Below the pieces are notes generated by a model. It saw only the letters and a program-made list of their open reading frames with translations. It ran no database searches and was not told where the DNA came from. Below, piece after piece: positions 1-36,552 of a stretch of DNA of 36,552 nucleotides; the first letter of the stretch is position 1, and every line of letters begins with the position of its first letter. This DNA is from Fibrobacter intestinalis (lineage in GTDB: Bacteria; Fibrobacterota; Fibrobacteria; Fibrobacterales; Fibrobacteraceae). A program made the position numbers and the translations under genes. The stretch is from contig NZ_FUWU01000031.1 of the NCBI RefSeq assembly GCF_900167415.1, forward strand, positions 1 through 36,552, given 5' to 3'.

Positions 1-906
1 AAAAAAGACCCCGGCGTTGACGTTTCCGCCTTGAGGAACAGGGAAAAAACGGAAATCGTCAACGCCTTGAAAGACCGCTTCGGACTTGGCCAACTTCTTG
101 CCCGGCTTGACCTGCCCCGCAGCGTATTCTATTACAACCTGAAGCACGCAAACGACAGGGCGATTAAGGACAGGGATTCCCTTGAATTTGTACAGATAGC
201 CTTCCAGGCATCCAAGAAGAGGTACGGTTACAGAAGGATCCGAAAGGTATTGAAAGACGAGGGAAGGACCTTGTCTGAAAAAGTCATCCGGAGGGTGATG
301 CGCGAGAACGGACTTGCGGCCTACCGTCCCAGAAAACGGAAGTACAGCTCGTACAGGGGCGAAATTTCGCCCGCGGTGCCCAATCTGATAAACCGCGATT
401 TCCATGCCGACAGGCCCAATGAGAAATGGCTTACGGACATCACGGAGTTCCCCCTTTCCGACGGCAAGTTGTACCTGTCTCCGATGATAGACTGCTTCGA
501 CGGAAAACCCGTATGCTGGACTATAGGCGAAAGCCCCGATTCGAGGCTAGTGAACCGAATGCTGGACAAGGCCTTAGGGCAGCTCCACGACGGAGAAAAG
601 CCGATCGTGCATACGGACCGGGGATGCCATTACAGATGGCCGGGATGGATAAAGCGGATGAACGATGCGGAGCTGAAACGGTCAATGTCGAAGAAAGGCT
701 GCTCTCCCGACAACTCCGCCTGCGAGGGCTTCTTCGGCATCGTAAAGAACGAATTGTTCTACAATCGTGACCTGGCTGGCGTCACCAAAAACGAATTCAA
801 AAAGGAACTGAATGAATATTTGGAGTGGTTCTGCAAGGATAGAATAAAGATGAGTCTTGGCGGAATGAGCCCCGATGATTACAGAAAAAGTCTAAATTTA
901 ATCTAA
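1..906 (+). CDS. IS3-family (IS150-like) transposase OrfB, 5' end outside window
   Basis: Integrase-core transposase that cuts and joins the ends of an IS3-type element. From the first in-frame TTG at 31 the product has 291 residues: an N-terminal helical region, then the rve catalytic core. The acidic triad is D136 (WLTDITEF), D196 (HTDRG) and E232 (NSACEGFFG); D and E are separated by 35 residues, the IS3 DD(35)E spacing. The frame is open to base 1, and the window begins with AAAAAAG, the heptamer type used for programmed -1 frameshifting between orfA and orfB in this family. The product is therefore probably made as an OrfAB fusion, with orfA lying to the left. The right end of the element is probably near 915-935 but could not be fixed, because the left end is absent. 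The gene appears intact from 31 onward. Confidence 0.9.
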   Translation, partial: KKDPGVDVSALRNREKTEIVNALKDRFGLGQLLARLDLPRSVFYYNLKHANDRAIKDRDSLEFVQIAFQASKKRYGYRRIRKVLKDEGRTLSEKVIRRVMRENGLAAYRPRKRKYSSYRGEISPAVPNLINRDFHADRPNEKWLTDITEFPLSDGKLYLSPMIDCFDGKPVCWTIGESPDSRLVNRMLDKALGQLHDGEKPIVHTDRGCHYRWPGWIKRMNDAELKRSMSKKGCSPDNSACEGFFGIVKNELFYNRDLAGVTKNEFKKELNEYLEWFCKDRIKMSLGGMSPDDYRKSLNLI

Positions 907-935
907 CTAATCTGTCCAAGAAAAAGTCCGCAGCC
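1..935 (+). mobile_element. IS3-family insertion sequence, right-hand part
   Basis: This is the right-hand part of the element that carries the DDE transposase. The transposase stop is at 904-906. After it comes TGTCCAAG (913-920), a sequence that resembles IS150-group right ends. The exact boundary is uncertain: 921-935 (AAAAAGTCCGCAGCC) recurs at 14237-14251 inside a dispersed repeat, so these bases could be IS end or host repeat. The left end and any target duplication lie outside the window. Confidence 0.6.
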
Positions 936-956
936 TCCAATCGTGGTGTAATTTAT

Positions 957-1328
957 ATGAAAAAAATTGTACTAATTCTATTATCCGGCTTTATTCTAGG
1001 TTTTTTAATGACATTCTTTTCAATAGAACCCTATTATAAAAAAGTCAGAATGACTAAGGCTTTATCCATAGTTGTGGAGAATGCGAGATGGTGTAGCGCT
1101 AACGCTCGTCGTCTAGACGAAGAGGGCAACTACATTTGCGGCGATGTTGCTAACGATTGGGTGTCTGCTATAGAAACAGATTCTTCGGTAATAAAAGTCG
1201 GTTTCCACAAGCCTGGTAATACCTTTCATATAAAGTTTTTAGGATTTGATTTGGGACCATGGTATTCTAGCGTTGACCAATGTTTTGTAAATGTCAAAAT
1301 TGAGGAGGGGGCCGTATTGTGTCAATAA
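957..1328 (+). CDS. small membrane-anchored hypothetical protein
   Basis: A 123-residue protein of no recognised family. The N-terminus (residues 1-22) is Lys-Lys followed by a strongly hydrophobic stretch, so it is a signal anchor or uncleaved signal peptide; the remainder is predicted to be outside the cytoplasm. Four cysteines (in WCSAN, YICGD, QCFVN and VLCQ) could form disulfides. It starts about 20 bases after the IS end and overlaps the FISUMP gene by 10 bases, so the two are probably co-translated. Both genes are visibly more AT-rich than the DNA after about 2165, which suggests they arrived together. No strong Shine-Dalgarno sequence is visible. Confidence 0.6.
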   Translation: MKKIVLILLSGFILGFLMTFFSIEPYYKKVRMTKALSIVVENARWCSANARRLDEEGNYICGDVANDWVSAIETDSSVIKVGFHKPGNTFHIKFLGFDLGPWYSSVDQCFVNVKIEEGAVLCQ

Positions 1329-2185
1329 AAAAGTTCTTTTTTAGATGGTGCAGAATCCATCTCTTTGCGCTGGTATTCCTGATTGGTTTTATTTGTGGCG
1401 TAATCGTTGTTTTTTTATTGTGCGATATAGATTTTTTAATAGGTGTAGACGTTCAATCGGAGAAAATCGACAAAATTCGAACGAGTGAAATTGCCGAAGG
1501 GAATTATGAAATTGAAAATTGGACAGCTTATGAGAAAAAAGGCGATCGACTGTTCTTTTGCGACGGATCTTTGTATGAGTTTAGTCCTAAATATGTGTTT
1601 TTTCGCCTTACAAACGGCCTTTTATTTGGAAATTCATTCAAAGAATCTACGTTATATGAAGAAAGCGAAAAGGATTCTCAGGAATATCCTTATATGAGGA
1701 TTGGTAATCTTTTATGGATGGCAAAAAATCTTTCAATTCAGCCCAAAGAAAAGGACCTTGTTTTCTTTGATGCTGTCGCTGGATTGAAAATTATGCCAAG
1801 ATCTGCTTGTTTATATAATAAAGAAAGTAATTGTGGAAAATATGGTAGGTTCTATGATTACTCTTTGGCTTTGTCGATATGTCCTGATGGCTGGCGATTG
1901 CCTAAAAATGAAGAATGGGCTACGCTAAAGGGAAAAGTTGGAAAATTAAAATTTGTAAATGAGTTTGCTGGTTTTTGTCGGAAAAATGATTCGGGAATTT
2001 ACGAATACGTTCATGAGGGAACTGCCGCTACATGGTGGAGCGATGGCCCCGTAAACACTGACGAAGATTCGGGAATTTTTCTAGATGACAGTGAATTTTA
2101 TTACATTTACGCGGAAAATAAAGATGATTTTTCATTGCGTTCTGTTAGATGTGTAAAAGAGGTTTCAGACTTTCCAATGCGCTGA
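1319..2185 (+). CDS. FISUMP-domain membrane-anchored protein
   Basis: A member of the Fibrobacter succinogenes major paralogous (FISUMP, TIGR02145) family, whose function is unknown. It has 288 residues from a GTG that overlaps the end of the previous gene. One transmembrane segment lies at about 14-36, followed by a linker. The FISUMP domain spans about 123-285, recognised by GNLLWMAKNL (129-138), ACLYN followed by NCGKYGRFYDY, CPDGWRLP (188-195) and the terminal RSVRCVKE. Most family members are lipoproteins or secreted; here the domain is tethered by a membrane helix. The last residues (VSDFPMR) come after the usual RCVK ending and may be read-through into the neighbouring gene fragment at the junction. 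Confidence 0.82.
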   Translation: MSIKKFFFRWCRIHLFALVFLIGFICGVIVVFLLCDIDFLIGVDVQSEKIDKIRTSEIAEGNYEIENWTAYEKKGDRLFFCDGSLYEFSPKYVFFRLTNGLLFGNSFKESTLYEESEKDSQEYPYMRIGNLLWMAKNLSIQPKEKDLVFFDAVAGLKIMPRSACLYNKESNCGKYGRFYDYSLALSICPDGWRLPKNEEWATLKGKVGKLKFVNEFAGFCRKNDSGIYEYVHEGTAATWWSDGPVNTDEDSGIFLDDSEFYYIYAENKDDFSLRSVRCVKEVSDFPMR

Positions 2186-2619
2186 AGTATGACGCAAACG
2201 GTAATGTGTGGCTTGACGGATACAATAAGTCTGCATATATTTTGAATTCCATAGGGATGCCGGAACATATTGCTTTGTATAGTGAAGTCCCTTCAAAATT
2301 GAGTCCCATCGACGTTGATCAGGAAACCGTGTATGACGAGGAGTTTGCAAACATAAGGATGGCCCCTGCGCCCGTAAGGGCCGTGAAGAAAGAATCCGTT
2401 GGCGTTCCCGCAGAACCCGTTCGGAAGGCTCCGCCTCCATCCATCACGCTGGATGTGATCCTGCCCGGTTCCAATCCTGTCGCAATCCTCAAGTTCCGCG
2501 GAGAAAGTGCCGTCGTAAGCGTTGGTCAGGAGATCTGGGGCGTGACCGTGAAGAAAATCGGTGCAACAAGCGTCACCCTGGTGTACAAGGATGGCGAATT
2601 CACTTTGACGGGCAATTGA
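2149..2619 (+). CDS. PilP/GspC-like periplasmic protein, probable 5'-truncated remnant
   Basis: A 156-codon frame from an ATG inside the end of the FISUMP gene. The first few codons (about 2149-2165) are FISUMP DNA read in another frame, and a stop sits directly upstream. From about residue 10 the composition becomes that of the chromosome. A Pro/Ala/Val-rich linker lies at about 65-100. The C-terminal 55 residues (VILPGSNPVAILKF, VVSVGQEIWGVTVKKI, VTLVYKDGEFTL) resemble the small beta domain of PilP and GspC, periplasmic proteins of type IV pilus and type II secretion machines. No Shine-Dalgarno precedes the ATG. I infer that this is the 3' part of a longer gene whose front was displaced by the insertion to the left. 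An alternative is a short intact protein. Confidence 0.5.
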   Translation: MCKRGFRLSNALKYDANGNVWLDGYNKSAYILNSIGMPEHIALYSEVPSKLSPIDVDQETVYDEEFANIRMAPAPVRAVKKESVGVPAEPVRKAPPPSITLDVILPGSNPVAILKFRGESAVVSVGQEIWGVTVKKIGATSVTLVYKDGEFTLTGN

Positions 2620-2771
2620 TTTTCCAAAGAACGGCATTGTGAATGCTCAAAAATCGCCAAATTCAGCAAAGATTCGGCATAAGTACCTGAAACGTCAAAA
2701 ACAACGAAAAAAAACGAATTTCAGACTTCATTCCAAATTGGATGAAAAATCCAAAAATTTTTGCAAAAAAC

Positions 2772-2828
2772 GTTCTTTTTTGAACAAGAAAGATGTATAT
2801 CTTTGAAAAGCGAGGACTTCGGGTCCTC
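2772..2828 (+). promoter_or_regulatory. hpf leader: inverted repeat, -10-like box and hairpin
   Basis: In the 245-base gap before hpf, GTTC-TTTTTT-GAAC (2772-2785) is a perfect 4-bp inverted repeat. TATCTTTG (2798-2805) matches a TAnnTTTG -10/-7 box. GAGGAC-TTCGG-GTCCTC (2812-2828) would form a 6-bp hairpin near the 5' end of the transcript. The transcript start is inferred only. Confidence 0.35.
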
Positions 2829-2864
2829 TAAAATTTATTTCACCCTTAACAGGAAGGTTCGCCT

Positions 2865-3191
2865 ATGGATGTTCAAATTTCTGCTCGCCATTGCACTATT
2901 TCTGACACACTTCAGGATCATCTTAAAGAAGAAGTGGAGGCTCTCGGAAAATTCTACCCCAATATCACTTCGGCTTCGATTGTTCTCGACCGCATCAGCG
3001 ATCTCAGCCGCCATTGCGAAATTTCCTTGAATGTGAAAGGTGCCGTTGTAGTCGCTTCCGCCGACGAGGAAAATATGGGAAAGGCGATTGATACCGCTCT
3101 TGAACGCGCGAAAGTGCAGCTCAAAAAGGCGAATGAAAAGCAAAAGGCCCATCAGGCCGAGCCGGTTTCCAATGTCACTACACCCCAGTAA
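2865..3191 (+). CDS. hpf: ribosome hibernation-promoting factor (short HPF/RaiA type)
   Basis: Binds the 30S decoding region and inactivates or dimerises ribosomes in stationary phase. The 108-residue product has the full S30AE domain (about 1-95: MDVQISARHCTISDTLQDHLKE, then LGKFYPNI, then a basic C-terminal helix ERAKVQLKKANEKQK) and lacks the long C-terminal dimerisation domain, so it is the short form. AGGAAGG lies a few bases before the ATG. Its TAA overlaps the ATG of hprK (TAATG), so hpf and hprK are translationally coupled. Linkage of hpf with hprK is common in Gram-negative bacteria. Confidence 0.93.
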   Translation: MDVQISARHCTISDTLQDHLKEEVEALGKFYPNITSASIVLDRISDLSRHCEISLNVKGAVVVASADEENMGKAIDTALERAKVQLKKANEKQKAHQAEPVSNVTTPQ

Positions 3192-4225
3192 TGTCTTATA
3201 ATCCGTTCCACCATTTAAATATCAAGCGCCGAACTTCGTGTCCGGTTCTTGTTTTTTTTAAACATTTTCGGCAATCCTTAAAATTGACCCTTCACACTCC
3301 GGAAGAGTCGTTGCGGACGAACCTGACGCAAATCGGAGTGCATCGTCCCGGGCTAGCGATGTCCGGCTACACGGCTTCTTATAAAGAAAGCGCATCTCAA
3401 ATACAGATGATTGGATCGACGGAGTGGAATTATCTGGAAAGCGTCGGCAAAGAGGAGCGGGAGCGGATTTTTGCAAAACTTTCCGAATATGAATCCCCGA
3501 TGTGGGTGCTCACGCACAATTTGCAGCCGCATCCCGAATTGCTAGAAATGTGCAAAAGGAAGAACATTCCGCTGATGACGACGGAACTTTCGACTTTTCC
3601 TTTTGCCAAGGAAATCCAGCAGTTTTTGGAAATTTATTTTGCGGAATTTACATCGGTTCATGCGAGTCTGGTCGATGTCTATGGCGTGGGGATGCTTTAT
3701 GTGGGGGATAGCAACGTCGGCAAGTCCGAGTGCGTTTTGGATTTGGTCGAGCGCGGGCACCGCTTTGTGGCGGACGATGCCGTTCGGATTATTCGCATTG
3801 GCGATATGCTTGTCGGCAGGTCCGATTCCGTAATACAGCACCACATGGAAATTCGAGGCATCGGTATTGTCAATATGAAAGAAATGTTTGGCATTGCCTC
3901 TGTCCGTCGGCGTAAAAAGATTGAAGTGGTGGTGGATTTACAGCCTTGGCGTCAGGGTTCTTCGTATGAAAGGACAGGGCTTTTTCATGCGTCCGAAACG
4001 ATTTTGGGCGTGAAAGTCCCCAAGGTTTTAATCCCTGTCGCTCCGGGGAAAAGCCTAACGGTGATTTCCGAAGTGATTGCCATGAATACGCTTTTAAAGT
4101 TGAACGGCGTGGATGCAGCCAATGAATTTAACAAATCGTTGATGAAAATTATACAGGATAAGGCGAAGGGCGTTTTTGTAGAAGACGGCTTCGACGAGTT
4201 TTTAGGCGGAGCGACGTATGAATAG
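3191..4225 (+). CDS. hprK: HPr kinase/phosphorylase
   Basis: A bifunctional enzyme that phosphorylates and dephosphorylates a serine on HPr, or on an HPr-like regulator, in response to metabolic state. It has 344 residues, somewhat longer than the usual 310-330. The N-terminal domain spans about 1-150. The catalytic domain contains HASLVDVYGVGMLY (from H157), the Walker A loop GDSNVGKS (172-179), VADDAV (193-198) and the family signature EIRGIGIVNMKEMFG (220-234). All key motifs are present. It overlaps hpf by one base and the downstream MCE gene by eight, which indicates one operon. No PTS gene (ptsH, ptsI or ptsN) is in the window, so its substrate cannot be inferred locally. Confidence 0.93.
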   Translation: MSYNPFHHLNIKRRTSCPVLVFFKHFRQSLKLTLHTPEESLRTNLTQIGVHRPGLAMSGYTASYKESASQIQMIGSTEWNYLESVGKEERERIFAKLSEYESPMWVLTHNLQPHPELLEMCKRKNIPLMTTELSTFPFAKEIQQFLEIYFAEFTSVHASLVDVYGVGMLYVGDSNVGKSECVLDLVERGHRFVADDAVRIIRIGDMLVGRSDSVIQHHMEIRGIGIVNMKEMFGIASVRRRKKIEVVVDLQPWRQGSSYERTGLFHASETILGVKVPKVLIPVAPGKSLTVISEVIAMNTLLKLNGVDAANEFNKSLMKIIQDKAKGVFVEDGFDEFLGGATYE

Positions 4226-5135
4226 CAAAATTTCTCGGCGCGGCAACAAGAGAATGCTTTTTTTCGTCTTTATGCTCTGCTGCATCATTTTCTGCCTTTG
4301 GTATTTTTTTCATCCGTTGAGCCCTTATAATGAAAGGCTGCGCTATGTGGCCGCATTTAGCGAAGTCGGTCCGCTGGCCAATGGAAGTAATGTAAAAATC
4401 GGCGGTCTTCCCAAGGGGCGCATTCTCGGAATGCATAAAACGGATTCCTGCATTTATGTCGCTTTTGAAATCGGCAGAAACGTGCGCCTTGCCAAGGATT
4501 CCAAAATTCATTTTGCGTCGGCGGGATTTTTGGGAAATCGGGAAATTCTGATTGAACTCGGCGAATCTCCGGAGTATTACAGAGACGGCGATACGATTCG
4601 GCAAACTCTTTTTGACAAGGGACTCAATACGGCGAAAGCCGATTTGGACGAAACCTTGGCGACTTTTGAAGCGGTGATGGAGACGGTTCGTTCGGTGTTG
4701 GATTCGGCGAAGGAAGGTTCGGGCAAAAAGCATTTTGACCGGATTGTCCGCAAGGGGGCGGCTTTGAAAAAGGATGCCGAAAATGACCTGGTCCGCTGGA
4801 AAACGGATTTGCAAAATAGTCTGGATTCTCTAGATATCGCAATGGGCAACTTGAAAACGGTGGCGGGAAGCGTCGCTTCGGAATCGAAAGAATTGAAAAA
4901 TAGCGGCGAAGAAATGTTTGCCCGGTTGGAGCATTTGCGCTCTTCCGCACAAGATGTCCATGCCCATATTCTGCAGGTGGTTTCCAAACTGGACGAAAAC
5001 GATAATTCTGTGGCGCTGGTTTTGCAAAAAGACGGCGAAATCGTTCAAAAAATGGAACAGATTCGTGGCGACGTGGAAAATATGATGAAAGATATGAAAA
5101 AGAACGGCATTAAATTGAACGTGGATATTTTTTGA
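4218..5135 (+). CDS. MCE/MlaD-family protein (lipid transport substrate-binding subunit)
   Basis: Anchored periplasmic protein of the MCE family, which forms lipid-carrying rings or tubes between inner and outer membranes together with an MlaFE-type ABC transporter. It has 305 residues. One transmembrane helix lies at about 13-31 (FFVFMLCCIIFCLWYFF). The MCE domain spans about 38-118, with VGPLANGSNVKIGGLPKGRI and FASAGFLGNREILIELG. A long predicted coiled coil follows (about 125-300, charged and Leu-rich). The start overlaps hprK by eight bases. The cognate permease and ATPase are not adjacent, so the gene is separated from the usual mla operon. Coupling to hpf-hprK is unusual but clear from the overlaps. 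Confidence 0.85.
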   Translation: MNSKISRRGNKRMLFFVFMLCCIIFCLWYFFHPLSPYNERLRYVAAFSEVGPLANGSNVKIGGLPKGRILGMHKTDSCIYVAFEIGRNVRLAKDSKIHFASAGFLGNREILIELGESPEYYRDGDTIRQTLFDKGLNTAKADLDETLATFEAVMETVRSVLDSAKEGSGKKHFDRIVRKGAALKKDAENDLVRWKTDLQNSLDSLDIAMGNLKTVAGSVASESKELKNSGEEMFARLEHLRSSAQDVHAHILQVVSKLDENDNSVALVLQKDGEIVQKMEQIRGDVENMMKDMKKNGIKLNVDIF

Positions 5136-5161
5136 TTTTCCCGCTTCGCTATGGGATGCTT

Positions 5162-5190
5162 GCGGCTTTTCTGCCGCTGGGTATTTTTTC
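5162..5190 (+). terminator. possible Rho-independent terminator after the hpf-hprK-MCE operon
   Basis: GCGGC-TTTTCT-GCCGC (5162-5177) forms a 5-bp GC stem. A T run follows at 5184-5189, separated by six bases, which weakens the call. The position, 27 bases after the MCE stop, fits. Confidence 0.4.
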
Positions 5191-5234
5191 GTGTCAATGA
5201 GGCTTTGCGCCTAGACTAAGACTATTTTCATTGT

Positions 5235-7965
5235 ATGAGATGGTTTGGATTTAGTATCCTCTTTTTTATTTTTTTTTGCGGTTTCTTGCAGCTCGAATAC
5301 GGAACCTACATTTGCCGATGACGATACGCCTTCTGTTCCGGAAGTATTTGTTCGTTCGGCTCCCGTCATGTTTACCGAAATCAATCCGAAAAACATCTCT
5401 CTTGAAGATGAAGAGGGCGACAAATCCGATTGGATCGAACTCTTCAATCCTGCGGACACGGCGGTAAATCTTTCGGACTATTTTTTGTCGAATGACCCGG
5501 CAGAGCCTTTCAAGTGGCATTTTGGAAATGTCGTCGTTCCTCCGCAGAGCTTTGTTCTTGTTTTCTTTTCCAAAAAGGATAGGCCGGATTTGAAAACGCC
5601 GTCGGATTCCCTGGATATGATGGGCAAAAATGTCTGGGGCTGGGCGGATTCCGACAATTCCCCTGTTGCGGGGACGAGCATCGCAGAGCCTTGGCTTTAC
5701 AGTAAATTCCTGGTGGTGGAAAACGGTTCTCGTGTCATTTCGGGGCAAATGCAGCTGGGAGAGAACGAGGAACTCGGCTGGAGCAGCGCCTGCATTTTTG
5801 TGGGAATCGAAGGAGCTTCCAAAGATTCCCCGCAGGATCTGGGAACGGCGAATCAGTTGCTGCTGACGGGCTTTGTGACCAAAGACGAAGTTTTGGAAAT
5901 TCGGCTGGTTCAATCCGACATGGAAGACTGGAAAGGATGGCCCGCGCGGATTACGGGAACGGGAGATTCCTTGACGACGTATTCCATTTCCCTGCCGACG
6001 GGATCCCGTTTTCCGGATTTGGCAAATATCTACGGCATCCGTTTTTCGGCGGTAAACAGCTATAAAAGACCCGTCCAGTTCAAATTCAATTCCCTCCTTG
6101 TTCGAAATCAGGGAAATTATCCCCATGTGAATTTTAAATTGCCGCAAGAAGGCGGAAACGTCTTTTTGTTTGACGCGGCGGGAACCCTGCGCGATTCCAT
6201 CGCCTACCCGAAAGTCCCGAACGGCAAAAGCTATTCCTTTTCGGGCACAGGCTGGGGTTTTGCGGAACCGAATCCCCTGGGCGTTGCCGACTATGCCTAT
6301 GCGGGGCAAATTTCGGATTCTTACCGTCTTCCGGCGTCGGGATTTTATTCGGCTCCGTTTGTCGTTTCGTTTTCGGGAGACCCGCAAAGCGTTGCCCGCT
6401 GTGAAGTCGGCGGAAAGGCTCCTACGGAAAACAGTCCCGTGATGATGGGGGATTTGACCATTTCCTCGACGACGGTTTTGCGTTGCGCGACCTTCCGGGA
6501 TGGGATGCTCCCGAGCGATATTTCAACGCGCACTTATGTGTTTGAACAAGCTCCGACGATTGCGGCGGCGTTTATCACGGCGGACCCGGACCAGCTTTTT
6601 GACCCGGATTCCGGCATTTACGAAGAAGGGCCCAACGCCAGCTCTACAAGTCCGCATTTCGGTGCCAATTACTGGTTGGACAAAACGATTCCGGCGGAGA
6701 TAACTTTTTTTGAACCGGGAGCGAACACGCCCGCATTCAGCGCGAATGTCGGCTATGAAATTTTTGGCAATTACAGCCGTGCCAATGCCAAAAAGTCCTT
6801 TGCGCTCAAGTTCCGAAAAAAATACGGCGATGCCCATTTGGACTATCGGATTTTTCCGGAGCACCCGAATTTGAAAAGCTTCAAGGATCTGGTATTCCGC
6901 AACAATGGCGGAAACTGGTATCAGGATTATATCCGCGACCGGCTGGCGTCGAGCATTTCCCGCGGGCTAGGCGTGGACTATCAAAAAGCGCGTCCCTCCA
7001 TTGTCTATTATAACGGTGAATACTACGGCATTCACAACATTCGGGAACGTTTGAATGAAAATTACTTCACGACGAATTACGGCTACGACGAAAATGCCAT
7101 CGACTTGTTGAAAGCGGACAATTCGGTATCGGCGGGCAGTTCCAAGGATTACGAAGCTCTGGAAGATTATATCGAAAGCCATGATTTGGCGGATGCCGAG
7201 GCGTATGCGTTCGTGGCGTCGCAGATGGATATTGACAATTATACCAATTACATCCAGACGGAAATTTTTGTGGCGAATCAGGATTGGCCTGCGAACAATA
7301 TGAAAAAATGGCGCTCCACCGCTCCGCTCACCAAGTGGAAATGGGTTCTTTACGATTTGGATTTTGGATTCAACAATGGGCATTCGGAGTATTCGGATAT
7401 CGATATGTTCCATTTTGTGCTGGATTCGACGGCATCGGGCTACCCGAATGGAGCCGAATACACGATTCCCATTCGGAATCTTTTGCACAATCCCGATTAC
7501 CGAAATCGCTTTGTCAATCGCTTTAGCGCGCTCCTCTCGTCCAAATTCAGCCCGGATACGATTCTTTCGAGAATCCATTTGCTCGTGCAGGAAATTTCGG
7601 CGGAAACCCCGAGGGATATGGATCGTTGGAACCACAGCGCAAGCTTGATGGAAAACCAGCAAGGCGTCATCGAAACTTTTGCGGCGACAAGACAAAGCGA
7701 AGTGCTTGCGGAAATGCAATCGGCTTTGGGGCTTGGCGATGTGCAAAACGTGACGGTCGCTCCCCAGGGATGCGGAACGGTTCTTGTCGATGGCATCGCC
7801 CTGCGAAAAACGACCGCGCTAAAACTTTTTGCCGATGTTCCCGTGACGCTTTCGGCGGAAAATGGCGCGGGCTGCACATTCCAAAGCTGGAGCGACGGCG
7901 AAACCTCTCCGGTTCGGATTGCGCTTCCTGTCGAAGGCGATTCTTATACGGCAATCTTCCGCTAG
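5235..7965 (+). CDS. CotH-like kinase-domain lipoprotein with lamin-tail domain; frame set by a T9 tract
   Basis: A large secreted lipoprotein of about 906 residues. Domains in order: lipoprotein signal ending AVSC; lamin-tail domain (about 37-115, EINPKNI, SDWIELFNPAD, LSNDP); a beta-rich region (about 130-290); a chitobiase-type C-terminal fold (about 355-430, SGFYSAPFVVSFS); the CotH kinase-like domain (about 490-790, NAKKSFALKFRKKYG, VLYDLDFGFNNG); and a C-terminal InlB B-repeat-like module (SWSDGETSP). CotH proteins are atypical protein kinases of the spore coat and also occur in secreted multidomain proteins of fibre degraders. In frame, the first codon is TTG at 5245 (MDLVSSFLFFFAVSC), a poor signal peptide with an acidic residue and no basic one. 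ATG at 5235 encodes MRWFGFSILFFIFF and joins the frame at AVSC only if the T9 tract (5269-5277) loses one T. No strong Shine-Dalgarno is visible for either. 5245-7965 is the uninterrupted frame. Confidence 0.85.
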
Positions 7966-8005
7966 CCCGTTTTTTAACGGAAAACTTTTCTAGAATTGCG
8001 ACCGC

Positions 8006-9580
8006 ATGAATAACGCTACCATTATCATTGCGGCGAGTATGCTCGCCAGCCGCGCCTTGGGAATCCTCCGGGAAATGCTCCTTGCTAGGGCCGCAGGCGT
8101 TACCGCCGAGAAAAACGCATTGGATTTGGCGTTTTTGATTCCCGATATTTTAAATCATGTCGTCAGTACGGGTTTTCTTTCCATCGTATTCATTCCGATT
8201 TTTTTTGGCTACAAGGCAAAAAATGACGAAGAAGGGTCGTGGAAATTTTTCAGCAACGTGCTGAATACATTGGGAATCGTTTTTTTGCTTTTAATAGTGC
8301 CTTCCTTTATTTGGATGAAGGAATTGATTTCGCTTTTTACGATGGCGGCGGATTTGCCTACGGAACTTTTGGACAGGGCGACTTATTTGGGTCGGATTAT
8401 TTTGCCGGGGCAGCTGTTTATTTTTGCCGGCGGTTTTCTGGTCGCCGTGCAGCATACGCGTAAACAGTTCGCCATTCCTTCTTTGACGGGCGTCATTTAC
8501 AATGCGGCGATTATTGTCGGCGGCATCTTGGGAAGAAATCACGGGTTGGAAGGCTTTGCGTGGGGCGTTCCGGTCGGTGCCTTTATCGGCTTTTTCGTGT
8601 TGCAGCTGTTCGGCGCATTCCGCAGCGGAATCCATTACAGGCCTTACATTCGCCCATTGCATTCGGATATCGTCCGCTATGTAAAAATGATGATTCCAAT
8701 GTCGTTTGGCGTTGGCAGCATGTTTGCTTTTGAATTTGTCATCCGCAGTTTTGGCGGCATTTTCGGAAGCAGCGGCATTTCCAGTTTGAATTATGCGTAT
8801 CGGGTGATGTACACGCTGGTTGCGGTTTTTGGATTTTCTGTCGGGGTTTCCAGCTATCCCGATATGGCGCGCTTGGTGAAAGAAGAAAAATTCACCGAAT
8901 TAAATCGCAAAATCTGGTCCAGCCTTTCCCGGATGTTCACCATTCTGATTCCGGCGGCGATTACGGTCTGGGTGCTTTCGTTTCCGTCGGTGCGGATTCT
9001 TTTTGAACGGGGGGCGTTCACCCGAGAAAGTACGGAATATGTGGCAAAGCTTTTGCATTGGTATCTGCCGGCGAGTTTTGGATTGTGCTTGCAGGCGGTT
9101 CTTGTGCGCTCCTTTTACGCCAGGGAAAAAATGTGGACGCCGACCCTTATCAATACGGGCGTTTTTTTGCTGACGATTCCCGCGTATTTGTTCTTTGCCG
9201 AAGACCTGGGCATTTATTCGGTGCCGATTGTCGGGGCTTTGGGAGCGATTGCTCAAGTAGCGGTGATGGTGTGCCTATGGGTGCGCCAGACGGGAACGGA
9301 GGGCGTCACGCGTGCGTTTAGGAATATGGGACGGGCACTGGCGAGCTTTGCGGCGATGGTCGTCGTGGCGATTGCCATTGAAAACCTTTCCTACGATTTT
9401 GTTCGGGAAGCGTCTGTCTGGAGCCTTCTCCTTTATTCTGGAGTGGTTGCGTTATTGCTGTTCCCTTCGAGTTTGCTTTTGCAAAAGGCAATCGGTTCTG
9501 ATGACGCCGGAGATATTTTTGATGAGCTTTGCGCCAAACTTTTGCAGAAATTGCATTTGAAGAACGTCCTGAAGAAGTAG
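8006..9580 (+). CDS. murJ: lipid II flippase MurJ
   Basis: MOP-superfamily membrane protein that flips lipid II, the peptidoglycan precursor, across the inner membrane. It has 524 residues, normal for the family, with about 14 hydrophobic helices throughout. The N-terminal signature is intact: ASRALGILREMLLARAAGV, then DLAFLIPDILNHVVSTGFLS, then FIPIFF. It lies 40 bases after the CotH gene in the same direction. The gap contains a small CCGTT-TTTT-AACGG hairpin with no T run, so co-transcription with the CotH gene is possible. No terminator is visible after the gene; repeat DNA follows. Confidence 0.93.
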   Translation: MNNATIIIAASMLASRALGILREMLLARAAGVTAEKNALDLAFLIPDILNHVVSTGFLSIVFIPIFFGYKAKNDEEGSWKFFSNVLNTLGIVFLLLIVPSFIWMKELISLFTMAADLPTELLDRATYLGRIILPGQLFIFAGGFLVAVQHTRKQFAIPSLTGVIYNAAIIVGGILGRNHGLEGFAWGVPVGAFIGFFVLQLFGAFRSGIHYRPYIRPLHSDIVRYVKMMIPMSFGVGSMFAFEFVIRSFGGIFGSSGISSLNYAYRVMYTLVAVFGFSVGVSSYPDMARLVKEEKFTELNRKIWSSLSRMFTILIPAAITVWVLSFPSVRILFERGAFTRESTEYVAKLLHWYLPASFGLCLQAVLVRSFYAREKMWTPTLINTGVFLLTIPAYLFFAEDLGIYSVPIVGALGAIAQVAVMVCLWVRQTGTEGVTRAFRNMGRALASFAAMVVVAIAIENLSYDFVREASVWSLLLYSGVVALLLFPSSLLLQKAIGSDDAGDIFDELCAKLLQKLHLKNVLKK

Positions 9581-9589
9581 CGGCAAGTG

Positions 9590-9980
9590 CCCTTCGACTA
9601 GTTCGACAAGCTCACTAACCAAGGCTCAGGGACCGACCTTCGGCTAGTTAACACACGGATTTGCTCAGAACTACGTTCTTCGCTTTTTGTGGTGAGAGCC
9701 GTCAGGTGCGAACAAGTCCGGTTGTTTTTCACCTTTCCGTGATTTTATACAGTTTTTCATATATCTTGAACAGCTCCGTGACGATTTCGTTTTCGGTCTT
9801 CTTTTTCTGTGTGGAGTGATTCTTTCTTGGACGGTCGGGAGACCGTCCTTCCCAGTGGTTTCTCGCCTTTCATTCCTTATTTCTTTCCCCTCATCACGAA
9901 TCCCTAACCATGGTTCGACAACCGGTCCCTGAGTTTGTCGGCCAACCAAGCAAATCGGGTGGATTTTTGTATATAAGCCC
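9590..9980. repeat. dispersed intergenic repeat, copy A
   Basis: This is most of the 520-base gene-free stretch between murJ and mscL. Two blocks match other gaps in the window. The first is the TTCGACAAGCTCAC module (near 9606) followed by CTAACCAAGG and GGCTCAGGGA. The second, at about 9901-9980, contains CCCTAACCATGGTTCGACAA, then CCAACCAAGCAAATCG and the end box GTGGATTTTTGTATATAAG (9959-9977). The second block is nearly the same as 14462-14527. The left end is not recognisable, so the copy is partial or decayed. The short frames inside it are not genes. Confidence 0.7.
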
Positions 9981-10045
9981 ACAAAATTATTCGTGCCCTG
10001 AATGAAATTGGCGGTGAGTTGTTTTTCTGCGATATTTTCCAGATG

Positions 10046-10076
10046 CAAAAAATCCCCGCATTCAAACGGGGATTTC
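10046..10076 (-). terminator. Rho-independent terminator of mscL
   Basis: On the minus strand, AATCCCCG-(8-base loop)-CGGGGATT (10051-10074) is a perfect 8-bp stem, followed by a run of six Ts. It lies about 25 bases after the mscL stop. Confidence 0.85.
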
Positions 10077-10100
10077 CAAAGAATTCATCTAAAAGCAGAT

Positions 10101-10544
10101 TTATTTGTTTTTCAGCAAATCGCGGATTTCGGTAAGCAGAACTTCTTCCTTGCTCGGGGCTGGAGGCGCTGGCGGTTCAGCAGGAGCTTCTTCTTTTTTG
10201 CGCATGTTCTGCATAAAGCCGAGGAACTTTTTCATGACCAAGAAAACGACGACTGCGACGATGATGAAGTCGAGAACGCCGCCGATGAAATTGCCGTAAG
10301 GAATGACGACTCCCGCATTCGTTGTGTAGGAGAGCGCTTTGAGTCCTTCGCCGGCGTCTTTGGCGCCACCCATGGCGATGAGAGCGGTAACTCCCGGCAT
10401 CACGATGTCGTTTACAAAGGATGTGACGATCTTGCCGAAGGCTCCACCGATAATCACACCGATAGCCATATCGACGATGTTGCCCTTGAATGCAAAAGCC
10501 TTAAATTCTTCAATAAGGCTCGATGCTTTTCCTTTAATGCTCAT
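10101..10544 (-). CDS. mscL: large-conductance mechanosensitive channel MscL
   Basis: Pentameric inner-membrane channel that opens under membrane tension and releases osmolytes during hypo-osmotic shock. It has 147 residues. TM1 is preceded by SLIEEFKAFAFKGNIVDMA and contains GVIIGGAFGKIVTSF. The periplasmic loop follows, then TM2 (FIGGVLDFIIVAVVVFLVMKK) and a charged cytoplasmic helix after a Pro/Ala linker. I place the start at the ATG at 10544 (MSIKGKAS) because AAAAGGAG lies nine to ten bases upstream; the longer frame back to 10577 has no such signal. A single-gene unit with its own terminator. Confidence 0.93.
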   Translation of the reverse strand: MSIKGKASSLIEEFKAFAFKGNIVDMAIGVIIGGAFGKIVTSFVNDIVMPGVTALIAMGGAKDAGEGLKALSYTTNAGVVIPYGNFIGGVLDFIIVAVVVFLVMKKFLGFMQNMRKKEEAPAEPPAPPAPSKEEVLLTEIRDLLKNK

Positions 10545-10623
10545 GAGGAGTCTCCTTTTTGAAATAATCGTGGACAAGAATACATTTTTTTGGAAACGCT
10601 GTCACTATTGCTATTTTTGCGGT

Positions 10624-11505
10624 ATGTTTTGGGTCACATTGGCTTTGGGTTCCGCCCTGTTTTTGGGTTTTTACGATATTGCTAAAAAGAAAGCGCTTAC
10701 CGGCAATGCGGTTTTGCCGGTTTTATTTTTTGTCAGCCTGACTTGTGCGGTTTCGCTTTTCCCTGCTTTTTTGCTGGGGAAAATCCCGTCGATTTCGGTT
10801 TCGGAACATGGAATGCTGCTTTTAAAAGCGGCGATTGTGACTTCCAGCTGGGCGTTTACATTTAATGCGGTTTCCCGCTTGCCGTTGAGCATTACGGCGC
10901 CTGTTCGGGCGAGCGCTCCGGTTTTTACGATTGCGATGGCGGTGGCTTTTATGGGCGAGAGGCCGTCGGGGATGGAATGGCTCGGAATCGCGCTTTCGCT
11001 TGCCGCTTATTTGACCATGAGCTTTGCTTCTCGAAAAGAAACCGGGCATTTTTGGACGAACATCTGGATTTTGTCCATGTTTTTGGGTACGTTTCTCGGT
11101 TCCGTCAGTGGAATTTACGATAAATTTCTGTTGCAGCGGGCGCACTTGAATCCGCTTTCGATTCAGTTCTATTACAACATCTATATGGCTTGCTTACAGG
11201 GGCTGGGAGTTCTCTTTTTGCGGTTTTGGCATCGCGACAAGCCGAATCGGATTCGTTTTGAATTTCGAAAAGTGATTTTGGCGGTTGGCGTTTTGCTGGT
11301 GATTGCGGACCGGTTTTATTTTTTGGCGGTGCATGAACCCGATGCGCTGATTTCTGTTGTTACGGTGATTCGCCGTTCCAATGTGCTCATCAGTTTTTTG
11401 GGCGGCTTGATTTTCTTTCACGAAAAACGTTCGGCGCTCAAGTATGCGGCAATGGCTGGGATTCTTTTGGGGCTTGTCTGCTTTGGACTCCCAACTAGCC
11501 CTTAA
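10624..11505 (+). CDS. EamA/DMT-family transporter
   Basis: Inner-membrane metabolite transporter or exporter of the drug/metabolite superfamily; the substrate cannot be told. It has 293 residues from ATG 10624. There are ten hydrophobic segments in two EamA halves (about 1-138 and 150-290); each half ends in the usual small-residue-rich helix (MEWLGIALSLAAYLTM; LKYAAMAGILLGLVCFGL). The open frame extends back to 10339 across mscL on the opposite strand, but that part is antisense shadow, and the hydrophobic protein begins at MFWVTLALGSALFLGFYD. No clear Shine-Dalgarno. It converges with the SIR2-like gene with only 15 bases between their stops and no obvious terminator. Confidence 0.85.
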   Translation: MFWVTLALGSALFLGFYDIAKKKALTGNAVLPVLFFVSLTCAVSLFPAFLLGKIPSISVSEHGMLLLKAAIVTSSWAFTFNAVSRLPLSITAPVRASAPVFTIAMAVAFMGERPSGMEWLGIALSLAAYLTMSFASRKETGHFWTNIWILSMFLGTFLGSVSGIYDKFLLQRAHLNPLSIQFYYNIYMACLQGLGVLFLRFWHRDKPNRIRFEFRKVILAVGVLLVIADRFYFLAVHEPDALISVVTVIRRSNVLISFLGGLIFFHEKRSALKYAAMAGILLGLVCFGLPTSP

Positions 11506-11520
11506 CCCCTAATCACTCTT

Positions 11521-12516
11521 TTAGAAACTCTGGGGAAATAGGCGGCTTAAGAATTGTTTAGCGTCCTCGCAAACGACGATTCCTTTGTCGAACAGGCGTT
11601 CGAGTCTGGCAACGGAAGCGTCCCCCGCCGATTCGAAAACGACGACTTGGCGAATGCGATTTCGGTGCTTGAGCAAAAAGGGAAAACTGTTCCAGTCGGT
11701 TTGTGGAAAACCGTAACCAATCACGTAAATTTCGTCGGCGTTGGAAAGGTAATAGTCCGCTTTTGCCCAGAGTACATTGAACAGGCTTCCCCGCAAAAAG
11801 GAATCTTTGGCGTGCGCCATGGGAATGAAAATCGGATTGTCCTTTTGGTAGAGCGGATAGCTGCGGTCGTCCGCTTCGATGCGGCAGACGTTTTGCAAAT
11901 CCAGTTCCCCGCCGGATCCCTTGATGGAATACCAGTTTAAAGAACCGTGCAATTTGAGAAGGTCGATGCTCTTTGGACGGTTGCCATGGCAAGCGGAGCG
12001 GTCTGCGGGTTCGATGTTTACGCCGTAATCGACGGCGATGGTGGAAAAAAGATTTGGATCCTGCCGAATCTGGTCTTCGATCAGCGTGTCGTAATTAAAA
12101 GAAAGAATCAGATTTTTCCGGCCTTCGTTTTCTTTGTCGTTGGCGATGGCATTTAAAAATGCGGAAAGCATTTGGGAAGCCGCCGAAGAAAGCGGCACCG
12201 TCCGGTGCATGGCTTGGGCGATGAATCGCAAGAGTTCAAAACGGAGTTCCGCATTGCGCAGGCGTTCTTCTTCGCTCGGAAAAATTTGAGCCGTCAAAAT
12301 GTTGGTGGCGACCGATTCGATGTTGAGGTATTCCGGAGCGCCGTGGCAGAGTTCCCGTAGCCAGTAGCAATAATGGCGCAAGGTCTGGCATTCCGCATGA
12401 ATTCCATCTGGAATGCGGCTGTTCAAATCTTTGATCGTCGGCATTTCGGGGCAAAAGGATTTGCTGAATCCGGAACCGACGAGAAAAATCCGACGATAGA
12501 GATCCGGAGAACTCAG
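11521..12516 (-). CDS. SIR2-like domain protein, probable CTG start coupled to dksA
   Basis: A sirtuin-fold protein of the bacterial SIR2-like type, expected to bind or hydrolyse NAD; several such proteins act in phage defence, but there is no direct evidence for that here. The first ATG (12444, MPTIKDLN) gives 307 residues but cuts off the nucleotide-binding motif. Reading upstream in frame adds 24 codons that include FLVGSGFSKSF, the expected N-terminal SIR2 loop, and no ATG, GTG or TTG is available. The best start is CTG at 12516, which overlaps the dksA stop as CTGA and has AAAGGAA seven bases upstream, giving 331 residues. Other motifs are SFNYDTLIE (about 139-147, sirtuin Asn-Asp), LHGSLNW (catalytic-type His about 190) and YVIGYGFPQTD. 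It is the last gene of the dksA unit. Confidence 0.75.
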   Translation of the reverse strand: MSSPDLYRRIFLVGSGFSKSFCPEMPTIKDLNSRIPDGIHAECQTLRHYCYWLRELCHGAPEYLNIESVATNILTAQIFPSEEERLRNAELRFELLRFIAQAMHRTVPLSSAASQMLSAFLNAIANDKENEGRKNLILSFNYDTLIEDQIRQDPNLFSTIAVDYGVNIEPADRSACHGNRPKSIDLLKLHGSLNWYSIKGSGGELDLQNVCRIEADDRSYPLYQKDNPIFIPMAHAKDSFLRGSLFNVLWAKADYYLSNADEIYVIGYGFPQTDWNSFPFLLKHRNRIRQVVVFESAGDASVARLERLFDKGIVVCEDAKQFLSRLFPQSF

Positions 12517-12983
12517 GAATCGTTCCTTTGCGCCATCCGCTGCTGTTGGGCGTAAATTCTCGCCATTTCCAGCCGGGTTTCTTCGTGCTCGCGCTTTTTG
12601 GTTTCAGATTTGCAGCTCACGCATTTGGTCGCTGTGGGAACGGCTTCCAGTCGGGCTTTGGGAATCAATTTTTTGCAGACTTTGCAAATTCCATACGTGC
12701 CGTCTTCAATCCGTTGTAGCGCTTCTTCTAGATAGACAAGGTATTTGCCGTCTCGGGCGGCCAAATCAAAATTGGTTTCCAAAGAATTGTAATCGGAGGC
12801 GACATCGGCCGGGTGTGTGGCATAGCTGGCGGATTCCCCGCCTTGTTCCCTTTGCCCATGGAAAGAGCTGCTGGCGGTTGTATCGCCTTGTGCGGATACG
12901 AGCTGCCGACGACGATCTTGTAAAAGAGCCTTGAAGTATTCCAAATCCTTCGCGCTCATTTTCTCTTGCTTTTTTTCTGCCAT
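12513..12983 (-). CDS. dksA: DksA/TraR-family zinc-finger transcription regulator
   Basis: Binds the RNA polymerase secondary channel and, with ppGpp, adjusts transcription in the stringent response. It has 156 residues: an N-terminal coiled-coil helix (KMSAKDLEYFKALLQDRRRQL), a loop with HPADVASDYNS at the position of the coiled-coil tip, the helix LAARDGKYLVYLEEALQRIEDGTYGIC, and a four-cysteine zinc finger (CKVC, 17 residues, CVSC), then a charged C-terminal helix (KREHEETRLEMARIYAQQQ). The tip differs from the E. coli DxxDxA sequence, so it may be a DksA-like paralogue. GAGAGG and AAGGA lie just before the ATG. Its TGA overlaps the start of the SIR2-like gene. Confidence 0.9.
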   Translation of the reverse strand: MAEKKQEKMSAKDLEYFKALLQDRRRQLVSAQGDTTASSSFHGQREQGGESASYATHPADVASDYNSLETNFDLAARDGKYLVYLEEALQRIEDGTYGICKVCKKLIPKARLEAVPTATKCVSCKSETKKREHEETRLEMARIYAQQQRMAQRNDS

Positions 12984-13209
12984 TCCTTACCATTCCTCTC
13001 TTGGAGTGCCCTTCATTGAGCAAGTCCAGCCCGCATAAACTATTCTTTTTTTTAAAAAGTGGATAACAATTTGTAAAAAATTATTGAGGTTTAGAGAAGA
13101 GTGGTTAGAGTCTAGTGGGGATAGGTTTGTGGAAAGTTCGTCCACAATCCGTCATGGCGGAGCGATTCCGTCTTTCAAGCGAAAAAAATGCGCTTCGGCA
13201 GGAAAATTT

Positions 13210-14166
13210 TTAGACGTAAAATGTGGCTCCCCAAAGCAAGCTGGTGGATCCTTGGGGTGGAATTTCGATGAGTTCCCGGTGGTGGTTCAGCACGTTGGGT
13301 GCCGAGGTCATGGGTTCCAGGGCGATGCTTTCGCGGTCGGGCGGCGTGTAGATTTGAATTCCCCGCCAAAGGTTTTTGCCTGTTTTTTGCCAAACGTCCA
13401 AACGGTAGCCGTTTTCGGGATCTTTGAGGGTGACGGTTTCCCGCTCTGCGGATTCGGCGTCGAAGGCGAAATAATCGTTGATGAAAGTCTCGGCCAGAAT
13501 GGACTGCCCGCTGAATCGGCTTTCTTTTTCAAATTCGCCAGTCGGAATGTCGGCGGAATCCAAAAGGGCTTTCTGGCATTGAGGAAGGGCGAGGGTCAAG
13601 AAATCGACTTTTTTCCCCAGCGAAAAATACGGATGGAATCCTTCGGCATACGGAAGGGATGTGCTGGAGGCATTGAAAACGGTGGAGCGCACGGTAAAAG
13701 CGTTGCCGCTGAACGCATAGTCGTTTGTGATTTTGTATGTGAATGGGTAGCCCGCCGGATCGCCGTAAAATTCGCATTCTAGGGAAAGAACCGCTTCTTG
13801 AGCGTTCGATTCAAAGCTCTTGAATTTCCACGCCCGGCAATTCAAGAAACCGTGGAGGGCGTGCGGTGCCCAGCTGACGTTGTTTTCCAATTGGTAGGAC
13901 TTGCCTTTCCATGTCCATTTAGCGTTGGCGGTGCGGCCCGGAAAAGGCGAGAGGCACACGCCCGCATTTGTATCGGCTTGGATTTGGCGGAATGTTTCGG
14001 CGTCTTGATAGCCGTAAAGAAGGTTTAAAATTTTGCCGTTTACGGGAATGCGCCAGGCGTTTAATCCGGCTCCCCAGCCCGCGAGAATTTCCAGTTCGGC
14101 ATCGCCCGCGTGGACGATAAAACGTTCGACGCTTCCTAAAGGCTTGGATTCGAGTGAAAAGTGCAT
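13210..14166 (-). CDS. galM: aldose 1-epimerase (mutarotase)
   Basis: Interconverts the alpha and beta anomers of hexoses, feeding sugar released from polysaccharides into metabolism. It has 318 residues and is predicted cytoplasmic, with no signal peptide. Family motifs in order: PFPGRTANAKW (substrate-binding Arg), APHALHGF (catalytic-type His), LPYAEGFHPYF (second His), and a C-terminal ESIALEPMTSAPN carrying the catalytic Glu. The gene starts at ATG 14166 without a clear Shine-Dalgarno. Its only promoter-like sequence is the end of the 330-bp repeat element at 14198-14236. The gap of about 225 bases to dksA contains no recognised terminator. Confidence 0.9.
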   Translation of the reverse strand: MHFSLESKPLGSVERFIVHAGDAELEILAGWGAGLNAWRIPVNGKILNLLYGYQDAETFRQIQADTNAGVCLSPFPGRTANAKWTWKGKSYQLENNVSWAPHALHGFLNCRAWKFKSFESNAQEAVLSLECEFYGDPAGYPFTYKITNDYAFSGNAFTVRSTVFNASSTSLPYAEGFHPYFSLGKKVDFLTLALPQCQKALLDSADIPTGEFEKESRFSGQSILAETFINDYFAFDAESAERETVTLKDPENGYRLDVWQKTGKNLWRGIQIYTPPDRESIALEPMTSAPNVLNHHRELIEIPPQGSTSLLWGATFYV

Positions 14167-14197
14167 AGGGACAATATAGCTTCTTGACGTTTCTTTT

Positions 14198-14236
14198 GGG
14201 AATTATATAAAATCCTCTACTAAATACTCGCAATTA
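14198..14236 (-). promoter_or_regulatory. promoter-like end of repeat element B, facing galM
   Basis: On the minus strand TTGCGA (-35-like) is followed after 18 bases by TATATA, and after 20 by TATAAT. The -10 box lies about 40 bases from the galM ATG. The sequence is the conserved left end of the dispersed element, so the promoter may have been brought in by the repeat. Confidence 0.5.
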
Positions 14237-14527
14237 AAAAAGTCCGCAGCCCAAGTGTGGATTTCTTTTTCACAAGGGGAATTTCTTCTCGCACTCGCTT
14301 ATGCCCATAAGTCTTGGGAACTTGTTCCCTTAGGCGAATTGTCCCTTCCAGGGATACTTCAACTACGGAATCGGAGATTCTAAGTTTCAGGGAGCCTCGT
14401 GGGAGGCTGCCGATTCTCCCAACTCCCAACTTTCAACTAATCACTAGTCGCTAACCCCTAATCCCTAACCATGGTTCGACAAGTACACCAACCAAGCAAA
14501 TCGAGTGGAGTTTTGTATATAAGTCCC
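14198..14527. repeat. 330-bp MITE-like element with imperfect terminal inverted repeats (copy B)
   Basis: This is most of the 564-base gene-free stretch between galM and the toxin-antitoxin pair. The left end starts GGGAATTATATAAAATCC; the right end is its inverse, ...GTTTTGTATATAAGTCCC. Over 23 bases, 18 match in inverted orientation. TTTT flanks both sides and could be a target duplication, but is too simple to be sure. Inside are AATACTCGCAATTAA (14223-14237), TTTCTTCTCGCA, CCCAACTCCCAACTTTCAAC and ATGGTTCGACAAG, all of which recur in other copies. No reading frame appears functional, so any movement would need a transposase in trans. Confidence 0.65.
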
Positions 14528-14673
14528 TTTTTTTAGGGGACTAGAGTTAAGCTCTTTTACGCTCTGTAAAATAACTTAAAGTTGAGCATTTTGCTCAAAA
14601 AGTTTATCAGCTCGGAAACGCGTGATGGTAAAAAAAACAGGGCTGTTCCGAATTGGAATATGGAGCGGCTCAT

Positions 14674-14724
14674 TTGCTTTTATAGTACTGAAAAGGTATA
14701 TTTAGAGAGCAATTTTGATCGGAG
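14674..14724 (+). promoter_or_regulatory. promoter and ribosome-binding site of the antitoxin-toxin pair
   Basis: TTGCTT (14674-14679), a 17-base spacer and TATATT (14697-14702) form a good sigma-70-type promoter. GGAG (14721-14724) lies six bases before the antitoxin ATG. No clear operator palindrome was seen. Confidence 0.6.
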
Positions 14725-14730
14725 TCATCT

Positions 14731-14964
14731 ATGATAGCAACAGCAAAAGGGTTCTTTGACGGACAGCAAATTGTGCTGGATCCACCTGTTCGGCTTGAAG
14801 CCGGACAGGAGGTTGTTGTTGCATACGCTATTGCTTCCTCCGCAAAAAGCAAGGAGACGAAATCGAAAATCGTTGATTCGCTGATAGGAGCCATTCCTAA
14901 TACAGGCAAAGCACTGGACGACTATCGTTCGGAGAGACTTGAAAAGTATGCGGATAATGCTTGA
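14731..14964 (+). CDS. antitoxin of a PIN-toxin pair (DUF104/AF2212-like)
   Basis: A 77-residue small acidic protein. The N-terminal part (GFFDGQQIVLDPPVRLEAGQEVVVAY) has the pattern of short beta-barrel antitoxin-type proteins of the AF2212/DUF104 class. The C-terminal half (KIVDSLIGAIPNTGKALDDYRSERLEKYAD) looks like the flexible helix that wraps a VapC-type toxin. It overlaps the toxin gene by 17 bases, the usual order with antitoxin first. It has its own promoter and a good GGAG site. The family assignment comes from the pattern and from the neighbour. Confidence 0.75.
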   Translation: MIATAKGFFDGQQIVLDPPVRLEAGQEVVVAYAIASSAKSKETKSKIVDSLIGAIPNTGKALDDYRSERLEKYADNA

Positions 14965-15364
14965 CACCAACGTTGTGTTGGACGTCCTGCTAAATCGTCC
15001 TGCATTCGTTCAAAATTCCGCAGCGATTCTTAGGGTTGCGTCTGAAGAAATTCAGGAATTCATTACAGCCTCGGCTATTACTGACATCTACTATATCGCA
15101 CGCAAAGAATTGAGGGGTTCCCTGCAAGCAAAAGCTCTTATCAGAAATTTGTTGCAAATCGTTCATGTTGCAGCAGTATCAGAAGTGGATATATGGGCTG
15201 CCCTTGAGAGCGATTGGAAGGATTTTGAAGACTCTGTTCAAAATACAGTCGCCGAGCATCAACGATTTGACTACATCATTACCCGCAATCCATCTGATTT
15301 CAAGGATTCGAATCTGCCGGTATTGACTCCGCAAGAATTTGCGAATAGGTTTATCGCAAAATAG
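14948..15364 (+). CDS. PIN-domain toxin (VapC-like ribonuclease)
   Basis: PIN-fold Mg-dependent ribonuclease, the toxin half of a type II pair. From ATG 14948 it has 138 residues. Acidic active-site residues appear in MLDTNVVLDVLLNR (first Asp), in KDFEDSVQ (central acidic pair) and in FDYIITRNPSDFKDS (C-terminal Asp). Three starts are possible: TTG 14939, ATG 14948 and ATG 14957. I prefer 14948 because GGAG at 14931 lies upstream and no residues of the fold are lost. The pair sits next to a mobile-looking repeat element, as chromosomal toxin-antitoxin modules often do. Confidence 0.83.
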   Translation: MRIMLDTNVVLDVLLNRPAFVQNSAAILRVASEEIQEFITASAITDIYYIARKELRGSLQAKALIRNLLQIVHVAAVSEVDIWAALESDWKDFEDSVQNTVAEHQRFDYIITRNPSDFKDSNLPVLTPQEFANRFIAK

Positions 15365-15445
15365 ACCTTGTTCAAAATGAGCAAATTGAATTTTGGTTTG
15401 AACACAGGGATGCGCTGCCGTGGCGAGTGGAAGGGATAAGGCACG
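15365..15445. repeat. fragment of the dispersed repeat (copy E)
   Basis: In this 145-base gap between toxin and flavin reductase, GATTTTGG-type sequence plus TTGAACACAGG (near 15390-15408) recurs near 27830-27851, and GGAAGGGATAAGG (near 15430) recurs near 36490. It looks like an internal fragment of the same family, without ends. Confidence 0.45.
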
Positions 15446-15509
15446 CCCTTTTTTGTGCTTGCCGGAAGGTTTTATTTTTTAGATATTGACGAAAAAAAAT
15501 GAGGTCAAT

Positions 15510-16079
15510 ATGCGTAAAAATTTTGGTTCCAAAGCGATTATCACGCCGCTTCCCGTTTTGATTATTGCCACATATAACGAAGATGGTTCGCCGAATGCGA
15601 TGAATGCGGCTTGGGGCGGCCAGCGGGAAGAGGATCAGATTGCGATTTGTCTCGCTACAAATCACAAGACGACGGAAAATATCAAAGCGCGCAAGGCGTT
15701 TACAGTCAGTTTTGGAACACGAAAAACGGCGGTGATTTCCGATTTCTTTGGTGTCGTGAGCGGAACGAAAATGCCGAATAAAGTCGCAAAGTCCGGTGTG
15801 CACGTGATAAAAAGCCAAAATGTAGATGCGCCGATGTTCGAAGAATTTCCGCTGACTTTGGAATGCAAACTGCTGGAATGCAGCCCCGATATGGATGGCG
15901 GCACTTATATTGTGGGGCAGGTTGTGAACACCAGCGCTGACGAAAGCGTCTTGGATGAAAAAGGCAAAGTGGATTTGGGAAAAGTCGAGCCGATTTCCTA
16001 CGATTCCGCAGCACACGCCTATCGCGTCCTTGGCGAAAAAGTTGGGAACGCTTTCCGGGATGGTTTGGCGCTAAAATAA
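15510..16079 (+). CDS. flavin reductase-like FMN-binding protein (flavoredoxin type)
   Basis: FMN-binding split-barrel protein that probably transfers electrons from NAD(P)H or another donor to flavin or a partner. It has 189 residues. The flavin reductase-like domain covers nearly all of it: TPLPVLIIATYNEDGSPNAMN, AICLATNHKTTENI, AFTVSFGT and VISDFFGVVSGTKMPNK. The start is ATG 15510 because GAGG lies five bases before it; a longer frame from TTG 15486 has no such site. It converges with a flavodoxin-like lipoprotein seven bases away, so both neighbouring genes are flavin proteins. Confidence 0.88.
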   Translation: MRKNFGSKAIITPLPVLIIATYNEDGSPNAMNAAWGGQREEDQIAICLATNHKTTENIKARKAFTVSFGTRKTAVISDFFGVVSGTKMPNKVAKSGVHVIKSQNVDAPMFEEFPLTLECKLLECSPDMDGGTYIVGQVVNTSADESVLDEKGKVDLGKVEPISYDSAAHAYRVLGEKVGNAFRDGLALK

Positions 16080-16086
16080 ACCGAAA

Positions 16087-16929
16087 CTATTTTTCGACGG
16101 CGATCAGTTCCGCTTCCCCATTTTCGGAAAGCGATTTGAAAACTTGAACCGTCACGTTTTCTTCGGCACCGAACGCCCGCATCCTGCAAGAAAAGAGAAA
16201 TCCCGTTCCAGCGGAATCCTTAGCGACGCGTATTGGCTGCAAATTCAGATAGGCGTATTCCTTTACCGCCGAAGCGAATACGGAGGAATCCTTGCCGGAA
16301 AGCTCTTGAGAATCTCCGAAAGAAGCGAGCCGCTCTTCCTCTTGAATGCCCGCACGGACAAGGTTTAAGAAATTTCGGATTTCTTTTGTGAGGTCCGTAT
16401 TCGGCGAGAGAACCCGCCGCTTGGAAATGCCAAAGGAAAGAAGGCTCCGGGCGTTGGATGCGAGACTGGCGAGTTCCCGGGAACTGCTCTTTCGTCCGCC
16501 GCTTCCATAAGTGCAGAACGGGACGAGATATTTGCCGCTCAATTCGTTGGAATCCAAAAAAGTGTAAAGCGGAGGGGCGAAGGTGCCGAACATGACCGGA
16601 TAGCCGACGTAGAGGGTGTCGAATTTCGACAAGTCGAAACGGGCCTTCTGGAGTGCAGGCCAACTCTTATTTTCGCGTTCTATCCGTACAGCGGAAACGG
16701 TGCTGTCGTAGGTCGAGGGGTAGGGGGTTGTCATTTGCAATTCGACGAGTTCCGCGCGGGTCTGCTTTGCCAATTCCCGAGCGACAAGGGCGGTCGTTCC
16801 GGTCTGGGAATAAAAAATCACGGCGGATTTGCCCATAGTCAGGCAGGGCTGTTCGTTCGTTTTTTCTTGGTTTTCGTTGCAAGCGAATAAAAAAGTTACC
16901 GCTGCGGCAATCGTCAAAACTTTTTTCAT
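16087..16929 (-). CDS. flavodoxin-like lipoprotein
   Basis: A 280-residue exported protein. A short signal peptide with lipobox LFAC puts the lipid on Cys17. A flavodoxin fold follows at about 33-195: VIFYSQTGTTALVARELAKQT is the phosphate-binding loop, KFDTLYVGYPVMFGTFAPPL the middle FMN loop, and FCTYGSGGRKSS the third loop. The C-terminal 80 residues are a separate small alpha/beta domain with no family I recognise. A flavodoxin domain outside the cytoplasm is unusual; it may transfer electrons in the periplasm, or FMN may be absent. The ATG at 16929 is preceded by GAGGAATTCC. Confidence 0.82.
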   Translation of the reverse strand: MKKVLTIAAAVTFLFACNENQEKTNEQPCLTMGKSAVIFYSQTGTTALVARELAKQTRAELVELQMTTPYPSTYDSTVSAVRIERENKSWPALQKARFDLSKFDTLYVGYPVMFGTFAPPLYTFLDSNELSGKYLVPFCTYGSGGRKSSSRELASLASNARSLLSFGISKRRVLSPNTDLTKEIRNFLNLVRAGIQEEERLASFGDSQELSGKDSSVFASAVKEYAYLNLQPIRVAKDSAGTGFLFSCRMRAFGAEENVTVQVFKSLSENGEAELIAVEK

Positions 16930-17009
16930 CGGAATTCCTCTTTGTTCTAGGCAAATAATAATTAAAGGTTCAAAATTTCTTTAACGCCTCTATTTGTATA
17001 TTTCATTCC

Positions 17010-18470
17010 ATGAAGATTTTTGTTGGCGATATGATGAATTCGAGCGGGGTCGGCTTTGGAACGAGCGGCGCCCGCGGTCTTGTATCAAGCATGACGGACC
17101 TGGTTTGTTACAGTTACACCCACGCTTTTCTTTCTTATTGCGAAAAGAATTATCCGTCGCCGAAAAAAGTGGCGATTGCTGGGGATTTGCGTCCGAGTAC
17201 CGGGCGAATTTTACAGGCTCTGGCGACGGCGGCTGTCGATATGGGCTGGGAAGTCGTTTACAGTGGGCGCATTCCGAGTCCGGCGATTGCGCTGTATGGC
17301 ATCGACAAAGCGTTGCCGACAATCATGGTGACGGGAAGCCACATCCCCGCAGACCGAAACGGCATCAAGTTCAATCATCCCCAAGGTGAAATTTCCAAGC
17401 AGGACGAACTCGGCATCCGCGAAGAAGTTTTTGAAGTGGACGACGCCAAATTTGATTCCGACGGCATGCTCCGATCCGCAATTCCGCTTCCGGAAGAAAA
17501 TCTGGAAGCCCGAGAAAATTATGGTCGGCGTTATCTGGAGTTTTTTGGCGACCGGGCTCTTTCCGGCCTGACTGTCGGCGTGTACCAGCATTCCGCCGTG
17601 GGACGGGATTTGATGACGGAAGTCCTTCAGGGTTTGGGGGCTTTTGTCGTTCCTCTCGGACGGTCCGATTCTTTTATCCCTGTCGATACCGAGGCCGTGC
17701 GCCCCGAAGATGTGGAATTAGGTGCTAAATGGGCGAAGCAGGGATTGGATGCGATTGTCAGCTCTGACGGCGATAGCGATCGCCCGCTTTTTGCGGATGC
17801 GACCGGACGCTGGATTCGTGGCGATGTCCTTGGCATTTTGGCGGCGTCGGCTTTGGGAATAAATCGCGTGGCGACACCTGTCAGCTGCAACACCGCTCTC
17901 GAAAAATGCGGACTTTTTGAAAAGACGCTCCGCACTCGCATTGGCAGCCCGTATGTGATAGCGGGAATGCAGGCTCTGGATGCGGAAGGGAAGACCGTTG
18001 CGGGTTACGAAGCGAACGGTGGATTCCTTTTGGAAACGGATATTGTCCAAAACGGAAAAACATTGAAAGCGCTTCCGACGCGGGACGCCCTGCTTCCGCA
18101 GCTTGCGGTTCTTGCTCGCTCGCGCGAGGAATTGACTGGCGTGGAAGATTTGTTCCGGAAACTGCCCAAGCGTTTTACGGCAAGTGACCGCGTTAAGGAA
18201 TTCCCCACCGAAAAGGGAAAGGCAAAAGTCGCCGAAATCGCCGAGAAGAAAACGGGCGAAAAAATCTTTGGAAATCTTGCCGGGAAACTTGTCGCCGAGG
18301 ATTTAACGGACGGCTACCGGATGACTTTCGACTCGGGTGACGTAATCCACTTGCGCCCGAGCGGAAACGCCCCGGAACTCCGCTGCTATGTGGAATGCGA
18401 TACGCCTTCCCGCGCCGAAGAGTTGAAACAAAAAGTTCTTGCCATCATGCAGACATGGAAACAAGGTTGA
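17010..18470 (+). CDS. phosphomannomutase/phosphoglucomutase family enzyme
   Basis: Alpha-D-phosphohexomutase that interconverts hexose 1- and 6-phosphates for glycan and nucleotide-sugar synthesis. It has 486 residues and four domains. The N-terminal loop is GFGTSGARG. The phosphoserine loop is TGSHIPADRNG, with catalytic S110. The Mg loop DGDSDR is at 253-258. The sugar-specificity loop GYEANGGF is at 332-339. The phosphate-binding loop RPSGNAPELR is at 449-458. All functional loops are present. Glu in GYEANGG is typical of enzymes that accept mannose or glucose; the exact substrate (ManB, AlgC or GlmM-like) cannot be fixed. The start is uncertain between ATG 17010 and ATGs at 17031 and 17034. 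TATATTTC at 16997-17004 lies so close to 17010 that either the mRNA is nearly leaderless or the later start is used. Confidence 0.88.
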   Translation: MKIFVGDMMNSSGVGFGTSGARGLVSSMTDLVCYSYTHAFLSYCEKNYPSPKKVAIAGDLRPSTGRILQALATAAVDMGWEVVYSGRIPSPAIALYGIDKALPTIMVTGSHIPADRNGIKFNHPQGEISKQDELGIREEVFEVDDAKFDSDGMLRSAIPLPEENLEARENYGRRYLEFFGDRALSGLTVGVYQHSAVGRDLMTEVLQGLGAFVVPLGRSDSFIPVDTEAVRPEDVELGAKWAKQGLDAIVSSDGDSDRPLFADATGRWIRGDVLGILAASALGINRVATPVSCNTALEKCGLFEKTLRTRIGSPYVIAGMQALDAEGKTVAGYEANGGFLLETDIVQNGKTLKALPTRDALLPQLAVLARSREELTGVEDLFRKLPKRFTASDRVKEFPTEKGKAKVAEIAEKKTGEKIFGNLAGKLVAEDLTDGYRMTFDSGDVIHLRPSGNAPELRCYVECDTPSRAEELKQKVLAIMQTWKQG

Positions 18471-18488
18471 TTCTATCTTAAGCACTTT

Positions 18489-18549
18489 CTTTTTATATAA
18501 TTGCGTTTATGGCTGCATCTAAAAATTCATTGTCAAAAAATCGTTTGCA
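18489..18549. repeat. repeat-derived sequence upstream of the PorV-like gene
   Basis: AAAAATTCATTGTCAAAAAATCG... (18521-18549) matches 27582-27610 at 27 of 29 bases. TTTTATATAATTGCG just before it resembles the end box of the dispersed element. This means the apparent N-terminal 39 codons of the longer frame from 18509 are repeat DNA and not protein. Confidence 0.6.
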
Positions 18550-18625
18550 ACACGCCGGCTGGTTGCGGAACCTGTCAATGCGCTCTCGATTTTTCTTTAC
18601 CAAAGCCATTTTTAGAAGTCGCCTT

Positions 18626-19543
18626 ATGAATGCCAAGCCTCTTTTCTCTTTGGTGCTTCTGGTTGGCGCTTCGCTCTGCTTTGCGGGCGGTAAATACTGG
18701 AATGTCGACAAAGGCGGAACGACGATGAAGTTCCTTTCGCTGGCGACCTCTCCGCGTTCTGCGGCTTTGGCGGGTGCTGGCGTGGCGACTCCGCAGAGCT
18801 TTGCCGAAGTGACGCGAAACCCATTGGCAACGACTTCCCAAAAATCTTCCCAGCTCGGCATTTCGCACGTTTTGTTTTCGGACAACGTGGATGCCAAATT
18901 GACTTCGGTCTATTTCGGGCATTCCTTTTCTCACGTCAATGCGAGTGCCGCTTTGGAATACTTGGGCTATGGCGACATCGAAGGCCGCGATGACGAAGGC
19001 TTCAAATTGGAAGATTATGGCGCTATGGCGTGGGCTGCGCAACTCGGCATTGGAAGCAACCCGTCGATTTTTAATTGGGCTTTGACCGCTCGATTCGCGT
19101 CGCAGACCATCGACAATTCCACGGCGATTGCGGTTCTTGCCGATGGCGGTGCAAGTTTGCGCTTGAATCGTTATTTCACGTTCGGGGCCACAATGACGAA
19201 CTTCGGCTGGGTTTCGGATTACGAAAGCGAAGAGGAATCTGCGCCGATGGTGCTTCAGGCGGGAATTTCGGGAACGCACCCGATTCTGGATATTTTTGAT
19301 TTGGCTCTTCATGCGGACGCATACCGCCGTGCAGACTACGATGCGGAATGGCGTTTCGGTTCCGAGTTAATTTATAAGAAGTCGCTCTTCTTCCGGGTGG
19401 GCTACGCCTACAAACCGAACGACGACAACGGCGTTTCTGCGGGACTCGGAATCGTCTTTGGGCGTTTCCAGTTCGACTATGCTTACCAATCGAATCCCGT
19501 GCTGGATGGAAACCACCTTTTCCACTTGGGAATCGGATTCTGA
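18626..19543 (+). CDS. PorV/PorQ-family outer-membrane beta-barrel protein
   Basis: A predicted outer-membrane barrel of 305 residues. A signal peptide lies at about 1-21 (NAKPLFSLVLLVGASLCFAGG). The family start of mature PorV-like proteins follows: MKFLSLATSPRSAALAGAGVA and EVTRNPLAT. Alternating beta strands continue to a terminal HLFHLGIGF, which ends in Phe as outer-membrane barrels do. PorV acts in type IX secretion in Bacteroidetes; related barrels are common in the FCB group without a known role, so I assign only the family. I chose ATG 18626 because the signal peptide begins there and upstream codons match a repeat. Confidence 0.8.
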   Translation: MNAKPLFSLVLLVGASLCFAGGKYWNVDKGGTTMKFLSLATSPRSAALAGAGVATPQSFAEVTRNPLATTSQKSSQLGISHVLFSDNVDAKLTSVYFGHSFSHVNASAALEYLGYGDIEGRDDEGFKLEDYGAMAWAAQLGIGSNPSIFNWALTARFASQTIDNSTAIAVLADGGASLRLNRYFTFGATMTNFGWVSDYESEEESAPMVLQAGISGTHPILDIFDLALHADAYRRADYDAEWRFGSELIYKKSLFFRVGYAYKPNDDNGVSAGLGIVFGRFQFDYAYQSNPVLDGNHLFHLGIGF

Positions 19544-19570
19544 CTACAGCTCGCCGCTAGGCGAATTCGT

Positions 19571-20803
19571 TCAATTCCAATGAAAATCATTTCCGTCTGC
19601 AATAGCGGAATCCAGTTTGTCGAGTGGGAACTTGAGAAGGTTTTCCCAGTTTGCGTTATAAAGCGTATCCCCGACGATATCGATAGAGTTCGTTCCCCCA
19701 GTCTGAAAGCATTGAAAATTTTTACACCAAGAGCCAATTGTGCGCCATCCTTTGGAAATGTTTCCGTAAGGCTCTCCGTAATCGCCCATATAAACATAGG
19801 GTTCATCGCTTATGCCCCCAGAAACAAAAAGATGTTCCCCGTCGGAGATTAAAGTCGTTGGGGAGGGGGTGTTTGTATAAATCCAGCAGTTGCGAATATC
19901 GGTCGTATCCCCTCTATAATGGAGACTGTCGATAGAAATCCATTTTTCAGCCAACTCATCGAAGGAATAAACCCTACCGGAAACAATCGCATGTAATATC
20001 CCTTTATGAACAGCAATATCGTTTACCTTTTGAGAAAACCAAGAGTGCGGTTCGGGAAAATCAGGAAGATGTTTCCATTGTCGGGACGTAATATCCCATG
20101 TCCAAACCCCATACATAGTCGCTGCATAAAACTTGTTGTTTAAAGTAACTCCTTTATGGAATTGAGTTTTTATGTCTTCGGCAAACTTTTTGGGAGTCAC
20201 ATCGATCCAGACCGAATTTTCTTGCAGAAATTGCAAAACTCGAATGCTGTCGTAAACTTGAACATTCGTATCTTGATATCCGCTCATACTGACAAAAAGA
20301 TTTGTTTTATATTTCGATATGCCGAAAACGTGAAATCCTTCTCGCTCTTTTAATTTGCAAGGGCTCAAATCCGTCCACTCTTTATTATCTAGATCGTATT
20401 TCCATACTTCTCCAGTAAAATATGTGCCTATATAAATTCCCGAAGAATCCACATAAAGGCTTTTGATATCTTCCTTTGCCGGCGGGACAATAGTGTCCCA
20501 ACGACCGGAGCCTATTTTCGAAACAAACAGTCTAGGCGTATAGGCGGAGTATTTTTTTAATATGGAACCGCTCTCGATAGGAGTCGTCCAATCATCCATT
20601 AATACGAGCCAATTTCCAGAATGGCTTATTTTTTGAAGCCCGCCGCCACGGTCTGCACTTATCTCGGGAGTGAATCCCCCTTCCAGCCATCCGAAAGGCG
20701 TATTGTCCTCTGGCTGTGTGCTGGAAGACGTTGCCGAATTTTCTGTGCAAGCGAAGACGGCAAGCATAAATAAAAACGTCACGCAGTACTTTAATTTTTT
20801 CAC
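19571..20803 (-). CDS. propeller-like lipoprotein of unknown function
   Basis: A lipoprotein of 410 residues from GTG 20803. Signal peptide ending VFAC, lipidated Cys19. The mature part contains repeated units of the type LYVDSSGIYIGTYFTGEVWKYD, LFVSMSGYQDTNVQVYDS, FYAATMYGVWTWDI and LFVSGGISDEPYVY. These resemble blades of a beta-propeller with W-x-(Y/W)-D ends, but no named family is clear. The GTG overlaps the TGA of the upstream small gene (GTGA) and GGGAGGGG precedes it, so the two are co-translated. It converges with the PorV-like gene. Confidence 0.8.
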   Translation of the reverse strand: MKKLKYCVTFLFMLAVFACTENSATSSSTQPEDNTPFGWLEGGFTPEISADRGGGLQKISHSGNWLVLMDDWTTPIESGSILKKYSAYTPRLFVSKIGSGRWDTIVPPAKEDIKSLYVDSSGIYIGTYFTGEVWKYDLDNKEWTDLSPCKLKEREGFHVFGISKYKTNLFVSMSGYQDTNVQVYDSIRVLQFLQENSVWIDVTPKKFAEDIKTQFHKGVTLNNKFYAATMYGVWTWDITSRQWKHLPDFPEPHSWFSQKVNDIAVHKGILHAIVSGRVYSFDELAEKWISIDSLHYRGDTTDIRNCWIYTNTPSPTTLISDGEHLFVSGGISDEPYVYMGDYGEPYGNISKGWRTIGSWCKNFQCFQTGGTNSIDIVGDTLYNANWENLLKFPLDKLDSAIADGNDFHWN

Positions 20804-21042
20804 CGTTCGTCCCCTCCCCATGCAAATTCGGTCAGCAATTTGGGACCATCGTAGGATTTGCATTCTTCCACCGAAGGAACTTTTCCAAACAAGACATTTC
20901 CTTCGGAATCCGTCATATATTTCGCCGCCTCTTCGCCACTTTTCGGTTCGCTTACAAATTCCTCTTTTGCGTTGTCAAAATCCTTTTCCGCAAAGGAAAA
21001 AGCGAACATTGTCAAAAAAATGCACAGGATTTGTTTTGTCAT
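20800..21042 (-). CDS. small exported hypothetical protein, first gene of the lipoprotein pair
   Basis: An 80-residue protein with a cleavable signal peptide (MTKQILCIFLTMFAFSFAEKDF, cut likely after FAFSFA) and a short acidic mature part (KYMTDSEGNVLFG, EECKSYDGPKLL). No family recognised. I place the start at ATG 21042 because GGAG lies six bases upstream; the frame back to 21069 has no site. Its stop overlaps the GTG of the propeller-like lipoprotein, so the two probably act together at the cell surface (inference). Confidence 0.7.
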   Translation of the reverse strand: MTKQILCIFLTMFAFSFAEKDFDNAKEEFVSEPKSGEEAAKYMTDSEGNVLFGKVPSVEECKSYDGPKLLTEFAWGGDER

Positions 21043-21518
21043 TCCATACTCCGTAAAAAAACATTTCAAAAAAATAGCAAAAAAGTTTATTCAGTCAATG
21101 ATCGTGTTGAAATTGCTTTCATAAAGCCATCTTTAGCGTGAACCATCACGGCGAAGAGAATTTGATAAATTTATCGATTATTCTTCAACTAGTTCGGCAG
21201 ACTCGTGAACTGAAATTCCATAACCGTCCATTATCGAAGGGATTGTGGCTTTTTTAGGATATAAGGAGCGGTTTTTAATGGTTCCAGTAGAATTTGTGAA
21301 TCCTTCATTTTTTTCAGATTCTTACTACCCCCCCCTCGTTAATTAAATCCTTCGTTAATTACATCTGTTCTTTGGAAATGCGGTTTGCGAAATCGGCGAA
21401 AATAATCCCGTCGTTTTTGAAAAAGGGATGGGAAACGCTTTTGCAAGCGAAATGCGTTTTTATTTTGAAGGCACTTTTTTGCAGCTTTTTCTATTTTACC
21501 GCAAAAAGGAGATTTGGA
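21043..21518. other. gene-free stretch with weak repeat traces
   Basis: About 475 bases without a convincing gene. CTTCAACTAGTTCGGCAGACTCGTGAAC (only part cited: near 21184-21211) is a degraded copy of the TTCGACAAGCTCAC module. A C8 tract lies at 21328-21335, and TCGTTAATTA is directly repeated at 21337-21346 and 21352-21361. The frame from 21372 that runs into the DUF2334 gene is not supported as coding. A promoter for the downstream operon should lie here but none is clear. Confidence 0.5.
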
Positions 21519-22352
21519 ATGGAATTGAACAAAGACATCGCCGACATTTCCGCTGCGGAAGCGGAAAAATTCAAAGGCAAGCGATTTATCCTTTGCTATC
21601 ACGATTTCAACATCAAGAATTTTAAAAAAGCCCAGTCCCAGATTGAACAAATCGCACGCACCGTCGGCTCGCCGATTTCGGTAGCGGTGGTTCCTGCGGT
21701 GGGGGCGGTCCCCGAAGAGGAGCGGGAAAACTTTTGCGAAGCGGTGGAAAAGCTCAAGACCGATGGACACGAACTGCTGTTGCACGGGGCGAGGCATTTC
21801 GCCAACTTGGGCAAGGAGCGTTCCGTTTTCGGCAAGAGCGCGCTGATGCTTTCGGGAAATGTGGCGGAGTTTGCCGGGCTTTCCAAAGAGGATTCGCAGG
21901 CGCTTCTGGATCGTTCCATCGCTTTGTGGAAGGCTCTTGGGCAAGAGGAGCTTCCGATAGGCTATGTGCCGCCCGCCTGGTATGACAATAATTTTCTCAA
22001 GGACCAGATTCTTGAAAAGTTCAAAACCTACGAGGACCGTTCGACGATTTTCAAAAAACGGGACTTGATTGTTTCGGTAAACGAAGACGCCGATGAAGCG
22101 GAAGACAAAAAAAAGGCGGATGAAAAGACGGTCGAAAAATTCTTCTCGGTCGGAATCAGTTTTGCGGGGCTTCCCGACATTTCCCTCGGCGTGGCGCAGA
22201 CTTCCGCTTGCTTGACGATCCAGGCTCCGGTGGGGACTCCGCGTTTGACCGTCCACTGTTCGGACTTCAATTCCATTGGCGAAAAGCGGGTCCTGAATTT
22301 AATCCGCTATGCCATATCGAAGCGAGAAAAAATCTTTTACCGAGATCTTTAA
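21519..22352 (+). CDS. DUF2334-type polysaccharide deacetylase-like protein
   Basis: A 277-residue protein with a NodB-like (polysaccharide deacetylase, DUF2334) pattern: FILCYHDFN near the N-terminus supplies a His-Asp pair, ISVAVVPAVG follows, GHELLLHGARHF (about 87-98) is the second metal-type motif, and GYVPPAWYDN matches the conserved (F/Y)xPPxW segment. Family enzymes remove acetyl groups from sugars; the true substrate here is unknown. No signal peptide is present with this start. ATG 21519 is chosen because AAAGGAG lies eight bases upstream. It opens a four-gene unit and ends 18 bases before the acyl-CoA ligase. Confidence 0.78.
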   Translation: MELNKDIADISAAEAEKFKGKRFILCYHDFNIKNFKKAQSQIEQIARTVGSPISVAVVPAVGAVPEEERENFCEAVEKLKTDGHELLLHGARHFANLGKERSVFGKSALMLSGNVAEFAGLSKEDSQALLDRSIALWKALGQEELPIGYVPPAWYDNNFLKDQILEKFKTYEDRSTIFKKRDLIVSVNEDADEAEDKKKADEKTVEKFFSVGISFAGLPDISLGVAQTSACLTIQAPVGTPRLTVHCSDFNSIGEKRVLNLIRYAISKREKIFYRDL

Positions 22353-22370
22353 CCCATTCTTTAGGTTTGT

Positions 22371-24056
22371 ATGAATCAACTTCTCAAATTTATCGATCGC
22401 GTGGATTACAGTTCTTATAAAGATTTATACGAGAATTTTAAAATCCACGTTCCTGAAAATTTCAATTTCGCTTACGACGTTGTGGACGAGTATGCGAAAA
22501 ACGATCCCAAAAAAGAAGCGCTGGTCTGGTGCGACGACAACGACGAAAGCCATATTTTCACGTTCAAGGATCTTTCTTTGGCGTCCAAGCGCACGGCGAA
22601 TTTTTTGGTGGCGAACGGCATTCAAAAGGGCGACCGTGTTCAGCTGATGCTCCGGCGTCGCTATGAATTCTGGTTTTTCCTTTTGGCTCTGCACCGGATT
22701 GGCGCGATTGCCGTTCCCGCGACGAATATGCTGACCTCCGCGGATTTGGAATACCGGTTTAAGGCGGCGGACATTAAAATGGTCGTTTCATACGACGACC
22801 CGAATTTGCAAAAGGAAATCGAGTCCGCAAAGGAAAAAGCGCCGTCGGTCCAGAGTCTGGTCGCCATCGGCCAGCCGCGTCAGGGCTGGATTTCTTTCTA
22901 TGACGATTACGAAATCTGCTCTTCCAAGTTTGAACGTCCTTCGGGCGAAAATGCCATTCGGAACGACGATATCATGGTGATTTATTTTACCAGCGGAACG
23001 TCGAGCAATCCGAAGATGGTCGCCCACACTTTCACTTATCCGCTAGGGCACATCATTACGGCGAAGTATTGGCAGAATGTGGTTGATGGCGGACGTCATC
23101 TGACGGTTGCTGAAACCGGTTGGGCTAAAGCGCTCTGGGGAAAAATCTACGGGCAGTGGATTGCGGGCAGTGCCGTGTTCGCCTACGATATGAACACGTT
23201 TATTCCGGGAAAGCTCTTGGAAAAAATGGCCGAATATAAAATCACGACGTTCTGTGCGCCGCCGACGGTTTACCGCTATCTGCTGCAGCAGGATTTGACC
23301 AAGCACGACCTTTCCAGCTTGCAGTTCTGCGTGACGGCAGGCGAAGCGTTGAATACCGACATCTACGATCGCTGGCTGCAAAAGACCGGACTCAAATTGT
23401 ATGAAGGCTACGGGCAGACGGAATTGACGCTGACGATGGGAAATTATCCTTGGGACGATCCGCGCCCGGGTTCCATGGGAATGCCGTCGCCCGGTTATCG
23501 CATCGATATTGTCAATCCGGAAGGCGATTCCTGCAAGGTGGAAGAAGTGGGCGAAATCATCATCCGCATCGACGGAGGAAAACCCTTTGGAATGTTCGGC
23601 GGCTACTACCGCGACGAAGAACGTACGCAAAAGGTTTTCGAGGGCGGCGTGTATCATACGGGCGATACCGCATGGCGCGACCAGAACGGTTATTGCTGGT
23701 TTGTCGGGCGCACGGACGATTTGATTAAAAGTTCCGGCTATCGCATCAGTCCGTTTGAAGTCGAAGAAGTTCTTTTGAAGCACCCGGCGGTATTGGAAGT
23801 CGCCGTGACAGGCGTCGAGGACGCATCCCGCGGGCAGGCGATTAAAGCGACGATTGTTTTGCAGAGCGGTTACACGGCGTCGAAAGAACTCGCGAAGGAC
23901 ATTCAGCTTTTCACCAAAAAAGTGGCGGCTTCTTACAAGAGTCCGCGCATTATCGATTTTGTGACCGAGCTGCCCAAAACCATCAGCGGAAAAATCCGGC
24001 GGGTGGCGATTCGTGAAAAAGACAAGCAGGAACAACCGAAAGACAAGGCGAATTAA
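22371..24056 (+). CDS. acyl-CoA synthetase (AMP-forming, medium-chain ACSM-like)
   Basis: Activates a carboxylic acid to acyl-AMP and then acyl-CoA. It has 561 residues, normal for the ANL superfamily. The phosphate loop is YFTSGTSSNPKMV (TSGTSSNPK 207-215). GEALNTDIYDRW and LYEGYGQTELT form the adenylate site. YHTGDTAWRDQNGYCWFVGRTDD is the hinge. PKTISGKIRR carries the catalytic Lys (about 541). GWAKALWGKIYGQW is typical of the ACSM/medium-chain group. The stop abuts the fabF ATG (TAAATG). Given the following fatty-acid genes it probably supplies acyl groups for elongation. Fibrobacter is known to need external volatile fatty acids, which makes these a plausible substrate (inference). Confidence 0.88.
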   Translation: MNQLLKFIDRVDYSSYKDLYENFKIHVPENFNFAYDVVDEYAKNDPKKEALVWCDDNDESHIFTFKDLSLASKRTANFLVANGIQKGDRVQLMLRRRYEFWFFLLALHRIGAIAVPATNMLTSADLEYRFKAADIKMVVSYDDPNLQKEIESAKEKAPSVQSLVAIGQPRQGWISFYDDYEICSSKFERPSGENAIRNDDIMVIYFTSGTSSNPKMVAHTFTYPLGHIITAKYWQNVVDGGRHLTVAETGWAKALWGKIYGQWIAGSAVFAYDMNTFIPGKLLEKMAEYKITTFCAPPTVYRYLLQQDLTKHDLSSLQFCVTAGEALNTDIYDRWLQKTGLKLYEGYGQTELTLTMGNYPWDDPRPGSMGMPSPGYRIDIVNPEGDSCKVEEVGEIIIRIDGGKPFGMFGGYYRDEERTQKVFEGGVYHTGDTAWRDQNGYCWFVGRTDDLIKSSGYRISPFEVEEVLLKHPAVLEVAVTGVEDASRGQAIKATIVLQSGYTASKELAKDIQLFTKKVAASYKSPRIIDFVTELPKTISGKIRRVAIREKDKQEQPKDKAN

Positions 24057-25307
24057 ATGAGCAAAAGACGCGTTGTAATCACGGGAATGGGCGCAGTTTC
24101 TCCGATTGGAAAAACGGTTCCTTCGCTGTGGAAGTCCATTCAACAAGGAAAAAGCGGAGTCGCTCCGATAACGCTTTTTGATGCGGCGAATTGCCCGGTA
24201 AAAATTGCCGCCGAAGTCAAGGATTTTAAACCCGAAGAACACGGCATCGATCCGAAAGAAGCCCGCAGAATGGCGCGCTTTACGCAGTTCCTGTTGGCCG
24301 CTGCAAATGAAGCGGTTGCCGATGCGAGGCTTTCTCGCGAATTGCTCGCGGGCGATAAGACGGGAATCGTCGCCGGTTCAGGACTTGGCGGGTTGGACGT
24401 TGTGGACTCCACTTATATGCAGTATGTAAACGGTGGCAAACGGAAAGTTTCACCTTTGGCTATGCCTCAGTTGATTCCGAACGAAGCTTGCGCTAACGTT
24501 TCCATTGCTTTGGGCATTACGGGTTCTGCGTGGACGATCGCTTCGGCGTGCGCATCGGGAACGGATGCCATTGGAATCGCGCTGGACACGATTCGTTCCG
24601 GACGTTTGGACGTTTGCCTCGCTGGCGGTTCGGAAAGTGCCATTACGGATTATTCCATCAAGAGTTTTGCCGGAATGCACGCCCTGACGGATAAATTTAA
24701 CGATGCTCCCGAAAAAGCTTCTAGGCCATTTGACAAAGACCGCTCCGGTTTTGTGATGGGCGAAGGCGGCGGCGTGCTGGTTTTAGAAGAATGGGAACAC
24801 GCTAAAGCTCGCGGCGCAAAAATCTATGCGGAACTTGCCGGCTATGGTGCTTCTGCGGATGCGTACCACATCACGAGTCCTCGCCCGGGTGGGGAAACTT
24901 GCGCCAAGGCTCTTTTGCGCGCAATGCAAGATGCGGAAGTTCGCCCCGAAGAAATCGATTATTACAATGCCCACGGCACGTCCACGCATTTGAATGATTC
25001 GACGGAAACCGCCATGTTGAAAGTGGCACTCGGACCTCATGCTTACAAAATCAAGGTTTCCAGTACCAAGAGCATGACCGGGCATTGCGTCGGTGCCGCC
25101 GGAGCCATTGAAGCCATCATTTCGACTCTCGCTATCAACGATTCCTATTTCCCGGCAACCATCAATTTGGATTCGCCGGATCCGGAATGCGATCTGGATT
25201 ATACGCCAAATGTCGGCGTTTCGGGAGAAATTCGCTGTGCCGCTTCGGCCTCTTTGGGATTCGGTGGGCATAATGGCGTTGTCATCATTAAAAAGTTTAA
25301 AGATTAA
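24057..25307 (+). CDS. fabF: beta-ketoacyl-ACP synthase II
   Basis: Condenses acyl-ACP with malonyl-ACP in fatty-acid elongation. It has 416 residues, matching FabF. The catalytic triad is intact: C165 (ASACASGTD), H306 (NAHGTST) and H343 (SMTGHCVGAAGA), with K338 also conserved. The gatekeeper region FGGHNG is near the C-terminus. The ATG directly follows the stop of the acyl-CoA ligase, and fabV begins 14 bases after it. Confidence 0.95.
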   Translation: MSKRRVVITGMGAVSPIGKTVPSLWKSIQQGKSGVAPITLFDAANCPVKIAAEVKDFKPEEHGIDPKEARRMARFTQFLLAAANEAVADARLSRELLAGDKTGIVAGSGLGGLDVVDSTYMQYVNGGKRKVSPLAMPQLIPNEACANVSIALGITGSAWTIASACASGTDAIGIALDTIRSGRLDVCLAGGSESAITDYSIKSFAGMHALTDKFNDAPEKASRPFDKDRSGFVMGEGGGVLVLEEWEHAKARGAKIYAELAGYGASADAYHITSPRPGGETCAKALLRAMQDAEVRPEEIDYYNAHGTSTHLNDSTETAMLKVALGPHAYKIKVSSTKSMTGHCVGAAGAIEAIISTLAINDSYFPATINLDSPDPECDLDYTPNVGVSGEIRCAASASLGFGGHNGVVIIKKFKD

Positions 25308-25321
25308 CAAGGAGTAAACTT

Positions 25322-26515
25322 ATGGTTATTAAACCGCTTATTCGCAGCAATATGTGCATCAACGCCCATCCTATCGGTTGTGCGAAAGAAGTTGAAAATC
25401 AAATCGCCTATGTCGAAAAGAAAGCGTCGGAACGCGGAAAATTGCCCTGCGCTCCCAAGAACGTCTTGGTCCTCGGCTGTTCGACGGGTTACGGGCTGGC
25501 TAGCCGCATCGCTGCCGCTTTTGAATTTGGTGCGAACACCATTGGCGTTTCCTTTGAAAAGGAAGGCTCGGAATCCAAGAGCGGGACGCCGGGCTGGTAT
25601 AACAACATGGCGTTCGACCAGGCGGCAAAAGCCAAGGGACTCGGCTGCGTCACGTTCAACGGCGATGCCTTCTCGGACGAAATGCGCCGTCAGGTCATCG
25701 AAGCTTCCAAACAGTTCGGCAAAATCGATCTCGTGATTTACAGTGTGGCGAGTGCGGTTCGCGTAGATCCGGTGACCGGTGAAAAGTATCGCAGCGTCCT
25801 GAAGCCCCTTTCCAAAACTTTCTCGGGTGCGACAATGGATGTCGTGACAGGGAAATTTTCCATCATCACTGCCGAAGTTGCGAACGAAGAAGAAAAGCGT
25901 CAGACGGTAAAAGTGATGGGTGGCGAAGACTGGGCGCGTTGGATTCAGCAGCTTTCCGAAGCGGGAGTTCTCGCCGAAGGTGTCAAGACGGTCGCCTATT
26001 CCTACATCGGCCCGACTTACACTCACGCCATCTACCGCGACGGTACCATCGGCGCCGCCAAAAAGGATATTGAACGCACTGCCCGCGAAATCAACGAAAA
26101 GCTGAAGCAGACGCTGAACGGCGAAGCCTACATTTCCGTAAATAAAGGCCTCGTGACCCGTTCTTCCGCAGTCATTCCTCTGATTCCGCTGTATATCTCC
26201 ATTCTCTTCAAAATCATGAAAAGAAACGGAACGCACGAGGGCTGCATCGAACAGATGGAACGCCTTTTTGCCGAACGCCTTTATATGGGCGAGCCTGTGC
26301 CGACCGACGACGAAAACCGGATTCGCATTGACGAACTGGAACTCGACCCGAAAGTGCAGGACGAAGTGGCGAAGTACATGGCCATTGTAAACGAAGACAA
26401 CATCGCCGAGTTGGGCGATTTGGAAGGCTACCGCCACGACTTCCTTGCCACGAATGGATTTGACATTGCCGGAGTAGATTACGACAAGGATGTCGCTCGA
26501 ATGGATACCATCTAG
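25322..26515 (+). CDS. fabV: enoyl-ACP/enoyl-CoA reductase FabV
   Basis: NADH-dependent reduction of the trans-2-enoyl intermediate, the last step of each elongation cycle. It has 397 residues, the normal length; FabV is longer than FabI. The cofactor loop is VLGCSTGYGLASR (52-58 core). The active site has the FabV-type Tyr-(8)-Lys spacing: Y238 and K247 in AIYRDGTIGAAKK. The substrate/cofactor segment is SVASAVRVDPVTG. FabV enzymes are typically insensitive to triclosan. AAGGAG lies seven bases before the ATG. A strong terminator follows. Confidence 0.95.
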   Translation: MVIKPLIRSNMCINAHPIGCAKEVENQIAYVEKKASERGKLPCAPKNVLVLGCSTGYGLASRIAAAFEFGANTIGVSFEKEGSESKSGTPGWYNNMAFDQAAKAKGLGCVTFNGDAFSDEMRRQVIEASKQFGKIDLVIYSVASAVRVDPVTGEKYRSVLKPLSKTFSGATMDVVTGKFSIITAEVANEEEKRQTVKVMGGEDWARWIQQLSEAGVLAEGVKTVAYSYIGPTYTHAIYRDGTIGAAKKDIERTAREINEKLKQTLNGEAYISVNKGLVTRSSAVIPLIPLYISILFKIMKRNGTHEGCIEQMERLFAERLYMGEPVPTDDENRIRIDELELDPKVQDEVAKYMAIVNEDNIAELGDLEGYRHDFLATNGFDIAGVDYDKDVARMDTI

Positions 26516-26540
26516 TCTTCTGTAAAATTTTCTTTCTTTT

Positions 26541-26566
26541 AGCCGCCCGGAAAGGCGGCTTTTTTA
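26541..26566 (+). terminator. Rho-independent terminator of the fatty-acid operon
   Basis: AGCCGCC-(6-base loop)-GGCGGCT (26541-26560) forms a perfect 7-bp GC-rich stem, followed by a T run (26560-26565). It lies 25 bases after fabV. Confidence 0.92.
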
Positions 26567-26591
26567 TATTCTTTCAAAAGGAGGAATCACG

Positions 26592-26957
26592 ATGATTGTC
26601 GATATTGGGCGGATTAGCAACTGGAACGCATCGAAGCACGAGGGAAGCGTTTACTCGGACGCGACGCACAGGACGTATTTTGTGCAGAAACGGGCATTTG
26701 GGCGCATTCGTCGGGAACCGATTGTGGGGGACTTCGTCACGATTGACCAACTGGATTCTCGGCTGAAAAATCGGGTTCTAGCCGGGCGGATTCGCGGACT
26801 GGAAACAAAGAAGTCCAGCATGGGGACGGTTTTGCTGGTTCTGCTCTTTTTTGCTGCCGTATTTTTGGTGTGGAAGTCGGGAATTTTGGATTCGTTTTCC
26901 ATTACAAAAACAGAAGCTCCAGGAAAATTAGAGGCTCCCAGTTTGCTGCACCGCTGA
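26592..26957 (+). CDS. cold-shock-like domain protein with C-terminal membrane helix
   Basis: A 121-residue protein. Residues 1-55 resemble a diverged cold-shock/OB fold of the type fused to DUF1294: GRISNWNASKHEGSVYSD, then VGDFVTIDQ. A membrane helix follows at about 79-95 (TVLLVLLFFAAVFLVWK) with a short tail. The RNP aromatic motifs of true CspA are only partly kept, so nucleic-acid binding is not certain. AGGAGG lies eight bases before the ATG. It is a single gene after the operon terminator. Confidence 0.65.
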   Translation: MIVDIGRISNWNASKHEGSVYSDATHRTYFVQKRAFGRIRREPIVGDFVTIDQLDSRLKNRVLAGRIRGLETKKSSMGTVLLVLLFFAAVFLVWKSGILDSFSITKTEAPGKLEAPSLLHR

Positions 26958-27014
26958 TGAAAGCGAGAGGGTTTTGAAAGTCGGGAGAAGTTGCCTTTTG
27001 CAAAAAAGTTGCCA

Positions 27015-27152
27015 TCATGAAAGAGAGGGGTGTACCCCAGCGTGCGCTAGGTACCGCGCATCGGTGTTTACGGACATAAGGATGTCGCGCAGGGACCTGA
27101 AGTCCTTCATCACGGCGAACAGCAGCACGAGCAGGTGCTGGTAGCCTGACAT
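27015..27152 (-). pseudogene. remnant of an IS4-type transposase (N-terminal DUF4372-like part)
   Basis: On the minus strand, 45 codons from the ATG at 27152 read MSGYQHLLVLLFAVMKD, then FRSLRDILMSVN and RYLAHAGVHPS. This is the pattern of the N-terminal domain of IS4-family transposases (hydrophobic HLLVLLFA followed by SLRDI and LAHLG). The frame continues upstream for several codons (DSPVASAGNA) before a stop. The catalytic domain is missing, and the match ends at about 27020. This is a decayed insertion-sequence fragment. Confidence 0.6.
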
Positions 27153-27217
27153 AGCGTTCCCCGCCGACGCTACAGGAGAGTCTTAGGATTTCACTTTTCG
27201 GGAGGTGTTTTGCGACT

Positions 27218-27246
27218 TGTGCAAATAGCGGCTATCCGGTAAAATT
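27218..27246 (+). promoter_or_regulatory. promoter of the candidate small RNA
   Basis: TTGTGC, a 17-base spacer and TAAAAT (the -10 ends at about 27246) give a good sigma-70-type promoter. It is followed within about 90 bases by a terminator and no reading frame. Confidence 0.5.
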
Positions 27247-27251
27247 TCTAT

Positions 27252-27339
27252 TTTATATGGTGCTTTTGGCCTTGTCCTTTGTTGTAGACTGAACAACAGT
27301 CAAAAGTGGCGACTCTCGGAAACGGAAGCCGCCTTTTTT
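27252..27339 (+). ncRNA. candidate small RNA, about 85-90 nt, unknown family
   Basis: The segment lies between a promoter-like pair and a terminator and has no protein frame. It contains two overlapping, mutually exclusive hairpins around 27279-27301: GTTGT-(7)-ACAAC and GACTG-AACAA-CAGTC. GCTTTTG upstream can pair with CAAAAGT downstream to close them. The 3' end is the terminator hairpin at 27308-27333 and T6. It does not show the tetraloop and asymmetric loop of SRP RNA, nor the size of 6S RNA. Confidence 0.4.
27308..27339 (+). terminator. Rho-independent terminator of the candidate small RNA
   Basis: GGCGACT (27308-27314) and AGCCGCC (27327-27333) form a 7-bp stem with one A-C mismatch, then TTTTTT (27334-27339). 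No protein gene ends nearby on this strand. Confidence 0.65.
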
Positions 27340-27557
27340 GTTTGATTTCAGGTTGAATTATCAAGTTTTACCGGGCACTAATAATTCTAAATGATTCGGC
27401 ATATCTTTATAATACTGCAAGTTATTGCAATTTCAAAAAGTTGGGGAAAATCTTATCCGGTCCGAAGTCAAAAATGCAGGAAAATAAAAACTTGAAGAAG
27501 TTTGAAAACAATAAATTTCCATTAGCAAATTGTATTGGTAACCCGCTTACGGCTGCG
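27340..27557. other. AT-rich gene-free stretch
   Basis: No gene, RNA or clear repeat seen. A TATAAT occurs near 27410 without a matching -35. Confidence 0.4.
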
Positions 27558-27960
27558 GTGGTATTTTCTATATAAGTCCCCAAAAATTCATTTTCAAAAA
27601 ATCGGTTGCATTAGAGTGGTTGGTTGTCCGTTGCCAGTGGTTAGAGATGAGTTGTCGGTTTTCGCATAAAATTAGGGGATTATATAAATCTTCCTCGGAA
27701 TACTCGCGATTAACTCTTTTTTCAAAGTGAGAACTTTCTCTCGGAAGGGGACTTTTTTCAAACGGGGCGTTTTTTCGCAGAATTTCTTCTAGCAGGCCGC
27801 GAGATGCTTCGCCTTTCCCATGGAAAATGGATTTTGGCTTGAACACAGGAGAAGCGGCAGGCTCAGGGATCGCCGGTTGGTGAGCTTGTCGAACCATGGT
27901 TAGCGCGCTTCGACAACCGGTTGCTGCCCTTAGACAGGCTCAGGGAGCGGTTCTTGATTT
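27558..27960. repeat. dispersed repeat, copies C (two facing ends)
   Basis: A right-type end, GTGGTATTTTCTATATAAG plus TCCCC, lies at 27558-27581. A left-type end, GGGGATTATATAAATCTTCC, begins at 27675, so two copies meet here about 95 bases apart. The second copy then carries AATACTCGCGATTAA (27700-27714), TTTTTTCAAAGTGAGAA, AATTTCTTCT and several TTCGACAAGCTCA-type modules (27870-27940, in both orientations), and fades before 27960. The long minus-strand frame here (27568-27897) begins MVRQAHQ because of the repeat and is not a gene. Confidence 0.65.
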
Positions 27961-27966
27961 TGAGTT

Positions 27967-28003
27967 TTTGACAGGCTTTCTCAAAATGTAAATTATATTT
28001 TTG
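27967..28003 (+). promoter_or_regulatory. promoter of the TIGR02171 lipoprotein gene
   Basis: A perfect TTGACA (27968-27973) is followed by TTATATTTTTG (TATATT 27994-27999, spacer 20). GGGA at 28017-28020 lies six bases before the GTG start. Confidence 0.5.
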
Positions 28004-28026
28004 ATTGTTCTAGCTTGGGAAGATGT

Positions 28027-30837
28027 GTGAAACTTTTTGTCGGCATCTTGGCTGTTTTCTTTTTTATCGCTTGCAGTGACGATTCCGCGGGAACTTCATT
28101 GCCCAATGAAGAATCTTCCAGTTCCATAGCGGAAATCCCTACGGGAATGCTTCTTGTTGAGGGGTCTTCAGATACGGTTTTTCTCGGAACGGACAATAAG
28201 AATGCCAAGGAAAGCGAAAGACCGCGAATGCGGGTCGTTCTCGATTACGATTTTTTCTTGGACATCCACGAAACGACTTGCGGGGATTTTCTTGCCCTGA
28301 TGGATTCCGTCAAGATTTCCGGCTGCGAAAGCGATAGTCTCCCCGTTTCCAATGTGACATTTTACGATGCGGCCCTCTTTGCGAACAGAAAAAGCAGACG
28401 GGCAGGGCTTGATACGGTCTATGAATATTCGGGCGCGATCTTTGACAAAAATGGAAGTGCGACCGATCTTTCCGGATTTTCGGTTCGCTTGGACCGCAAC
28501 GGCTTTCGTCTTCCTACTGAAGCGGAATGGGTGAAGGCGGCTCAAGGGAATTTCTCGTTTTCGAAAAGTTTTCACAATTCCAATTCGGGTTTCAAAGCGC
28601 ATCCGGTTTGTGAACTGGAAAAGGATTCCGCAGTGTTCTGCGATTTGTCGGGAAATTTGATGGAATGGGTGAACGATCCGCTCGGGCACCTCGTCGATAC
28701 TCTGGTCGTTAATTTCGCAGGAGCTTCAAACACGAACGATTTGAATGAACGCGTCGTTAAGGGAGGACACTTCTCGCTGGATACGGCGAGCATCCACCTT
28801 TACAGTCGTGGCGACGTCTATGCGGTTACGCCTGCATCCTCTGCGGACTATGTCGGTTTCCGCCTTGCGCGCGGCAAGATTCCGAACGCCGTCTATCTGG
28901 ATTCGGACGGCAAAATTTCCAGCGATCCGATTAAGCTTTTGGCCGACGCCGCCGAACTTTATACCTATTTCAAAACCTCCAACGTCAAACTCGCCTTCCG
29001 CAATGATCAGACGGGAAATCTGGTTTATATCGATTACTCCGCCGAGAATCCTTCGCCTGTTGAAATTGAGGACACTATTGGCGTTTACCATCCGGTCATA
29101 TCGCCGGACGGCAACTTCGTCGCGTTCTGTACGGGTCTCGAAGGGATTTCGGGCAAGTCCGCTCTCTATGTTCGCCATCTCGATTCCGCAGGTTCAAATC
29201 TTGTGAAACTTGGCGTCGAAAGTGCCGCGATTCCACGCTTTCAGGTTCTTGAAAACGGCGATACGGTTGTCCTCTACGTGACCGATGCCGGGAACAACAA
29301 GGAAAATGCCGATTTCAAGGCAAGGAGCACTTGGCAAGTTCCGTTTTCTAACGGAAAATTTGGAACGCCGCAAAAACTTTTTGATGGAGCTTTTCACGGT
29401 GGCGTTAGCTACGACAGAAAGCTTGCCGTAACGGGCGCAAGGCTTCTCCGTGCAAATCTCGCCGACAGTGGATCGACTCTTTTGGAAAACGCCGACGATA
29501 CGGTCTGGTATAATGGCGAACAGGCGTGTAACGCATCGCTTGCGATGCTTGGTAAGCGTACTCTTTTTCTGGATTTCGCAAGTGCTACGGGCAAGAAGTT
29601 TGTCGGTGGTTCCTACCAGCCGCACGAATTTCTCTTCGTCGCGGACAGTGCGGGAAAACTTGTTCAGTCTGTCAAGGCTCCGGGCGGATACGCGTTTGAT
29701 CACACCGAGTGGGCGGATGGGCTAGGCGAACATTTTGTGGCGAGTCTTACGAATGCGGATGGCGCGCATAACAGAATGGTTTTGATTCGCACAAGCGATT
29801 CCTCTTTGCTGAATCTGGTCGAGGGTTCCGAACTCTGGCATCCGAACCTTTGGACGGATCGCGTGGAAAAACGCCCCGAATCCGAACGAGACACGCTTCC
29901 TTCGGATACGACGAAAGGCTTCATCCTCGATCCGGACAGTGCGGGACAGTATTACAATTCCTCGGACGCTTGTCCTAGAGCTATAGAATTTCGTTATAAA
30001 ATGGAGCAGCTTTGGCAGTATCGGGATTCGGCGAATATGGTCATCATGGGTTCGTCGCGGGCTTATTTTGGCATTGCTCCTGAATATTTTTCAAAGCCTT
30101 TGTTCGCCATCAATTTAGCGACTCGTTCTCAGACTCTTTATGGGACAAGTCGGTTCTTCTACCAATACGTTTTGCCGCATGTCAAGAAGTTGAAATTGCT
30201 CATTCTTTCGTTTGACTTGGATAGAGGTCAATACAACGATGGAAAAGACAAGTACAATATATTCTACACGGCTTGGGAAAGCTATCCGGGATATGTGTAC
30301 GACAGAAATCACAATTACTGGGTGGATGGCGTTCCCGCAGGTTTGGATTCCTTGACTTATAATTCTCCTGGCAAGGCTGCTACAGGGAAAAAAATTCGAG
30401 AGGGTAGGGGCTTTTATTTCAGGGAGAGTCGTTCTTGGGGTGATGTTAGTATTACCACGGATTCTACTTGGACTGATGCGCGAGCCTCTATTTATTACAC
30501 GCATTTTGCCACTTTGACCTCTCTTCTTGAAACCTGTCGGGAAAAGAACATTACGGTGATTGGCGTTCTTACTCCGATGCATCCGGGCTACAGGGAAACA
30601 GGTGCCTACGGCTATCGCGGTCTCCAGCGCAGCAAGGCGGTTGAACTGATTGAAGAGCTTTCCGCTTTGCACGAAACCTATCCGAATTTCCATTTGATGG
30701 ATGAAAACAGGATGGGCAACCATGATTACACGGACGAGATGGCGAACGACCATTCTCACCTTTCTGGTTTGGGTGCAGCTCAGCTTTCCCGCCGCATCGA
30801 TTCCCTGATTACCAAATTGGGAATTTCCGTCGAATAG
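28027..30837 (+). CDS. TIGR02171-type Fibrobacter lipoprotein (SUMF1-like, propeller-like, SGNH-like parts)
   Basis: A 936-residue lipoprotein of the Fibrobacter paralogous type TIGR02171, function unknown. Signal peptide ending FIAC (Cys16). Residues about 35-285 are an FGE-sulfatase/SUMF1-like domain (IPTGMLLVEG, IHETTCGDFLALMD, GFRLPTEAEW at 159-168, MEWVND, YVGFRLARG). Residues about 310-630 are beta-rich propeller-like repeats. The C-terminal third resembles an SGNH hydrolase: VIMGSSRAYFGIAP near 672 offers a nucleophile Ser, and NDHSHLSGLGA near 907-917 the Asp-His pair. This suggests an esterase-like activity at the cell surface, perhaps on glycans (inference). I prefer GTG 28027 over TTG 28015 because GGGA is correctly spaced for it. 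Confidence 0.85.
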   Translation: MKLFVGILAVFFFIACSDDSAGTSLPNEESSSSIAEIPTGMLLVEGSSDTVFLGTDNKNAKESERPRMRVVLDYDFFLDIHETTCGDFLALMDSVKISGCESDSLPVSNVTFYDAALFANRKSRRAGLDTVYEYSGAIFDKNGSATDLSGFSVRLDRNGFRLPTEAEWVKAAQGNFSFSKSFHNSNSGFKAHPVCELEKDSAVFCDLSGNLMEWVNDPLGHLVDTLVVNFAGASNTNDLNERVVKGGHFSLDTASIHLYSRGDVYAVTPASSADYVGFRLARGKIPNAVYLDSDGKISSDPIKLLADAAELYTYFKTSNVKLAFRNDQTGNLVYIDYSAENPSPVEIEDTIGVYHPVISPDGNFVAFCTGLEGISGKSALYVRHLDSAGSNLVKLGVESAAIPRFQVLENGDTVVLYVTDAGNNKENADFKARSTWQVPFSNGKFGTPQKLFDGAFHGGVSYDRKLAVTGARLLRANLADSGSTLLENADDTVWYNGEQACNASLAMLGKRTLFLDFASATGKKFVGGSYQPHEFLFVADSAGKLVQSVKAPGGYAFDHTEWADGLGEHFVASLTNADGAHNRMVLIRTSDSSLLNLVEGSELWHPNLWTDRVEKRPESERDTLPSDTTKGFILDPDSAGQYYNSSDACPRAIEFRYKMEQLWQYRDSANMVIMGSSRAYFGIAPEYFSKPLFAINLATRSQTLYGTSRFFYQYVLPHVKKLKLLILSFDLDRGQYNDGKDKYNIFYTAWESYPGYVYDRNHNYWVDGVPAGLDSLTYNSPGKAATGKKIREGRGFYFRESRSWGDVSITTDSTWTDARASIYYTHFATLTSLLETCREKNITVIGVLTPMHPGYRETGAYGYRGLQRSKAVELIEELSALHETYPNFHLMDENRMGNHDYTDEMANDHSHLSGLGAAQLSRRIDSLITKLGISVE

Positions 30838-30928
30838 CGGTTGGCAAAGTTCTTTCACCCCGTTCTAAAAGCCGAGTGCGAACGCCAAATAAAGCGCAAA
30901 CTTCAAGCGATTCGGAGCATTTAAAACA

Positions 30929-30957
30929 AAAAACTCCGAAGAACTCGGAGTTTTTAG
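30929..30957. terminator. bidirectional terminator between the lipoprotein gene and tRNA-Gly
   Basis: AAACTCCGA-AGAAC-TCGGAGTTT (30931-30953) is a perfect 9-bp stem with A and T runs on both sides, so it can serve the plus-strand lipoprotein gene and the minus-strand tRNA. Confidence 0.88.
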
Positions 30958-31029
30958 AGCGGCGGACCGGGATTGAACCGGCAACCATTAGCTTGGAAGG
31001 CTAAAGCTCTACCATTGAGCTACCGCCGC
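30958..31029 (-). tRNA. tRNA-Gly (anticodon TCC)
   Basis: The minus strand folds into a full cloverleaf: acceptor GCGGCGG/CCGCCGC (7 bp), D arm AGCTCAATGGTAGAGCT, anticodon arm TTAGC-CTTCCAA-GCTAA with anticodon TCC, and T arm GCCGG-TTCAATC-CCGGT. The discriminator is T at 30958 and CCA is not encoded. It decodes GGA and GGG. It has its own promoter and terminator. Confidence 0.95.
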
Positions 31030-31039
31030 AGCAATCCCA

Positions 31040-31067
31040 ATTATACAAAAAAAACGGCAAAATCCAA
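31040..31067 (-). promoter_or_regulatory. promoter of tRNA-Gly
   Basis: On the minus strand TTGGAT (31067-31062), a 16-base spacer and a perfect TATAAT (31045-31040), 10 bases before the tRNA 5' end. Confidence 0.75.
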
Positions 31068-31086
31068 AGGGGAATTTCTGGAAAAG

Positions 31087-31115
31087 TTGAACTTTTTGCA
31101 ACTCTTTGCTAAATT
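31087..31115 (+). promoter_or_regulatory. promoter of infC-rpmI-rplT
   Basis: TTGAAC (31087-31092), a 17-base spacer and TAAATT (31110-31115). The transcript would begin near 31122, leaving a leader of about 33 bases with GAGGT eight bases before the infC start. Confidence 0.65.
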
Positions 31116-31154
31116 TTCTGCGGAAATCAACCATTTTTCATGAGGTAGCATAAC

Positions 31155-31793
31155 TTGTTTCCCAATCCGCGTTTGAGGCAAATGCCAAATCGTCCTGCTG
31201 ACGGCACTCGTATCAACGAAGCCATTCATATTTCCCCGGTCCGCGTTATCAAGGACGACGGAACCCAGGAAATCATTGATACGCGCAAAGCTTTGCAGAT
31301 GGCCAAGAACGCCGGACTGGATCTGGTGGAAGTCTCGCCGAATGCGAAACCCCCGGTTTGCCGAATTATCAATTACAGCAAATACAAGTTTGAACAGGCC
31401 AAGAAAGCGAAGGCGGCAAAAGCCAAGCAGCACGTGGTCAAGCTGAAAGAAATCAAGATGCACCCGAAGACCGCAGAAAACGATTATCTCTATCGGATTA
31501 AGCAGATGCGCGGTTTTTTGGAAAGTGGGATGAAAGTTCGTTTAATTATGCAGTTCCGTGGGCGTGAAATGGCGCACATGGACTACGGTCGCCGGCTGAT
31601 GGAACGCGCCAAAGAAGATTTGGGCGATGTCGGCGAATTGGAAACGGATTCGCGGATGGAAGGCAATACGCTTCTTTACATCTACGGTCCACGTCGCGGT
31701 GCCGCCCCAAAAGCGGTGCAGCAAAAGCCCGCAACCGAGCCAAAGGCAGCAGGTGAGGCTAAACAACAAACCCAAGAGGTCAATAATGCCTAA
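31155..31793 (+). CDS. infC: translation initiation factor IF-3
   Basis: Keeps 30S subunits free and checks start-codon pairing. It has 212 residues: N-domain ([47 protein letters not shown]), basic linker and C-domain ([31 protein letters not shown]). A Lys/Ala/Gln-rich tail of about 30 residues follows and is longer than usual. The start is TTG 31155, with GAGGT eight bases upstream; ATG 31182 is possible but its GAGG is only about four bases away. A rare start codon is a known feature of infC in other bacteria, where it allows IF-3 to limit its own synthesis. It overlaps rpmI by eight bases. Confidence 0.95.
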
Positions 31794-31983
31794 GATGAAA
31801 ACCCACGGCGGTGCCAAGAAGCGCTTCCGCGTGACCGGCAGCGGCCACGTGAAGTTCAAACGCGCTGGTCTTCGCCACATTCTTACTAAGATGACGACAA
31901 AGCGCAAACGCAATTTGCGCAAAGCCGGAACCATCAAAAAATCCGATGAATACAGAGTCAAGCGTCTGCTTGTCAAAGCATAA
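31786..31983 (+). CDS. rpmI: 50S ribosomal protein L35
   Basis: A large-subunit ribosomal protein of 65 residues, the normal length. [20 protein letters not shown] at the N-terminus and basic motifs throughout are typical. The ATG lies inside the end of infC and has AGAGGT just upstream; the longer frame from 31627 is antisense-free but is infC DNA in another frame. It is the second gene of the conserved infC-rpmI-rplT operon. Confidence 0.96.
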
Positions 31984-31995
31984 GGAGTTGTAAGA

Positions 31996-32343
31996 ATGCC
32001 ACGTTCTAAGACTAGAGTTCCTTCTCGCGCCCGTCGCAAAAAAATTCTCAAGGCTGCCAAGGGCTACTTCGGCCGCCGCAAGTCGAATCTTCGCCTTGCG
32101 AAAGAAGCCGTCGCCCACGCAGGTCAATACGCATACGCTCACCGTCGTGACAAGAAAGGCGCATTCCGCTCCCTGTGGATTACTCGCCTGAATGCCGCTG
32201 TGCGCGAATACGATTTGAGTTACAGCCAATTCATCCATTTGCTTTCTCAGGCAAACATCAGCATCAACCGCAAGGTTCTGGCTGATCTCGCCGTTAGCGA
32301 CCCGGAAGCGTTTGCTGCCGTCGTCAAGCAGGTGAAGGCTTAA
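31996..32343 (+). CDS. rplT: 50S ribosomal protein L20
   Basis: Early-assembly 23S rRNA-binding protein of 115 residues. The basic extended N-terminus ([22 protein letters not shown]) and the globular part ([46 protein letters not shown]) are intact. AAGGAG lies eight bases before the ATG. It is the last gene of the operon and a terminator follows. In some bacteria L20 represses this operon; no pseudoknot was identified here. Confidence 0.97.
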
Positions 32344-32364
32344 TCCTTAGAGAATGTTTTCTCG

Positions 32365-32396
32365 AAAATGCTTCGGTTTAAGCCGAGGCATTTTTT
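32365..32396 (+). terminator. Rho-independent terminator of infC-rpmI-rplT
   Basis: ATGCTTCGG-TTTAAG-CCGAGGCAT forms a 9-bp stem with one G-T pair, followed by TTTTTT (to 32396). It overlaps the 3' end of the convergent kinase gene. Confidence 0.88.
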
Positions 32397-33583
32397 GTAT
32401 CGACAGGAATTTCTTCCTGGAAATTTTTGAAACCTTTGAGTTCGATTTGTAAATCCGCTTTGTAGATGCCGTCTGCATTTTCGGTTTCGTAGCGGTATTT
32501 CCCCGGGTAGCAAATTTCCAGACGCTGTTTCAGATTGGCCAGCCCGATTCCGCTTTTGATGCGTGTCGATGCCGTTTGTGGCGTAATGGTGTTTTCTACG
32601 TGGCAATGCAGAATGTCGTTGTTTTCGGAAATATGGATTTCAATTCGGCTCGGGGATGAAGGGTGATAGCCATACTTAAAAGCGTTTTCGATTAAGGGCA
32701 GCAGCAGAAGCGGCGCAATTTGTTTGTCCTGTTCTTGGATTTTGGTTTCAATGATGCATTGCATATTGGGACCAAAGCGCAATTTCTCCAATTCGCAATA
32801 CTTTTCCAGAAGGTCGATTTCCTTGTCCAAATCTACGGACATTCCCTTGTTTTCGTGAAGCATTTGCCTTAGAATCGAAGATAGCCGAATCATCGATTTT
32901 TGCGCTTGTTTGGGATCGATATCGACGAGCGCGGTGATATTGTTCATAGTGTTGAACAGGAAGTGGGCGGAAAGCTGTTGTTTTAAAAAGGCGAGATCCG
33001 CCTGGATGTAGAAATTTTCCTGCACGTGTTTCAAGTAGGCGTTCTTGGTGTGGATGGCCCCCAGCTGCATTAGCACATTGAAAATGCAAATGATGATCGT
33101 CAGAACGCAGAAGGTCAAGAGAAATGTTGCAGTCGTCCACAGAGAATTAGGCTTGGTGATAAATTCAAAAAAAGTGCTGTTTGTCCCGGATATCCAATGG
33201 ATGGACAATTCTTGGAGAAGATAGCTTTCGATGAGGCAGATAAAGTTTAAAAGGCCAAATAGCTTGAAACGCTTTTTTAAGAACAGACGGGGGACGAAAA
33301 GAAACTGGTTTAAAAAGAAAATAGCGATGTAGTTGGTCACGGCGACAAGGGAAATAAGAACCTTTCCGCTGTGTTCGTGTTGCCGCGGATCGATTCCCGC
33401 CATAGCGGCGACATAGCCGATGGAGAGCAGGAACAGCACCGTGATAATGCGCAGATAAATGGGCGATGGAATTTTTTTTATGGGAAGCCAAACGGGCAAT
33501 TTTTTCAGGGTTGCAACCTGTGCATTCATCGTTTCAAAATCAAGGCGGGAAAGGTTCTTTTCTTCTGGAAGACTGCTTTTCAT
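32378..33583 (-). CDS. LytS/YehU-type membrane sensor histidine kinase
   Basis: A two-component sensor of the His_kinase (PF06580) class, which normally signals to a LytTR-type response regulator. It has 401 residues from ATG 33583. Four membrane helices lie at about 43-63, 75-97, 106-123 and 150-172. The H-box is LKQQLSAHFLFNTMNNI with phospho-acceptor His207; N-box PLIENAFKYGY; G-box SGIGLANLKQRL. I prefer MKSSLPEEK (GAGG three to four bases upstream) over the frame to 33703, whose extra 40 codons cover a repeated operator-like region. No response regulator is adjacent, so the partner is elsewhere. Confidence 0.88.
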   Translation of the reverse strand: MKSSLPEEKNLSRLDFETMNAQVATLKKLPVWLPIKKIPSPIYLRIITVLFLLSIGYVAAMAGIDPRQHEHSGKVLISLVAVTNYIAIFFLNQFLFVPRLFLKKRFKLFGLLNFICLIESYLLQELSIHWISGTNSTFFEFITKPNSLWTTATFLLTFCVLTIIICIFNVLMQLGAIHTKNAYLKHVQENFYIQADLAFLKQQLSAHFLFNTMNNITALVDIDPKQAQKSMIRLSSILRQMLHENKGMSVDLDKEIDLLEKYCELEKLRFGPNMQCIIETKIQEQDKQIAPLLLLPLIENAFKYGYHPSSPSRIEIHISENNDILHCHVENTITPQTASTRIKSGIGLANLKQRLEICYPGKYRYETENADGIYKADLQIELKGFKNFQEEIPVDTKNASA

Positions 33584-33615
33584 GTGCCTCAATATAAGGA
33601 GTTTTGGGACGAAAT

Positions 33616-33655
33616 GACAAAAAAATGACAAAAACACGATAAATACGGACAAAAA
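33616..33655. promoter_or_regulatory. three phased direct repeats upstream of the histidine kinase
   Basis: GACAAAAA occurs at 33616, 33627 and 33648 (TTTTTGTC on the kinase strand). Steps are 11 and 21 bases, one and two helical turns. LytTR regulators bind direct repeats about 21-22 bases apart, so this could be an operator for kinase autoregulation (inference). Confidence 0.35.
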
Positions 33656-33689
33656 GACGATGAAGCTTTTGCGAAAACGGGTGTTCTCT

Positions 33690-33723
33690 TTGACACTTCC
33701 CAAAAATGGAGGCTTTATATTGC
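33690..33723 (+). promoter_or_regulatory. promoter of the sigma factor gene
   Basis: A perfect TTGACA (33690-33695) with TTATATTGC downstream (TATATT 33716-33721, spacer 20). The same long-spacer arrangement occurs before the TIGR02171 gene. The leader would be about 40 bases. Confidence 0.45.
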
Positions 33724-33769
33724 AAAGTGCAGTGAAAAGGTCGCTGCCAACAAAAAGAGGTAAAGACAG

Positions 33770-34594
33770 ATGAACTCCATTTACTTTCAGTATTTGAACG
33801 ATATCGCCAAATATCCGCTACTCACACGTGAACAAGAAAAAATTTTAATTCAGCTCTCTGCCAAAGGAAATCGAGAGGCGCAAGACCTGCTCGTCAAATC
33901 CAATCTCAAATTTGTAGTGAATATCGCCAATCTTTATAAGGGGCAGGGACTCGACGCTTTGGAACTTATTAACGAGGGCAATATGGGCTTGATTGAAGCC
34001 GCCCGCCGTTTCGACCCCAATCAAAAAATCAAATTTATCAGTTATGCGGTCTGGTGGATTCGCCAGAATATTACCCGCGCCATTTCTGAAAAAGCCCGTC
34101 TGGTTCGGATAAGCGCCGAAAAAGAACTGGTCTTGCGTCGCTTTAATCGCGTTTCTTCCCAGACTCGCCAGGTTGTGGGTGGCCAGGTGACCATTGATCC
34201 GGAAAGCCTTGAAGGAGTCAGCCGCTACAAAGCGAAGGAAATCGAGAAAATTTTGCAGATGGGCACTCGCGCAGCGTCTTTGGATGCTCCGGTCGGGGAA
34301 GACGGTGACACGCCTTTGAGCGATTGCTTGGCTGCGGATTCCGAAGCGACTGACGCTCTGGCTGCTAAAAACGGGGAACAGGCTTCGTTGGATTTGCTCT
34401 TGAAAGAAAATTTGACGGACCAGGAACACCGTGTCATCGGGCTTTATTATGGCTTGGATATGGATGCCGACTTGAATTTGAAAGAAATCGGCAAAATGGT
34501 GGGACTTTCTAAAGAACGGGTTCGCCAAGTCAAGGAAAAAGCCTTGGCAAAATTGCGCAATACCAAAATCGACGAGGTCTTGGACGCCGCTTAA
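33770..34594 (+). CDS. rpoD: RNA polymerase sigma-70 factor, primary type without region 1.1
   Basis: Directs RNA polymerase to housekeeping promoters. It has 274 residues. Region 1.2 is FQYLNDIAKYPLLTREQEKIL. Region 2 (about 45-105) includes NLKFVVNIANLYKGQGLDALELINEGNMGL and the -10-melting helix FISYAVWWIRQNITRAI. Region 3 follows. Region 4.2 is LNLKEIGKMVGLSKERVRQVKEKALAKLR. The absence of region 1.1 and the length are like primary sigma factors of the Bacteroidetes/FCB group (about 285 residues), so this may be the main sigma; a group 2 factor cannot be excluded. AGAGG lies about ten bases before the ATG. Confidence 0.9.
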   Translation: MNSIYFQYLNDIAKYPLLTREQEKILIQLSAKGNREAQDLLVKSNLKFVVNIANLYKGQGLDALELINEGNMGLIEAARRFDPNQKIKFISYAVWWIRQNITRAISEKARLVRISAEKELVLRRFNRVSSQTRQVVGGQVTIDPESLEGVSRYKAKEIEKILQMGTRAASLDAPVGEDGDTPLSDCLAADSEATDALAAKNGEQASLDLLLKENLTDQEHRVIGLYYGLDMDADLNLKEIGKMVGLSKERVRQVKEKALAKLRNTKIDEVLDAA

Positions 34595-34637
34595 AAATTT
34601 TGGATTTTTACTCAAACGTTTTTTCTCTCCTATTCTC

Positions 34638-34662
34638 AAAACCCGGCTTCGGCCGGGTTTTT
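34638..34662 (+). terminator. Rho-independent terminator of the sigma factor gene
   Basis: AAACCCGGC-TTCG-GCCGGGTTT: a stable UUCG-capped stem, then TT. Located about 45 bases after the stop. Confidence 0.9.
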
Positions 34663-34800
34663 CTGTGTATTGGTCGTGCGTTTTTCCGAATGGCATTTTG
34701 TTGCCGAAACGATTTGAGTTCGCTTGTCCAGATGCGAAATTTGCAAGACTCGCCCGTAAAGAATTTTTCGTACATTGGAGCGAAAATCTATATTTGCATC

Positions 34801-36165
34801 GTGGAACAGACTATTGTAGCTCCGGCGACTCCGAACGGGATTTCGGCTTTGGCCGCAATCCGTGTCAGTGGCGGGGAAACCGTTTCGATTTTAAAGCAGA
34901 TGTTCGGCTGTGCAAATCCGACGCCGCGTCAAGCCGTTCTCGCTGCGGCACGCCACCCGAAAAGCGGAAAATTGCTGGATAATCTGGTCTATATTTTTTA
35001 CAAAGCGCCCCATTCCTACACCGGCGAGGATGCTTTGGAACTTTTTCCTCACGGGAACCCGCTCATCGTCCGGAACTTGCTGGACGCAATGTGTCAAATT
35101 CCAAATGTTCGTATTGCTTTTCCTGGCGAATATACGAAGCGTGCTTTCTTTAATGGAAAAATGGATTTGGTGCAGGCGGAATCTGTGGCGGATGTAATCC
35201 ACAGTCAGACCCTTGCCGGTGTCGAAAATGCGCAAAAGCTGCTTTCCGGAAAATTTTCGTCGGATATTCGGCAGCTGGCACATCAGGTAAAAGATGTTTC
35301 TGCCCTGCTGGAATTGGATGTGGACTTTGTCGAAGAGGAAGCGGATCCCAATGTGGGAGGCTGGAAGGAACGCTTTTTGGAAATTCGAAATCGCATCCAA
35401 TATCTGCTGTCGCATTTTAAAAATGCTGGGAGCTTGAATCGTGCGCCTCGCGTGGTTTTGTACGGCGCACCCAATGCGGGAAAATCGAGCCTGCTGAATG
35501 CCCTGCTGAAAGAAAATCGGGTCTTGGTAAGCGATGTGCCGGGGACTACGCGCGATTTCATTGAAACTCGATTGGCGTTGCCTTCGGGGGAAATCTCTTT
35601 GATTGATACCGCTGGCATTGCGGATGTGGCTCAAAGTGAACTGGACAGGCGTTCTATGGAACAGAGCGCTGCGGCAATTGAATCGGCGGATTTGGCGATA
35701 TGCCTTGTCGATTCGGCGACGGAGTTTTCGGAAGACTCCCAAAAGCAAATCGCTTGCGCACGTTCCAAAAAACATTGGGTCGTTTTTTCAAAATCGGATT
35801 TGAAGTATGCGGAGTCTGGTGTGGGCAAGGCCAAAGGAAATGTCGCATCGGCAGAACGGATGGAGCTTTCTGCGAAAACCGGCGAAGGCTTGGACGCCTT
35901 TGTACAAAAATTGGAAAAGGCTTTGTTTCCGCAGGGAGAATCCGGCGAGGAGTATTGGATTACGAACGAGCGGGAATGCGCAGCGCTTCGGGACGCCGAC
36001 CGTGGAGTCGAACGGATTTTGGATTTGCTGGATAAAAATCCGGCTCCTGAATTGCTCGCTTTTGAAATGCGTCAGGTGACTGCTGCGTTGGCATCGATAA
36101 TCGGGGAAATTTCCAGCGAAGATATTTTGCAGACGATTTTCAGTGGCTTCTGCATTGGGAAGTAA
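34801..36165 (+). CDS. mnmE: tRNA modification GTPase MnmE
   Basis: With MnmG, makes the cmnm5 or nm5 group on U34 of tRNAs. It has 454 residues from GTG 34801, the usual length and start context (EQTIVAPATPNGISALAAIRVSG). The N-terminal domain binds formyl-tetrahydrofolate (HSYTGEDALELFPHGN, FPGEYTKRAFFNGKMDLVQAESVADVI). The G domain has G1 GAPNAGKS (222-229), G2 DVPGTTRD, G3 DTAG and G4 SKSD. The C-terminus ends FCIGK, containing the catalytic Cys motif. The longer frame to 34600 includes the sigma terminator and is not coding. No clear Shine-Dalgarno is near the GTG. Confidence 0.95.
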   Translation: MEQTIVAPATPNGISALAAIRVSGGETVSILKQMFGCANPTPRQAVLAAARHPKSGKLLDNLVYIFYKAPHSYTGEDALELFPHGNPLIVRNLLDAMCQIPNVRIAFPGEYTKRAFFNGKMDLVQAESVADVIHSQTLAGVENAQKLLSGKFSSDIRQLAHQVKDVSALLELDVDFVEEEADPNVGGWKERFLEIRNRIQYLLSHFKNAGSLNRAPRVVLYGAPNAGKSSLLNALLKENRVLVSDVPGTTRDFIETRLALPSGEISLIDTAGIADVAQSELDRRSMEQSAAAIESADLAICLVDSATEFSEDSQKQIACARSKKHWVVFSKSDLKYAESGVGKAKGNVASAERMELSAKTGEGLDAFVQKLEKALFPQGESGEEYWITNERECAALRDADRGVERILDLLDKNPAPELLAFEMRQVTAALASIIGEISSEDILQTIFSGFCIGK

Positions 36166-36183
36166 TTGTTCGCAGACAAAATC

Positions 36184-36552
36184 GGGGCGTTGTATAAATC
36201 CTCCACGACAGTTATTCGTTTTCAGTTTTCAGTTCCAACTCCCAACTTTCAACCGATCCCTGCCCTTCGGCAAGCTCAGCAACCGTTGGTTAGTGAGCTT
36301 GTCGAACTAGCCAAACTAATCGAAGGGGAATTATATACGATCTTCCACCAAATACTCTCAATTAAAAATTTTTTCAAAGTGTGAATATCTTTTTCGCAAA
36401 GTGGAACTCTTTTTTTTCAATACAGGAATTTCTTTTTCAGAAGGAAAATTTCTTCTCGCAGACTGCGAGGTGCTCGCTTGCGCAGCGGGCGGAAGGGATA
36501 AGGGGGCTTCAGAGTTGACGCGTTGCGTCCGCGGCTGCGGCTCAGTAATGCC
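36184..36552. repeat. dispersed repeat, copies D (two left-type ends)
   Basis: The whole 387-base gene-free stretch to the window edge. A left-type end GGGGCGTTGTATAAATCC begins at 36184, 18 bases after mnmE. CCAACTCCCAACTTTCAAC and TTCGGCAAGCTCAG/GAGCTTGTCGAAC modules follow (36233-36310). A second left end, GGGGAATTATATACGATC, begins at 36325 and continues with AATACTCTCAATTAA, TTTTTTCAAAGTGTGAA and AATTTCTTCTCGCA, matching copies B and C. The frame 36166-36384 is repeat-derived and rejected. Confidence 0.7.

Follow-up and report, generated by a model that had tools for sequence, protein, structure and literature searches.

Insertion sequences of the IS1595 family produce 8-bp target duplications and encode transposases with zinc-finger and DDE_Tnp_IS1595 domains (PMC8101967). 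In ISApl4 the 8-bp repeats are A/T-rich (PMC12561309), and ends that begin with 5′-GG occur both in ISApl4 and in Merlin elements, which are related to IS1595 (PMC8101967, PMC12561309). Here, we analysed a window of 36,552 nucleotides from Fibrobacter intestinalis, which is the entire contig C35 of the assembly and contains a 330-bp MITE that we call copy B. The elements of this family resemble IS1595 (ISXO2-like) elements in that their ends begin with GG and their target duplications are 8 bp long and A/T-rich. The preliminary description of copy B had assigned it to no named family; that statement is now superseded, since the ends and the target duplications are those of the IS1595 family (ISXO2-like), which is present in other Fibrobacteraceae. 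We consider it very probable that these elements are a MITE family derived from IS1595-family (ISXO2-like) transposons. The family is new as a family and ordinary in kind, and it adds an IS1595/ISXO2-type MITE family in Fibrobacter; a literature search with incomplete coverage found no account of a comparable family in this genus.

Results

Copy B and the other ends in the window

The window holds one complete element and parts of several others, as follows.

14198..14527, + strand: copy B, a complete MITE of 330 bp; its left end has one mismatch and its right end none to the genome-wide patterns
14198..14221, + strand: left terminal inverted repeat (TIR) of copy B; left-end consensus GGGAATTATATACAATCTTCCACC
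14504..14527, - strand (read inward): right TIR of copy B; right-end consensus GGGAcTTATATACAAAATTCCACCCG
14190..14197, unstranded: left flank of copy B, TTTCTTTT, candidate target duplication, agreeing at 6/8 positions with the right flank and possibly decayed
14528..14535, unstranded: right flank of copy B, TTTTTTTA, candidate target duplication
14303..14404, + strand: diverged version of a 90-nt three-hairpin module in copy B; folds poorly (z -0.95)
14415..14472, + strand: degenerate 7-base repeats of CCCAACT / CTAATCA type in copy B, read directly and common to other copies
9890..9981, + strand: copy A, a right-end remnant with subterminal block CCAACCAAGCAAATCGGGTGGA intact and the left end missing
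27558..27580, + strand: copy C1, an isolated right end with two mismatches
27676..27903, + strand: copy C2, a left end lacking one base, plus left-arm blocks, seen among the repeat pairs of the window; right end missing
36326..36552, + strand: copy D, the left part of an element that runs past the right end of the contig; left end without mismatch

The two ends of copy B match in inverted orientation at exactly 18 of 23 bases, as had been described, and none of 200,000 random pairs of 23-mers from the window reaches this value. At three or fewer mismatches, the right-end pattern is found in the window at 9959-9981, 14505-14527 and 27558-27580, and it also matches the related left end at 36326-36348 on the other strand; the left-end pattern matches at 14198 and 36326. 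Shuffled sequences give 0.00 and 0.06 expected matches for the two patterns. A genuine left end, one base short, lies at 27676 (local score 25). Thus, six of the seven end boxes originally listed for the window are firm, and the one at 36184-36206 is doubtful (score 12, no match at three or fewer mismatches). The boundaries first given for the boxes hold after one-base corrections, and the claim that internal blocks recur in a constant order is largely borne out across the genome.

A family of short elements with common ends

When the 3.29-Mb assembly was searched with the two end patterns at three or fewer mismatches, 65 and 82 raw matches were obtained, two sets that partly overlap because left and right ends resemble each other. 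As a negative control, reversed end patterns gave no match in the same genome. Scanning genome_contigs for exact occurrences of the end box gave no match, and tRNA was the only match in an Rfam search. After merging, about 50 left ends (52 in the consensus) and 46 right ends remained; the two consensus sequences agree at 21/24 positions, so that the left and right ends have diverged from each other. In 22 cases a left and a right end form a pair in correct orientation. Three of these pairs were set apart: C37 (1696 bp), C33 (1555 bp, with a second left end inside) and C16 (weak). The C37 pair was considered as an autonomous copy and rejected, as it spans a yebC-like host gene. The other 19 pairs are individual elements of 177-822 bp, and no transposase gene was found in any of them when every element was read whole. 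Isolated left or right ends are common in the genome. In addition, 23 contig ends of the assembly, including the right end of the window itself, fall inside MITE copies, which account for part of the fragmentation of the assembly.

Target duplications

Exact 8-bp direct repeats flank 8 of the 22 pairs (for example AAAAAATG, TTTATTTT, AAATTTTC, CATTCTAT and TAAAATTT), and 7/8 positions agree in three more. Mispaired left and right flanks are identical in 0.65% of cases; by chance about 0.14 exact duplications would therefore be expected. The outer 8-mers have an A+T content of 87%; the value is 60% at a distance of 20-60 bp beyond them and 52% overall. One pair of copies from separate loci (C108:604-899 and C33:32124-32420) has 97.6% identity across 297 bp and carries different duplications, AAAAAATT and AAATTTTA, from which we infer that the family continued to spread until fairly recently.

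Absence from related genomes

A 206-base query from the left half of the family was compared with 30 relatives, and 29 gave no match. Genome G001 contains a single decayed copy, whose right end is degenerate, and G003 one left-like end; judged by these searches, relatives in the genus are essentially without the family. Since the intergenic DNA of the relatives is too diverged to be aligned base by base, empty sites were scored by the spacing of gene pairs, taken as the distance between the ends of protein matches. The gap between the HIT and permease genes is 573 bp here, where the element accounts for 339 bp, versus 88-131 bp in five relatives, and that between guaA and the pseudouridine-synthase gene is 1064 bp (element 822 bp) versus 71 bp in G001. 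The two genes that enclose copy B encode an aldose epimerase and a flavin reductase; their counterparts in G001 face apart with about 108 bp between them, and this interval contains neither the MITE nor a PIN-domain gene pair. The named relatives of the epimerase are MAGs of Fibrobacter and Fibrobacteraceae, in agreement with the preliminary assignment of the DNA to Fibrobacter. At 14731-15364 of the window, copy B and the flavin reductase gene are separated by a gene for a 77-aa protein followed by a PIN-domain gene; these two genes, which G001 lacks at this locus, look like a toxin-antitoxin insertion.

The preliminary description had proposed a MITE-like, non-autonomous element, to be given up in favour of a loose family of promoter or spacer sequences if either common boundaries or empty sites were lacking. 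Boundaries are shared (52 left ends, 46 right ends, 22 pairs) and empty sites are seen at the level of gene pairs; together with the 8-bp target duplications and the lack of an internal transposase, these findings uphold the proposal.

Autonomous relatives in the Fibrobacteraceae

Among 61 genomes of Fibrobacteraceae searched with the left-end pattern, one, G060, contains it twice in inverted orientation. These ends bound an element of 4466 bp with perfect TIRs, GGGAATTATATACAATGTTCCACC, and a target duplication of eight T; its TIR matches the MITE consensus at 23/24 positions on the left and 21/24 on the right. Its transposase matches PF12762 (DDE_Tnp_IS1595; 4.5e-46) and PF12760 (IS1595 zinc ribbon), and its cargo consists of a 772-aa protein that has no Pfam match and appears methyltransferase-like by eye only, together with two small ORFs. 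The transposon lies at L149 4675-9140 (G060:C3:326674-331139) and adjoins an SNF2-type helicase gene. A second element, of 3273 bp, in genome G040 has identical 28-bp TIRs, the duplication AAAAATTT on both sides and a zinc-ribbon transposase matching PF12762 (4.6e-40) and the NCBIfam IS1595 model (2.3e-62). This transposon (L213 2288-5560) is ISXO2-like and carries three uncharacterised cargo ORFs. Transposase homologues in other genera of Fibrobacteraceae give full-length matches at 40-54% identity. Many transposases of this clade have GGGNNTTATA-type ends 70-470 bp upstream, beside A/T-rich 8-mers, and in further members the end motif GGGA[AC]TTATA likewise adjoins A/T-rich 8-mers. Outside the ends, no clear shared sequence was found between the MITE and its autonomous relatives.

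The F. intestinalis genome has a single IS1595-type gene, which lies in none of the MITEs. It was rejected as the parent, being distant (26% identity) and having ends of GGCTCTGTTC. DDE_Tnp_1 (PF01609) was likewise rejected, with one short match over 43 profile positions that contains a stop. Neither a cognate transposase nor a remnant of any clade-related transposase was found in this assembly, and the family is therefore probably now stranded; we infer either loss of the cognate transposase or its location in DNA missing from the assembly. As a derivative of IS1595 the family has matching ends, 8-bp duplications, an A/T-rich target and 5′-GG; a zinc-ribbon and DDE transposase of its own, as in a member of IS1595 in its own right, is absent. 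Since no copy carries a transposase and the sole IS1595-type gene of the genome is distant, the family is filed as a derivative and not as an IS.

A mosaic interior with a 90-nt hairpin module

The interiors of the elements are mosaics built from other repeats, whose order is fairly constant. The left arm is followed by a CTCGCAGACTGCGAG hairpin, by between zero and three copies of a 90-nt module and by further blocks; then come the 7-base repeats, repeats of TTCGACAAGCTCA type and the right arm. The 90-nt module is present in 34 distinct versions inside and outside MITEs. Besides window 14303-14404, its sites include L013 1501-1596, L126 and others, and it also lies inside CATTGCGAG palindromic repeats. 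It folds into three hairpins with an outer closing stem (z -3.3 and -4.2 in two intact copies). The stem of the first hairpin is GGGAAC/GTTCCC, GGAAGC/GCTTCC, AAGAGT/ACTCTT or AGGAGC/GCTCCT, and complementarity is nearly always kept; the stem versions are a few classes of related copies and represent few independent events. Correction of imperfect palindromes during replication could give the same stem pattern even if the stems had no function. A GTCATTGCGAG...GAAGCAATC-type repeat is split by the module at five sites and is continuous at six others. We tentatively raise the idea, which we regard as possible and somewhat unlikely, that the module is a separate structured element, with three hairpins and an outer stem, its first stem swapped between copies, which would insert into palindromic repeats; mobile hairpins would then nest and the MITE would only carry them. 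The mosaic interior raises the question of how a structured hairpin module spreads, which the MITE shows and does not answer.

Two other repeats were observed. The repeat AAAAATTCATTTTCAAAAAATCGGTTGCA is found at window 18521-18565 and 27582-27626 and at about 1722 of L008; it adjoins MITE ends in some places and stands alone at 18521. In G001:C8 (L230, about 2140-2500), a tandem array of units of about 50 bp (CCACCAAATGTGTCCATTCACTTTTGCAAGATGCTGTTTTACC) lies between the penicillin-binding protein and rlmN genes.

Discussion

How such a family could have arisen may be outlined from the ends and their flanks. A transposase provided in trans would bind the ends of 24-26 bp and cut there, and insertion into an 8-bp A/T-rich target would duplicate the target. 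An autonomous parent that lost its internal part would leave the end regions alone, and later filling of the interior with other short repeats would give lengths of 177-822 bp; deletion followed by repeat filling is thus the presumed origin of the interior. From the similarity of their ends, the IS1595 transposase clade of the autonomous relatives is the likely agent that moved these copies, and the identification of two such relatives makes cross-mobilisation directly testable.

Other readings of the same sequences were weighed. A dispersed family of promoters or spacers, with the end boxes acting as outward promoters (TTGTATATAAT) and kept by selection instead of transposition, would fit the extended -10-like TGTATATAA(T) that both ends show when read outward, and also the left box of copy B, which is directed at the aldose epimerase gene from about 31 bp upstream of its start. 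However, of the 60 ends that have a predicted gene (simple codon-based gene calls) no more than 300 bp away, 24 have that gene directed away from the element and 36 have it directed towards the element; the outward boxes thus show no preference for gene starts, and a general promoter role of the TIR is not supported. In addition, such a family would not be expected to have exact 8-bp target duplications or to be absent at orthologous gene pairs, and autonomous transposons have this very box as their TIR. We consider this reading largely refuted and very unlikely; judged from its position, a local promoter effect of copy B on the epimerase gene is possible.

The many isolated ends could also suggest that the elements are what decay has left of numerous separate autonomous ISXO2-like transposons, and not short copies that multiplied. 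This seems extremely improbable, since the short copies have common subterminal arms and a common block order, one short pair is 97.6% identical despite different target duplications, and neither clade-related transposase remnants in the genome nor transposase fragments inside the copies were found. That the interior repeat modules are the mobile unit and merely carry the end boxes along has hardly any credibility: the 90-nt module and CGTCATTGCGAG repeats do form long arrays outside MITEs, but target duplications lie exactly at the TIR boundaries, and copies of 177, 190 and 280 bp keep both ends while lacking the 90-nt module. Descent from IS1595-family transposons is thus the reading that we prefer; points against it are that no cognate transposase was found in the assembly, that the duplication at copy B is imperfect (6/8) and that the MITE and the autonomous relatives have no clear sequence in common beyond their ends.

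In their TIRs, which are identical to those of the ISXO2-like element of G060 at 21-23 of 24 positions, these MITEs resemble that transposon; unlike IS1595 (ISXO2-like) transposons, they have no transposase gene and measure 177-822 bp versus 3.3-4.5 kb. The Correia elements of Neisseria are similar to the family in being short, non-coding and bounded by TIRs, with dozens of mostly intergenic copies, and they too have a -10-like sequence within the TIR. Correia elements differ in that they duplicate TA, whereas the duplication here is 8 bp, and the interior of the MITE is larger, more variable and composed of other repeats. REP-type palindromic intergenic repeats resemble the interior modules, which are palindromic, dispersed and partly nested; however, the modules are repeats in their own right, present outside the MITE as well, and it is the TIRs and target duplications that define the MITE.
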